Shown here piece by piece: positions 1 to 52,539 of a stretch of DNA of 52,539 nt. The DNA comes from Terriglobia bacterium. GTDB taxonomy: Bacteria; Acidobacteriota; Terriglobia; UBA7540. The translations under genes and the position numbers were made by a program. The notes beneath the pieces are model-generated. The model did not search any database. It saw only the letters and a list, made by a program, of their open reading frames with translations, and was not told where the DNA came from. Location: the NCBI GenBank assembly GCA_020073545.1, contig JAIQEZ010000014.1, positions 1 to 52,539 on the forward strand. The letters run 5' to 3'. Each line of letters opens with the position of its first letter. Within the stretch, counting starts at the first letter, position 1.

Positions 1-266
1 GGGGGCAAGAGAAATTATGAATTTTGAATGCTGAATTATGAATTGCGGAGGTGGGCGGCGAGCGTCTCTTAGCTGCTTACTGCGTTCTGCCTACTGCCTA
101 GTGCCTGCTGCCTACCGCCACTGCCTACTGCCTTCTGCTTACTGCCTACTCTCTCGCGCTTCGGGCAATAGGCGGCGAAACGAAAACGGGTCGGCACGAT
201 TGATTTCGCCGTGCCTGCTGACCTGAAGGTCAGCGCTACGACCTCCTGCTGACCTGAAAATCAGCG
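1..266. other. Gene-free repeat-rich segment
   Basis: I see no convincing gene here. The first 45 bases are AT-rich, with GAATTATGAATT-like words occurring twice. Bases 72-150 hold a degenerate run of CTGCCTA-type heptamers (with CTGCTTA, TTGCCTA-like and similar variants), an eroded version of the array at 267-364. Two palindromic repeats of a dispersed family lie at 216-239 and 247-270. The 62-codon open frame across this stretch is low in complexity and is probably not translated. Confidence 0.7.
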
Positions 267-270
267 CTGC
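216..270 (-). repeat. Two adjacent copies of a 24-bp dispersed palindrome
   Basis: Copies lie at 216-239 (centre TGACCTGAAGGTCA, perfect arms) and 247-270 (TGACCTGAAAATCA, imperfect arms), both followed by GCGCT. Read on the minus strand they begin GTAGCGCTGACCT or close to it. Related copies occur at 2904-2927 and 23188-23211. The bases that change in one arm tend to change in the other (GACC/GGTC here, GAGCT/AGCTC at 2904), as expected for a hairpin maintained as RNA or cruciform DNA. Confidence 0.6.
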
Positions 271-364
271 CTACTGCCTACTGCCTTCTGCCTACTGCCT
301 ACTGCCTGCTGCCTACTGCCTGCTGCCTACTGCCTTCTGCCTACTGCCCTCTGCCTACTGCCCC
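267..364. repeat. Heptanucleotide tandem array, 14 units of CTGCCTN
   Basis: Fourteen consecutive 7-bp units of the form CTGCCTA, with the last one or two bases varying (CTGCCTT, CTGCCTG, CTGCCCT, CTGCCCC). The period of seven is exact, with no indels. It ends 21 bases before the stop codon of the pdhC gene, which runs leftward into it. The array has a strong C/T bias on the plus strand. It could be a slippage-prone minisatellite; no function can be assigned. Confidence 0.85.
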
Positions 365-385
365 CGTCCGGGGCCCGGCGCCTGG

Positions 386-1729
386 TCAGAACGCCAGGTA
401 GACGGGGTTTTCGAGAATCTGTTTGAGGGTTTGGAGGAACTTCGCGCCGGTGGCGCCGTCCACCACCCGGTGGTCGCAGGAAAGGGTCAGCCGGCAGCGC
501 CAGCCGACTTCCACGCGCCCGTCCACCACGACCGGCTTCTCCGTCACCGCGCCCACGGCCAGGATGGCGCCTTCCGGCGGATTGATCACCGCGGCAAACT
601 CCTCGATCCCCATCATGCCGAGGTTCGAAACCGAGAAGGTGGAACCCACGTACTCGTCCGGCAGGAGCTTGCGGGTGCGCGCGCGCCCGGCAAGGTCTTT
701 CGTCTCGCGGGAAATCTCCTGCAAGCTCTTCGCATCGCCATTGCGGATGACGGGCGTGATCAGCCCGCCTCCGTCGGTGGCCACCGCCATGCCCAGGTGC
801 ACGCGATTGTGATAGCGAATGGACTCGCCTTGGAACGACGCGTTCACCTCGGGATGCTGCCGTAGCGCCGCGGCGCAGGCTTTCAGAATAATGTCGTTGT
901 AGCTGAGCTTGAGGGCGGGGTCGAGCAGGTTCGCAGACTCACGCAGGTCCTTGGCGCGCTTCATATCCACTTCGATGGTGAGATAGAAATGCGGCACGGG
1001 AGCCTTGCTCTCGACCAGGCGCTTGGCGATGGTCTTGCGCATGGAGCTGAGCGGCTCGTCGAAAAACTCCGGACCGGTCGGAGCGGCTGGGGGCCGGCGC
1101 AGCGGCGTAGGAGCAGGCGCACGCACAGGAGAAGGTGCTTCGCGGCCGGCTGCCGCGCGCGCATGGGAAGGCAGCGCGGCACTGCGCTCCACGTCCTGGC
1201 GAATGATCCTTCCACCCGGGCCCGTTCCAGCGATGCTGTCAAGGTCGAGGCCCATTTCCTTTGCCATCTTCCTCGCCAAGGGCGACGCCAGCACACGGCC
1301 ACTAGACGCAGGAGCGGGCGCGGCCGGGAGGGTTCCTCCCGCCGCGGGGGCAGGCGAGGGAGCGGTGGCAGGAGAAGCCGCCATTGCCTTTCCCGCGGAA
1401 GCCGTGGCCGCGGCGCTGGCCGCTGCAGGCGGGGGAGCCATAGCGGCTTTGCCGTCGCCTTTTATTAGCACGGAAATATCCTCGTCGGGCTTCCCGATGA
1501 CCGCCAGCAATTGGCCCACGGGCACGACCTTGCCGGGCTCCACCAGGATTTTTCGGAGCACGCCGCCACCTATCGCCTCCACTTCCATGTCCACCTTGTC
1601 GGTTTCGATTTCGACGACGGTGTCGCCGGTGGAGACGGGGTCACCTTCCTTCTTGAGCCACTTCAGGACCTTGCCCTCCGTCATCGTGTCGCTGCCCTTC
1701 GGCATCATTACCTTAACGGCCATCGCCAT
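386..1729 (-). CDS. pdhC: Pyruvate dehydrogenase E2, dihydrolipoamide acetyltransferase
   Basis: Core acyltransferase of the cytoplasmic pyruvate dehydrogenase complex; it moves the acetyl group from lipoyl-lysine to CoA. A single lipoyl domain covers residues 1-80, with lipoylated Lys45 in [11 protein letters not shown]. An Ala/Pro-rich linker follows, then a peripheral subunit-binding domain at about 147-182 ([21 protein letters not shown]). The catalytic domain runs from about 225 to the end and closes with DHRVVDGA, where His420 and Asp424 are the expected catalytic residues. A GAGGA ribosome-binding site sits only three bases before the first ATG but six before the ATG at 1723, so translation may start at 1723. 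Third gene of pdhA-pdhB-pdhC. The branched-chain or 2-oxoglutarate versions are possible, but the operon favours pyruvate. Confidence 0.93.
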
Positions 1730-1760
1730 TCCTCATTTCAATTCAACGCACGGTCGTAGC

Positions 1761-1814
1761 TTGTAGGGCCACCCCTTGGGGCGGCCTCGGCCGGGGCAAG
1801 CCCCGGCCCTACAA
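1761..1814. repeat. Cloverleaf-like palindromic element within the pdh operon
   Basis: A perfect 10-bp inverted repeat (TTGTAGGGCC at 1761-1770, GGCCCTACAA at 1805-1814) encloses three smaller palindromes in a row: CCCCTTGGGG (1772-1781), GGCCTCGGCC (1783-1792) and GGGGCAAGCCCC (1793-1804). As RNA this would fold into a closing stem plus three hairpins. It lies between pdhB (stop at 1867) and pdhC (start at 1729), so it would be part of the polycistronic mRNA. It could be a REP-like mobile repeat or an mRNA processing or stabilising element. Confidence 0.7.
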
Positions 1815-1866
1815 ACCCTTCTGGCGTGTTTGGGTGCGGCCAAAGGCCGCCGTGCGCCACAAGTTT

Positions 1867-2871
1867 TTACGCGTGGCCTTGGGCCCCGACTCCTTGCCGG
1901 TAGAGCACACGGTAGACGGCGTCCTTCACACGCTGCTTAGCGGGCAGCGCCAGGTGTTCCAGGTTCTTCGCGTAGGGCATGGGAACGTCCGCGCCGGTCA
2001 CCCGCAGGATAGGCGCGTCGAGATAATCGAAGGCCCCGTGCTGGATTACGTCCACGAACTGCGCGCCCACGCCGTATTGTGGCCAGCCTTCTTCGACTAT
2101 CACCACGCGATTCGTCTTCTTCACGGAGTTCAGGAGGGTTTCGACATCCAGCGGACGCAGCGTGCGCGGGTCCACCACTTCGACCTCGATTCCTTCCTTT
2201 GCCAGGTCCGCGGCGGCGTCCAGAGCCACCAGCAGCATCTTGGAGTGCGCGATCACGGTCACGTCGCGGCCCGGCCGCTTGACATCGGCCACGCCCAGCG
2301 GGGTGAGATATTCCCCATCGGGGACTTCGCCGCGCGTGCCATAGAGCACTTCCGACTCGATGAAGACCACGGGGTTGTTGTCGCGGATGGAAGTCTTGAG
2401 CAGACCCTTGGCGTCCGCCGGCGTCGCGGGGGTGACAACTTTTAAACCTGGGACGTGACAGAACCAGGCTTCCAGCGACTGCGAGTGCTGCGCGGCGAGC
2501 TGGTGCCCGGCCCCGCCCGGCCCCCGCACTACCAGGGGGATGGAAAACTGCCCGCCGGACATGTAGAGCATCTTCGCGGCACTGTTCACGATCTGGTCGA
2601 GCGCCAGCAGCGCGAAGTTGAAGGTCATCATCTCCACGATGGGCCGCACTCCCACCATCGCCGCGCCCACGCCGAGCCCCGTAAAGCCCAGCTCCGTAAT
2701 CGGCGTGTCGAGCACCCGCATGGGCCCGAACTCGTCGAGCAGCCCCTTGCTCACTTTGTAGGCGCCCTGATAGAAGCCCACCTCTTCGCCCATCAGCACG
2801 ATGGTTTCATCGCGACGCATTTCTTCGCGCATCGCTTGGTTGAGGGCTTCGCGATAAGTCATGATGGACAT
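1867..2871 (-). CDS. pdhB: Pyruvate dehydrogenase E1 component, beta subunit
   Basis: Beta subunit of the thiamine-diphosphate-dependent E1 decarboxylase; with the alpha subunit it decarboxylates pyruvate and acetylates the E2 lipoyl group. Length (334 residues) is normal for the family. Typical landmarks are the N-terminal YREALNQAMREEM, GEEVGFYQGAYKVSKGL at about 29-45, DTPITELGFTGLGVGAAM at about 55-73 (cofactor pocket) and the transketolase C-terminal domain from about 200, with VVDPRTLRPLD. A GGAG ribosome-binding site lies about ten bases before the ATG. It is separated from pdhA by 119 bases and from pdhC by 137, both gaps holding palindromes. Confidence 0.94.
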   Translation of the reverse strand: MSIMTYREALNQAMREEMRRDETIVLMGEEVGFYQGAYKVSKGLLDEFGPMRVLDTPITELGFTGLGVGAAMVGVRPIVEMMTFNFALLALDQIVNSAAKMLYMSGGQFSIPLVVRGPGGAGHQLAAQHSQSLEAWFCHVPGLKVVTPATPADAKGLLKTSIRDNNPVVFIESEVLYGTRGEVPDGEYLTPLGVADVKRPGRDVTVIAHSKMLLVALDAAADLAKEGIEVEVVDPRTLRPLDVETLLNSVKKTNRVVIVEEGWPQYGVGAQFVDVIQHGAFDYLDAPILRVTGADVPMPYAKNLEHLALPAKQRVKDAVYRVLYRQGVGAQGHA

Positions 2872-2903
2872 AGATAGCTCCGAGCTGAACTGGAAGACCT
2901 AAA

Positions 2904-2927
2904 GTAGCGCCGAGCTTCAGCTCGGCA
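2904..2927. repeat. Dispersed 24-bp palindrome in the pdhA-pdhB gap
   Basis: The core is GCCGAGCT-TC-AGCTCGGC, a perfect 8-bp stem with a two-base centre, preceded by GTAGC. It is the same repeat family as 216-239, 247-270 and 23188-23211 but with compensating changes in both arms. In the pdh transcript it would form a tight hairpin between pdhA and pdhB. Confidence 0.65.
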
Positions 2928-2990
2928 TGGTGTTATGTGACCAAACCTGCCGGCGCCGCAAGGCGAGGCCAGCGCTGCACCCCCCACGGC

Positions 2991-4055
2991 CTAATCCACA
3001 TACACGTCCGTGCCGAGTTCCTTGGGGTCGGGTTCGGGGCTTCGCTCCGCGAACGCCACCGCCTCCTCAACCATATCGCGGACCTTCTGCTCGAGTTCGT
3101 CGAGATACTCCTGGTTGACGATTCCCGTCGCCTCCAGGGCCGCGGTGAACTGCTTGATGGGATCGTGCCGCCGCTGCTCTTCCACTTCCGACTTGGTGCG
3201 GTAGTGGCCGTGCGAGGGGTCGGACATGGAATGGCCCATGAAACGGTAGGTGCGCGCTTCGATGAGCGTGGGAGCGGATGCTTGGCGCGCGCGGTCTACG
3301 GCCTCTTTGAGTGTTTCGCGGACGGCCAGGACATCCATGCCGTCCACCCACGTGCGTGCCATGTTGTAAGCGCAAGCCTTCTGCGAGAGGTCGTAGAGGG
3401 TGGAGGCGCGCTCAATGGGCGTCCCCATGCCGAAGCGATTGTTTTCGCAGATGAAGACCACGGGGAGTTTCCAGAGGGCGGCCAGGTTCAACGACTCATG
3501 AAACGAGCCGATGTTGACTGCCGCCTCTCCGAAGAAGCAGAGCGTGACGCGCGATTGCTGGAAATACTTGGAGGCAAAGGCCGCGCCCGCGGCCAGCGGG
3601 ATCTGCCCGCCCACAATGGCATGGCCGCCCAGAAAACCGCGCCGCTTGTCGAAGAGATGCATCGACCCACCCTTGCCCTTGGAGACGCCGCTCTGCTTGC
3701 CGCAGAGTTCCGCCATCACTTCGCCGGGATCCATGCCCCGGACCAGCGCGTGACCGTGCTCGCGGTAGGAAGTGAAAATGTAGTCGTCGGGTTGGGTAGT
3801 GGAAAGGGCTCCCACCGCCACCGCTTCCTGCCCGATGTAGAGATGACAGAAGCCCCCGATTTTCCCCAGCGTGTAGAGTTCTGCGGCTTTTTCCTCGAAA
3901 CGGCGGACGAGCAGCATCTGCTCCAACATGGTCTTGAGCAGGGTGAGATCCTCGCGCCGCGCCCGCTCTTCCATGGTCCCCGCCGCAGGTTGGCCCGGCG
4001 CACACATGAGATCGGCCAGGTTGGCCGTCTTCGTGGCGGCGTTGGATGATTTCAT
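2991..4055 (-). CDS. pdhA: Pyruvate dehydrogenase E1 component, alpha subunit
   Basis: Thiamine-diphosphate-binding alpha subunit of E1. The ATG at 4055 is chosen because it has a strong GGAGGG site just upstream and gives the usual family length (354 residues); the longer open frame to 4286 has no support. Landmarks include FEEKAAELYTLGKIGGFCHL, the substrate loop GGSMHLFDKRRGFLGGHAIV and the cofactor motif region CFFGEAAVNIGSFHESLN...CENN. The canonical GDG..N metal/ThDP motif reads GEAAVN here, so Asp is replaced by Glu and the second Gly by Ala. The C-terminal phosphorylation-loop-like segment YRFMGHSMSDPSHGHYRTKSE is typical. It is the first gene of pdhA-pdhB-pdhC; no E3 gene is nearby. 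Confidence 0.94.
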   Translation of the reverse strand: MKSSNAATKTANLADLMCAPGQPAAGTMEERARREDLTLLKTMLEQMLLVRRFEEKAAELYTLGKIGGFCHLYIGQEAVAVGALSTTQPDDYIFTSYREHGHALVRGMDPGEVMAELCGKQSGVSKGKGGSMHLFDKRRGFLGGHAIVGGQIPLAAGAAFASKYFQQSRVTLCFFGEAAVNIGSFHESLNLAALWKLPVVFICENNRFGMGTPIERASTLYDLSQKACAYNMARTWVDGMDVLAVRETLKEAVDRARQASAPTLIEARTYRFMGHSMSDPSHGHYRTKSEVEEQRRHDPIKQFTAALEATGIVNQEYLDELEQKVRDMVEEAVAFAERSPEPDPKELGTDVYVD

Positions 4056-4431
4056 CGCTACCCTCCTCAGATCTCCCCCCAAGAAAAAGACGTCTTGTAC
4101 AAAGGTCACCCGCTGCCGACAGGCCCAGCCCCAAATCCCAAAAACTCTGTGCCTATATCCTACCAATTTTAATCGGTTTCTCGAATGAGCGAAACCCCAA
4201 AGATAGGTCCGAGGGGCGCGAACCTCAGCCGGCAGCCGTTCCACCACGTTTGTGGGCACGCTTTTAACAAGACCATATTCTCCCACGTTCGCGGGAGCTG
4301 TCCAAGGGCTCGGCGGCTCAGTCGGCGAGGATACTGCGTGTTCCCCCTTGAGTAGGCCGGGTTTTTAATTTCCCCGTTCCTTCTGGACCACACGGCGCTG
4401 GACACGCGCGAAATTATTCCGCAAAATACTG
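4056..4431. other. Divergent intergenic region upstream of pdhA
   Basis: 376 bases between the pdhA start (minus strand) and an unknown gene on the plus strand. It should carry the pdh operon promoter. On the minus strand there is an AT-rich stretch near 4150-4175 with a GGATATAGG word that could be a -10 box, but no convincing -35 box. I see no RNA gene or repeat. Confidence 0.4.
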
Positions 4432-5247
4432 GTGGGGCCCGCAAGTTGTTCCCCGGTGGCCCCGCATTCTGGATGGTGCACATTGGGAACTCCCCAGACC
4501 CCGCCAAGGGAAACGATCCCCATCGCCGATTACGTGCAAGGCAGCTTTGTGCCACTTTCCCATCTCACGCACGAGTGGGAATTCCACGCCGGACTCACGC
4601 TGAGTCCTGCGGAAGAGCGCACCATGGTGCGCGAGCCGGCACAGGCCGTCCCGGCAGTCATTGCGGAACGCCTGGGCAAGGTGCGGGTGTTGGCCGTTCC
4701 TTACATCGCCTGCCTGGAAACCGGCGACGTCGTCACCCGGCTGAAACCCAAAGGCGAAGCGCACACCGCGGCGTGGGTGGAGACGCCGGAGCGGATCAAC
4801 CTGCTCGTCGCTTGCCGAGAACTTGACGCCCACGACACGGGGTTCGAGCTCCTGGGGAGCGTGGCGGAATTACTTCGACCGCGCCTGACGGACTCGGAAC
4901 TCGCGCACTATAGCCAGCTTCTGGAGGAGGAAATTCGTCACGGCGTGCGTGGCGAAATTGATGAGGAAGCCTTGAATGCGAAGCAGGTTCACCTGACCAA
5001 TCGCACGGCACGCCGGCAGCGTTCCCAATTCGAGCGCTACCGCGACATTTCTTTCGTGAGCACTGCCGCCGAGTACATCCACGGCTTGTGGCATGACGTC
5101 CAGATTCGAGTCGGTGCCGATCACCTTCCGGTCGCGCAATTGCGACGGCGGATGAACCTGATGGCCGAGCTTTTCCCTCCCAACCCCGGCTACCGCGTGT
5201 TTGATGAGACCATAGAGAAACCGGATAGTAGTTCCCGGGAGGATTAG
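4432..5247 (+). CDS. Conserved-looking protein of unknown function
   Basis: I do not recognise this protein. The frame gives up to 271 residues from a GTG at 4432, but no clear ribosome-binding site supports that start. The first 35 residues are Pro/Ser-rich and may be untranslated, so a later start such as GTG 4531 is possible. The body is soluble, with charged helices (AEERTMVREPAQAVPAVIAE, ELAHYSQLLEEEIRHGVRGE) and a basic patch NRTARRQRSQFERYRD at about 187-202. There are no membrane segments and no obvious metal or nucleotide motif. It stands alone, divergent from pdhA and upstream of the cytochrome block. Codon and base use match its neighbours, so it looks like a resident gene. Confidence 0.6.
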   Translation: MGPASCSPVAPHSGWCTLGTPQTPPRETIPIADYVQGSFVPLSHLTHEWEFHAGLTLSPAEERTMVREPAQAVPAVIAERLGKVRVLAVPYIACLETGDVVTRLKPKGEAHTAAWVETPERINLLVACRELDAHDTGFELLGSVAELLRPRLTDSELAHYSQLLEEEIRHGVRGEIDEEALNAKQVHLTNRTARRQRSQFERYRDISFVSTAAEYIHGLWHDVQIRVGADHLPVAQLRRRMNLMAELFPPNPGYRVFDETIEKPDSSSRED

Positions 5248-5663
5248 ACACATGAGTCCGTTTTGCCAAAGAAGTCCATTTTCTAAGCAAATAGGGCTAG
5301 ATGCGGCTAGCGCCCATGTTAACCGAAGCAAGCGGTGGGGAGCACGATGGCCTCTGTAGTTGAAACCGCGAGTAGGGACTGCCCATCCCATCTTGGAGGA
5401 CAACATGTCGTTACTTGCAGGCAGACGAGCGATCGGGATGAGTCATTTCCCGCAAAATTGTCAGAGATTTCGCGCAAATGGTTTCCCTGCAATCAGCTAG
5501 ATGATCATGAAGAACTGCTAACTTTTTCCATATCCTGCTTGTAGAGGAAATTGACAGCTGCCTGCCGCTGGAATTGAGAATGCTCCCATCCGGTTGGGTG
5601 TGTTAGATCGATGGCAATTTGTCCGTTTCTGACCATACACCCCTGCTTCGGAGGTTCTGCTCC
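5248..5663 (+). other. Leader region of the cytochrome block
   Basis: 416 bases with no convincing gene. A TTGACA at 5551-5556 is a good -35 candidate; the best -10 match (GAGAAT, near 5576) gives a long 19-base spacer, so the promoter is tentative. A GGAGG ribosome-binding site at 5650-5654 serves the next gene. Confidence 0.3.
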
Positions 5664-5876
5664 ATGAAGCTCATTCAGATAGTCCTGCTAATAACGATTG
5701 CTGTCTTCATCGCGGTCCCATTCAGCGTGGGCAAGGCTGAATACGGCAGGAAGGAAAGCACGGCATGCACCTTCTGTCATCCGCCCGTGAAGTTTAAGGA
5801 ACTCACCGACGCGGGGAAGTATTACAGGGAGCACGACCACTCTTTGCAGGGATACAAGGCAGGAGAAAGTAAGTAG
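5664..5876 (+). CDS. Very small periplasmic monohaem c-type cytochrome (copy 1)
   Basis: A 70-residue protein with an N-terminal signal peptide (MKLIQIVLLITIAVFIAVPF) and one haem c site, CTFCH, in the mature part. The mature chain would be only about 48 residues, much shorter than ordinary class I cytochromes c. A second copy, recognisably homologous over its whole mature part, lies at 7745-7957. Both share YGRK/YAKK, CTFCH, KELTDAGKYY and an EH(D/N)HSL tail whose histidines could supply the distal haem ligand. The start at 5664 is preferred over 5619 because of the GGAGG site ten bases upstream. Likely role (inference): electron shuttle for the adjacent membrane cytochromes. Confidence 0.8.
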   Translation: MKLIQIVLLITIAVFIAVPFSVGKAEYGRKESTACTFCHPPVKFKELTDAGKYYREHDHSLQGYKAGESK

Positions 5877-6031
5877 CTCGGCACCGTCGGCCGCGGGGGC
5901 CAGGGGACCCAACCCACGGACGAACCCTCGCTCCCTTCCTGTCGAGCTCTGGGTGTGCCTGCTAGTTTATGGTTCTGTCCATCGGCTACAAAGCCAGGCA
6001 GGTCGCCCCGGGGGAAGAAAGGACCTAGATT

Positions 6032-7522
6032 TTGGCGGAACGCGCAAATCCCAGCAAGGGTAATCACCAGGAAGCTCGGGGCAAGCTGCGAGAAGACGTT
6101 GCGCGCTTCGTTCGTCCCGCCTTCTATCTGAGTCAGAATTTGATCAGCCGGGTCGGTGTGGTGCTGACCACGACCGCCGGCATCACCCTGGTCATTGCGT
6201 TCGCATCGCTAGTGCTGGGTTATCGCCCGAACCCTTACGCGGGGATTCTGGTCTATCTGATTCTGCCCCCGATCTTTGTGGTCGGGCTAGTGCTGATTCC
6301 GATCGGCATCTACCGGGATTATCGCCGGCAACGCCGACTGGGCACGCTCCCTACGACATACCCCACAGTTGATTTCTCGCATCGGGGGGTGCGCAGCACG
6401 GCCATGTTTGTCGGCGTCATGACCGCCCTCAACGTTCCGATTTTCGCGATTGCCAGCTACAGCGGGACCGTCTACATGGAGTCTACCCAGTTCTGCGGCC
6501 AAACCTGTCATCAAGTGATGCAGCCGGAATTCACGGCTTACCAGCGCTCTCCGCACGCGCGCGTACCGTGCGTCGAGTGCCACATTGGCGCGGGGGCGCC
6601 TTGGTTCGTGCGCTCCAAGATTTCAGGCAGCTACCAAGTTCTGGCCGTGACGTTCAACCTCTACCCGCGGCCTATTCCCACCCCTATCCACAACTTGCGT
6701 CCGGCAAGGGAAACCTGCGAACAGTGCCACTGGCCCGAGCGGTTCTCCGGAGACAAGCTTGTGATCAAGACGAAGTTTGCCGACGACGAAAAGAACTCCG
6801 TAGCCAAAACGGTGCTGCTGGTTCATATCGGTGGACGGAGTCTGGATCGCAAGCTGGTCGGGATTCATGGCCGCCACCTGGGGCTGGTGACTTACCTCGC
6901 CGCGGACAGCAAGCGGCAGGAGATTCCCTGGGTGAGCTATCGAAACGAGGACGGAACCGTCACGGAATTCGCCTCGACGGAGACTCCCCCGAAGGCAGAC
7001 CTGCTGGCGTACGGTGCACGACGTACCATGGATTGCATGGACTGCCACAACCGTCCGACCCACACCTTTGACATGCCGGAAAGCGCCGTGAATCGGGAAA
7101 TGGCGGCGGGCCGGATCAGTTCTTCTCTCCCCTTCATTCACAAGGTCGCGATTGATCTCCTGAAAAAGGGCTACACCAGCCGTTCGGCGGCTCAGACCGA
7201 GATGCCTGAAGCCCTGCGAGAATACTATCGGAAGAATTACTTCGCGATCTACGATTCTCAGCGCGCGCCCATCGAAGAAGCCGCGAAGGCACTCCTCTAT
7301 ATTTACGACGGGAACGTTTTCCCTGAGATGAACATCGCCTGGGGAAGCTATCCGAACAATCTCGGGCACAACGATTTTCCTGGCTGCTTCCGTTGCCACG
7401 ATGGCAATCACAAGTCGAAAGGCGGGCGCGAGATTACGCAGGACTGCAACGCCTGCCATTCACTCCTGGCCATGGATGAGCCCGACCCCAAGATTCTGCA
7501 CGAGCTGGCGGGAGGGAACTAA
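6032..7522 (+). CDS. NapC/NirT-like hexahaem membrane cytochrome c
   Basis: Membrane-bound periplasmic multihaem cytochrome, probably passing electrons from menaquinol to periplasmic partners. Hydrophobic segments lie at about residues 40-62, 71-93 and 122-143. Six haem sites follow: CGQTCH at 155-160 (a CX3CH site), CVECH at 180, CEQCH at 229, CMDCH at 335, CFRCH at 452 and CNACH at 472. Segments around the first three haems (QTCHQVMQPEFTAYQRSPHA, PIPTPIHNLRPARETCEQCH) are NapC/NrfH-like. It starts at TTG 6032 with AAAGGA eight bases upstream. At 496 residues it is far longer than classical NapC or NrfH (about 160-200), with two extra haems near the C-terminus. Flanked on both sides by the paralogous monohaem cytochromes. 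Confidence 0.87.
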   Translation: MAERANPSKGNHQEARGKLREDVARFVRPAFYLSQNLISRVGVVLTTTAGITLVIAFASLVLGYRPNPYAGILVYLILPPIFVVGLVLIPIGIYRDYRRQRRLGTLPTTYPTVDFSHRGVRSTAMFVGVMTALNVPIFAIASYSGTVYMESTQFCGQTCHQVMQPEFTAYQRSPHARVPCVECHIGAGAPWFVRSKISGSYQVLAVTFNLYPRPIPTPIHNLRPARETCEQCHWPERFSGDKLVIKTKFADDEKNSVAKTVLLVHIGGRSLDRKLVGIHGRHLGLVTYLAADSKRQEIPWVSYRNEDGTVTEFASTETPPKADLLAYGARRTMDCMDCHNRPTHTFDMPESAVNREMAAGRISSSLPFIHKVAIDLLKKGYTSRSAAQTEMPEALREYYRKNYFAIYDSQRAPIEEAAKALLYIYDGNVFPEMNIAWGSYPNNLGHNDFPGCFRCHDGNHKSKGGREITQDCNACHSLLAMDEPDPKILHELAGGN

Positions 7523-7744
7523 TGCAAACGCAGCGTGCCCCGAATTACATTCGCACTCCTCGGTCGCCGCGGCGACAGAGGGTGCCCGAGGGACGAGGGC
7601 GGGGGTCTCCACCGCCGGCGCGCAGACTTAACAAGCCTTTAAACGTTCGTATAGGTTGTTGATCCCACGCGGGAATGATCTGGCGTAGCTTTTTCTTTTA
7701 TTTTTGGACGCCAGGCGCGATAGAATCTACTCAAGGAGGATTCC

Positions 7745-7957
7745 ATGAGGTTGCTTAAGGTTCTGGTTGCCCTTGCCATTTTAAGTGGTTCGCTGCTGAC
7801 CCTGGCTACCGCGAAGCCTGAATACGCCAAGAAGGAAGGCAAGGCCTGCACGTTCTGTCACGTCAAAATGGGTTCGAAAGAGTTGACCGACGCAGGGAAG
7901 TACTACAAAGAGCATAACCACTCGCTGGAAGGCTACAAGCCTGCTGCGAAGACGTAA
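7745..7957 (+). CDS. Very small periplasmic monohaem c-type cytochrome (copy 2)
   Basis: Paralogue of the gene at 5664-5876 and exactly the same length, 70 residues. Signal peptide MRLLKVLVALAILSGSLLTL, mature part with one CTFCH site, KELTDAGKYYKEHNHSLEGY tail. A strong AAGGAGG ribosome-binding site lies just before the ATG. The two copies bracket the hexahaem gene, which suggests duplication and possibly different partners: copy 1 for the NapC-like protein, copy 2 for the Rieske/b complex downstream. That division of labour is inference. Confidence 0.82.
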   Translation: MRLLKVLVALAILSGSLLTLATAKPEYAKKEGKACTFCHVKMGSKELTDAGKYYKEHNHSLEGYKPAAKT

Positions 7958-8331
7958 GACCTGACCGCTGATTGGAATTGGTTTCGCCAGCAAGCCGCAG
8001 GCCCAAAGCTAGACACCCGCACTGTGGCGGCACGGAGCGTCTCAGGGCAGAAGCCCTGTGGCGTTCTGCCGCGACCCAGCGTGGTGCGGGAGGGCCTGTG
8101 TGGAAAGATCGGCTGTAGTGGGTTGACCCGGTGTTCCCACAGGCTCGCTGGGGCGCCCGACTTGATGGCGTCAAGCGCCTCGTCGGCAAGGGGATCCTCG
8201 CCGGACCACGACGCGCGGTGAGGCTCGGCAGCCCAACCCACGAGGATTGACAGACTGGACGCGCCCGCACGCTCGCGCGCCAGGGGTGGTGTGAACAGGT
8301 TTCCCAAGGACGACAAGGAGGGGCGGTTCCC
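7958..8331. other. Gene-free gap before the Rieske gene
   Basis: 374 bases without a supported gene. It contains local inverted repeats such as GGGCAGAAGCCCTGTGGCGTTCTGCC around 8045-8070, and may hold the terminator of the upstream unit and the promoter of the Rieske-cytochrome b unit. I could not recognise a known RNA family. Open frames here are shadows with poor codon use. Confidence 0.35.
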
Positions 8332-8793
8332 ATGCCAAGTTCCGAGCAGAGGGCGGACAAGCCTATCCAGACTGGACGCAGGTGGGTGAACGTCCTCCTG
8401 GGGAGCGGCCTCGTCGCCTCCGTGGTCTCGTTCCTTTACCCGGCCATCCGTTACATCATCCCTCCGCCGGTCGCGGAATCCACCAGCCGGTCGGTGGTGG
8501 CCGCCAAAGTGGACGAACTCAAACGGAACTCCGGGAAGGTCTTTAAGTTCGGCTCAAAGCCCGCCTTGTTGGTACGGACCGCCGACGGCACGTATCGCGC
8601 CTTTTCCGCTGTGTGCACGCACTTAAACTGCACGGTTCAATACCGCGAAGACCTCCATCAAATCTGGTGTGCTTGTCATAACGGACTGTACGATCTGGAG
8701 GGACGAAACGTGAGTGGCCCGCCGCCTCGGCCGCTACAGATGTTTGAGGTTCACGTCCAGGGCGAGGACGTGGTGGTCACGCGGAGCGCCTAA
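8332..8793 (+). CDS. Rieske [2Fe-2S] protein of a cytochrome b6-type complex
   Basis: Iron-sulfur subunit that takes the first electron from quinol at the Qo site. N-terminal membrane anchor at about residues 18-43. The soluble domain carries the two cluster boxes: CTHLNC (Cys95, His97, Cys100) and CACHNG (Cys113, Cys115, His116). All four ligands and the disulfide cysteines are present. The usual Gly after the box 1 Leu, and the one after the box 2 His, are both Asn here, which may alter the potential. The protein is short (153 residues), as in b6f-type Rieske proteins. A GGAGGGG site precedes the ATG. The cytochrome b gene follows after two bases, so they are co-transcribed. Confidence 0.92.
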
Positions 8794-8795
8794 CG

Positions 8796-9881
8796 ATGAG
8801 CAGGTTATACCGCCGCACTCTTGCCTGGTTTGACGAACGGTTCGGCGCCGGAAGTGTGGAGGAGTTCCTCCGTCACAAGACTATTCCCGTGCACCGGCAC
8901 AGCCTCTGGTATTACTTCGGCGGCATGACCCTGTTCCTCTTCATTATCCAGGTGCTCACCGGGATCCTGCTGTTGCTTTATTACCGCCCCACGCCGAACG
9001 ACGCCTTCGAGAGTGTTCAGTACATGGTAACGCAGGTTCGCTTTGGCTGGCTGATCCGGTCCATACACAGTTGGTCGGCGAACCTCATGATCTTCGCGGC
9101 GTTCGTTCACATGTTCAGCGTTTATTTCTTGAAGGCCTATCGCAAACCCCGCGAACTCACCTGGATAAGTGGGATGTTGCTGCTCTTCGTCGTCCTGGGG
9201 TTTGGTTTCAGTGGCTACTTGCTTCCCTGGAACACGCTGGCTTTCTTTGCGACCAAGGTGGGAACGGAGATGGCCGGCTCGGTTCCGATCATCGGAAAGT
9301 GGCTGCTGATTTTTCTGCGGGGCGGTGAAGAAGTGACCGGCGCGACCCTGACTCGTTTCTTCGGGTTCCACGTCGCGGTTTTGCCCGGGCTGGCCACGAT
9401 GCTGCTGGCCATACACCTCTTTTTGGTGCAACAGTTGGGAATGAGTGTGCCACCGGGCGTCGAGCGAGCCATCGCCGAGGGGCGCAAGCCGGCTCGCTCC
9501 ACGCCCTTCTTCCCCAATTTCTTGTTGCGCGACATCATCGGTTGGTACGCCGCATTGGGCGCGCTGGGCGCGCTCGCCGCCGTCTTTCCCTGGGAACTGG
9601 GCACGAAAGCAGATGCTTTTGCTTCGGCTCCGGCAGGAATCCGCCCCGAATGGTATTTCCTGTTCATGTTTCAGACGTTGAAATACCTTCCGGCGAAGGT
9701 CCTTTTCGTGGACGGCGAATTGTTGGGCATCTTCGGATTCTCGGTGGCGGCGCTGGTTTGGGTCGCGGTCCCGTTCCTCGACCGGCGAATCGGCTTCGGG
9801 CGAGTCACGCGTTTCTTTACGGGCTTGGGAGTCTTCGCGCTCGGGTACATGATCGTCCTCTCGTTGTTGGCTTTAAGGTAG
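8796..9881 (+). CDS. Cytochrome b, fused b6 plus subunit IV type
   Basis: Dihaem integral-membrane quinol oxidase subunit. Haem ligands are His91/His105 in helix B and His192/His207 in helix D. The 14-residue spacing in helix D is that of cytochrome b6 rather than mitochondrial-type b. The PEWY motif of the Qo site is at 284-287. The chain has four N-terminal helices, then a subunit IV-like part with three helices, fused in one 361-residue polypeptide. The Cys that binds haem cn in true b6f proteins is aligned with a Tyr here ([10 protein letters not shown]), so haem cn is probably absent. It directly follows the Rieske gene and precedes a nine-haem cytochrome, which probably takes the place of cytochrome c1 or f. 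Confidence 0.93.
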
Positions 9882-9957
9882 CGAAGCCAAGGCTGCTGGA
9901 AGGGCTCACGTTGTGAGAATGCGGCGGTGATTGCCATTGCCGCCACCCTGGATCGTC

Positions 9958-11202
9958 ATGAAAACTACGCTTGCAACGCTCCTCATGTTAATCGGCGCGC
10001 TGGGCGCCGCTGCGGCGGATTCCGGCAATAGCTCCTGCATCACTTGCCACGCCCTGCTGGAGGAACCCAAGTTAGTGAATCCGGCCAAGCTCTTCGATAG
10101 CGACATTCATCATCAGGCGGGACTGACCTGCGCGGACTGCCACGGCGGGGACCCCAACGATGAATCCATGAGCGCCATGAGTCGAACGAAGGGTTTTCGG
10201 GGAGTCCCGAAGAAAGCCCGCATTCCGGACTTCTGCGCGCGCTGTCATTCCGACATTGCATACATGCATCGCTTCAATCCCAAGATGCGCGCTGACCAGT
10301 TGAGCCAATACCTCACCAGCGTGCACGGCAAGCGGCTAAAGCAAGGCGACACCAAGGTGGCCGCCTGCGTGGATTGCCACGGGATCCACAACATTCTGGC
10401 CGTCTCCGATACGCGCGCGCCTGTCTACCCGGCAAACGTGGCGTCCACTTGCGCGCACTGCCACGCCGACGCCGCCTACATGAAGGACTACCAGATTCCC
10501 ACCGACCAAGTGGCGCAATATCAGAAGAGCGTCCATGCCCAGATGCTCGCACAGGGTGACGTCTCTGCGCCTACTTGCACGACGTGCCATGGCAACCACG
10601 GCGCCACTCCACCAGGCGTCAGTTCCGTAGCCAACGTCTGCGGAACTTGCCACGTCGTCTTCGCCCAACTCTTCGAGAAGAGCCCGCATCAAGCCGCCTT
10701 CGCAAGAATGGGACTGCCGGGCTGCGTTCAGTGCCATTCCAACCATGAGATTGTGAAACCCTCGGATGAGTGGGTCGGGGTCGGAGCGAATTCGGTCTGC
10801 TCCACCTGTCACGCTTCCGGTGATCCTGGCTACCGGAGCGCGCAAGCCATGGCCCAGGATCTCGCCCGATTGAACCTCGCCATCGTGCGAGCGGATACCA
10901 ATCTGGACACCGCCGAGCGCAAGGGGATGGAAGTCTCCAGCGCCAAGGTTGAACTCACGAACGCGCACGAAGCCCGGGTCAAAGCGCGTGTCAATGTGCA
11001 CACGTTCCGGGATGAAGAAGTGAGGAAGATTACAGATCAAGGTTTGGAGATCGCCACGCGCTCCGACCAGGCAGGCGTGGCGGCAATCGAGGAGCTGAAC
11101 TTCCGCCGCAAAGGTCTGGGAATCTCCCTCATCACGATCCTCGTGGCCATCGCAGGACTGTATCTGAAAATCCGCCAAATCGAATCGCGCCAGAAGGGCT
11201 AG
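9958..11202 (+). CDS. Nonahaem c-type cytochrome with C-terminal membrane anchor
   Basis: A periplasmic multihaem cytochrome, 414 residues from the ATG at 9958 (signal peptide to about residue 20). Nine CXXCH sites: CITCH 27, CADCH 58, CARCH 93, CVDCH 137, CAHCH 165, CTTCH 207, CGTCH 228, CVQCH 256, CSTCH 281. After the haems comes a helical, probably coiled-coil region (about 295-385), then one membrane helix (about 390-408) and a basic tail, placing the haems in the periplasm. Spacing and VH repeats (TSVHGKRLKQGD, KSVHAQMLAQGD) suggest an internally duplicated NrfB/c3-like fold. It follows cytochrome b by 76 bases and is likely the electron-accepting subunit of that complex. The acceptor beyond it is unknown. 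Confidence 0.9.
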   Translation: MKTTLATLLMLIGALGAAAADSGNSSCITCHALLEEPKLVNPAKLFDSDIHHQAGLTCADCHGGDPNDESMSAMSRTKGFRGVPKKARIPDFCARCHSDIAYMHRFNPKMRADQLSQYLTSVHGKRLKQGDTKVAACVDCHGIHNILAVSDTRAPVYPANVASTCAHCHADAAYMKDYQIPTDQVAQYQKSVHAQMLAQGDVSAPTCTTCHGNHGATPPGVSSVANVCGTCHVVFAQLFEKSPHQAAFARMGLPGCVQCHSNHEIVKPSDEWVGVGANSVCSTCHASGDPGYRSAQAMAQDLARLNLAIVRADTNLDTAERKGMEVSSAKVELTNAHEARVKARVNVHTFRDEEVRKITDQGLEIATRSDQAGVAAIEELNFRRKGLGISLITILVAIAGLYLKIRQIESRQKG

Positions 11203-11439
11203 GGGCTGCCCTTTGTTGAGTCATTCCCACGAACGCGGGAATCCAGCGGAGGGGAAGGACCGCGCCACTTTTGCCTTTTGATCTCGCTCATTTGACCGGA
11301 CACATGAATTGCCGCTGGGCAGCCGACGGGGGCGCGGGCCGCTTTGTGGGATCAGAGGCCGGCGAAACAGAACGGGATTCCCGCCCTGCCTGCGCAGGCA
11401 GGTTTCGCGGGAATGGCACGCTCCCGCACTCCGTAACGC

Positions 11440-13593
11440 CTAGCGCCACGGTGAGACCATATCCTGCGTCTCGCACAGGCGCACGCGCGCGTCAACGGCG
11501 CGGAAGTCCTTGCCCTCAGGGAAGACCAGCAGGGGATTGATCTCAATTTCCGCGAGCTCCGGCAATTCCTCCACGAGTTGTGAGAATCTTTGCAGGATTT
11601 CCGCGAGCGCGGCCAGATCCACAGGAGCTTCTCCGCGCACGCCCTCCAGGAGGCGATAGCCGCGAATCTGCCGGATCATTTCTTGCGCCTCGAGGTCCGT
11701 GAGGGGCGGCACACGGAAAACCACGTCCTTAACGGTCTCCACGTAAATGCCGCCCAGCCCGAACATCACGAGCGGCCCATACGTCGGGTCTTGCGTCATT
11801 CCCACAATGACTTCGCGCCCGCCTCGCACGTATTCCTGAATCAGGAACCCCAGGCTCGCATCAGCCGGCGCTGCTTTTTCTCGATGCCGGGCAACGGAAT
11901 CCGTCATCCTTTCCGCGGCAGCCAGCAATTCCTCTGGATCGCGAACATCGATAACCACGCCTCCGGCCTCCATCTTATGAACCAATTCCGGCGCCATAGC
12001 TTTGAGGACGACCGGGTAGCGAAGACCTCGGGCCACGCGCTTCAGTTCTTCCAGGTTCCCCACCGAGGTGGACTTCGCCACAGGAATTCCGTAATACCCG
12101 ATCAGGCGGAGGCTTTCCTCCGCCGTCAATTGGGATCGTCCCTGATGGTGGATCTCTTGCATGAGCTCTTCCGCCGCGCCGCGTCGAACCTCGAAACGCT
12201 TCAACTCTCCCACCGGCCGTTCGCGCCACACTCGATAGCGCTCTAAGGCTGCCAGGGCGTTTACCGCCGACTCCGGGAAGATGTAAAGGGCCATATGGTT
12301 CGGATGGTCACGGTTCAACCCAGTGAAAAACTCTTCCGTTGCCATCATGACACCTATAACCGGTTTCATATACTGGTGACGCAACTCTTCCAGTCCCAAA
12401 ACGATGTCCATGGCGCTGATCATCATGGGAGGAACAAAGACGACGAGCAGCATATCGACGGAGTCATCTTCCAGCAGAATACGCGCGCAGGCGTCGTACC
12501 TGCCGCGATCCGATTTGCCTGTCATGTCCACGGGGTTCTGGATGCTGGCCTCGGGAGGAAGCAACCGGCCGAGCTCCTGGCGCGTCCGCTCGGAGAAACT
12601 CGCCATGCTAAGCCCGTTGGCAATAGCGGTATCTGTGGCCATGATGGCGGGGCCGCCGGCATTGGTGAGAATGCCCAACCGGTTCCCACGCGGCAGAGGA
12701 TTCTTGGAGAACGTGAGGGTGAGATCAAACAGCTCTTCCACGGTGTTCACGCGAATGACGCCGCATTGCTCCAGAAGCGCGTCCGTGGCGATGTCGAGGC
12801 CCTGACACGTGGCAAGCGCTCCCGTGTGAGACGTGGCAGCGCGCGCGCCCGCCTCCGTCCGGCCGGACTTCACCACCAGCAGGGGTTTCCGCCTCGAAAC
12901 CCGCCGGCAGATTTGCATGAAGTGTTTGGCGTCTCCGAACGATTCGAGATACATCAGGATCAAGTCCGTTTGCGGATCATCCTCCCAATACTGCAGCAGG
13001 TCGTTGCCGGAGACGTCGGTCTTGTTGCCCAGACTCACGAAGTACGAAAAGCCAATGTCCATTTGCCGCGCGATATTGAGGATGGCCACGCCCAGCGCTC
13101 CGCTCTGCGACATGAAGGCAATTCGTCCCGGCAGGGGGAGCGTGGGCGCAAAAGTCGCGTCCATGCGCACCGCGGGCTCGGTATTGATCACCCCCATGCA
13201 ATTCGGCCCGATCATCCGCATGCCATAGTGCTCCACCCGTTCACCAAGTGCGGCTTCGAACCTCTTCCCTTCTTCGCCCGTTTCCGAGAAGCCCGCGGTG
13301 ATAACCACCAGACCTTTCACTCCCTTTTTCCCGCAATCATCGATCACGCTCAGCACCTCGCCGCGGGGCACCACGATGATGGCCAAATCGAGCGAGTCAG
13401 GAATCGACGACACGGTGGGAAAGGCCTTAATAGAGTGAATAAAATCAGCCTTCGGGTTAACCGGAAAGAGCTTGCCATGGAAGTCAAACTCGATGAGTTG
13501 ATGCAGGATTTCACGGCCGATCGATCCCTCGCGCCGTGAGGCGCCCACCACGGCGATGGATTTCGGCTTAAGGATAGGGTCCAAAGGGTTCAC
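11440..13593 (-). CDS. ADP-forming acetate/acyl-CoA ligase, fused alpha-beta
   Basis: Interconverts acyl-CoA, ADP and phosphate with free acid, CoA and ATP, making ATP by substrate-level phosphorylation. Start at GTG 13593 (VNPLDPILKPKSIAVVGAS) with AAAGGA six bases upstream; the longer frame to 13695 lacks a site. Order of parts: CoA-binding Rossmann domain (residues about 8-130), succinyl-CoA synthetase-like ligase domains (GPNCMGVINTEP, SQSGALGVAIL, the TSHTGALA loop with the phospho-histidine candidate), then C-terminal ATP-grasp (about 490-717; YPVVLKAMAPELVHKMEAGG). At about 717 residues it matches the fused bacterial form. The natural acid is unknown; acetate or other short acids are plausible. 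Protein acetyltransferase (Pat-type) fusions have an extra GNAT domain, which is absent. Confidence 0.9.
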   Translation of the reverse strand: MNPLDPILKPKSIAVVGASRREGSIGREILHQLIEFDFHGKLFPVNPKADFIHSIKAFPTVSSIPDSLDLAIIVVPRGEVLSVIDDCGKKGVKGLVVITAGFSETGEEGKRFEAALGERVEHYGMRMIGPNCMGVINTEPAVRMDATFAPTLPLPGRIAFMSQSGALGVAILNIARQMDIGFSYFVSLGNKTDVSGNDLLQYWEDDPQTDLILMYLESFGDAKHFMQICRRVSRRKPLLVVKSGRTEAGARAATSHTGALATCQGLDIATDALLEQCGVIRVNTVEELFDLTLTFSKNPLPRGNRLGILTNAGGPAIMATDTAIANGLSMASFSERTRQELGRLLPPEASIQNPVDMTGKSDRGRYDACARILLEDDSVDMLLVVFVPPMMISAMDIVLGLEELRHQYMKPVIGVMMATEEFFTGLNRDHPNHMALYIFPESAVNALAALERYRVWRERPVGELKRFEVRRGAAEELMQEIHHQGRSQLTAEESLRLIGYYGIPVAKSTSVGNLEELKRVARGLRYPVVLKAMAPELVHKMEAGGVVIDVRDPEELLAAAERMTDSVARHREKAAPADASLGFLIQEYVRGGREVIVGMTQDPTYGPLVMFGLGGIYVETVKDVVFRVPPLTDLEAQEMIRQIRGYRLLEGVRGEAPVDLAALAEILQRFSQLVEELPELAEIEINPLLVFPEGKDFRAVDARVRLCETQDMVSPWR

Positions 13594-13877
13594 AGGAATT
13601 CCTTTCGCGAGGGCGAGCCCAGCGTTGAACGAACGCCGGAGGTCGCGGAATCCGAGGTGACCGCCACACCCGTCAAGCCTCCATTGAAAGCTCATTCAAC
13701 TGCCAAGTCAACGGGAGATCAGCGGCAAATGAAGCGTGACGAGCAACAGAGTCCGGTGTCCGAGGTCCGGAGTTCGAAAGCGAAGGGCGGCGCGCCCGCA
13801 AGGGGCACGGGACGAGCAGGATGGCGAGCCGCGACAATTCCTCATGGAAGAATCGGCCGAACGCCGAGCGCTAACGA
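13594..13877. other. Intergenic region upstream of the acyl-CoA ligase
   Basis: 284 bases between two minus-strand genes. It probably carries the ligase promoter; I could not assign boxes with confidence. It includes the purine-rich words GAGTCCGGTGTCCGAGGTCCGGAG, which look like a short degenerate tandem repeat. No gene. Confidence 0.3.
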
Positions 13878-14891
13878 TCAAGGTTTCAGGACAACTTTGA
13901 TTCGAGTGGAATCCGGCTTTACAAGTTCTTCGAAGATTCTCTGGCCGTCTGCCAAGGGCGCTTCACTGATCCAGTCCGCCGTCGCCAAGCGGCCATCGAC
14001 AATCCAGTCCACCGCTTTCTGAAATTCCCGACGGCTATAAGCAAAGGCGCCTGCCAGCCGGATTTCGCGCCGGATGATTTCCACGCAATCGAGGGCGGTT
14101 TCCTGCTCTCCCAACCCGGCCAGGATGATAAGCCCGCCCGGCCGCACCAGCCGCAGGGCCAATTGGCGCGTCACTGAGAATCCTGCGGCATCAAAGATCA
14201 CGGCGCAGCCTTCCTCACCGAAGAAGCGCTGGAGTTCCTCGAGGGCGTTGGCCTCCTTGGGGTTGACGGTCAGGTCTGCGCCCAGCTTGCGCGCGATTTC
14301 GGAACGATGAGGGTTGATCTCCACGACGGCGACATTCGGGAAGTTCAGTTGATGCGCTGCTTCGAGGCCCATCAACCCCAGGGGCCCGGCGCCCAGAATG
14401 GCCAACGGACCACGCTCCTGTCCGACCAGGCCTGCCATGTGCAGACCACACGCCAGCGACTCAGCCAGAGCTGCGCGGGTGAAATCCACTTCTGCCGGGA
14501 TGGGGTTGAGGTTAGCGATGGGAACCTTCAAATATTCGGCGAAACCTCCCGCCACCTGCAGCCCCAGCACTTTCCGGCGCGGGCAGAGGTAGTCGCGTCC
14601 CGACGAGCAGTAAGCACAGTGGCCGCACCCCAGGATGGGATAGACCGTGACGCGCGTGCCAGGACCTACTGCCGCCTGTGCACTGCGGACCTCGACAACT
14701 TCCCCCGCCATCTCGTGACCGAGCACGAGCGGAGGAACACGGCCGCGGCTGTGCCCCAGCCAGCCGTGCAAGTCCGAGCCGCACACGGCTGCAGCATGAA
14801 TATGAACCAGGGCGTCGCCCGGCCCCAGCTCGGGGTCGGGCCAATCCTGATACTCGAGCTTGCGCGGTGCAGTGTAGACAAGGGCCTTCAT
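13878..14891 (-). CDS. Zinc-dependent medium-chain alcohol/polyol dehydrogenase
   Basis: NAD(P)-dependent oxidoreductase of the MDR family, close in style to sorbitol, threonine or galactitol-1-phosphate dehydrogenases. ATG 14891 has a GGGAGAGGG site; 337 residues. Catalytic zinc ligands: Cys in CGSDLHG, His and Glu in GHEMAGEV. A structural-zinc cluster of four cysteines is present (CGHCAYCSSGRDYLC). The Rossmann motif is GAGPLGLMGLEAA, followed by VVEINPHRSEIARKLGAD, whose Glu at the end of beta-2 favours NAD(H). It sits next to a sugar isomerase-like gene on the same strand, suggesting sugar or polyol catabolism; the substrate cannot be told from sequence. Confidence 0.87.
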   Translation of the reverse strand: MKALVYTAPRKLEYQDWPDPELGPGDALVHIHAAAVCGSDLHGWLGHSRGRVPPLVLGHEMAGEVVEVRSAQAAVGPGTRVTVYPILGCGHCAYCSSGRDYLCPRRKVLGLQVAGGFAEYLKVPIANLNPIPAEVDFTRAALAESLACGLHMAGLVGQERGPLAILGAGPLGLMGLEAAHQLNFPNVAVVEINPHRSEIARKLGADLTVNPKEANALEELQRFFGEEGCAVIFDAAGFSVTRQLALRLVRPGGLIILAGLGEQETALDCVEIIRREIRLAGAFAYSRREFQKAVDWIVDGRLATADWISEAPLADGQRIFEELVKPDSTRIKVVLKP

Positions 14892-14969
14892 GGAACCCTC
14901 TCCCAAGGTCACGGAAGTGAATCGTGAAGTGCAGCCCAAACCGGCAAAGAGCCTTTCGACAAAAGCCTT

Positions 14970-16103
14970 TTACGAGGACTGAGCCAGTAACTCGGCGCGA
15001 ACGTTCTTCAAGACATACAGAGCGCGCTCGACGCCGACCTCGCCGGGAAGAATGGGGTCTTCATTCTCAATGCTCATGATTCCCTGGAAGTCGATGTCCG
15101 TGTACGCCTTCACTACGTCCTTCCAGAGTTGCGCGCCGTGACCATACCCGACCGCGCGGAAGAAGACCGAACCCTCGGCGGCCTTTGCGGGGTCTTCTGG
15201 AAAGTTCAACACCCCAAACCTCGCAGCGACATCCTTGACAATCACCGTGTCTTTCATGTGCGCATGATAGATGGCGCCTTGCTTGCCGAGGTAATGGATG
15301 ACCTCGATAGGATCGCAGCCCTGCCAGAACAAGTGGCTGAGGTCGCAGTTGGCCCCGATTTCTTCACCCACGGCATCACGCAGCTTCATCAGCGTCTTCG
15401 GGTTGTACACGACGAAGTTGGGATGCATTTCCAGAGCGATCTTACGAATGCCGTGTTCGCGCGCAAACTTCACAGCTTGTTTCCAATACGGAATTACCTT
15501 TTCGTCCCACTGATACTTCAGCACCTGGTCAAATTCCGGAGGCCAGCGGTAAGTGGCCCAGTTGGGCATCTTATCCGCGGGCGAGCCGCCCGGGCAGCCG
15601 GAGAATCCCACAATGACCGGCACTTCCAGTCGCTCGGCCAGAAGGACGGTGTTTCGGAGAGATTCGTCATCTCGTGCCGCAATCTTCGGGTCGGGGTGAA
15701 CCGGGTTGCCATGGCAACTCAACGTGGCCACCAGAATCTTGCGGTCTTCAAATTTCTTTTTCCAGGCTCGGGCCTTGGCAGGATCGGCGAGAAGCTCCGC
15801 GACCGGGCAATGCTTGGCGCCGGGATAACCTCCCGTGCCGATCTCCACTGCCTCAATTCCGAGCGCAGAAATCTTCTCGAGCATCTCTTCGAGCGAGAGG
15901 TGATTGTAAACAGGATCAAAGACGCCAATCGGAATCTGGCGGGACGGCTTGGGTGCAGGGGGGATAGGGGGTTGCGCCGGCGGAGTTTCACCCGCCGTCG
16001 GCGCCACGCCCCGCCCCACAGCCGGCGCGGTCGCGATCAAACTCCCTGTGGTTGCCAAGAATCCTCTTCGGCTCAAAGAACGCGGGTCTTTTCCTTTGGT
16101 CAT
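14970..16103 (-). CDS. Tat-exported sugar isomerase/epimerase-like TIM barrel
   Basis: A 377-residue protein with a twin-arginine signal, SLSRRGFLATTG, so it is exported folded. An Ala/Pro-rich linker is followed by an AP-endonuclease-2/xylose isomerase-like barrel: GVFDPVYNHLSLEEMLEKI, GIEAVEIGTGG, ATLSCHGNPVHP, EMHPNFVVYN, ANCDLSHLFWQGCD, IYHAHMKD, IENEDP. The ordered acidic and His residues (Glu in IALEMHPN, Asp and His in CDLSH, His in YHAHMKD, Glu in IENED) form the expected metal site. A GGAGGG site precedes the ATG. It may be a sugar-phosphate isomerase-like enzyme or a 3-keto-sugar processing enzyme; acidobacteria have many such Tat-exported paralogues. Its co-directional dehydrogenase neighbour supports an oxidised-sugar pathway. 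Confidence 0.85.
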   Translation of the reverse strand: MTKGKDPRSLSRRGFLATTGSLIATAPAVGRGVAPTAGETPPAQPPIPPAPKPSRQIPIGVFDPVYNHLSLEEMLEKISALGIEAVEIGTGGYPGAKHCPVAELLADPAKARAWKKKFEDRKILVATLSCHGNPVHPDPKIAARDDESLRNTVLLAERLEVPVIVGFSGCPGGSPADKMPNWATYRWPPEFDQVLKYQWDEKVIPYWKQAVKFAREHGIRKIALEMHPNFVVYNPKTLMKLRDAVGEEIGANCDLSHLFWQGCDPIEVIHYLGKQGAIYHAHMKDTVIVKDVAARFGVLNFPEDPAKAAEGSVFFRAVGYGHGAQLWKDVVKAYTDIDFQGIMSIENEDPILPGEVGVERALYVLKNVRAELLAQSS

Positions 16104-16212
16104 TTCATCACCCTCCTACGTCGTGCTCGGAAGTATACGGCAAAAGTCGTCGTGTGTTGCATCGCAATGTCGCCGCTGCGAACCAGATCCGCAAAACAGA
16201 ACCGAGTGCGGC

Positions 16213-16241
16213 TGGACGCACGTCTGGCAGGAATCTATAAT
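16213..16241 (+). promoter_or_regulatory. Predicted sigma-70 promoter for the PIG-L gene
   Basis: TGGACG (16213-16218), 17-base spacer, perfect TATAAT (16236-16241). It lies 26 bases before the ATG at 16268, which has a GGGGGA ribosome-binding site. The leader would be about 20 bases. Confidence 0.6.
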
Positions 16242-16267
16242 CACTCCCGCCACCTTCAGGGGGATTC

Positions 16268-18367
16268 ATGAATCATTGCAGAGAGACCTTCAGGCGCACG
16301 ACTTACAGAAGTGCGAACCCGCAAAAGGCGCTCGCGTTCGCACTTCTGAGCACACTGCTGGCTGTGAGCTGGGTTGTTTGGCCGCCAAGCTCGAAGCTGA
16401 ACGCTCGTGCGCGGACATCACTGCAGGCGGTCACGGATCAGACGAGCTACAACGTTGGCTCGGAAGTCCGCCTGCAGATTCTTCTTCCCACACCACAAGA
16501 GGTCACATCAGTTCCCCTCGACGTTGTCGCTTTCGTTCGCTACGCGGGTGAAGACCGACCCTTGAACAGGGATGGGACGACAATCCTGTCGAACCTCTCT
16601 CTTGCCCGCGAGGCGTCGGCGGGCGGCTATCGGACTTTATGGGAAATTCCGATCGAGGCGCGCACCGGAAGGTACGAAATTGATCTGGTGGCGCGAGACT
16701 CCAAAACGCGCGAGGAGGTTCTGAACGTGCCGCGGGCCGCGTCGTTCGCGGTGCATCGAAAACTCGTCGAGATCGATCGAATTCAGCTCAACAAGGCATT
16801 CTATGCTCCGGGAGATGTCGTTGCGTGCCGTGTTTCCCTTCACAATCTCACCGATCACAGGCTCGAAGGCCTGCGCGTGGAGTTTTCGGATCGTTACTGG
16901 CCCTGGATCGCCGGCCCCGCGGAGCTCGCGGCAGCGAGCATCGTCACGTTGACGGATAGGTTATCGTTCTTGCCAAAAGGAGAGGAGCAACTTTCGTCCG
17001 AGCATGCGGCGGTCGCAAAAGCCGTCTCCGGACCCGCGGTTCATCAGTATGGAGTTGTCGTCTGGGACCGGGATCGCAAGACCGTGTATGACATCGCCCT
17101 CAGCCCCCTGGTTTTCATCAATCCCCCTGGAGTGGATGCGCCCAAGCCTTACCCTGGGCAATACATTTACCCCAAGCTGGATGGGGTCAACACCGCAAGC
17201 TATCGGCAGTTCCATCCCAAACCATTCAGTGCGGGTGCCATTCAGTTTGATACTGGCCACTCGATGTTCGCGTCGGGGGCCGAAGCCACAGTGAAATTCT
17301 CGATTGTAAACCCGACGGACAGCACTTGGCGCCGGGTGTCGGTGCGGGCGCGTCTGGTTGGTCCCAACGAGAAACAGCAAGCGACGCAGGTTGTGGCGGA
17401 GGGAGTTGACCTTAACCCGCACGGCGCGCCATTGGTGAAGGAAGCGAAGTTCAGCCTTCCGCAGAACGCGAGTGGACTCTACCAAGTGCGGGTTGAGCTA
17501 ATCGAGGCCTTAGGACAGGCGCTCGCCTCGAACGCGCTCGAACTCGGCGTCAATCCTCTTCCCAAGTCCGTGGTGCTGTTCTGCGCGCACGAGGACGACG
17601 ATGGAACGCAGATGGGGATGATTCGCGCCGCGGTGGAGAACCACATTCCTTTACACGTGGTTTACCTCACAAGTGGCGATGCAGGCGCCTGCGATCGCTA
17701 CTATGAGCATTCCTGCGGCCCGGCCGAGGCGTTGAACTTTGGAGCCCTCCGCATGGAAGAAGCGCGCGCTGCGCTGGGCCACCTCGGCGTGCCGCGCGAG
17801 AACATTCTCTTCCTGGGTTTGCCGGATGGCGGTTCGGGCAAGATCTGGTACGACCACCCTCGGTCGTCTGATCCGTATCTTTCTGTTCTGCTGGCGAGCG
17901 ACCATGCACCCTACGACGGTCTCTTCCGGCCGAATCTGCCGTTTTCCCGGGAGGCTGTCGTCGAGGCGGTGGAAGAGATTGTCAAGAAGTTTCAACCCGA
18001 AGTCGTCTTCACTGCACACCCGCCTGCGGAGGGTCACATCGACCACATCGTGACCAACTATTTCGTTGTGAAGGCACTGCAACAATTGCTCCGCGAGGGC
18101 GCCATCCCAGCCAACCTCGAAGTGCGCGTGGACCGCATCTTTGACCCCAAGAGCCATCCCGCTACTCCCTACCATTATGAGGATCACATGTTCCATGTCT
18201 CGGGCGAAGCAATGGCGCTGGCTCAAGAGGCTGGATGGTATTATCAATCGCAGGGAGGCAACCGGGCGCAAGGAAACCTGCGCACCTGGGATCAACTGCC
18301 CCGCAGCGAAGGCTACCGCAAAATGTTAGACTGGAAGGAGCACGAAGGGTGGAACGAGAAAGAGTGA
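16268..18367 (+). CDS. Exported PIG-L/LmbE-type deacetylase with long N-terminal extension
   Basis: A 699-residue protein with an N-terminal hydrophobic helix at about 22-40 (signal or anchor). Residues about 50-430 look like beta-rich, Ig-like repeats and contain no catalytic motif. From about 434 comes a PIG-L/LmbE-family zinc hydrolase domain: AHEDDD (440-445) supplies the first metal ligands and HIDH (590-593) the third. The family removes N-acetyl or other acyl groups from sugar derivatives. The classic AHPDDE reads AHEDDD. The extracytoplasmic location suggests action on cell-surface or environmental amino sugars. It is followed after three bases by a zinc-ribbon membrane protein. Substrate unknown. 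Confidence 0.8.
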   Translation: MNHCRETFRRTTYRSANPQKALAFALLSTLLAVSWVVWPPSSKLNARARTSLQAVTDQTSYNVGSEVRLQILLPTPQEVTSVPLDVVAFVRYAGEDRPLNRDGTTILSNLSLAREASAGGYRTLWEIPIEARTGRYEIDLVARDSKTREEVLNVPRAASFAVHRKLVEIDRIQLNKAFYAPGDVVACRVSLHNLTDHRLEGLRVEFSDRYWPWIAGPAELAAASIVTLTDRLSFLPKGEEQLSSEHAAVAKAVSGPAVHQYGVVVWDRDRKTVYDIALSPLVFINPPGVDAPKPYPGQYIYPKLDGVNTASYRQFHPKPFSAGAIQFDTGHSMFASGAEATVKFSIVNPTDSTWRRVSVRARLVGPNEKQQATQVVAEGVDLNPHGAPLVKEAKFSLPQNASGLYQVRVELIEALGQALASNALELGVNPLPKSVVLFCAHEDDDGTQMGMIRAAVENHIPLHVVYLTSGDAGACDRYYEHSCGPAEALNFGALRMEEARAALGHLGVPRENILFLGLPDGGSGKIWYDHPRSSDPYLSVLLASDHAPYDGLFRPNLPFSREAVVEAVEEIVKKFQPEVVFTAHPPAEGHIDHIVTNYFVVKALQQLLREGAIPANLEVRVDRIFDPKSHPATPYHYEDHMFHVSGEAMALAQEAGWYYQSQGGNRAQGNLRTWDQLPRSEGYRKMLDWKEHEGWNEKE

Positions 18368-18370
18368 AGC

Positions 18371-19027
18371 ATGGAAACACCACGCGAGTGGGCGAGAGGA
18401 TATAACCGCCAAGAGATGAACGAAGAGGCTGATGGGCATAATCCGGGCGCCGAGACGCTGGAGGTGTCTCGCCCGGCTTCAGAACTTCCCACCGAGCCGT
18501 TCCCATGCCCAGCGTGCGGCCAGATGCTCGCCGCCTCGTGTCGTGTTTGCGTGGCTTGCCGGCACGCCATCGATCCTGCGGAGATCGCCAGGCCACCGGC
18601 TGCGGCGGTGTTAGCAGCACCCACGCGGGTTGAAGAGGCCAAACCGGGGCCAGTACGTTTCCCGTGGCCTCTTTTCTTTGTAGTCCTGGGGATCTCCTTT
18701 TTTCTTGCGCAAATCTTCCTCGAACTCTGGGGAGCACAGAAGGCGCAATTGGCGATGGCGGGAGTGCAGACTCTTGCCGGCATCTGGGTGTTCTTCGACG
18801 CGCTCTGGCAGCGCATCTCCCGGCCGTTACGGTGGGGGGTGGGCTCGATGCTGCTGCCGGTTATTGTTTTTCCCTGGTACCTGGCGCGAAGAAGGCTGCC
18901 GCAGTCGCCGTGCCCGTTCGTAGAAGCGGACGTGCGACCGCTCACGCGTTTCCTGCTTTTTGCCCTGATCGTTTTCGTCCTGCTGAGCGTAATTTTCTAT
19001 TTCGTGCAGGGTCCGGCGCCGCGGTAG
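18371..19027 (+). CDS. Zinc-ribbon membrane protein of unknown function
   Basis: A 218-residue protein. The N-terminal 60 residues are cytoplasmic-looking with a treble of CXXC pairs (CPACG, CRVCVAC) likely binding zinc; three to four hydrophobic helices follow (about 98-118, 123-140, 155-172, 192-214). The start at 18371 lies three bases after the preceding stop, with a weak GAGTGAAG site; an ATG at 18416 is an alternative. The coupling suggests translation together with the deacetylase gene. I do not recognise the family. Confidence 0.7.
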   Translation: METPREWARGYNRQEMNEEADGHNPGAETLEVSRPASELPTEPFPCPACGQMLAASCRVCVACRHAIDPAEIARPPAAAVLAAPTRVEEAKPGPVRFPWPLFFVVLGISFFLAQIFLELWGAQKAQLAMAGVQTLAGIWVFFDALWQRISRPLRWGVGSMLLPVIVFPWYLARRRLPQSPCPFVEADVRPLTRFLLFALIVFVLLSVIFYFVQGPAPR

Positions 19028-19049
19028 CGAAGCAGGGGGCTCCACATTT

Positions 19050-20192
19050 CTAGTTGGGGATCAGTGCTCCATCCGACGCCTGGCAGATGTAAACCTCGGC
19101 CTTGAGGCCAAGCGCTTCCTGATAACCCTTCGCAACGGCGAGCGCGAAAGCTTCCGCGGCGTCAGCGTGCACCAAGTTGACGGTGCACCCGCCGAATCCC
19201 GCTCCCGTCATGCGCGCGCCCAACACGCCGGGCTGCTTCCAGGCGAGCTCGACGAGCGTATCAAGCTCCCTGCAACTCACTTCGTAATCATTCCGCAAGC
19301 TCTCATGGGATTCATTCATCAATTCACCGAACCGCTCCAGGTCGCCGCTTTCGAGAACCTTGACGGCCTCCAGCACGCGCTGATTTTCCGAAACCACGTG
19401 GCGTGCCCGGCGCAGGAGCAGTTCGCTCAGCACTCCGCGAGCGGTCTCGAGATCCGACATCTTCACATCGCGAAGCGACTTCACCGCGAGGCCGGTGCTT
19501 GCGATCCGCGCTACAGCCTGGCGGCACTGCTTCAGCCGGACTTCGTACTCGGATTGCGCCAGGGCGCGCTTGACCCCGGAGTTGCAGACCACAATTTTCA
19601 CGTCCGCAGCGAGCGGCACGTGGCGATAGGAGAGATCGCGGCAGTCGAGAAAGAGCGCGTGGTCCCGCCGTCCGAGCGCCGAGATGAACTGATCCATGAT
19701 CCCGCAGGGCACACCGACGAATTCGTTTTCCGTGCGCCGCGAGAGCTTGACAACGTAGACAGGATCGAGGTCCAGGTTCAGAAGCTTCTTCCAGAACGTT
19801 GCCGCGCCGACTTCCACCGCGGCCGAGGAACTCAGCCCGGCCTCGCGGGGGACGTTGCCCCCGAAGGCGATATCCGCGCCGCTGAGGCGATGGCCATCTT
19901 CCTCCAGGAATTTCGAGACGCCGCGCAGGAAATTACTCCAAGTGTGCTGCGTGTCCTTCTGAACCTCATCCAACCTGAAGTCGACGGAGGCTTGGAAATC
20001 GCTCGAATAGGCGCGCACGCAGCGGTCCGTACGGCGGCGGCCCGCATAAGTGATCGTACGGTCGATGGCAGCGGGAAGCACGAAGCCATCGTTGTAATCC
20101 GTGTGCTCGCCGATCAAATTGACGCGGCCGGGCGCCCGCACCACGACTTCCGGTTTGGTTCCGTAGGCCTTCTGAAATGCTTGCTCAATCAC
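19050..20192 (-). CDS. galK: Galactokinase
   Basis: Phosphorylates galactose at C1 (Leloir pathway), a GHMP kinase. Signature APGRVNLIGEHTDYNDGF is near the N-terminus; the phosphate loop GGNVPREAGLSSSAAVEVG and the C-terminal GARMTGAGFGGCTVNLV are clear. The catalytic Asp is in VPCGIMDQFISALG. I place the start at GTG 20192, giving 380 residues and a GGGCAGG site; an upstream GTG at 20237 would overlap galT and has no ribosome-binding site. Last gene of the symporter-small protein-galT-galK operon, 25 bases after galT. Confidence 0.93.
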   Translation of the reverse strand: MIEQAFQKAYGTKPEVVVRAPGRVNLIGEHTDYNDGFVLPAAIDRTITYAGRRRTDRCVRAYSSDFQASVDFRLDEVQKDTQHTWSNFLRGVSKFLEEDGHRLSGADIAFGGNVPREAGLSSSAAVEVGAATFWKKLLNLDLDPVYVVKLSRRTENEFVGVPCGIMDQFISALGRRDHALFLDCRDLSYRHVPLAADVKIVVCNSGVKRALAQSEYEVRLKQCRQAVARIASTGLAVKSLRDVKMSDLETARGVLSELLLRRARHVVSENQRVLEAVKVLESGDLERFGELMNESHESLRNDYEVSCRELDTLVELAWKQPGVLGARMTGAGFGGCTVNLVHADAAEAFALAVAKGYQEALGLKAEVYICQASDGALIPN

Positions 20193-20217
20193 ATGAACCT
20201 GCCCTTGACCCGAAGTT

Positions 20218-21186
20218 TCAAGCCAGTTCCGCAGCACGAACGGGGGGAATGGCCCGCAATTCCGCAGCCTTCTCTTCGGCCAGTGAATCGTTCAGAAAAG
20301 TCCCTGCGCCGGATTCGACGCTGGCCAAGTACTTGAGTTTATCCTTACTGCGGTGGGGTGGATAAAACTCAATGTGGAAATGAAAATACGGATACTGCCC
20401 CCGGGTGGGAGCTTGATGCAACAGCATCATGTACGGGAAGGACATCTGATAAAGGTTGTCGTATTTCAAGGTAACCCACTTTACGATTTCAGCGAGCGAG
20501 CGTTCTTCCGAGGCCCGGAAAGCTTCCAGTGTTCCGAGATGACGCCGGGAGAAAATGTGGACCTCAAACGGCCAACGTGCGTAAAAGGGAATGAACGCCG
20601 TGAAAGCGTCGTTCTCCGCGATGATGCGCCTGCCGCCGCGACGCTCCTTCTTGAGGATATCGCAGAACAGGCAGCGTTTGTGAGTGCGCTGGTGAGCGCG
20701 AGCGGCCGCCAGCTCTTTTTCCAACCGGGGCGGGATCAGTGGAAAGGCGTAGATCTGCCCATGGGGATGCGGCATGGTCACGCCGATCACCGCGCCCTTA
20801 TTTTCAAAAATCAGCACGTAGCGGATCCCGGGCGTGGCTTTGAGTTCCAGGAATCGCTTTCGCCACAAGCGCACCAGTTTGACAATGTGGTCGATGGGAA
20901 GCTGCGGCAAAGAACTGCGATGATCCGGATGATATAGAACGACGTCGCACTGGCCGTGGGAAAGGCGAACCTTGTAGAAGTCATCACCCGTGATCGCCGG
21001 CTCCGGCGGAGGGATGGCGAAGGCCGGAAAGTCGTTCGGGTAAATGTAAACGTCATAGTTGTCGGGGACGCGTCCAGAGCCCGGACAGAAGGGACACCAG
21101 TCCTCCGGCATCTGGGGGCGCCCCTGGCGATGCGAAGCGGTTGAAACCCATTCGCAAACGGTGGGATTCCAGCGGAGTTCCGTCAT
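20218..21186 (-). CDS. galT: Galactose-1-phosphate uridylyltransferase
   Basis: Transfers UMP between UDP-glucose and galactose-1-phosphate. A HIT-superfamily enzyme with the catalytic HPHGQ in MPHPHGQIYAFP; zinc ligands are likely in CPFCPGSGR near the N-terminus. A second HIT-like half contains ARWPFEVHIFSRRH and HFHIEFYPP. Its 322 residues are in the normal range. Its ATG overlaps the stop of the preceding 69-residue gene as ATGA, indicating coupled translation. No galE or mutarotase gene is in the window. Confidence 0.94.
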   Translation of the reverse strand: MTELRWNPTVCEWVSTASHRQGRPQMPEDWCPFCPGSGRVPDNYDVYIYPNDFPAFAIPPPEPAITGDDFYKVRLSHGQCDVVLYHPDHRSSLPQLPIDHIVKLVRLWRKRFLELKATPGIRYVLIFENKGAVIGVTMPHPHGQIYAFPLIPPRLEKELAAARAHQRTHKRCLFCDILKKERRGGRRIIAENDAFTAFIPFYARWPFEVHIFSRRHLGTLEAFRASEERSLAEIVKWVTLKYDNLYQMSFPYMMLLHQAPTRGQYPYFHFHIEFYPPHRSKDKLKYLASVESGAGTFLNDSLAEEKAAELRAIPPVRAAELA

Positions 21187-21392
21187 GGTTCACTACGGCG
21201 AGAAGCCCGGAATGCCAACGCTCCCATGAACACTCCGAAAACCAACATCGCCGCACCCCACCACAAATCGATGTTCACTCCCAGCGATTTCTCCTGGAAG
21301 ATGGAAGCGTCGGCAGCGACCCCGTAAAGCATCAGGACGATGCCGTAAATCGAGAAGATAATTCCAATTGGCCAGCGAATATCCAAACCCAT
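21183..21392 (-). CDS. Small two-helix membrane protein in the galactose operon
   Basis: A 69-residue protein with two hydrophobic helices (about residues 8-25 and 43-62) joined by a polar loop (DASIFQEKSLGVNID). It begins six bases after the symporter stop and overlaps the galT ATG by four bases (ATGA), so it is clearly part of the operon. It could be an accessory subunit of the adjacent sodium symporter; no known family is recognised. Confidence 0.75.
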   Translation of the reverse strand: MGLDIRWPIGIIFSIYGIVLMLYGVAADASIFQEKSLGVNIDLWWGAAMLVFGVFMGALAFRASRRSEP

Positions 21393-21398
21393 CGTTTC

Positions 21399-23024
21399 CT
21401 ACCAGAAGATGATATTCAAAACCGCGCAGAGCGCCAGGATTCCAATCGCCAGGAACCCCGGCCGCGCATACCAGGAAAGGTTCGAGGTCTTCGGCCTGGG
21501 AGTCAGCGAATAAACCAAGCCGACCAGTTCCTCTTCCTTCCGGGGCTCTGTAAAGAAGGTTACCACGACCGTGACCACAAAACAGACGACAAAGCCCCAG
21601 ATGGCCTGGTAGAAGTTCGCCGCCATAGCACTGGGGTAGTAGATGTATTGATAATGATAGAGTGCGTAATGCGCGGCGGCCGCAAGGATGCCGCAAAGCA
21701 ATCCCCAGAATCCCGCGTGCGCGCTGGTGCGCTTCCAGAACATCCCGAGCAAGAACGTGCCGAAGAGCGGGGCATTGAAGAACGCGAAAAGGAGCTGGAG
21801 GTAGTCCATGAGGTTGTTGAACCTCAGGACAATGAAGGCGGTTCCGATGCCAACGATCACTGCAAACACCGTCGCCATCCGGCCCATGGTGAGGTAGTGC
21901 CGGTCTTCCTTGCCGGGGTTGACGTGAGTTTGGTAGATGTCGAAGGTCCAGACCGTGTTGAAGGCCGTGACGTTCCCCGCCATGCCGGACATGAAGCTCG
22001 CCAGCAGCGCCGTCAACCCCAGACCCAGCAGGCCTGAAGGATAGAGGCTGCCCAGCATCGCCGGCAGCGCTTGATTGTAGTTGTAGTCACCCGTGGCCGG
22101 ATCCCACAAAAGGTGCCGGACAGGCGAATAGGCGATCGCCACTAGGCCAGGCAGGACGACCATCAGCGGGAAAAACATCTTCGGCATGGCAGCAATCAAA
22201 GGCGTGCGCTGCGCTGCGGGCATGTCCTTGGCGGCCAGGCCACGCTGGACCACCAGGAAGTCTGTGCACCAATAACCGAAGGAAAGTACAAAACCCAGGC
22301 CAAAAATCGTAGCGATCCAGTTGACGCCCATGGGGTTCATGTCGGCGCGCCAGATATTAGCCCAAGTGTGCGCATAGCCGGGATTGGGAAGGCTGGCCTT
22401 GAGCCCCGCGAATCCTCCCACGGCTTTCAAACCCAGAATGGCCAGGGGCAGGAATCCGAAAACAATGAGGAAGAACTGCAGGACCTCGTTGTAAATCGAA
22501 GAGGTGAGACCGCCCAGGTAGATGTAGATGGCGACGACCACCGCCGAGGCAACTACGCTCGCCCAAAACGGCCAGTTGAGCAGGCGCTGAAAGAGAATCG
22601 CCATCGCGTAGAGGTCCACGCCCGAAACCAGCAGCGTCATGAAAGCAAAACAGCAAGCGTTCAGGGTGCGGGTCTTCTCGTCATAGCGCTTGCGGAGGAA
22701 TTCCGGCACGCTGCGCACTTTGCTGCCGTAATAGAACGGCATCATGAAGACGCCTACAAAACACATAGCGGGAATGGCCGCCAGCCAGTAAAAGTGGTTA
22801 ACGTACATGCCGTACTTGGCGGAATTGGCCGCGTGGCCCATCACCTCGAGCGCACCGAGGTTCGCGGACATGAACGCCAAGCCGGTGATCCAACCGGGTA
22901 TCGAACGACCGGAGAGGAAAAAGTCATCGCTGGTCTTCATCCGCCCGCGGAGAGCGAATCCGATCCCCAACACAAAACCGAAGTAGATGACGATAATCGC
23001 GTAGTCAACAAAGTGAAGGTGCAT
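21399..23024 (-). CDS. Sodium:solute symporter (SSS family), probable galactose/glucose transporter
   Basis: Inner-membrane Na+-coupled transporter, 541 residues with about 14 helices. SSS hallmarks include DDFFLSGRSIPGWITGLAFMSANLG near the N-terminus (unwound first helix), the sugar-symporter-like segment GYWCTDFLVVQRGLAAKDM and LGLGLTALLASFMSGMAGNVTAFNTVW with the sodium-site serines. The galT and galK genes downstream support galactose as substrate (inference). It is the first gene of the operon. Confidence 0.9.
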   Translation of the reverse strand: MHLHFVDYAIIVIYFGFVLGIGFALRGRMKTSDDFFLSGRSIPGWITGLAFMSANLGALEVMGHAANSAKYGMYVNHFYWLAAIPAMCFVGVFMMPFYYGSKVRSVPEFLRKRYDEKTRTLNACCFAFMTLLVSGVDLYAMAILFQRLLNWPFWASVVASAVVVAIYIYLGGLTSSIYNEVLQFFLIVFGFLPLAILGLKAVGGFAGLKASLPNPGYAHTWANIWRADMNPMGVNWIATIFGLGFVLSFGYWCTDFLVVQRGLAAKDMPAAQRTPLIAAMPKMFFPLMVVLPGLVAIAYSPVRHLLWDPATGDYNYNQALPAMLGSLYPSGLLGLGLTALLASFMSGMAGNVTAFNTVWTFDIYQTHVNPGKEDRHYLTMGRMATVFAVIVGIGTAFIVLRFNNLMDYLQLLFAFFNAPLFGTFLLGMFWKRTSAHAGFWGLLCGILAAAAHYALYHYQYIYYPSAMAANFYQAIWGFVVCFVVTVVVTFFTEPRKEEELVGLVYSLTPRPKTSNLSWYARPGFLAIGILALCAVLNIIFW

Positions 23025-23345
23025 AGTATCCTACCAGTCCGCGAATACTTACCACAGGCCACCCCAAATGTAAACGGAAGACTGTATCCGAAAGTGTGAT
23101 TCGGAGGGCTCGCACCCGGAACTCCGGCGGGTGCGCATAACCGAAAGGCGAAACGCGGGATCGCGCGGCAGCCGAGACGGCGCTGCAGTAGCGCTGACCT
23201 CCAAATCAGCACGAGGGGAAAACAACAAAGCTGGCGACCTCCTGACGATGTCGGGACAAGTTCCGGTGAGCACTACTTCCGGCCAACGGGCAGCGCCCGG
23301 CACTTGAAGAGGGCTTGCCGCGCCCCTTCACGATACCGCGTGATC
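23025..23345. other. Upstream region of the galactose operon, with a dispersed palindrome
   Basis: 321 bases. It holds a copy of the 24-bp palindrome family at 23188-23211 (GTAGCGCTGACCTCCAAATCAGCA) and presumably the galactose operon promoter. There is no supported gene and no identifiable operator. Confidence 0.5.
23188..23211 (+). repeat. Dispersed palindrome, fourth copy
   Basis: GTAGCGCTGACCT then CCAAATCAGCA: the same framework as 216-239, 247-270 and 2904-2927, with an imperfect right arm (AAATCAGC against GCTGACCT). It is the most degenerate of the four. Confidence 0.5.
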
Positions 23346-24056
23346 TCAGCGCTGCACGTCGGGGAGGTCGAGCAGGATCAGTTCGGAATCTTTGGTGGAC
23401 TGGATGCTCAGCTTTGGTTCGTCAGCGATGCGCGCTTGGTCACCTGCGGCGAGCTGAGTGCCGTTCACCGCAAGGTCGCCTTCGATGACGAACACGTATA
23501 CCTTGCGATGCTGGCGACTCTGGTGCTTCACCTCGCTGCCAGCCGGAAGCTCGGAAACGTAAATCTGCGCCTCCTGGTCGATGGCGAGCGTGCCGGCGAG
23601 TTCACCGCTAGAAACCACGGCCAGCAATTTACCAAGGCGCTCGGCGGGCGCGAACTGACGCTGCTCCCAACGAGGCTTGAGTCCGCGCGTGCGCGGCAGG
23701 ATCCAAAGCTGCAGGAGGTGCAGAGGCTTTTCCCGCGAGGGGTTGTATTCCGAGTGCAGGATGCCCGTGCCGGCCGACATCACCTGCATTTCGCCCGGGT
23801 GGATGACGCCGCGGTTACCTGTGCTGTCCTGGTGCTCGAGCTCGCCCGAAAGGACGTAGGTAACAATTTCCATATCACGATGCGGGTGCATGCCGAAGCC
23901 TTGGCCGGGCTCGATAACGTCGTCGTTGAAAACGCGCAGCGCGCCCCAGTTCGAGTTTGACGGGTCGTGATAGGTGTCGAACAAGAAGTGCCAGCGCGTG
24001 TCGAGCCAGCCAAAATTGGCGTGGTGGCGTTCGTGGGACTTGATGATCTTGATCAT
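23346..24056 (-). CDS. Pirin-family cupin protein (quercetinase-like)
   Basis: 236 residues from ATG 24056, which has an AAAGGAG site. Two cupin folds. The metal motif is FGMHPHRDMEIVTYVLSGELEHQDS, with the His-x-His-then-Glu-His ligand pattern; PGEMQVMSAGTGILHSEYN follows. The family binds iron or copper and some members open quercetin or quinone-like rings; many respond to electrophile stress. It is in line with DoxX, nitroreductase and MarR genes, which fits a quinone or aromatic stress role. Confidence 0.9.
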   Translation of the reverse strand: MIKIIKSHERHHANFGWLDTRWHFLFDTYHDPSNSNWGALRVFNDDVIEPGQGFGMHPHRDMEIVTYVLSGELEHQDSTGNRGVIHPGEMQVMSAGTGILHSEYNPSREKPLHLLQLWILPRTRGLKPRWEQRQFAPAERLGKLLAVVSSGELAGTLAIDQEAQIYVSELPAGSEVKHQSRQHRKVYVFVIEGDLAVNGTQLAAGDQARIADEPKLSIQSTKDSELILLDLPDVQR

Positions 24057-24285
24057 ACGGTTCTCCTTTGCTGACGAGACTTCGGCAATTCGCAGGATTC
24101 CTGCGCCAGTGCTCACGCGGTATGGCAATGGCGGTTGGCACGCAGTACGGCCGCCCCGCCCGTCAATCAGGTCTCACGCACAGACGGGCGCGACGCAGGT
24201 GTGGCCCTGGCACGGGCACCATACCCGCACTGCGCCCCAAGTCGGAGATGCCCGCGTCGCGGAGTTGTCGCACGGCCATCGCGCA

Positions 24286-24789
24286 TCAGGCGTGAGAGGG
24301 TGAGTGACTTCCCACCGGCAGCCCTGCTGATGCCGGCTCGCCGTCGAGCAGCGCGCTGATCGCCCGATCAAGCGAGAAAGCGCCGGCGCCTCTGATCATC
24401 ACAGCCAGGGTCAAAGCGACGACCAAGAGGTGGTACTCAAAGCCCTCGCCCTTCTGCTGGCCGGACCAGTTCATGAAGAAGCCGTTCGGCAAGTGCACCA
24501 TGAAGATCGCCACGAGCATGTTGACGGTGATACCGAAGGCGGCGATGCGGCTCAGCAAGCCGAGGAGTAGTCCCAGCCCGCCGAAGAATTCCGCGTAAAT
24601 GGCGAGAAAGGCGAAGACCGTGGGGACATGCAGGTTTTGGGTGAAGAACCCCATCGTCGCCTTGAAGCCGTAGCCTCCAAACCAGCCCAGCATTTTCTGC
24701 GAGCCGTGCGCTAGGAAAACCACGCCTAGCACGAGTCGCAGAATCGTCAAAACCGTGTCGTCCTCGGTGTGGAATAACTTTTTCAGCAC
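24286..24789 (-). CDS. DoxX-family membrane protein
   Basis: 167 residues from GTG 24789, which has an AAGGAG site eight bases away; the much longer open frame upstream is not coding. Four membrane helices with LRLVLGVVFLAHGSQKMLGWFGGYG at the first, then YAEFFGGLGLLLGLLSRIAA and HLPNGFFMNWSGQQKGEGFEYHLL, all typical of DoxX. The family is tied to redox and thiol stress and to quinone handling; its biochemical activity is not settled. It lies between nitroreductase and pirin. Confidence 0.88.
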   Translation of the reverse strand: MLKKLFHTEDDTVLTILRLVLGVVFLAHGSQKMLGWFGGYGFKATMGFFTQNLHVPTVFAFLAIYAEFFGGLGLLLGLLSRIAAFGITVNMLVAIFMVHLPNGFFMNWSGQQKGEGFEYHLLVVALTLAVMIRGAGAFSLDRAISALLDGEPASAGLPVGSHSPSHA

Positions 24790-24940
24790 GGTGTGCTCCT
24801 TGAATGTGGTTTGCCGCGACGGCCGCAGGTCGTGCGGCCGTCGCGGACGTGCCTTTTGACCCGACGCCCTCACGGGCGAGACGCCCGCGTGCAGTGAGCA
24901 GTATGGGCGGCGCTCGCCGCCCGAAGGTTCTCCGGCCCGC

Positions 24941-25558
24941 TCACCGGGGCCGGGTTTGAGTTTCCGTTTCCAAAGCCAGCGGCGCCGGCCGAGCCCAGCT
25001 TCCGCTGAAGACGAAATCCGCCAGCGGCTTGCGAGTGCGTGCGGCCGGAGGCTCCGCCGGCCCTTCCAGGTAGCCCAGCGCCAACACGGCCACAGGTTCG
25101 AAGCCCGCGGGAATGGCGAAAAGCTCCCGAGCCAAGTGCGCGTCAAATCCGCCCATCTGGTGGATGTAGAGATCGAGCGACGTCGCGTCGACGGTCAGGT
25201 TCGCGACCGCCTGGCCCAGGTCGTAGAATGCGTGACGATTGGGGCTGGCGACATGGTCGAATTCCAGTTTGGCAACCGCCAGGATCAGAACCGGCGCTCG
25301 CTGCGCCCACTGGCGGTTGGCGTCGGCCAAGGTGCTGAGCACGCGGTTGTAGCCCTCCGCGTCTTCGCGCGTGGCCAAAATGAAGGCCCAGGGCTGGGCG
25401 TTGTAGCTCGAAGGCGCCCAGCGCGCCGCCTGGAAAAGCCGCACGAGCTGTGCAGGCTCGACAGGGCGCGCGGAAAACGCGCGCGGGCTCCAACGACGGG
25501 CCAAAAGCTCGTGGATTTCCGGCTCGCGGGTTCGGCTTGCCTGGATGGTCGCTTGCAT
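24941..25558 (-). CDS. Nitroreductase-family flavoprotein
   Basis: FMN-dependent NAD(P)H oxidoreductase acting on nitro compounds or quinones. 205 residues from ATG 25558, where the upstream GGAAGGGGGG is the ribosome-binding site. The N-terminal RRWSPRAFSARPV and PSSYNAQPWAF are FMN-contacting signatures; the C-terminal GFEPVAVLALGYLEGPAE is typical. The gene has its own promoter at 25629-25657, sharing an element with the marR promoter, so it is a likely direct MarR target. Confidence 0.9.
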   Translation of the reverse strand: MQATIQASRTREPEIHELLARRWSPRAFSARPVEPAQLVRLFQAARWAPSSYNAQPWAFILATREDAEGYNRVLSTLADANRQWAQRAPVLILAVAKLEFDHVASPNRHAFYDLGQAVANLTVDATSLDLYIHQMGGFDAHLARELFAIPAGFEPVAVLALGYLEGPAEPPAARTRKPLADFVFSGSWARPAPLALETETQTRPR

Positions 25559-25628
25559 CGTCCCCCCTTCCTTCCCGGCTTCCTCGGTGGTCGCCGCGGG
25601 CCTCTCCTCATCCCACATCAGTGTTCTT

Positions 25629-25657
25629 AGGATATTCCTTACAACGACTATTTGATG
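25629..25657 (-). promoter_or_regulatory. Nitroreductase promoter with MarR-like box
   Basis: On the minus strand TATCCT (25634-25629) is the -10 candidate and CATCAA (25657-25652) occupies the -35 position with a 17-base spacer; the -35 match is weak. Bases 25629-25648 match 15 of 20 with 26142-26161 upstream of marR (shared AGGATA....TT.CAACGAC). The leader to the ATG at 25558 would be about 60 bases. Confidence 0.55.
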
Positions 25658-25669
25658 CAAGAAAGGCCC

Positions 25670-26134
25670 TCAAGGTTCACGGGCCGCCTCCAGAAGCTGG
25701 ACGAGCTTGCGAAGTTCGCCTTTGTGCATGTGGCTCAGCAGCTTCCGGTGATACTGCGCCACGCGCCCGTCCAGATCTTTCAAGACCTTCAGTCCGGCGG
25801 AAGTGATGCGCACCGTGATGACGCGGCGATCCTTGCTGTCGCGGCTGCGGGTGAGGAGGCCACGGCGCTCCAGCCGGTCGAGCAGGCGCGTCACGTCAGG
25901 ATCGCGCGTGATCATGCGCTCCGCCACCTCGCGGCAGCAGAGGCCGTGCTCCCCGGCGCCGCGCAGAATGCGCAGGACGTTGTATTGGGTGTGCGAAAGG
26001 CCCACTGGCTTCAGGATCTCCTCGGCGCCGCGGGCCAGCGCGTCGGCGGTGCGCATCAGGTTCAAGAAAACCTCGGCCTGCAGGCTCGTGAAGGGCTTGT
26101 CCTGCTTGATTTCGTCCTTGAGCTTGGCAACCAT
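25670..26134 (-). CDS. MarR-family transcriptional regulator
   Basis: 154 residues with the MarR winged helix: helix pair LSHTQYNVLRILRGAGE and CREVAERMITRDPDVTRLLDRLERRGLL, then the wing RSRDSKDRRVITVRIT. Such proteins repress genes for oxidant, quinone or drug response and usually their own gene. Two neighbouring cysteines (GLCCREV) at the start of the recognition region could act as a redox or quinone sensor (inference). It precedes nitroreductase, DoxX and pirin genes on the same strand, and its promoter shares an element with that of the nitroreductase. No Shine-Dalgarno site; apparently leaderless. Confidence 0.92.
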   Translation of the reverse strand: MVAKLKDEIKQDKPFTSLQAEVFLNLMRTADALARGAEEILKPVGLSHTQYNVLRILRGAGEHGLCCREVAERMITRDPDVTRLLDRLERRGLLTRSRDSKDRRVITVRITSAGLKVLKDLDGRVAQYHRKLLSHMHKGELRKLVQLLEAAREP

Positions 26135-26141
26135 GTGTTCA

Positions 26142-26170
26142 GGATAGCTGTTGCAACGACAGATGTCAAG
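26142..26170 (-). promoter_or_regulatory. marR promoter, near-consensus and apparently leaderless
   Basis: Minus strand: perfect TTGACA (26170-26165), 17-base spacer, TATCCT (26147-26142), then seven bases to the ATG at 26134. Transcription would therefore start at or next to the start codon. The spacer contains GTTGCAAC, an 8-base palindrome at the centre of the likely operator, so bound MarR would sit between -35 and -10. Confidence 0.65.
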
Positions 26171-26186
26171 AGGAATAGTGCACTGG

Positions 26187-26222
26187 GTGATTGGGCGATT
26201 TTGTGATTGAGTGATTTGGGGG
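26187..26222. repeat. Short degenerate repeats of GTGATT(T/G)GG type
   Basis: GTGATTGGGCGATTTT, GTGATTGAGTGATTTGG: about four tandem-like copies of an 8-9 base GTGATTTGG word in a gene-free stretch between marR and the toxin-antitoxin pair. The rest of 26223-26433 contains no gene. It includes a TTGTAGGGC word at 26278 resembling the arm of the element at 1761. Confidence 0.5.
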
Positions 26223-26433
26223 TTGTGTGGACCTTGCAGTCCTACTGAGAATTACGAATTATCCTGATAGCCCTCGTTGTAGGGCTGGTGTCCCCACATG
26301 TGGTTCGCGGCGCCGGGGAGTCGCCGCAGCGACCGACCGGCTAGGGTAGGCCTCGGGACTTAGGCGCGTGGGGTATGCGCGCCGCGAATTGGCCTATGCG
26401 AGGGGCAGCGGAAGGGCGCGGTGCCGCCAGGGC

Positions 26434-26730
26434 TTACTGCTTGCCGCTTTCACGTCGCAAGGCCTCGCGCAAGAGCATCTTGATGTAGGTCTGGTACCCG
26501 ATCCCCTTTTGGGCGGCCATTCCGCGTGCCGTGTCGATATCTGCGGTCGCCAGCCGCAGGGTGACCGGCCGCGTCTTCGCGCGGGCTGCGGCTTGCTGCA
26601 TGGTCAGCGTGGAACCCTCCTGGGCGCGGCGCTCCAGGGCCGACTCGAGCTTTCGCCGATGACCGTCATGCCACCGGGCGTCTTCTGCCTCCGAGGTAAA
26701 CTTTGGGACGATCAGCTTCTTCTTTGCCAT
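26434..26730 (-). CDS. brnA: BrnA-like ribbon-helix-helix antitoxin
   Basis: 98 residues from ATG 26730 (GTGAGG site), seven bases after the toxin stop. The N-terminal half (FTSEAEDARWHDGHRRKLES) is the toxin-binding side. The C-terminal half RPVTLRLATADIDTARGMAA...YQTYIKMLLREALRRE is a CopG-like ribbon-helix-helix that would bind the operator upstream of the toxin gene. Toxin-first order is the norm for BrnTA. Confidence 0.8.
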   Translation of the reverse strand: MAKKKLIVPKFTSEAEDARWHDGHRRKLESALERRAQEGSTLTMQQAAARAKTRPVTLRLATADIDTARGMAAQKGIGYQTYIKMLLREALRRESGKQ

Positions 26731-26737
26731 TTTTGCC

Positions 26738-27037
26738 TCACTCGGATTTTCTGCGAAAGTAAAGTTCTCGCAGTTTCTTCCCTGCATCCCAGCCCGTAAT
26801 CGGGCGAATGCGTTCTTCGCGATAAGTGAAAACCAGGAACAGGACGCGCAGACGGTCGGTTACGCCCAGCGCATACCACCGTTCTTCCCCGCTCTCGTCA
26901 CGGAAGTCGACGACGATGGGGTCGTGCGTCATCGCTTGCTCGAATTCCGCGCGGGTGATTCGGTGACCCGCCAAGTGCTGTAGGTTTGCCGCGTCCCAGT
27001 CAAACTCCCAGGGCGGTTCCTCACTCATCAATGCCAT
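26738..27037 (-). CDS. brnT: BrnT-like (DUF497) ribonuclease toxin
   Basis: About 99 residues. FDWDAANLQHLAGHRITRAEFEQA, VVDFRDESGEERWYALGVTD, RVLFLVFTYREERIRPITG and the C-terminal KKLRELY follow the DUF497/BrnT layout, an mRNA-cleaving RelE-fold toxin. The start is either ATG 27037 or ATG 27028. The -10 candidate (27041-27036) overlaps the first ATG, which favours 27028 and a leaderless message. Sequence divergence from the consensus is moderate, so activity is uncertain. Confidence 0.78.
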   Translation of the reverse strand: MALMSEEPPWEFDWDAANLQHLAGHRITRAEFEQAMTHDPIVVDFRDESGEERWYALGVTDRLRVLFLVFTYREERIRPITGWDAGKKLRELYFRRKSE

Positions 27038-27065
27038 TGTACATGCAATGTAAATACCTCAGCAA
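27036..27065 (-). promoter_or_regulatory. brnT promoter and operator candidate
   Basis: Minus strand TTGCTG (27065-27060), 18-base spacer, TACAAT (27041-27036). The stretch 27035-27050, with arms CATTG and CAATG around TACATG, is an imperfect dyad overlapping the -10 box, well placed for repression by the ribbon-helix-helix antitoxin. Confidence 0.45.
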
Positions 27066-27209
27066 GGGGGGGGGTGGACAGCAGAAGTCAGGATTCAGGA
27101 AATGCGGGTAGTGGGAGCCTGTAAACGGGAAAGAGCCCCCGGTTGTCGAAGACCCGCCGTAGCGGGGAACAGCACCAACCGTGGCTGCCAGCAAACCAGC
27201 CTGGCGGCC

Positions 27210-28247
27210 TCAGTTGAGGAAATAACTGCGGTAGAGGGTGTCGCGCTTGACGGGGCGGAAGCCGGCGTCGCGGATCATGCGGCGGAGCTGCTCTTCGCTG
27301 GAAGTGCGGGTGACGCCCGCGGCGCGCACCACGTTTTCCTCGATGAGGATCGAGCCGACGTCGTTGCCGCCAAAGCGTAGGGCGATCTGGCAGATCTTGT
27401 GGCCGGGAGTGAGCCACGAGGCCTGTACGTTGAGGATGTTATCCAGATAGATACGTGCGACGGCGAGCGTCTTGAGATAATCCACCGCCGTCACCTCTTC
27501 CTTGAGGAAGTTGCCGAGCGAGGTGTGGGCGCGCTGGAAAAACCAGGGGATGAAGGCGGTAAAGCCGCCGGTCTCTTCCTGCAACTGGCGGACGCGCTCG
27601 AAGTGGCTGACGCGGTGCTCGAGCGCCTCGCCGCAGCCGAACATCATGGTGGCGGTGGTACGCATGCCGAGCGCGTGCGCGGTGCGATGCACGAGCAGCC
27701 ATTCCTCGGTCGTACACTTCAGGCGCGCGATGCGGCGGCGAACTTCGTCGTCGAGGATCTCGGCGCCACCGCCGGGGATGGAATCCAGGCCGGCGTCCGT
27801 TAGGCGCACCAGGGTGTCGCGCAGCGGGAGGCAGGAGACTTCCGCGATGTTCAGGACCTCCGGCGCGGAGAAGCAGTGCAGGTGAATCTGCGGGAAGCGC
27901 TGCTTGATGCTGCGGAGGAGGTTTTCGTAGTAATCGATCTTGAGGTCGGGATGCAGGCCGCCCTGCATCAGGACCCCCGTGCCCCCGAGGGCAATCATTT
28001 CCTCGATCTTCTGGAAGATGGATTCGAGCGGCTGGATGTAGCCTTCCGGCGACCCCACGGGACGATAGAAGGCGCAGAAGGAGCAGTACTCAGTACAGAT
28101 GTTCGTGTAGTTGATGTTGCGGTCGATCTGATAAGTGACCACGTTGCCAGGGTGCAGGCGTTTGCGGACGGCATCCGCTTCCATGCCGATGCCCAGCAGG
28201 TCATCGGAGCGCAACATGTCGAGAGCCTGGGCAGAAGTCAATGCCAT
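27210..28247 (-). CDS. mqnC: Cyclic dehypoxanthinyl futalosine synthase
   Basis: Radical-SAM enzyme of the futalosine menaquinone pathway; it cyclises dehypoxanthinyl futalosine. The [4Fe-4S] site is C51-x3-C55-x2-C58 (CTEYCSFC), then FYRPVGSPEGY. GGTGVLMQGGLHPDLKIDYYE and GLDSIPGGGAEILDDEVRRRI are MqnC/MqnE/CofH-type motifs; GAEIL and RRRIARLKCTTEEW favour MqnC. 345 residues, with mqnA 66 bases upstream in the same direction. MqnE is the main alternative. Confidence 0.9.
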   Translation of the reverse strand: MALTSAQALDMLRSDDLLGIGMEADAVRKRLHPGNVVTYQIDRNINYTNICTEYCSFCAFYRPVGSPEGYIQPLESIFQKIEEMIALGGTGVLMQGGLHPDLKIDYYENLLRSIKQRFPQIHLHCFSAPEVLNIAEVSCLPLRDTLVRLTDAGLDSIPGGGAEILDDEVRRRIARLKCTTEEWLLVHRTAHALGMRTTATMMFGCGEALEHRVSHFERVRQLQEETGGFTAFIPWFFQRAHTSLGNFLKEEVTAVDYLKTLAVARIYLDNILNVQASWLTPGHKICQIALRFGGNDVGSILIEENVVRAAGVTRTSSEEQLRRMIRDAGFRPVKRDTLYRSYFLN

Positions 28248-28313
28248 GCGAGATTCTTCCCTCGCCGAAAATCGTCACTCGCCGGGAAGCAACGGCAAGC
28301 CAAACACGATGAC

Positions 28314-29105
28314 TCAGGCGAAATACAGCTCTTTCTCGGCGGGAATGATGCCGGTCTCACGCGCAAGCTTGTAGAACAGCCGCAACCCCTGACGATTCTC
28401 CTCGTCCAGAGAATAGTCGATATTCTCAGTCAAGTAAACCTTCACGGCCGAGGCTGTCATGCCGAGCCTGGGTGCATATTCGACGGCAATGTCGTCAAGG
28501 TGGGCGAGTCCGAAATCGAGGGAAGCCGCGAAGTCCGTGTGGCGCCGGGAGAGATGGACGTCGTCGTGGCCCACCCACAGCGCGAAGACAAAAGGCAGCC
28601 CCGTAAACTTTCTCCACTCCGCGGCGAGGTCGTGGACTTCCGCCACCTGGCCGCTGTAGGTCAGCGCCGGGTCACCGATCACGAGCGCGGCGTCCGCGTG
28701 CCTCAGCATTTCGTCCGGCTGGGGCGCCGCCGGCGAGAAATTGACCCGCCGCGCATAGAACTTGTGCATCAGGATGCGCACGAGCGCCGCAGAGGTTCGC
28801 GAGGAATGGTCAAGGGCCACGGTTTGCACTTTTGTCAGGGGCATCTTGCTGAGCAACAGCACGCTCTTCACTTCATACTTGGAAGCGATGGACATGCCGG
28901 CAAGAATCTGCGCACGATCAAGCCGCTGGTATTCGATGGAAGGGATAATGCCCACGTCCGCCTGGCGCTGGCGGACGCTGTCGGCGCAGCCGCTGGGAAC
29001 CGTCAACTGCAATTCGAACTTGCCTTGCTGTTCGCCGTGCAGCATGCCCCAGATGAGGGGAACGGTGTTGAGATACTGGACCACGGAGAGACGGAGTGCT
29101 GGCAT
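28314..29105 (-). CDS. mqnA: Chorismate dehydratase
   Basis: First enzyme of the futalosine pathway, converting chorismate to 3-enolpyruvylbenzoate. 263 residues of the periplasmic-binding-protein-like fold: VVQYLNTVPLIWGMLHGEQQ, PSGCADSVRQRQADVGIIPS, VALDHSSRTSAALVRILM, ALVIGDPALTY. No signal peptide, as expected for the cytoplasmic enzyme. Operon with mqnC; together they indicate menaquinone synthesis without the classical Men pathway. Confidence 0.92.
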   Translation of the reverse strand: MPALRLSVVQYLNTVPLIWGMLHGEQQGKFELQLTVPSGCADSVRQRQADVGIIPSIEYQRLDRAQILAGMSIASKYEVKSVLLLSKMPLTKVQTVALDHSSRTSAALVRILMHKFYARRVNFSPAAPQPDEMLRHADAALVIGDPALTYSGQVAEVHDLAAEWRKFTGLPFVFALWVGHDDVHLSRRHTDFAASLDFGLAHLDDIAVEYAPRLGMTASAVKVYLTENIDYSLDEENRQGLRLFYKLARETGIIPAEKELYFA

Positions 29106-29274
29106 GGTGGTAATGAGAATTGATGGGTCATTCTATCTCAGCCTTGCAGGTTGTCAATTGCCGCTGTTGAAGGGAGAGAATTCCTGCTGAATGGGAGGCC
29201 CAGTTTCGCTAAATTGTCTCCGCGCGGCAATGCTGAGGTACGCGACGGGGATAATCGTGCGGGAGTTGGCCGCC

Positions 29275-30504
29275 TCATCTGACCGGCGCCGCGGCCTGTT
29301 GGATCGCTTGGATCACTTCCTCGTTTCCTCCTGCCGCCCGAATGTCGTTCAGATCGCCAGCGCTAGGCGAGAACTTGAGGCCGCGGTCTTTGACGAGCTC
29401 CACGATTCGCGAGTTGGGGACTCCGCCCTGGAGCAAGGAGATAATGTCCTGCTTGCCCAGCGCCCGGGGATTCGGGGGAGCTGCTTTGGGTGTGAAATGC
29501 GCAACAAAGCTGAATTTGGATTTCGCTTGAGCCGAGTTAGTGGCAACGACCTCAAAGGTATTATCGCCAGGCTTGAGGGTGATGGGATCCGACCAGAACT
29601 CTGCAGCCTGCGCGCTCTTGAGCCGCAACATTGCAGGCGCGCCGTTGATCGTTACGGTCGGGAAACCAGAGTTATCCATGGCCACACCACGAACGGTGAG
29701 GGGGGATTCATTGACCTGGACGGTCTGGTTCTCACCTGCTCCGGAAGGGGCAACGAGCACGACCGTTGGCGGAGAGGGGGGTGGCACAGTTTTGGGCTCC
29801 GGCGGGGGCGCAACTGCAGGTTGCACCGCTGCGGCCGGCGGCACCGCGGCTTGCTGCTTGAGTTTGAAGGCCGCCACGACCCCGTCAAAATTCTGAAGCG
29901 CTCGCAGGATCAGCGGGGTGTAAAGGGAATCGGCCTTTGCGACACTATTCACAGAAGCGTCTGCCGAATCAGCCGCGTCCCAGTGGTTTTCCGCCGCATA
30001 CCCGAAGAAGTGCCTTAGCTTAAGAGCTCGGAACGCGGTTGCGCCGTATTCGATCTTTGGGTCGACGATTTCTGCCCGGCTGACCTCGAACCCTGCGTCA
30101 GTTTCCTTAGTAATCCGCGATTGCCGAACCATAGCGTACCGAACTGCATCACGGCTGATTTCTAGCCAGCCGTAGGAAGCCCTGATCCTCGGCTTGAGTA
30201 ACGTCCAGTTTAGGCTGGAATGGCCAACCGGGAAGCGCAGCGTGGGGTTCGTATCTGCGTTGGTCAGTTGAACGTCCTCGGGCAGATTGGCAGGAGAGGA
30301 AGGGGGTGCCGCTCGGGTTACTCCAGGGGCTTTGGCCCGTTCACCGCCATCAGGTAGATTGGCAGGGCTTTCCGCAGCCGGCCGCACAACCGCGCCACGC
30401 GCGGGAGGGTCCGCAGCTCGAACCAGCCCGGAGCCTGCGAAACACAGGCAGACTGACAGCGCTGCCAGGAGTCGCAGGGGTTGGGATCGCCTTTCCGGGA
30501 TCAT
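29275..30504 (-). CDS. Secreted protein, tandem paralogue B (Ig-like domain and C-terminal helical domain)
   Basis: About 409 residues from ATG 30504, with a signal peptide (LLAALSVCLCFAGSGLVRA). After a Pro/Ala-rich region, residues about 55-190 contain DTNPTLRFPVGHSS and a segment shared with the paralogue at 30797-31900. A glucodextranase-B/Ig-like domain follows (VLVAPSGAGENQTVQVNES, WSDPITLKPGDNTFEVVATN). The C-terminal 60 residues (KQDIISLLQGGVPNSRIVEL, DRGLKFSPSAGDLNDIRAAG) are a helical module I believe is widespread in acidobacterial proteins. Function unknown. Start lacks a strong ribosome-binding site. Confidence 0.78.
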   Translation of the reverse strand: MIPERRSQPLRLLAALSVCLCFAGSGLVRAADPPARGAVVRPAAESPANLPDGGERAKAPGVTRAAPPSSPANLPEDVQLTNADTNPTLRFPVGHSSLNWTLLKPRIRASYGWLEISRDAVRYAMVRQSRITKETDAGFEVSRAEIVDPKIEYGATAFRALKLRHFFGYAAENHWDAADSADASVNSVAKADSLYTPLILRALQNFDGVVAAFKLKQQAAVPPAAAVQPAVAPPPEPKTVPPPSPPTVVLVAPSGAGENQTVQVNESPLTVRGVAMDNSGFPTVTINGAPAMLRLKSAQAAEFWSDPITLKPGDNTFEVVATNSAQAKSKFSFVAHFTPKAAPPNPRALGKQDIISLLQGGVPNSRIVELVKDRGLKFSPSAGDLNDIRAAGGNEEVIQAIQQAAAPVR

Positions 30505-30691
30505 TTCACGCCGTTTTCGGGCCGTCGGGATCCTCTTTCGGGAGTCACTCCCCACGCCACCTCAAAAAAAGTTCTTCACGCTCGCGCGGCCAGCAGATTA
30601 TCTCACCGTTTCGACGCGCGGAGCAAACGTGAAGAGTACTGTGCACCAACCCCCCCCGGAACGGAACTCGAGGAACGCCTCGGGATGGCTG

Positions 30692-30800
30692 CTAGTGCCG
30701 TTCCAACTTGCCTTGGCTAATCCCGCCCTGCGGGATTCATCTTTCAGGCCGTGCAATTGTGGTCGCCGCGATTGCGCGGAGTAAGTTGGAACGGCACTAG
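30692..30800. mobile_element. 109-bp inverted-repeat element, copy 1
   Basis: Perfect 18-bp terminal inverted repeats: CTAGTGCCGTTCCAACTT (30692-30709) and its reverse complement (30783-30800). The interior holds a perfect hairpin ATCCCGC-CCT-GCGGGAT (30720-30736). No open frame. The right end overlaps the stop codon of the gene at 30797-31900, which uses the TAG of the element. A second element with the same ends is at 40718-40825. The size and ends fit a MITE or a large REP-type repeat. Confidence 0.75.
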
Positions 30801-31900
30801 GGGTGCGGAGCGGCCTCCTGGATTGCCTGGATCAGCTCATCGTTTCCACCGCCCCCGCGAATGTCGTTCAGATCGTCAGCGGTGGGCGAGAACTTGAGGC
30901 CACGGTCTTTGATAATCTCCGCGATGCGCGCGTTGGGGACTCCACCCTGGAGCAAGGAGATAATATCCTGTTTGGCTAGTGCGCGGGGATTTGGGGGAGC
31001 GGCCTTGGGTGTGTAATGAACGAGGAAGACGAGCCTGGCCTCCACATGGGCGGAGTTGGAGGCACTGATCTCGATGCGGTTACCTCCGGGCTGAAGCGGC
31101 AGCGGGTCCGACCAGAACTCGGCCGCTTGCGTGCTTTGCGGCCGCATATTGGTGGGCGACCCATTGATGGTGACGACCGGGATGCCGGTGCTGTCCATGA
31201 CCACGCCGCGGATGACCAGAGGGGATCCATTAACCTCGAGGGTCTGGTCCGCGCGTGCACCCAAGGGAGCAGACAGCACGATCACAGGGGGAGCAGCGGG
31301 CTTGGGTTCCGGTGCAGGGCTTACGAGGGGTTGCGCCACAACGGGCGGAGGAGTGGGAGGCGGCTTGACCATGGCGAGCACGCGATCGAAGTTCTTGATG
31401 GCTTGGTAAATCGAGCCCGTCCCCAGGGAGCCCTGACTGGCGGCGGCCATGGTTCCCGGGCCGCTGTGGATACTCCCCCAGCGATCCTGCGGCAAGTAGA
31501 AGATGTTAAACTTTTTCTTATCCCTGTGGAACTGCAGGTACATCTCTATCTTGACTTCGCTGATCTCCCCAGTGGGGATGTCGAATCCCTCGTTCAGCTT
31601 TCCGGCAGGTTGCATCACACTGTAGTGGATCCTACCCTGCGACACATCGAGCCAGCCGTAGGATAGGCTGTTAACGGACCAGCCAGAGATGTTCCCAATC
31701 GGGTAACGTAACGTCGGGTTGGTGTCGGCATTCAGAAGCTGGGGCTTGAGAGCATCTTCGATGTCTGCGTCATCAACCCTCCCGCCACGTCTGCTGCTGC
31801 CCTTTCTGGCGAATTGGGCTGCTGCCGCCGAAGTCATGCTGACCATTAAGAAGAGTGCAAGAGCCCAACGGCCCTTTTGCCAACCCTCGCGGTTCAGGCT
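30797..31900 (-). CDS. Secreted protein, tandem paralogue A
   Basis: 367 residues from ATG 31900 (GGGAGG site), signal peptide MSLNREGWQKGRWALALFLM followed by MVSMTSAAAA. Domain order matches the gene at 29275-30504: DTNPTLRYPIGN, a middle region, proline-rich linker, Ig/glucodextranase-like part (VIVLSAPLGARADQTLEVNG, WSDPLPLQPGGNRIEISASN) and the C-terminal module KQDIISLLQGGVPNARIAEI, DRGLKFSPTADDLNDIRGGG. The pair arose by tandem duplication. Its TAG stop belongs to the inverted-repeat element at 30692-30800. Role unknown; envelope-associated. Confidence 0.8.
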   Translation of the reverse strand, partial: SLNREGWQKGRWALALFLMVSMTSAAAAQFARKGSSRRGGRVDDADIEDALKPQLLNADTNPTLRYPIGNISGWSVNSLSYGWLDVSQGRIHYSVMQPAGKLNEGFDIPTGEISEVKIEMYLQFHRDKKKFNIFYLPQDRWGSIHSGPGTMAAASQGSLGTGSIYQAIKNFDRVLAMVKPPPTPPPVVAQPLVSPAPEPKPAAPPVIVLSAPLGARADQTLEVNGSPLVIRGVVMDSTGIPVVTINGSPTNMRPQSTQAAEFWSDPLPLQPGGNRIEISASNSAHVEARLVFLVHYTPKAAPPNPRALAKQDIISLLQGGVPNARIAEIIKDRGLKFSPTADDLNDIRGGGGNDELIQAIQEAAPHP

Positions 31901-32159
31901 CATCGGAAATGGACCTCCCCCCTTTTGCGGCTCAGGCGCTTGCGCTTCCGCGGGCCCCATACAAACCATCGGCTCTTGGAAGGTCGTATCTTAATCTCCT
32001 TCGCAAACACGCAGCCGATCCCGCGGCAGATCAACCTGGCCCTTATTATTCCACTCTCGGGAGAGAAGTTTCAACCGGCTTGCAGGATTCCGGCAGCGTC
32101 AAGCATTTTGTGTAAATTCCTCGAGGGGTTTTCTCTCCCAGGAGCGGTTCAAGTGACTG

Positions 32160-32408
32160 ATGACGCCGAAGACGATGCGGTCACAGCTCGCCGGGTTGGC
32201 GAAGCTGGGCAGGGGGCGCGTGCGGCGCCGCCTCCGCATGCAGCCTGGGCTGACCTGTTTATGGGCCCTGGAAGGGTGCAGCAAACTCGGCTTCCGGCGT
32301 TGGGTGGAGCTGGATCTGGAATACATCGACCACTGGTCGGTGACGCTCGATTGGAAAATCCTGCTGAAGACAATTCCGGTCGTTCTGCTCGGGCGCGGTG
32401 CAAGCTAG
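32160..32408 (+). pseudogene. 3' remnant of a bacterial sugar transferase (phosphoglycosyltransferase)
   Basis: The translated C-terminal part (RRRLRMQPGLTCLWALEG, LGFRRWVELDLEYIDHWSVT, DWKILLKTIPVVLLGRGA) matches the end of WcaJ/ExoY-type polyprenyl glycosylphosphotransferases. The usual tract after PGLTCLW, QVSGRS, reads ALEGCS, so it has drifted. There is no upstream membrane or catalytic domain in frame, and the bases before 32160 do not continue the family. A relic of an exopolysaccharide initiating gene, lying next to a flippase and a ligase of the same kind of pathway. Confidence 0.75.
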
Positions 32409-32598
32409 TCCCGTGACCGCCTAAAGCAGTCCCGAACCGGCACTGACCACACAGCGCTTTGGTTGATTGCGACCGCTTCCGAGAAGTACCCAACCACACG
32501 GGCACGGGACTAGGAAGAAGGCCGGAACGCCCGCGCCTTGGAAAGCCTGTTTCATGCCAGGCAAAGACAGTTCTTTTTCCTTGTATCGCGAGTTTGCC

Positions 32599-34152
32599 TC
32601 ACGATCCATTGCCGCGCGGCCAAAGCAAGGCCAGTTGTGTCACGGGAAGAGCACGCAGTGCCGCCAACACGGCGAAATACACGACGCTCCCCACTCCGCA
32701 AAGGACGCACAGGTAGACAAAATCCTGGGAGGCCGTGCTCGGCGGGGCAACCCAGGCGCGCAGCCCCCACACGCTGAGCGCGGCCAGCAATGCGGCGGCG
32801 ACATCCTTCGCAGCAAAACGACCGAGCACCCGGTCCAACGTTGTGTCCAGGTCCCCAAGGTTTCTCTGGATTGTCAAACCACACGCGATTAGGGAGCCCG
32901 TGAGGAAACCCAGGGGGATCCCTTTCGGACCCATGCGCAGCACGCCGACATAGAAGAGGTCAAAAATCAGAACCGAACTGTAATGAAAAAGCGAAAGGCG
33001 GAAATACACACCCGGCTCGCGGCGCGCGAACAGGCAAAAGTTGAGAAGGCGAAGGAAAGCGAAAGGCAACAAACTGAGGCTGTAATAGAAGAAGATCATC
33101 GCCAGCAGTTCCGTCGCCTCAGGTGTGAACTTCCCGCGCTCGAAAACCAAGCGAATGATGTTGTGATCGAGCATCAGGCAGAAAACCGCCATGGGCGAAA
33201 GGAACAGGAGACTTAGCTCCAGCGTGTCGCGGAAGGTTCTGCGTTGTTCCTCGTGATTCTTCGCGGCCACGGCTCGCGAAAGAGCAGGTAGAGCCGCCGT
33301 TCCTACGCTTCCTCCCAGCAATTCGGCCAGGGTGCCCAGAATCTTGTAACCGTAGTTCAAGGCGGTCAGCGTTCCGGCCGGAAGGAAGGAGGCGATGATG
33401 CGCTCCACAACCACTACGCCCTGCCAAGCCAGCGCCCCTGCCACCTGCGCCGTCCCGGCGCCGCGCAAATTGCGGAATGATTCTCCACTTGCTGTCAGCG
33501 TCAGCGAATAGCGAGCCGGAAAACAAACCAGAATCTGAAAACCCAGGGCCAGCAACTGCAGCAGGTACCCGACCATATAGCCAAGAACGATGCTATAGGG
33601 TCCGTAGCGATGAAATCCCAAGAGGATGAACAGAATTACGGCGACGTTCCGGATGAACCCCGTTGCTGTCGAAAGCGCGAAGTAGTGACGGCTGAAAAGA
33701 AAGGACCGCAGCACCTCCGCGACGCCCGCCGGAACAATGATCAGGAAGAGCCATCGAGAAATCTGCGTAGCCAACTCGAGTTGCGGTCGTGTGAAGCCCG
33801 GAGCGATGCCGCGAATAACCCACGGCGAAGCCACGGCGCAGGCGACGGCGATCGATCCCAATCCCGCGAAGAGCACGTTGACCACATAACTGAAACCTCG
33901 CCAAACCTCCTTTTCGTCGTGGCCGGACTCCAGAGAAGCGAAAAATGGCACCAAGGAAAACTGGCCGGTCGCAGCGAGCAGGTTCGTGATGATGTAAGGA
34001 ATCGTGTAGGCAACGTAAAACGCGTCAGAGTTTTTCGAAAGCCCCAAGTTGGCTGCGATGCTGGTGTCCACCAGGATTCCGGAAAGCCCTCCCAGCAGGT
34101 TGAAAAATCCCACCACGATCGAGCTGCGCAACATCTGGTGCTTAGGGTTCAT
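32599..34152 (-). CDS. MurJ/Wzx-like lipid-linked glycan flippase
   Basis: Integral membrane protein of about 517 residues with roughly 13-14 helices. The start at ATG 34152 (MNPKHQMLRSSIVVGFFNLL) is the best guess; there is no clear ribosome-binding site. The N-terminus GGLSGILVDTSIAANLGLSKNSDAFYVAY and RRTFRDTLELSLLFLSPMAVFCLML resemble MurJ/MviN of the MVF family. Neighbouring O-antigen ligase, methyltransferase and sugar-transferase relic point to surface polysaccharide rather than peptidoglycan (inference); a lipid II flippase role remains possible. Confidence 0.83.
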   Translation of the reverse strand: MNPKHQMLRSSIVVGFFNLLGGLSGILVDTSIAANLGLSKNSDAFYVAYTIPYIITNLLAATGQFSLVPFFASLESGHDEKEVWRGFSYVVNVLFAGLGSIAVACAVASPWVIRGIAPGFTRPQLELATQISRWLFLIIVPAGVAEVLRSFLFSRHYFALSTATGFIRNVAVILFILLGFHRYGPYSIVLGYMVGYLLQLLALGFQILVCFPARYSLTLTASGESFRNLRGAGTAQVAGALAWQGVVVVERIIASFLPAGTLTALNYGYKILGTLAELLGGSVGTAALPALSRAVAAKNHEEQRRTFRDTLELSLLFLSPMAVFCLMLDHNIIRLVFERGKFTPEATELLAMIFFYYSLSLLPFAFLRLLNFCLFARREPGVYFRLSLFHYSSVLIFDLFYVGVLRMGPKGIPLGFLTGSLIACGLTIQRNLGDLDTTLDRVLGRFAAKDVAAALLAALSVWGLRAWVAPPSTASQDFVYLCVLCGVGSVVYFAVLAALRALPVTQLALLWPRGNGS

Positions 34153-34221
34153 TTCAAAAGAAGTGTTGCTTGAACAATGAAGTTCAATGTGAATGAACGT
34201 TTGCACAGGTGGTGATAAATC

Positions 34222-35538
34222 TCACCGTGCAACGCTGGACCCACTCTCTTGCTCCTGCTTTTCGCAGGAGACCATGACCCTCTCAGCCACGAAAGGGGTG
34301 GAGCTCACGAAGAGAAACGCCAGGAGAACCGGCGAGGTCCCGAAGTTGAATTCGAAACAGCCCTCGGCCAGGAATGCCAGCCAGGCCGCTAAAGTGGCGT
34401 CAGCGATCCAACGTTGTGCGGAGAGTCGTCGCCGAACCTTCCACGTGTACCAACCCAGCGCGGCCATAGGCCACACCCACGTCGCCAAGCAAGGCAAGCC
34501 CCGCTCTGCCGCAAATTGGAGGAAGTTATTGTGAAGGTGAGCGTGATAGGGTATCTGCGGCGATTCTCCGGACGGCAGATAAAGAGGGTAGACCTCTTCG
34601 ACGTTGTTCAGCCCCACGCCCACCCAGGGATGCGCGCGAATCATGCGCAAAGCGACGCGCCACACCTGCAGCCGGACGGAAAGGGCCGGGTCGGCGGAAG
34701 GATGGAGCGCCAGGCGGATGCGTTCGTGGATTATCGAAGGCGCGGCGAGATACCCAAGACCCAGGAGGATCGGGAGCGCCCAGAGCCGGCGCCGCTTCCA
34801 GCGTGCCACCAGATAAAAAGTGGCGACGGTGCAGCCCAGCCAGACGCCCCGCGTGAAGTTCAGGACAATGGACACCGCGACGACGGCCAGCGCCACCCAC
34901 CAAGCTGTGCGCACCAGGCGATGGCCAGGCACGGGTTTCAAACCCGCCCCGATACCCGGGGCCAACAGCAAGAACGCGAGCAGCGCGGTGAACATCAGCA
35001 TCTGCTGTCCGCCGAAATGCATCCAATGCCCCTGGAATCCGTGGATGCGCGGCAACATCATGTGATCGTAGATGCTGGTTGGATAAAGCACGCGCACTCT
35101 TCGATACTGGGCGACAAGTTGCCAGGCCGCCACGAGGCCCGCCAGCGCCGCCTCCACGAAGAGTGCTTTGTAGAGCCATTCAAGATGTCCGGCCGTTGTC
35201 ACCAGGTTGACGGCGAGGAGTAACATCAGAAACAGCACCAGCTTCCGGACCACGAACCAGCCCGTGGTCGGGTTCTCGGCCCAACCGATCGAAATCAACG
35301 TCGTCAGGCAGAACAGAGCCAGCGGGAGTTTGACCGGTGGGAAATGTGGTGGGGAAGGACGCCGAAGCAGATGAGCCGCATAGAGGAGAGCCGATGCTAT
35401 CAGGAGGGCCTCGGAAGCGGCCAGGGAAAGCAGTATCGTGAGAACAGATAGACTGAACAAAACCGCAGCCCCGCGGGCAAGAGGCCATCCCGGCACCGCG
35501 GCGGGCGCCAATCCGATAAGGTCGCGTAAGCTTGTCAC
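34222..35538 (-). CDS. O-antigen ligase family protein
   Basis: 438 residues, about 11-12 membrane helices. A Wzy_C/O-antigen ligase-type periplasmic loop near residues 245-345 includes RIHGFQGHWMHFGGQQMLMF (about residue 165), FTRGVWLG and the core motif AHPWVGVGLNNVEEVYP, SPQIPYHAHLHNNFLQFAAERGLP. The conserved His and Arg of the family are present (HNNFLQ, TRG). It joins polysaccharide to a lipid carrier or polymerises it. The 84-base gap to the flippase suggests co-transcription. Confidence 0.88.
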   Translation of the reverse strand: MTSLRDLIGLAPAAVPGWPLARGAAVLFSLSVLTILLSLAASEALLIASALLYAAHLLRRPSPPHFPPVKLPLALFCLTTLISIGWAENPTTGWFVVRKLVLFLMLLLAVNLVTTAGHLEWLYKALFVEAALAGLVAAWQLVAQYRRVRVLYPTSIYDHMMLPRIHGFQGHWMHFGGQQMLMFTALLAFLLLAPGIGAGLKPVPGHRLVRTAWWVALAVVAVSIVLNFTRGVWLGCTVATFYLVARWKRRRLWALPILLGLGYLAAPSIIHERIRLALHPSADPALSVRLQVWRVALRMIRAHPWVGVGLNNVEEVYPLYLPSGESPQIPYHAHLHNNFLQFAAERGLPCLATWVWPMAALGWYTWKVRRRLSAQRWIADATLAAWLAFLAEGCFEFNFGTSPVLLAFLFVSSTPFVAERVMVSCEKQEQESGSSVAR

Positions 35539-35706
35539 TCTAGTTCAGAAGTGGATCACTCAGGAGCAGAGCCGCCTTGGAAGCGCGTTCAACTGCCCGC
35601 CTGAGCCCTTTCCGGTACTCTCGCTGAGACTCCTCGCACTTCGACCCGGCTTGTCCACGAAAGGTAGCGAAAAGGCACAGCGAGTTCGCGGTGCGGTCTC
35701 TCCCAC

Positions 35707-36243
35707 TTACTTGATGACCTCCAGTTCGAACTCCATCACCTTACCCCTTACGAGGAAACAGAGGTAGTGCTCCCAGAACTTTCGATAGCGGGGAAAGTGG
35801 TTCACCAGAAATTCAAATCCCACCCACTTCCAGAGGGACAGCAGCTTCACGCGAACCGAAGTCTCGCGAAATCTGGCTGCCGTGTAAAAACCGAAACCGC
35901 CGTGTTCCTCTCCAAAGTACCGGAACGAGAAACTGTTCAGGTGGCTCCGATGGGTCGGGTCGCACCAGGAACTGAAATCCGTGTAGTGGGGGGTTACAAT
36001 TCGAACGCTTCCGCCAGCGTGAACCAAGCGGTGGAACTCTTCCATGGATCGCATCACGTCCGCGACATGCTCAATGACATGGATTGCTAACAGGCGGTCG
36101 AAGGAATTGTCCGCGAAAGGATACGGGAACCGATCCAGGTCACACAACACGTCCGCATGAGCGGAAGGGTTCCGGTCAATGCCGATGGTTCCCGGCTGTT
36201 TCTTGACGCCGCAGCCAACGTCGAGAATCCTCAATTCGCCCAT
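35707..36243 (-). CDS. SAM-dependent methyltransferase
   Basis: 178 residues. Motif I ILDVGCGVKKQPGTIGID, motif II PFADNSFDRLLAIHVIEHV, then RIVTPHYTDFSSWCDPTHRSH, FYFGEEHGG-like FRYFGEEHGGFGFYTAARF. This fits the class I methyltransferase group found in polysaccharide clusters (Methyltransf_11 type). Methyl acceptor is likely a sugar or lipid-linked glycan (inference from neighbours). Confidence 0.88.
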   Translation of the reverse strand: MGELRILDVGCGVKKQPGTIGIDRNPSAHADVLCDLDRFPYPFADNSFDRLLAIHVIEHVADVMRSMEEFHRLVHAGGSVRIVTPHYTDFSSWCDPTHRSHLNSFSFRYFGEEHGGFGFYTAARFRETSVRVKLLSLWKWVGFEFLVNHFPRYRKFWEHYLCFLVRGKVMEFELEVIK

Positions 36244-36363
36244 CCCGCCGTCGCAGGCCTCCCCTTTCGACCAAGATCCCAGAAGACTTCTGCCGAGGGC
36301 ACGCTCGACCCCCCTGGCGCGTAACTATCGTCTCAACCCCGCAGGAGTAATCCTGCACAACCT

Positions 36364-36675
36364 CTACCGAATCTTAACACAGCAGAGAATTCTTCTGAGC
36401 AAGAGCAGGGTGTCCCAACCGAGGAGTCCAAGGAGGCATGGGGCGGTTACGATTACGTTGCGATTGAACGCCAGCGCGTCCCAGAGTCGCCCGTGGAAAA
36501 ATGCAGCCAGCGCCCGCGTGCTGCCACAGGCGGGGCAGGCGGCGAGACGGAACAGGTGCTTCCACAAGCAGATATCCGGCCCATGCGTCAGCATTTCCGG
36601 CGGTACCAGCACAAAAACCACCAGGGCTACTGACAGCACCACCCAGCGGGGTATTCCCTTCGCAAGAATGGCCAT
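36364..36675 (-). CDS. DUF2752 small membrane protein
   Basis: 103 residues. Two membrane helices flank the hallmark CPACGSTRALAAFFHGRLWDA. DUF2752 proteins are membrane-bound and of unknown function. It starts six bases after the stop of the TM2-domain gene and is probably co-transcribed. Confidence 0.85.
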   Translation of the reverse strand: MAILAKGIPRWVVLSVALVVFVLVPPEMLTHGPDICLWKHLFRLAACPACGSTRALAAFFHGRLWDALAFNRNVIVTAPCLLGLLGWDTLLLLRRILCCVKIR

Positions 36676-36681
36676 CGCCGC

Positions 36682-37269
36682 CTACATCCGAAGAGGTCTC
36701 CCGAGGGAGTCCGGCAGTTTGTTGACCGCAATCAAGACGGCATCCACAAGGCTCCAGATCCCGCAACCCCCGGCGGTGGCGAGCTTCAGAATGCCCAATC
36801 CCGTATAACCCAGGTAGAAACGGTCGATGCCCAGGAATCCCAGGAAAATAGAGAGCAGCAGCGTTGAAGACCAGTCCTTGTCACCGGGTTGGACGGGCGG
36901 ATTAAACCTGAGGGGGCGGCCATTCGCGTCGGGCAGTTTCTTCAAGATGATCAGGAACAAGTCGATCAGCGCCCAGATCGCGCACCCGCCCAGGGTGACT
37001 AGCTTCAGGATGCCGAGACCTACATAGCCGAGATAAAAGCGATCCACGCCGAGGGTCCCAACAAACATCGAAAGCAACGTGGCCGTGATGAGATCCTTAT
37101 CGCCGCCCTGAACCAGACGTGTGCCGCATTGGGTGCAGATCTCGGCATTGGGAAAGGTCTCCTTTCCGCAACTGGAACAGTAGCGCGTGCCGAGCAGCGG
37201 GCGCTGGCCACAGGCCACGCAGAACTCGGCCGTGTCCGCGAGCTGTCGTGCACAATTTCGGCAGTACAT
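36682..37269 (-). CDS. Zinc-ribbon protein with two TM2 domains
   Basis: 195 residues from ATG 37269 (GAGGG site); TTG 37275 is less likely. The N-terminus carries two zinc ribbons, each with two CXXC pairs ([39 protein letters not shown]). Two tandem TM2 units follow, each with the conserved core DRFYLGYxGLGILKL and two membrane helices. The near-identity of the two units ([40 protein letters not shown]) suggests duplication within the gene. Confidence 0.9.
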
Positions 37270-37378
37270 GCTCAACCCTCAAGAACGGAAGATGCTGGAC
37301 CGACGGGCGGGGTATTTATAGTCCCTCGCGTGGCAAATGTAAATGGGTCTGATGAGAATTCAAGGAGGTGGAGAGCCG

Positions 37379-37990
37379 TCAATCCATCACGTTGACGTCA
37401 ATCGGCGCAGTGAGCACCAGGTTCCCCCACGCCAGTTTCAATGTGACTTTCCGGATGTTCTCTTTCGGGTAGGACAAGGTGATGGTGAGCTTTTCGGCCT
37501 TCGTCTCGGTCTTGGCGATGGACATGGGCACCTCGAACTCCACGTTCGCTTTTTGAATGTCGAAAGCGTCAAGGTGAGCAGCGCGGACTTTTCCGGGATC
37601 AATGAAAGCCAGGCTCCAATTCGATCCATCCGCCGAGCGGTGCAGGCCAAGATAGTATTGGCCGATGGGAACCTCCCTGCCCGAAACTCTCAACGGCAGG
37701 CAGGTATCGAGGACCGTCCAGAAATTGCTGCCCATCCGCCAGACTTTCCCTATGGTCAGGGCGTCGAACTTCGCCGTGTCGTCGTAGACACTCTTCCACA
37801 CCGGGCGGCCGTAATTGATGGCGAACTGGCCGGCAGCCGCGTTCTTGTTGGTGTTCCAGTAGAGGACGCGGGCAGAAGCCCGGTCATCCGGTTGGCCGCC
37901 TTCGGCGACGATCGTGGGTTGGGGCTGTTGAGCGTGTGCGGACACTGCCAACAGGACCACCAAGGCTCCAAAAACGGTGCACACCTTCAT
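37379..37990 (-). CDS. DUF2911 secreted protein
   Basis: 203 residues with a signal peptide (MKVCTVFGALVVLLAVSAHA). The DUF2911 landmarks are INYGRPVWKSV, VWRMGSNFWT, PIGQYYLGLHRSADGSNWSL. Seen widely in Bacteroidota and acidobacteria as an exported beta-sandwich protein of unknown function. It stands between the TM2 gene and lon. Confidence 0.88.
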   Translation of the reverse strand: MKVCTVFGALVVLLAVSAHAQQPQPTIVAEGGQPDDRASARVLYWNTNKNAAAGQFAINYGRPVWKSVYDDTAKFDALTIGKVWRMGSNFWTVLDTCLPLRVSGREVPIGQYYLGLHRSADGSNWSLAFIDPGKVRAAHLDAFDIQKANVEFEVPMSIAKTETKAEKLTITLSYPKENIRKVTLKLAWGNLVLTAPIDVNVMD

Positions 37991-38124
37991 CGGACGTCTC
38001 CCTGCAAAGTCTTCGACCTCAAACGGACGAGGTTGGGTCCGGACCTCTGTGGTGAGAAATTCAGGCTAACGGCCCTCACCGCGTGCTAGGGCCGCACAAA
38101 GCAACAGAACTTCGGCGGCTGGCC

Positions 38125-40548
38125 CTAGTTCGGCCTTCCCGCTGCCTCCGGAGGCAGGGCCACATCGCGCCTCGGCCCGCCGGGCTCGACCGGGACGGGT
38201 TCCTTTTCGAGGGCCAAGCCGATCACTTCCCGAATGGTCTTCACATAGTGGAGTTTCAAACCTTCGAGCATTTCGGGGTTCAGGTCTTCGTGAACGTTCG
38301 GCTCGTTGTCGGCGGGGAGAATCACCTCGACCACTCCTGCCCGCTTCGCCGCCAGTACTTTTTCTTTGATCCCACCCACCGGCAGCACCTGCCCACTCAG
38401 TGTGATCTCGCCGGTCATGGCGATACGAGGCTGTGAAGGCCGGCGCGTGAGGGCTGAGACCAGGGAGGCGACCATCGTGACGCCTGCCGAGGGTCCGTCT
38501 TTGGGGATGGCCCCCGAGGGAACATGCATGTGGATGTCCTTCGCTTGGAAGAACTCCGGATCGATCTCGTAATCGGCCGCGTGGGAGCGCACCCAGGCCA
38601 GCGCGGCCTGCATGGACTCCTGCATGACCTGGCCCACGTGCCCGGTCATGGTGAACCCTTTGCCGCCCTTCATGGCGGTGGCCTCCACATAGAGGACATC
38701 GCCACCGGTGGGGGTCCAGGCCAACCCCACCATCACCCCCGGTTGGCGCGTACGCTCGATGATTTCGGTCTCCAAGCGATAACGAGGGATCCCCAGAGAA
38801 TCCTGCAGATTGTCGGGAGCCACCAGAAGCTTATCCGGTTTGCCTTCCGCAATTCTGCGGGCCTGCTTGCGGCAGACCGTGGCGATCTCCCTCTCCAGAT
38901 TCCGCACCCCGGCCTCTCGCGTGTAATGACGAATGATGTGCGCCAGCGCGTCGTTCGCAAATTCAATCTGCTCAGGAGCCTTGACACCGTGCTCGTCGGT
39001 TTGCTTCGGAATCAGGTGCCGGATGGCAATCTGAATCTTTTCCTCCTCGCTGTAGCCCTGCAGTTCCAGGACCTCCATGCGGTCGAGAAGTGCAGGAGGA
39101 ATCGTGTCCAAGACATTCGACGTACAGATGAACAACGCTTTGGAAAGATCGAACTGCACGTCCAGGTAGTTATCGCGGAAATGGGAGTTCTGCTCGGGAT
39201 CGAGAACCTCCAGCAAGGCCGAAGAAGGATCTCCACGGAAATCGCGCCCGATTTTATCCACTTCATCGAGCATAAAAATCGGATCTCGTGTCTCGGCGCG
39301 CCGGATCCCCTGGATGATCTGGCCAGGCAGCGCCCCGATGTAAGTCCGCCGGTGGCCACGAATTTCCGCCTCGTCATGAATCCCACCAAGTGACATCCGC
39401 ACAAACTTGCGATCGAGCGCCCGCGCAATCGACTTGCCCAAGGAGGTCTTTCCCACGCCCGGAGGTCCCACGAAGCACAAGATGGGGCCCTTGAGCTGCG
39501 GCTTCAACTGCAAGACCGCGAGGTAGTCGAGAATGCGCTCTTTCACTTTCTCCAAGTCCCAGTGGTCCTCGTCGAGAACCTGCTTGGCCTTGGCAATATC
39601 AACCCGGGTATCACTGACCTTGGTCCAGGGCAGAGCCACTAGCCATTCCAGGTAGGTGCGCGTGACGTGGTAGTCGGCCGCGGCCGGCGACATCTTCGCC
39701 AGGCGCCCCAGTTCCCGCAGCGCCTCCTTCTTGGCTTCTTCCGTCATTCCGGCGGCTTCGATTTTCTTTCGGAGCTCCTCGATCTCCTGCTGCTCGTCGG
39801 CCTCGCCCAGTTCCTTCTGAATCGCCTTCAACTGCTCGCGCAGGTAGTACTCGCGCTGGCTCTGCGTGACCTGGTCCTGGACGTCCGACTGAATCTTGGA
39901 GCGGAGTTGCAGCACCTCCACTTCCCGCGCCAGTTGCCGGTTCAATCGGTCGAGGCGCATCTTCAGATCGAGGCTTTCCAGGAGTTCCTGCTTTTCCGTG
40001 CTCGAAAGCGAAGGGAGATTGGCGGCGATGAAATCCGCCAGCCGGCCGGGGTCATCGATGTTCATCACGACGGTCTGCAGGTCATCCGAGAGCGTCGGCG
40101 AGAGCTGCACGACTTGCTGGAACATCGTCGTCACGCTGCGCACGAGCGCGGCGAAGTCGGGTTCCTTTCCGCTGGGGGGAATGTCCTGCAAGGGCTTCAC
40201 GCGAGCGCGCAGGAAAGGTTCGACTTGAATGACCTCTTCGATGGCGATCCGCTGCAGACCTTCGACAAAAATAAACAGGCTCTGGCTGGGCAGCTTGATG
40301 ATCTTGTGAACAAAGGCCACGGTTCCAATTTGAAAGAGATCGACGGGTTGGGGGTTGTCGACCCGCGGATCGCGCTGCGAAATAACGCCGACGAACTTCT
40401 CCTCCTCTTTCAGGTCGCTGACCAGCTTCAGCGAACTGTCCCTTCCGACGGTCAAGGGCAGGATGGCGTTGGGAAACAGGACGGTGTCGCGAACGGGAAG
40501 AATCGGTAGTGTAGCAAAATCGATGGCAGCTTTTTGCTTGGACGGCAT
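38125..40548 (-). CDS. lon: ATP-dependent Lon protease
   Basis: 807 residues, full length. The N-terminal substrate domain begins LPILPVRDTVLFPNAILPL; the AAA+ module has Walker A GPPGVGKTSLGKS and Walker B FMLDEVDKIG. The C-terminal serine-lysine protease has catalytic Ser687 in PKDGPSAGV and Lys730 in GGIKEKVLAAKRAG. It degrades misfolded and regulatory proteins in the cytoplasm. A heat-shock promoter is expected, but I could not identify one: the leader contains GATACAAT near 40616-40623 on the minus strand without a clear -35. Confidence 0.96.
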   Translation of the reverse strand: MPSKQKAAIDFATLPILPVRDTVLFPNAILPLTVGRDSSLKLVSDLKEEEKFVGVISQRDPRVDNPQPVDLFQIGTVAFVHKIIKLPSQSLFIFVEGLQRIAIEEVIQVEPFLRARVKPLQDIPPSGKEPDFAALVRSVTTMFQQVVQLSPTLSDDLQTVVMNIDDPGRLADFIAANLPSLSSTEKQELLESLDLKMRLDRLNRQLAREVEVLQLRSKIQSDVQDQVTQSQREYYLREQLKAIQKELGEADEQQEIEELRKKIEAAGMTEEAKKEALRELGRLAKMSPAAADYHVTRTYLEWLVALPWTKVSDTRVDIAKAKQVLDEDHWDLEKVKERILDYLAVLQLKPQLKGPILCFVGPPGVGKTSLGKSIARALDRKFVRMSLGGIHDEAEIRGHRRTYIGALPGQIIQGIRRAETRDPIFMLDEVDKIGRDFRGDPSSALLEVLDPEQNSHFRDNYLDVQFDLSKALFICTSNVLDTIPPALLDRMEVLELQGYSEEEKIQIAIRHLIPKQTDEHGVKAPEQIEFANDALAHIIRHYTREAGVRNLEREIATVCRKQARRIAEGKPDKLLVAPDNLQDSLGIPRYRLETEIIERTRQPGVMVGLAWTPTGGDVLYVEATAMKGGKGFTMTGHVGQVMQESMQAALAWVRSHAADYEIDPEFFQAKDIHMHVPSGAIPKDGPSAGVTMVASLVSALTRRPSQPRIAMTGEITLSGQVLPVGGIKEKVLAAKRAGVVEVILPADNEPNVHEDLNPEMLEGLKLHYVKTIREVIGLALEKEPVPVEPGGPRRDVALPPEAAGRPN

Positions 40549-40717
40549 TCCTCGACGACCTCATTCGTGTATTTGCAGCAGAGACAGATAACTAACAATC
40601 TGCACTCTGTAATTACATTGTATCACGTTGACAGGTTCGACCGGTGACCGCTCGTGTCCAACATCTGTCAGGCCGGTGCGCCGAGCGTTCAAGGCGGCGG
40701 TGACGCCGGTCGCAGAG

Positions 40718-40825
40718 CTCGTGTCGCTCCAACTTGTGGGGCCAAAACGCCATTTATAGGCAGCGGCGAGCTTCCTTGAGGTCGCCGCTCTGGAATTCTG
40801 CTCCAAAAAGATGGAACGGCACTAG
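40718..40825. mobile_element. 108-bp inverted-repeat element, copy 2
   Basis: Right end AAGATGGAACGGCACTAG (40808-40825), left end CTCGTGTCGCTCCAACTT (40718-40735): both match the 18-bp ends of 30692-30800 with a few changes. The interior forms a hairpin from AGCGGCGAGC (near 40760) to GTCGCCGCT (near 40784). The right end overlaps the stop codon of the MFS gene at 40822-42114, which uses the element's TAG, just as at copy 1. Confidence 0.65.
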
Positions 40826-42114
40826 ACGGTCGGCTCGCCGTGAATCTCCACTTCCTCGGGCTGCACGGCCAGCGGTTGAGGTTCGGGCAGCTTGCCGGCC
40901 CAATTCGCCCAGCCCCAGAAAAGCGCGGTGGTCGAGCTGAGAATTCCCGCGACCAATCCGATTGTTCGGGGCCCGTGGTGTTGGGAGGCGATTCCCGCCA
41001 GCGCCATCGAAACCATCATGGTGGACCAAGTGAGCGATTCCGTCGTGGAAAAAACTCTTCCCCGGAATTCGTCGGGAACGTGGCGGAGCATTTGCGATAT
41101 GTTGAGCACGGAACTCACTGCCACGCCGGCACGGGAAAACGCGATAAAGAACAGCGCTGCGCCGAACTGGTGCATCTGGCTAAAGAGCGCATAGGCTCCC
41201 CCGTGGATGACGTAGCAGATGGAAATCACCCGCCTGTAATTCGCAAAGCTGATTCGTTTGCCAAGGTAGTGCCCCACCCCACCGCCGATCAGCAGGCCGA
41301 CTCCCGCGAAGCTCCAGATGATCCCGATCCCCGCCGGGCCCCGGTTGAACACCTGCTCGCCAAACAGGGTAAAGAGGATCTGGGCGGCGCCTCCGCCGGT
41401 GGCCCAGCCTACGCCCACCAGCGCGATGGCCAGAATCAGCGGCGACGACCGCATGTAGCGGAGGCCTTCCTTGTACTCGTGCCAGGGCCGCAGGACCTGG
41501 TCCTCGGTTAGCGCCTCCCGCTTCGCCCGGAAGCTGCCTGCCACGCGCAACTTCCCAATGCATACGGCTGACGCCAGGAAAGAAAGGGAGTTCAAAACGA
41601 AGGCCCACTGGTATCCCAGGCGCGCGACGCTCAAGCCCGCCACCATCGCGCCCACCGTCAGCGTGGTCCACTGCGTGGTCTGGGTGAGCGAATTGGCGGT
41701 ATGCAGTTCGTCCTGATTCGTGATGGTGGGCAGGATGGAGGTGCGGCCGCTCGTGAAGAACGGCGACGCGAACATGAGCAGCGCGCTCAGCCCGTAAAGA
41801 AGCGACGGCTGGTGATAGCGAGGGGTGAGCACAAAGGCCAGAGCCACCACCGCCCTGATCAGGTCGCTCGCGATCATGATGCGCTTGCGGTCAAGGCGAT
41901 CGAGGACGACGCCCGCCACCGGCCCTGCCATGACCGCGGGAACGGCCCGCGACAACATCACCCCGCTTACCACCAGCCCGGAATGGGTGGTTTCCATCGC
42001 CAGGCTGAAAACCGCGATGTTGTTGAAGTGGTCGCCGATCTCACTCACCACTTGGCCGATCCAGGTGTACCGGTAGTTGCGGTTCCGCCGCAAAAGCTGC
42101 AAGAAATCATTCAT
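40822..42114 (-). CDS. MFS-family efflux transporter
   Basis: 430 residues with about 12 helices, resembling the EntS/MFS_3 group of exporters. Characteristic DRLDRKRIMIASDLIRAVVAL lies after helix 2; the domain-linking loop contains DQVLRPWHEYKEGLRYM. No resistance determinant is implied. TAG stop lies within the inverted-repeat element. Ribosome-binding context at 42114 is unremarkable. Substrate unknown. Confidence 0.85.
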   Translation of the reverse strand: MNDFLQLLRRNRNYRYTWIGQVVSEIGDHFNNIAVFSLAMETTHSGLVVSGVMLSRAVPAVMAGPVAGVVLDRLDRKRIMIASDLIRAVVALAFVLTPRYHQPSLLYGLSALLMFASPFFTSGRTSILPTITNQDELHTANSLTQTTQWTTLTVGAMVAGLSVARLGYQWAFVLNSLSFLASAVCIGKLRVAGSFRAKREALTEDQVLRPWHEYKEGLRYMRSSPLILAIALVGVGWATGGGAAQILFTLFGEQVFNRGPAGIGIIWSFAGVGLLIGGGVGHYLGKRISFANYRRVISICYVIHGGAYALFSQMHQFGAALFFIAFSRAGVAVSSVLNISQMLRHVPDEFRGRVFSTTESLTWSTMMVSMALAGIASQHHGPRTIGLVAGILSSTTALFWGWANWAGKLPEPQPLAVQPEEVEIHGEPTV

Positions 42115-42337
42115 CGCGAATGGTCTGGCTGGTTCAACCCCCTGTCCTTAGTCTTCCCGACGCCGGCTACGACCTGGGCGGCCCGTGCGGCCAGCCGGTG
42201 GGCCGCTTTCATATGATCACTCCGCCTTTTGTCACCGAGGGGGCGGGATCTCGCGCGGACAACGGACGCCAAAGGCACGCCCGACCAGAGAGTCTCGTAC
42301 CATTCTAGAATAGCCTCGGTGCGCGCGAGTAACTTTA
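42115..42337. other. Divergent gap between the MFS gene and the oxidoreductase relic
   Basis: 223 bases, no supported gene. It presumably contains the MFS promoter. GC-rich inverted words (GGGCGGCCC, GGGCCGC) lie around 42175-42205. Confidence 0.3.
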
Positions 42338-42694
42338 GTTTTCGGCCGCTTCTTCTCTCCTTGCCTGCTCAATCGGGGCGCCGACCCCAAAACCGGCTAC
42401 AAGATCGTCGCTAAGGCCGTGAAAAGCTGCCTGCTTCCCCTTTACGAGAACGAGCGAGGCATCACCAAGCTCAATTACAACCCCGAGAAGGCCGGGCAGA
42501 AGATTCCGGTGAAGGAGCTCTTCCTGAGTATGGGCTCCGCGTTTGTTCACCTCGCGAGCGAGAAGTTTGCGGAAGTCACGGAAGAAATCCAAGAGGAAGC
42601 GGATCGCCGCTGGCAGCACCTGCTCCCCCTGGACGCAAACCCGCGCTGTGAGCTTAATCCTCATTCGCGGGCGGTTTGGGCCCGTAAGCGCTAA
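42338..42694 (+). pseudogene. 3' relic of a 2-oxoacid:ferredoxin oxidoreductase beta subunit
   Basis: A continuous frame (no start codon of its own until GTG 42419) reads SPCLLNRGADPKTGYKIVAK, AVKSCLLPLYENERGITKLN, YNPEKAGQKIPVKELFLSMG, VHLASEKFAEVTEEIQEEAD, RRWQHL. This resembles the C-terminal segment of PorB-like subunits (APCP..., AVESGLFPLYE, KPVEEYLKLQGRFRHL). The thiamine-diphosphate domain is missing; the last 23 residues are out of family. It looks like the tail of a deleted gene. I recognise the family from motif order only. Confidence 0.5.
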
Positions 42695-42997
42695 CTTAGC
42701 CTCCTGCCGCAGGGCGATGGCTTGGAAGACACTGATGAGAAGGCCGAAGGCGATGTCCGTGGGGAGTGAAAACCTGGCCGCTTATTTCAATTTAACAGCG
42801 GACACAGCGACGCCGCGGCGCTTTCCTTCCATCATACCGCTCACACTTTGCCGAGGTCGTTAGTCGCTTAATTCCAGAGGCACTAATAGGTTGAGACTAT
42901 TGCAGATCTCGCGATTCCCCGGTAGTCTCCCCGCTGCGTCGGTTTTCTCTTGGGTTCTCAAAGGGCTTAACAAGATCCAGGAATAACAATCTTGTGC

Positions 42998-43024
42998 AGA
43001 GGAGCGGTCTCAATCCGCTCCTCT
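42998..43024 (+). promoter_or_regulatory. Leader hairpin upstream of the TonB receptor
   Basis: Perfect 10-bp stem, AGAGGAGCGG (42998-43007) and CCGCTCCTCT (43015-43024), with loop TCTCAAT, ending about five bases before the GGGGAG ribosome-binding site of the receptor gene. There is no U-tract, so it is not a classical terminator. It could modulate mRNA stability or translation. Confidence 0.5.
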
Positions 43025-43041
43025 CTCAGGGGAGCCGATCT

Positions 43042-46000
43042 ATGCGTAAATCGATATGGATTCTAGCCGCGCTTCTGACCGTGGGGTTTGAAGCACCTTA
43101 TGTTCGTGCGCAGGCCAGCGGTGCGCATCTTGACGGCATCGTGAGCGACGCGCAAGGGCTGGCGCTCCCGGGCGTGAAAGTCACGCTGACTGAAACTCAT
43201 ACGGGGCTGGCCCGCACGGTGGAGACCACGCCGGAGGGCACCTACCAGTTTGTGAGCCTCAACCCTGGGCAATACCAGCTTTCCGCGACGTTGAAGGGAT
43301 TCGAGTCAGCGGTGCGGACGCTCACGTTGGAAGTGAACCAGTATCTCCGCCTCGACCTCAGCATGCGGGTCGGCCGCCTGACGCAGGAGGTCCAGGTGGT
43401 GGGCTCGGCGAGCTTACTGCGCACGGCTGATGCCAGCCTGGGTGAAGTCATCGAACCCACCCTGACGAAGGAACTACCTTTGAATGGCCGGCATCTGCTG
43501 GACCTGGCGCTGTTGGCCCCAGCGGCTCACCAGGGATTTGGGGCGCAAACGGGCGGAACAAATCCGCTCTACTGGCGACCCTCCCAGAACTCGGCCTTGA
43601 GCGTCGGCGGCGGGCGGCCCAACGCCAATTACTTTTTGCTGGATGGCTCGACCGATACCGACCCCACTTTCAACACGCTCTCCTACAGCCCTTCGCCCGA
43701 TGCCATTCGCGAGTTCAAGGTGCAGACAGGAAGTTACTCAGCGGAATTCGGAGGCGCGGGCGGCGCGCAGATCAACATCGTGACCAAGTCTGGCGGCAAT
43801 GAATTGCACGGGGACGCCTATGAGTTTGTCCGTAGCAACACTTTTGATGCCCGCACGTTCACGGATCCCAGCAACATTCCGCATCTCGCGCAGAACCAGT
43901 TTGGCGCCTCGCTAGGTGGCCACATCCGCAAGAACTCCACGTTCTTCTTCACCAACTATGAAGGCTTCCGTTTGAGCAACGGACTGGCACAGATTGAAAC
44001 GGTTCCCACGCAAATGGAGCGCATGGGCGACTTCAGTGCGAGTGGCGTGACCATTTACGATCCCTCCACGACGCATCCCAACCTCAACTACAACTCGGCG
44101 CTTCCCATCAGTCCTTCCAATCCCGCCGTCCTCCGCGACCCCTTCATGGACGACATGATCCCCACCGGCCAAATTAGCTCCGTAGCCATGGGCGTGCTCG
44201 CGCAGGTGCCGCTTCCCAATCTTACCCCAGGCAGCATGACGGGGATGGGCATGGGCCCCGGAGTGGGCACGGGCCCGGACTCGAACAACTATCTGGACCT
44301 TCGCACCAATCGCAATTCTACTGATCAGGGGACGATTCGAATCGATCAGAATCTGCGCCATGGCGACGCGCTATTCGGGCGCTACTCCTTCCTTTCCGAG
44401 CGGGATTTCACGCCGGAGAATCTGCCCGGCTTCGGATCCTTCGACAACAACCTTGCGCAGAACCTGACCATCCAGCACACCCACCTCATCTCGTCCACAT
44501 CGGTGAACGTCCTGTGGTTTGGGATGTCGCGCCTTTCCATGCACCGCTATTCACAGAATAACTTCACCAACGATTACGTCACGCAACTGGGCATCCAGGG
44601 TGTGGGATTCGGCGGGAAGGGCGCCTGGGGTATGCCCTACATGGCGGTCCAGGGCTACAACCCCTTTGGTGATTCCTTTGCGGCGACACCCGTGCAGGAT
44701 TGGGACACCACCCTGCAAGTGGGTGACATTTGGAACAAGCAATGGGGGCGGCACTCCCTCAAGGTGGGCGGCGACTTCCGGCGTTACTACTGGCCCATGT
44801 GGGGCTTCTTCCAGAACCGCGGCTACTACCAATTCACCAATGGATTCACCACCCAGACGGCCACCAACGACGGCACCGGCGCCGCGCTCGCGGGCTTCCT
44901 GTTGGGACTCCCGGTGGTGAAACAACGGCAGGCTGGCATCCCCGACATGGACCTGCGCCAGTGGTATGGCGACGGCTTCGTGCAGGACAACTGGCGCGTG
45001 ACGGAGAACACGACGCTCAACCTGGGCGTGCGCTACGAGTACATGAGCCCGCTCACCGACGTCCGAGCCAACAAACGCGGCAGTAACCTGGCGTTCCGGG
45101 ATGGTGTCCCTTATATTTTCATCGGAGGCCAGGACGGCACCCCCGCCGGGTTGCTTTACACCCGCAAGCTCAACTTCGCGCCGCGGGTGGGCTTGACCCA
45201 CGCTTTCCAGGGAAGCTTCCCCTTCGTCATGCGCGCGAGTTACGGCATTTTCTTCACGCCCGTGGATATGAACACCTGGTGCAACCAGCGTCACAACGTG
45301 CCCTTTGTCTTCCCGCAGACCCAGCAAAGCGACAACTACACTCCCAGCCTGACCGGATTCGATTTTGGCCAACCGGTTCTCGGCCAGACCGTGGTCAGCT
45401 TCACCGCCTTTGACCCGCATAGCCAGTCGCAATACGTCCAGCAGTGGAGCTACTCTCTCCAAAAAGCGCTTCCCGGAAGCACGGTTGTGGAGATTGGCTA
45501 CCAAGGCGACAACGGATATCACCTCCAGCGCGCGCACCTGATCAACAATGCGCCTCCCGGACCGGGGCTCATCCAACCACGGCGGCCTTTCAAAACCATC
45601 GGTTTTCTTCCCGGGACCACCTTCCCCAGCGATGTCACCGTGGTCAGCACGGTTCAGCCCGTCTCCACCATCAATCTGCTGGAAAACTCCGCGCGCAGTT
45701 GGTACCACGCGGGCTGGATCGACGTTCGCCGCCGCTTCTCCCACGGACTCACTTTTCTCACCGACCTCACGTGGGCCAAGAGCCTCTCGAATGCCCCGGA
45801 CTTCCGCTCTCCTATGGATGAATCCGCCATCCCGCAAAATGATTCCAACCTCGATGCCGAGAAGGGCTTGGCCTGTGATGTTCGCCTTCGCTACGTCGCC
45901 AGCTTCGTCTACCAGCTGCCCGGGTTGAACCAGCACGCGTGGATGAGCCGGCTCACCTCCCACTGGGAACTGGCGACGGTCTATCAGGCGCAGACGGGAA

Positions 46001-46413
46001 TGCCTTTCACCGTTTCGGTGTTTGGCGACACGGCGAATGCCGGCACAACCCTGGGTGAGAATCCCATCCGCGCGAACTACACGGGCCAGCCGGTGTTCAC
46101 TTCCGGCACCAACACTGCGGCGGAGTGGTTCAATACCGCCGCCTTTGCCGCCCCGCCGGCCTACACCTTCGGCAACGTGGGGCGCAATACGGTGGAAGGT
46201 CCGGGAATGCAGATCATGGACCTGGCGGTCACACGCGACTTCCATCTGCGGGAATCATTGCGACTGCAGGTCCGCGCCGAAATGTTCAATGCGCTGAATC
46301 ACACGAACTTCGGGACCCCCAACCGCTTTGTGAACACGCCGCAGTTCGGAACCATTACCATGGCCATGCACCCCGGCCGCGAAGCCCAATTCAGCGCGCG
46401 AATTACCTTCTGA
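43042..46413 (+). CDS. Oar-type TonB-dependent receptor
   Basis: Outer-membrane beta-barrel receptor importing large or complexed substrates with TonB energy. 1123 residues from ATG 43042 (GGGGAG site); the frame upstream to 42994 is part of the leader. Signal peptide, then a carboxypeptidase-like regulatory beta-sandwich (GAHLDGIVSDAQGLALPGVK through QEVQVVG), then a plug domain (LPLNGRHLLDLALLAP, PDAIREFKVQTGSYSAEFGG, INIVTKSGGNELHG) and a C-terminal barrel with NWRVTENTTLNLGVRYEYMS, ending in an outer-membrane Phe-type signature (ARITF). Substrate unknown; many acidobacterial homologues act on plant polysaccharides or peptides. Confidence 0.93.
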   Translation: MRKSIWILAALLTVGFEAPYVRAQASGAHLDGIVSDAQGLALPGVKVTLTETHTGLARTVETTPEGTYQFVSLNPGQYQLSATLKGFESAVRTLTLEVNQYLRLDLSMRVGRLTQEVQVVGSASLLRTADASLGEVIEPTLTKELPLNGRHLLDLALLAPAAHQGFGAQTGGTNPLYWRPSQNSALSVGGGRPNANYFLLDGSTDTDPTFNTLSYSPSPDAIREFKVQTGSYSAEFGGAGGAQINIVTKSGGNELHGDAYEFVRSNTFDARTFTDPSNIPHLAQNQFGASLGGHIRKNSTFFFTNYEGFRLSNGLAQIETVPTQMERMGDFSASGVTIYDPSTTHPNLNYNSALPISPSNPAVLRDPFMDDMIPTGQISSVAMGVLAQVPLPNLTPGSMTGMGMGPGVGTGPDSNNYLDLRTNRNSTDQGTIRIDQNLRHGDALFGRYSFLSERDFTPENLPGFGSFDNNLAQNLTIQHTHLISSTSVNVLWFGMSRLSMHRYSQNNFTNDYVTQLGIQGVGFGGKGAWGMPYMAVQGYNPFGDSFAATPVQDWDTTLQVGDIWNKQWGRHSLKVGGDFRRYYWPMWGFFQNRGYYQFTNGFTTQTATNDGTGAALAGFLLGLPVVKQRQAGIPDMDLRQWYGDGFVQDNWRVTENTTLNLGVRYEYMSPLTDVRANKRGSNLAFRDGVPYIFIGGQDGTPAGLLYTRKLNFAPRVGLTHAFQGSFPFVMRASYGIFFTPVDMNTWCNQRHNVPFVFPQTQQSDNYTPSLTGFDFGQPVLGQTVVSFTAFDPHSQSQYVQQWSYSLQKALPGSTVVEIGYQGDNGYHLQRAHLINNAPPGPGLIQPRRPFKTIGFLPGTTFPSDVTVVSTVQPVSTINLLENSARSWYHAGWIDVRRRFSHGLTFLTDLTWAKSLSNAPDFRSPMDESAIPQNDSNLDAEKGLACDVRLRYVASFVYQLPGLNQHAWMSRLTSHWELATVYQAQTGMPFTVSVFGDTANAGTTLGENPIRANYTGQPVFTSGTNTAAEWFNTAAFAAPPAYTFGNVGRNTVEGPGMQIMDLAVTRDFHLRESLRLQVRAEMFNALNHTNFGTPNRFVNTPQFGTITMAMHPGREAQFSARITF

Positions 46414-46870
46414 GGCTGACGCGCCGAGCCTCTCCCTATAAGTCGCGCAGGATCTGGGTATGGCTCCCAAGCGCGTAGCGCTGTCACTTGGTCGGTTAAC
46501 GCCCTCCGGGTAGAGGTGATCTTCAGCCTGCGGCGAAATGCCCGGCAAGAACAGGGGTTAGGGGTCAGGTGTTGGGGGTTAGGGAGGAAGGCGACTGACT
46601 ACTGACGGCTGCTTTCCCGGTGAAGAGAGATCGGGCGGCCAGGGAAGGTGCCATCTTCCGGTATAGGCTCGCCCTTTACCCACCCTGGAGAGGCGTAGAG
46701 ATTTTTCGCGCCACTGGAAATTTTGTCCGTATTGACAGTGCCTCTAAAACTCGCGTCGTGAAGCAACTCCATTGTTCACAAGCACTTAACGTCTTGCGTG
46801 TCTGGCCCTCCGCGTGCCCTTTTGGCTTCATGCCTTTAGCTCAAAGGCAATCGGCAAATTGGAGGGACTT
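46414..46870. other. Intergenic region with a G-rich repeat
   Basis: 457 bases with no convincing gene. Bases 46554-46584 carry four G-tracts (GGGG-TTA-GGGG-nine bases-GGGGG-TTA-GGG), which could form a G-quadruplex in DNA or, if transcribed, in RNA. The flanking ACTGACTACTGACGG is reminiscent of the CTGCCTA array at 267. A TTGACA lies at 46732 but no good -10 box is positioned. GGAGGG just before 46871 is the next ribosome-binding site. Confidence 0.45.
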
Positions 46871-47857
46871 ATGAACGAGGAACAGAGGGAAGTGTTTCCG
46901 GGGCTTTCCGCGCCTCCGGAAAAGGCTCCGCCGGAAGCGCCTCAGGTAGCGTCATCCACTAATCTCGGACTAAAGATCGCGCTCGTCGTGCTCGTACTGG
47001 CCGCGAGCTTCGGAGTGACTTACGGCTGGCTCCAACGGCACACTGTCCGGGAGCTTGCCTCCAGCCGCGATGAGCTGAACGCCTCACTTGCCCAGACGCG
47101 CAGCCAGGCGGACGCCTTAGCCACCCGGCTCAGTGATGTTCAGGCACAAATAGAGGCCGCTCGCGCAGCCGCCGAAGCGCCGAAGCAGGAAGAAGCGCCG
47201 GCCCCAGTCGCCCCCCCGGCGCCGCGCCGTCCTGCCCATCGCGCTGCGGCCAAGCGCCCACCGGCCGACGACCCACGCTGGAACCAAGTCCAGCGGCAAC
47301 TCAGCGAGCAGCAAAAGGCGCTGGCAGAAAGCAAGCAGCAGATTGCCGAGACCCAGGCCAACTTACAGCAGGCCAAATCCGAGCTGGAAGGCAATCTTCA
47401 GTCCGCGCGGAACGAACTGGGTAGCGGTATCGCCCGCAACCACGAGGAGCTTGTGGCGCTCCAGAAGAAAGGCGAGCGGAACTACTACGAGTTCAACGTC
47501 GGAAAGTCCAGAGCCTATCAACACACCGGTCCGATCAGCATTTCGCTGCGCAAAGTCAACGACAAGCACGCGTATTGTGACCTGAACATGCTGGTCAATG
47601 ACACCGGGATTTCCAAGAAGCACGTCAATCTTTTTGAGTCGGTCACGTTCTATCCGGAAGGCTACCTGCAACCTGTCGAGCTGGTCATCAATCGCATCGG
47701 AAAGGACTTCGCACGCGGTTACGTGAGCGAGCCGAAGTACCGACCCAGGCAGCAGGCGGCCGTGCCTGCCCCCCCTCCCACTACCGCGTCGGCCAACACC
47801 CCTGCTCCAAGCGTCCCAGATGCCCAACTCGCGCACCGGACGGAAGAAGCGCACTGA
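46871..47857 (+). CDS. Membrane-anchored coiled-coil protein, unknown function
   Basis: 328 residues from ATG 46871 (GGAGGG site). Cytoplasmic N-terminus, one membrane helix at about 33-51, a coiled coil of about 60 residues (RELASSRDELNASLAQTRSQ), an Ala/Pro linker, a second coiled coil (RQLSEQQKALAESKQQIAET), then a beta-rich C-terminal domain with YYEFNVGKSRAYQHTGPISI, VTFYPEGYLQPVELVINRIG. The tail is Pro/Ala-rich. It resembles envelope spacer proteins; I cannot assign a role. An in-frame extension after its TGA is described separately. Confidence 0.78.
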   Translation: MNEEQREVFPGLSAPPEKAPPEAPQVASSTNLGLKIALVVLVLAASFGVTYGWLQRHTVRELASSRDELNASLAQTRSQADALATRLSDVQAQIEAARAAAEAPKQEEAPAPVAPPAPRRPAHRAAAKRPPADDPRWNQVQRQLSEQQKALAESKQQIAETQANLQQAKSELEGNLQSARNELGSGIARNHEELVALQKKGERNYYEFNVGKSRAYQHTGPISISLRKVNDKHAYCDLNMLVNDTGISKKHVNLFESVTFYPEGYLQPVELVINRIGKDFARGYVSEPKYRPRQQAAVPAPPPTTASANTPAPSVPDAQLAHRTEEAH

Positions 47858-48007
47858 GGCTCGAAACCTGATCCTCGCCGGGGAGGACGTGCAAGCGCCC
47901 TACCCGGCGCCATCGCCGGGGGCGGCACGGGATTAGTCATAGGCGCGATCGTGGGTGGTAGGGGCGCCTACGCCGGACAGCGTCTCCTGCATCGGATCAG
48001 CAAATAG
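47858..48007 (+). pseudogene. In-frame glycine-zipper remnant after the coiled-coil gene
   Basis: Directly after the TGA at 47855-47857, the same frame stays open for 49 codons to a TAG at 48005-48007. It encodes GAIAGGGTGLVIGAIVGGRG, a glycine-zipper membrane motif, then a short basic tail. Such zippers occur in exported acidobacterial proteins. It may be a relic of another gene, or an extension reached by reading through TGA. No start or ribosome-binding site is visible for it. Confidence 0.35.
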
Positions 48008-48289
48008 TCGACTTCCCCGTAAATGGTCCCACTTGTCCGCGAGCGGCTTCCCGCCAAGCCACGGGAGCACCGCAGGCTGACCACGGCTGCGTTTACTTAT
48101 CGCCGCCAGGCATTCGGTGGCATTGCCACCGAGTCCAAAGTAGGCCCACGCGCAGTGTCGATCGTCCCCCCTCCGACCCTTCTGACTCTTCCTCGCCTGC
48201 CCTGATTGGTATATAGTTTGCAGTCGCGAAAAGGGGAAGGCCAGCTTTCGCCCAGCAACACGGTGTCTGACTTCTCGGGAGGATGGACT
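48008..48289. other. Intergenic gap before a small membrane protein
   Basis: 282 bases, no supported gene. TATAGT (48212-48217) could be a -10 box; no good -35 is visible. A GGGAGGA site lies just before the ATG at 48290. Confidence 0.3.
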
Positions 48290-48577
48290 ATGTCGATCTT
48301 AGGTGTTCTAACTGGATCCTGGGCAGTGATCACGATCGCTTTCATTATCCTGCTCCTCTACCGCCGAGCACTTACCAGCCAGGAGGCGGATTGGATTCCG
48401 CTGACGGACGACGCAAGGGAAGAGCGTGCCATTCAAGCGCAGACGATAGTTGAGATGAAGACCAAGAAGTTGACCATTCCGATCCGCACTCTGGGTACGC
48501 TTTCGGTGGTCCTCCTATTGGTTATCTTCGGCTTTTGGCTCTACCAAAGCATTTACGGTCAGCCAATCGTCCAGTAG
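48290..48577 (+). CDS. Small two-helix membrane protein
   Basis: 95 residues from ATG 48290, preceded by a GGGAGGA site; the open frame back to 48206 is leader. Hydrophobic helix at about 4-24, then a charged cytoplasmic or periplasmic loop (REERAIQAQTIVEMKTKKL), then a second helix at about 65-88. No recognisable family; unlikely to be an enzyme. Confidence 0.65.
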   Translation: MSILGVLTGSWAVITIAFIILLLYRRALTSQEADWIPLTDDAREERAIQAQTIVEMKTKKLTIPIRTLGTLSVVLLLVIFGFWLYQSIYGQPIVQ

Positions 48578-48920
48578 TGAGGCTCGTTCGGTGGGCGATC
48601 CGATGAGACAGGGGCGCTGCGTCCAGGGGCGCATTGCGTCTTCTCAGCCTTCCAGCACTCGACTTGTGCCGTTCGCAAGCGCACGGTATTGAGGCCTACC
48701 CTTTAGACCTTGCGAGAACAGTGCTGGCGACCGCTTCAGGCGCCGACCCTTGGGTTACACGGGTTAGTCTTGACGCCGCCCTCCCGCACTCCGCCTTCCT
48801 GGAGATACGTGCTTCCCTTTGCTCTCCGATTTCGCTATGGTGTGCTTCTACGCCGCGCATGGCGCAGTCAAAGTTTCTTTTCCGTCTTTGACCATTCTTC
48901 CCGCAAGGAGTCCTTCCTTG
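48578..48920. other. Gap before the secreted barrel-like protein
   Basis: 343 bases with no supported gene. Open frames here are GC-rich shadows. The bases AAGGAG at about 48904-48909 are the ribosome-binding site for ATG 48921, spaced 11 bases. Confidence 0.3.
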
Positions 48921-50585
48921 ATGTTCTCAGGTTTTCAAAAGTCGTCGGACTCTCATTCTTCACCCGCGATCCTCGTCGCTCTCTTTTTTGGTTCGCTCCT
49001 CCTCTCGCCGCGCCCACTCGCGGCCGTCGAGTGGTCCACGCTCTTCACCGCGCAGGATGTGCGCGACCATCTTTCGACCGAGCAGGGCCGCCAGGGCGCA
49101 CTGGAATTCTGCCGCAAGATGGGCATCACCAAGGTCTACATCGAACCCTTTCGTGACGGCTACCAGGCCGAGGAAGCGACTCTCAAGGCCGCGCGCGATT
49201 TCTTCCGCCAAGCCGGCCTCGCAGTCTCCGGCTGTGTCACGACCACCGGGATCGGCAAGCCCTCCAGCGGCTGGCAAGTTGCCGTCTGCTACACGCATCG
49301 CCAGAACCAGGAGCGGTTGGAGTCCATCTTCCGCTTCACCGCGGCCCTGTTCGATGAAATCATGATTGACGATTTCTTTTTCACCGACTGCGAATGCTCG
49401 GAATGCGCGGCGGCCAAGGGCGCGCTGAGCTGGCGGCAGTATCGCGAGAAGCTGATGCTCCAGATGAGCCGCGAGCGCGTCCTGGGGCCCGCCCGGGCGG
49501 TGAATCCCCGGGTCAAAGTCATCCTCAAGTTCCCCCAGTGGTATGACCTTTTCCAGGACCGCGGCTACGTGCCGGATCAGGAAGTCGCGCTCTACGACCG
49601 CATCTGGGTGGGGACGGAGCTTCGCGACCCAAGCTCCGACGAGTGGGGCCACAAGCAACAGTACGAGGGCTACTTCCTATATCGTTGGCTCACGGACATT
49701 GCCGGCGCCAAAACCGGCGGCGGTTGGTTCGATCCTTACGGCACCACGCCCACGCTCTACCTGGATCAACCGCTCACCACGATCCTGGCCGGTGCACCGG
49801 AGGTATTCCTTTTTCATTACGGCGAACTCATCTCGCCGGAATTTCGCGCCCAGGCGGAAGCCCTGGCGCTTCGCCGTCGCCAGTACGAATCGCTCGCCAA
49901 ATTCGTCTCCGACTGGGGTGGGCTCGCGGCCTACAAGCCCGTCTCGAGCGAACCCGGTGACGAAGAGTATGTTTTCGATGCGATTGGCATGCTGGGAATT
50001 CCTCTCGCGCCGACCGCGCGTTTTCCCGAAGGCGCGCGTGCTGCACTCTTTGCCGTCCACGCGCTCGAGGATGCGGAGTTTGTTCCCAAACTCGCGCGTT
50101 TTCTTGCTGCCGGCGGCACGGCCTTCGTAAGCCAGGGTCTCGCGCATCGGCTCAATGCCGACCCGCGACTACCCACGCAGGCATCGCTCGATCTCGAGAA
50201 GGACCATTACCTAAAGACGCTGGAGGCTGGGAGTGGAAAGCTGGTGGTGTTTTCCGCCGCGCTGCCACGCCTGACCTACGTCGATGCGCAAAACCGCGTG
50301 GCGCAGCTCACGCCGGAGCTCCGCCGCGCGCTCGCCGACCTGCGCAACCAAGTCGCGGAATTCACCGTGACCTCGCCTGACGCTCCACCGCGCGTGGCCG
50401 TCTATCCACTCGGCGGGCGCGTCGCCGTGGTGAACTACACGGAACTCCCCGTCGCTTGCGGGTTGGCTGGACTTGCAGGCATGGCGCGCAAATACATGAA
50501 GGTCTACGGCCTCGACGGCGCCACGCTCGCCTCCGACGGCGCGACCTTGCGGCTGCCACCTCACGCCGTGTTGGTGGTGGAATAA
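48921..50585 (+). CDS. Secreted TIM-barrel-like protein of unknown function
   Basis: 554 residues from ATG 48921 (an upstream ATG at 48819 is less likely). Signal peptide containing ILVALFFGSLLLSPRPLAA. The body resembles a glycoside hydrolase-type barrel: GITKVYIEPFRDGYQAEE, AALFDEIMIDDFFFTDCECS, VILKFPQWYDLF, DRIWVGTELRDP, FDPYGTTPTLYLDQPLTT. The acidic pair after DEIMIDD and the ordered Asp/Glu residues could be catalytic, but I cannot name a family. A CECSEC cysteine cluster sits at about residues 157-162. A beta-rich C-terminal domain follows from about 370. Function unproven. Confidence 0.75.
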   Translation: MFSGFQKSSDSHSSPAILVALFFGSLLLSPRPLAAVEWSTLFTAQDVRDHLSTEQGRQGALEFCRKMGITKVYIEPFRDGYQAEEATLKAARDFFRQAGLAVSGCVTTTGIGKPSSGWQVAVCYTHRQNQERLESIFRFTAALFDEIMIDDFFFTDCECSECAAAKGALSWRQYREKLMLQMSRERVLGPARAVNPRVKVILKFPQWYDLFQDRGYVPDQEVALYDRIWVGTELRDPSSDEWGHKQQYEGYFLYRWLTDIAGAKTGGGWFDPYGTTPTLYLDQPLTTILAGAPEVFLFHYGELISPEFRAQAEALALRRRQYESLAKFVSDWGGLAAYKPVSSEPGDEEYVFDAIGMLGIPLAPTARFPEGARAALFAVHALEDAEFVPKLARFLAAGGTAFVSQGLAHRLNADPRLPTQASLDLEKDHYLKTLEAGSGKLVVFSAALPRLTYVDAQNRVAQLTPELRRALADLRNQVAEFTVTSPDAPPRVAVYPLGGRVAVVNYTELPVACGLAGLAGMARKYMKVYGLDGATLASDGATLRLPPHAVLVVE

Positions 50586-50843
50586 GCTATTGCCGGACGC
50601 CTTGGCAGCCGACGCGCGGCAGCGCGCTCGCGCCAGGCTCTGTTCAGGAAGGGTGGGATGCGCGGCAGATCGCCGCGCCGCCCCCCTGTAACGGAGCGCG
50701 CCTCAACAATGTATCAATCCTCGAAGAAGGTATAAGTTGCGGGTCGGCCGGCCGCCAACGGGTGTTCCTGTAGACGCTATCGGGAAGCAGCTTGAAGTCA
50801 GCACACCACCCAGATTGCATGGGTGCTTTGGTTCTCTGCGCAA

Positions 50844-51536
50844 TCAGTGGGGCTGCCAATCTCCTCGCCCCTGCCCCATCCCGCTTGTCCTGACCTGTGT
50901 TGCCACGAACTGGCCCTGCACTTCCTTCCCGGTGGCAAAAATGCGATCGCCCGCTTTGAGGTCTTTCAGGGTGATGGCCTGGCCTTGTTTGGTGAAGGTC
51001 GTCTGGTCATTGATCATGATGGTTGTTTCGCCTTGGAAGCGGTTGCGCACCTTGATCCGGTTCTGGGCGATGGAAATGATCTCCCCGCCAGCCCGGTCGC
51101 CCCCACTTTGACCCCAGCCGCCACCTGGACCTCCTGGGCCACCGCCTGGACCCGGCCCACCGCCAGCTTGGAACCTCTGAAGCTGTTCTTCGGTGACGCG
51201 TCGAATGCCCACGGCCACAAATTGCCTGTCAGAGTTGAGGTTGCCACGCACAAAGACGTGGTCGCCCGGCTTCAGATCTTCCAGGTGGAATTCCTGCTGT
51301 TGCTGTCGGTAGTGTGTCTGGTCATTCACCAGGACGGTCTGCGTAGTGCCGTCCGACTTCTTGAGTTCGAAACGATCAACCCCCACGGAAGCGACGGTTC
51401 CCATAATGCGCTCGCCGGCCATCTCAGGGCGGGGCGATTCCGGCGCCTGGGCCGGGGGTTTTTCCTGTGCGGCCACCGACCCGGAAATCGTCAGAGCAAG
51501 CAGAATCGCAAGGCTTAATAAGAACTTATTGGACAT
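50844..51536 (-). CDS. Secreted protein with two DUF5666 repeats
   Basis: 230 residues, signal peptide MSNKFLLSLAILLALTISGS. Two DUF5666-type OB-like repeats at about 44-110 (GTVASVGVDRFELKKSDGTT, DLKPGDHVFVRGN) and about 150-215 (GEIISIAQNRIKVRN, DLKAGDRIFATGKEV), separated by a Gly/Pro-rich linker (GGGPGPGGGPGGPGGGWGQ). Both repeats share the NDQT-(H/T)-F/Y element. Role unknown; it is divergent from the receptor gene at 51660. Confidence 0.85.
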   Translation of the reverse strand: MSNKFLLSLAILLALTISGSVAAQEKPPAQAPESPRPEMAGERIMGTVASVGVDRFELKKSDGTTQTVLVNDQTHYRQQQQEFHLEDLKPGDHVFVRGNLNSDRQFVAVGIRRVTEEQLQRFQAGGGPGPGGGPGGPGGGWGQSGGDRAGGEIISIAQNRIKVRNRFQGETTIMINDQTTFTKQGQAITLKDLKAGDRIFATGKEVQGQFVATQVRTSGMGQGRGDWQPH

Positions 51537-51569
51537 AAAACCCTCCGCCAGCTTTTGACGACTGGAATG

Positions 51570-51598
51570 CCCGCGGGGTTACCCTGTAACCTCGCGGG
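51570..51598. promoter_or_regulatory. Strong hairpin in the divergent leader region
   Basis: CCCGCG, one G:U-type position, GGTTAC, three-base loop CCT, GTAACC, CGCGGG: a 13-bp near-perfect stem between the divergent DUF5666 gene (start 51536) and TonB receptor (start 51660). It would lie in the leader of one of them or block read-through of both. No U-tract follows. Confidence 0.5.
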
Positions 51599-51659
51599 TC
51601 TGGAAAACGTACTCACAGGTTGAAGGTCTCGGAATCACACCGGGTGGAGTGTCTCGCGC

Positions 51660-52539
51660 GTGCCGCTGTGGAATGCAACCAGATACGTTAGGTCTCTTTG
51701 GGCGCTCGTCGCCCTTGGGGTTTTGGCCCCGAGCCTGCTGTTCGGCCAAACCGCCACATCGGGGACGATCGTGGGGCACGTGCGTGGCCCCGGGGGAGTC
51801 TCCGTTCCGGGCGCGACCGTCCAGCTCACCAATCCGCAAACCGGCGAGCGCAAAGAGACCTGGACCGACGAAGCAGGCAATTACACTTTCAATGGACTCA
51901 ATCCGGGAAGCTACCGCTTGGCGGTGTCATTGGTAGGATTCCGTCCAGACTTGCGCGAACCCGTGCCCGTGAGTCCAGGCACGATCCTCAAGGTCAACGT
52001 GGCGCTGGTCTTCGCGATGCCGGAGGGCGGCGCGCCGCAACCGGCGCAGACTGGGGCGCGCCCCGCAGGCAATCCGGCAGCCCTGCCGGGAGAGAGGCTC
52101 GGTCGTCAGCAGAGTCCCAGCGATTTGGAGAATTCTCCTGGCGAGGGGGTAGGTCCGGGTGGGGGAGCGGGAGCCGTTCGCATCGCCGAAGGCGCGGGCA
52201 TGGAGAATCCCGTCTCCGCCGAGCCCGTGACCGAAGAAGTTGACACCTCCACAAGCGCGGCCAACTCTTTCCTGCTTGCCGGGGGGACTGGCAACGTGCC
52301 CGCTCCAGGGGAAGAAGGGGGGCGCGGCGGGCGCGGTCGAATGCCGGGTGGACCGCAAGAGATGGCTCCAGGCTTTGGCGGAGGCGGGTTCGGCGGCGGG
52401 CCTGGAGGAGGCTTCGGCGGTGGCCCAGGGGGCGGCTTTGACGGCGGGCCCATGATGATGGGCGGCGGAGCCCGCAACTGGGGGCGCAATCGTGCGCAGG
52501 TGAACCGCATTCGCGGCAACATGGTGGAGCAGTACACAA
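51660..52539 (+). CDS. TonB-dependent receptor with carboxypeptidase-like domain (partial, runs off window)
   Basis: Frame from GTG 51660 (GGTGGAG site some 12 bases upstream) stays open to the window end, 293 residues visible. Signal peptide region VRSLWALVALGVLAPSLLFG, then a carboxypeptidase-regulatory-like domain (GTIVGHVRGPGGVSVPGATV through VNVALVF), a Pro/Ala/Gly-rich linker, and a strongly glycine-rich stretch with GFGGGPGGG-type repeats at about residues 240-265. It ends with NRAQVNRIRGNMVEQYT, the start of a receptor region I recognise from acidobacterial Oar-like proteins. The 3' end lies outside the window, so the barrel is not seen. Confidence 0.82.
   Translation, partial: MPLWNATRYVRSLWALVALGVLAPSLLFGQTATSGTIVGHVRGPGGVSVPGATVQLTNPQTGERKETWTDEAGNYTFNGLNPGSYRLAVSLVGFRPDLREPVPVSPGTILKVNVALVFAMPEGGAPQPAQTGARPAGNPAALPGERLGRQQSPSDLENSPGEGVGPGGGAGAVRIAEGAGMENPVSAEPVTEEVDTSTSAANSFLLAGGTGNVPAPGEEGGRGGRGRMPGGPQEMAPGFGGGGFGGGPGGGFGGGPGGGFDGGPMMMGGGARNWGRNRAQVNRIRGNMVEQYT

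Follow-up and report, generated by a model that had tools for sequence, protein, structure and literature searches.

A GTAG-tagged REP pair in the pdhB-pdhC spacer of an acidobacterial genome, very probably one copy of a mobile repeat

Introduction

Inverted pairs of GTAG-tagged palindromes are known as REPINs or BIMEs and are thought to be moved by HUH transposases of the RAYT (TnpA-REP) type (PMC3116915, PMC8266576, PMC3733652). In E. coli, REPs residing in operon spacers can stabilise the upstream mRNA, an established effect that is cited in PMC6006769. Acidobacteriota are absent from the phyla that the 2013 survey lists for GTAG repeats (PMC3733652).

Here, we analysed a stretch of 52,539 nucleotides (the window) from a Terriglobia bacterium of the phylum Acidobacteriota (GCA_020073545.1, contig JAIQEZ010000014.1), which carries a 54-base palindrome in the pyruvate dehydrogenase operon. 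We conclude that this feature is very probably one copy of a REPIN, a mobile pair of GTAG REPs, which came to its place by insertion. Three described systems come closest. With the REPs of RAYT subclass 2.4 (RAYT group 4; PMC3116915, PMC6006769), the window's family shares the GTAG foot, G-C pairs at the stem base and the arrangement in inverted pairs; it differs in an exact stem sequence that is new in what was searched, in a spacer of 2 bp only, in that a cognate RAYT was not located and in that its longest copies sit in a 154-nt composite. The GTAG-17 head-to-head dimers of Opitutus terrae (PMC3733652), which belong to a different phylum and are likened here by their published description rather than by sequence, likewise carry the GTAG tags on the outside and have partners 1-2 bp apart. 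The BIMEs/REPs of E. coli share the GTAG foot with hairpin, the succession of REP and inverted REP and the location in operon spacers, whereas the stems of the window's family are near-perfect with loops of 2-4 nt and no bulge, the linker is 2 bp long and copies number in the tens, not the hundreds.

Results

Location and sequence of the palindrome

The palindrome is located, as described beforehand, in the pdhB-pdhC spacer of a pdhABC operon on the minus strand (Table 1). NCBIfam models support all three gene names, the E1 models with scores above their cut-offs and the E2 model with 441.3 against a cut-off of 445. Relatives suggest that pdhC starts at its second ATG, at 1723, and the true start of pdhA is probably internal to the longest ORF. 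Within the pdh message, the REPIN core begins 52 nt past the pdhB stop and ends 26 nt ahead of the Shine-Dalgarno motif GAGGA.

Table 1 Features of the pdh locus (window coordinates).
Feature	Position	Strand	Basis
REPIN core: head-to-head pair of GTAG-tagged REP hairpins, 2 bp between them, 6-bp basal stem	1761..1814	.	sequence, fold, copies, covariation
REP arm 1, GTAGGGCCACCCCTTGGGGCGGCC; GTAG tag 1763-1766, hairpin 1767-1786	1763..1786	+	sequence
REP arm 2, GTAGGGCCGGGGCTTGCCCCGGCC as minus-strand reading; GTAG tag 1812-1809	1789..1812	-	sequence
Whole repeat copy in the window: left module (1860-1815) and dimer	1762..1860	-	alignment of copies
pdhC, E2 dihydrolipoamide acetyltransferase	386..1729	-	NCBIfam, relatives
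pdhB, E1 beta subunit	1867..2871	-	NCBIfam
pdhA, E1 alpha subunit (longest ORF)	2991..4286	-	NCBIfam
Second-family GTAG REP, GTAGCGCCGAGCTTCAGCTCGGC, in the pdhA-pdhB spacer	2904..2926	+	sequence pattern
Second-family GTAG REP, GTAGCGCTGACCTTCAGGTCAGC, downstream of pdhC	217..239	-	sequence pattern

Positions 1761-1814 read, in order, TTGTAGGGCC ACCCCTTGGGGC GGCC TC GGCC GGGGCAAGCCCC GGCCCTACAA; the dimer of the family is GGCCGGGGCTTGCCCCGGCC. A preliminary description had pointed out a perfect 10-bp closing stem and three inner palindromes, and both are present: the arms TTGTAGGGCC (1761-1770) and GGCCCTACAA (1805-1814) pair throughout, and CCCC-TT-GGGG, GGCC-TC-GGCC and GGGGC-AA-GCCCC lie between them. 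The GTAG tags stand at the foot of palindromes of 20-50 nt, as in REPs of the GTAG class, and two such REPs in inverted orientation form a single unit, as in REPINs and BIMEs.

The same description held the arrangement to be far more than chance would give. In the window, 7 distinct perfect inverted repeats (14 including nested ones) have arms of 10 nt or longer separated by no more than 40 nt, compared to a mean of 3.2 and a maximum of 11 in first-order simulations; the outer 10-bp stem by itself is thus mildly unusual, no more. The claim stands for the arrangement as a whole, since an arrangement that recurs about 20 times across the genome cannot be due to chance. Further perfect inverted repeats, again with arms no shorter than 10 nt, were observed at 16306-16348, 16421-16477, 24814-24846 and 25273-25319 (e.g. 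CAGAAGTGCGAAC..GTTCGCACTTCTG); none of these four carries a GTAG tag.

Fold and covariation

Whether predicted as RNA or as DNA, the stable fold consists of two adjacent 8-bp hairpins (GGCCGGGG/CCCCGGCC and GGCCGCCC/GGGUGGCC on the minus strand) carried by a basal stem of 6 bp, TTGTAG/CTACAA. As DNA, the 54-mer folds with a z-score of -3.1; for the RNA fold of the entire spacer we obtained z = -3.2, and none of 200 shuffled sequences folded as well. The cloverleaf proposed earlier, with three arms on the 10-bp stem, was abandoned: its predicted energy is -29.0 kcal/mol compared to -40.6 kcal/mol for the twin hairpins (a difference of 11.6 kcal/mol), and its covariation is lower. The stable arms do not correspond to the three small palindromes, whose loops measure 2 nt.

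Covariation was assessed across 29 distinct copies of the repeat against shuffles. Under the two-hairpin model, 31 cells show a change in both partners (mean of the shuffles 6.9), and the score is 0.175 (shuffled 0.084), a value that none of 500 shuffles attained; since the copies are related to each other, these counts are no probabilities. For the same copies, the cloverleaf yields 23 two-sided cells and a score of 0.134. Compensatory changes, each found in 7 copies, convert GC to AU in columns 11-22, CG to AU in columns 34-43 and CG to GC in columns 36-41, while columns 33-44, a pair that exists in the two-hairpin model only, vary between GC, GU and AU. Sliding the partners by 1-3 columns lowered pairing from 94% to 36-54%. 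The GTAG and CTAC columns are conserved in 86-93% of the copies. The hairpins are hence kept through compensatory changes, and the structure is maintained across the family as a property of the repeat at every site, not of the pdh operon. An Rfam search with the element gave no match above the gathering score.

Copies in the genome and in relatives

The genome holds 21 matches at E <= 3e-4, 8 of them nearly full length. The frame GTAGGGCC(10-40)GGCCCTAC, a search for which had been proposed, was found at 7 places in the genome, and the reversed pattern used as control at none. In the sister species G006 of the same genus there are at least 40 matches to the long form. No copies were detected in the remaining seven genomes of the genus in the set, and other genera of the family, together with a few of the class, hold fewer or more diverged ones. 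The flanks of the copies are unrelated to one another. Among GTDB contigs, from which records very close to the window were possibly excluded, the strict dimer pattern matched only in two Acidobacteria MAGs, PMYF fen_180 and QHZO gp13 AA73.

The longest form is a 154-nt composite of a GTAG-tagged palindrome module (approximately 46 nt), the dimer and an AT-rich tail (approximately 55 nt), and is conserved across all three parts in about a dozen copies. Many copies are partial and comprise the dimer alone, module and dimer, or dimer and tail; the numerous dimer-only copies end sharply at the GTAG tags. The window's copy matches positions 1-99 of the long form at 88% identity and lacks the right tail. 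The genomic setting of 29 copies could be classified with a crude gene finder based on codon usage: co-directional genes surround 18 of them, convergent genes 6 and divergent genes 4, and 1 is intragenic. The copies are thus dispersed and mostly outside genes, and their number is modest. Another copy, in G006 (C431, L166), begins exactly where an apparent FtsX-like permease gene ends (..MVALRYE-stop), with the GTAG tag providing the TAG stop.

The pdh spacers of relatives

Comparison of the same spacer in related genomes, likewise suggested beforehand, was possible for 12 relatives with an identifiable pdhB-pdhC junction, and the window's element is present in none of them. In G006 the spacer is occupied by a stem-loop repeat of 96 nt that occurs about 40 times in that genome. 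In G016 it holds an unrelated GTAG dimer, GTAGCGGCGGTCGATGATCGCCGCCCGGCGCTCGCAGAGTGCCGCTAC, for which there are 20 matches in G016 itself and, in G007 and G005, 38-48 (both strands counted). The spacers of G001, G005, G007 and G008 contain other sequence (94-368 nt), and those of six relatives measure 12-43 nt only. Judged from these spacers, the window's element is a lineage-specific insertion and not a conserved pdh regulator. Between the spacers of the window and G006 nothing is alignable past the ribosome-binding site; with no empty site whose flanks could be aligned, the insertion junction is not fixed.

Further repeats were noticed in and around the operon. A degenerate copy of the window's family lies in G006 38 nt before pdhB (C880:8694-8803, L174), in the operon's other spacer. 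A second GTAG family (GTAGCGCYGANCTTYAGNTCRGC), present in the window at 214-268 and 2880-2926, occurs at 22 exact-pattern places in the genome, with several inverted pairs 20-50 nt apart. Downstream of pdhC, positions 73-376 form a degenerate tandem array of a 14-mer unit resembling CTGCCTACTGCCTT. The simplest reading is that the pdh spacers tolerate insertions. Elsewhere in the window (29275-31969, minus strand), two adjacent related ORFs of 426 and 390 aa, likely a tandem duplication, are 76% identical over a 300-bp 3' part.

RAYT transposases

REPINs are expected to share their genome with a RAYT gene, and the window's genome contains 9 matches to PF01797; one of these genes exceeds the NCBIfam RAYT cut-off and another matches below it. 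RAYTs of the MPNHxHGI type, here and in relatives, carry GTAGGG(G/C)C dimers on their flanks and inside the gene, with the same architecture as the window's dimer. These RAYTs appear to match the described subclass 2.4, to which in-gene insertions are reported to be unique (PMC6006769), an assignment made by motifs and in-gene insertions and not by a tree. The dimer flanking a RAYT of G001 (C280), GTAGGGCCGAGCAGCGCTCGGCCCGGGCCGAAGGCTCTTCGGCCCTAC, has the window's frame GTAGGGCC...GGCCCTAC but two different hairpins, and at a RAYT of G030 (C32) the stem GGGGCAGGGCTTGCCCTGCCC is close to that of the window.

Beside the window's exact family, no RAYT was found in G000 or G006, which are drafts of 261 and approximately 990 contigs, and a HUH-motif scan of the loci around the repeat copies found none. 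At the PF01797 RAYT loci of these two genomes the window's repeat occurs once only, approximately 1.6 kb from the RAYT of contig C240; this RAYT is accompanied on each side, at a distance of about 230 nt, by different GTAG hairpins of its own.

In this genus, the RAYT genes at L123 and L127 (G000:C110, C240) and at L131, L138 and L141 (G006) are each bracketed by inverted GTAG hairpins that differ from one RAYT to the next, the REPtron arrangement. In G056 (C8, L051; 1504 and 1809), MPNHMHGI of a RAYT gene is followed by an in-frame, REP-encoded VGAGLAPP, and the RAYT segment that comes next is partially repeated once more downstream. GTAG REPs were also seen inside Ser/Thr protein kinase genes of three genomes (L178, G006:C837; L053, G024:C228; L038, G011:C205); at L038 the kinase frame remains open through several REP-encoded stretches, e.g. 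VGAGLAPS and VGAGLKPAPT.

Discussion

Dispersed copies that covary and are specific to a lineage in their place bear out one of the two proposals of the preliminary description, a mobile structured repeat. Absence of covariation combined with a single occurrence had been named as the evidence that would speak against it, and the opposite was observed on both points: the copies covary and about 20 exist in the genome. Four observations stand against the REPIN reading. No RAYT gene adjoins the exact family in G000 or G006, though both are fragmented drafts; the copy number is low for REPs; many copies have extra conserved flanks (the 154-nt form) that are superfluous for a plain REPIN; and no empty site turned up that would define the insertion junction. 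Alternatively, the unit might be the 154-nt form, with the REP pair as its middle; it would then be a non-autonomous element, such as a MITE, for which a transposase other than a RAYT is responsible. The conservation of all three parts in about a dozen copies and the missing cognate RAYT next to the family would fit. We regard this as unlikely: many copies are a bare dimer that ends sharply at the GTAG tags, the 154-nt form lacks terminal inverted repeats, target duplication is not evident by eye, and the left module itself opens with GTAG and a palindrome, as REP clusters do.

The other proposal was that the element sets the ratio of E1 to E2. Stable hairpins in the mRNA between pdhB and pdhC, and the mRNA stabilisation cited for REPs in E. 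coli operon spacers, would suit an RNA element for processing or stability that is conserved and under selection in the pdh operon to balance E1 against E2 output. As an evolved function this finds no support here and is very improbable, as all 12 orthologous spacers lack the element, the same element sits at about 20 unrelated places, the covariation belongs to the repeat wherever it is located, no terminator is present at it, and the pdhC ribosome-binding site is predicted to be about equally open when the element is deleted from the sequence. An intrinsic terminator or attenuator might also come to mind, given G+C-rich hairpins in an intergenic position, but no T-run follows the hairpins on either strand, scans for terminators and promoters found none at the element, and termination there would cut off the E2 gene; this explanation is extremely improbable. 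The variety of fillers allows for yet another scenario, in which the pdhB-pdhC spacer is repeatedly colonised by unrelated structured repeats because a hairpin there aids the E1:E2 balance. The window's REPIN, the GTAG dimer of G016, the stem-loop repeat with about 40 copies in G006 and the other fillers in G005, G007 and G008 would be its cases. We consider such convergent recruitment, by whichever mobile hairpin arrives, very improbable.

If the element is a REPIN, the two head-to-head GTAG REPs would form twin hairpins in single-stranded DNA (or RNA), a RAYT encoded elsewhere would recognise GTAG foot and hairpin, and this HUH/Y1 transposase (TnpA-REP) would copy the unit around the genome as single-stranded DNA. 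Since no RAYT was found next to the exact family, we infer the RAYT step, including which RAYT would have moved the window's copy, from the architecture. In the pdh message, the twin hairpins would come to lie between the pdhB stop and the ribosome-binding site of pdhC. There they may have a mild side effect on the decay of pdhA-pdhB mRNA relative to that of pdhC; were 3'-5' decay of the upstream pdhAB message slowed, this would be a by-product of the landing site.

We thus regard the repeat as a new sequence family within a known kind of mobile DNA. It adds a clearly covarying family to the GTAG REP dimers, in Acidobacteriota, and illustrates that a single operon collects REPs of two families in and around its spacers. 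Ideas on the control of pyruvate dehydrogenase are left unchanged by this finding, which calls for caution elsewhere: a conspicuous palindrome between two genes of an operon need not be a regulator and may be a mobile repeat.
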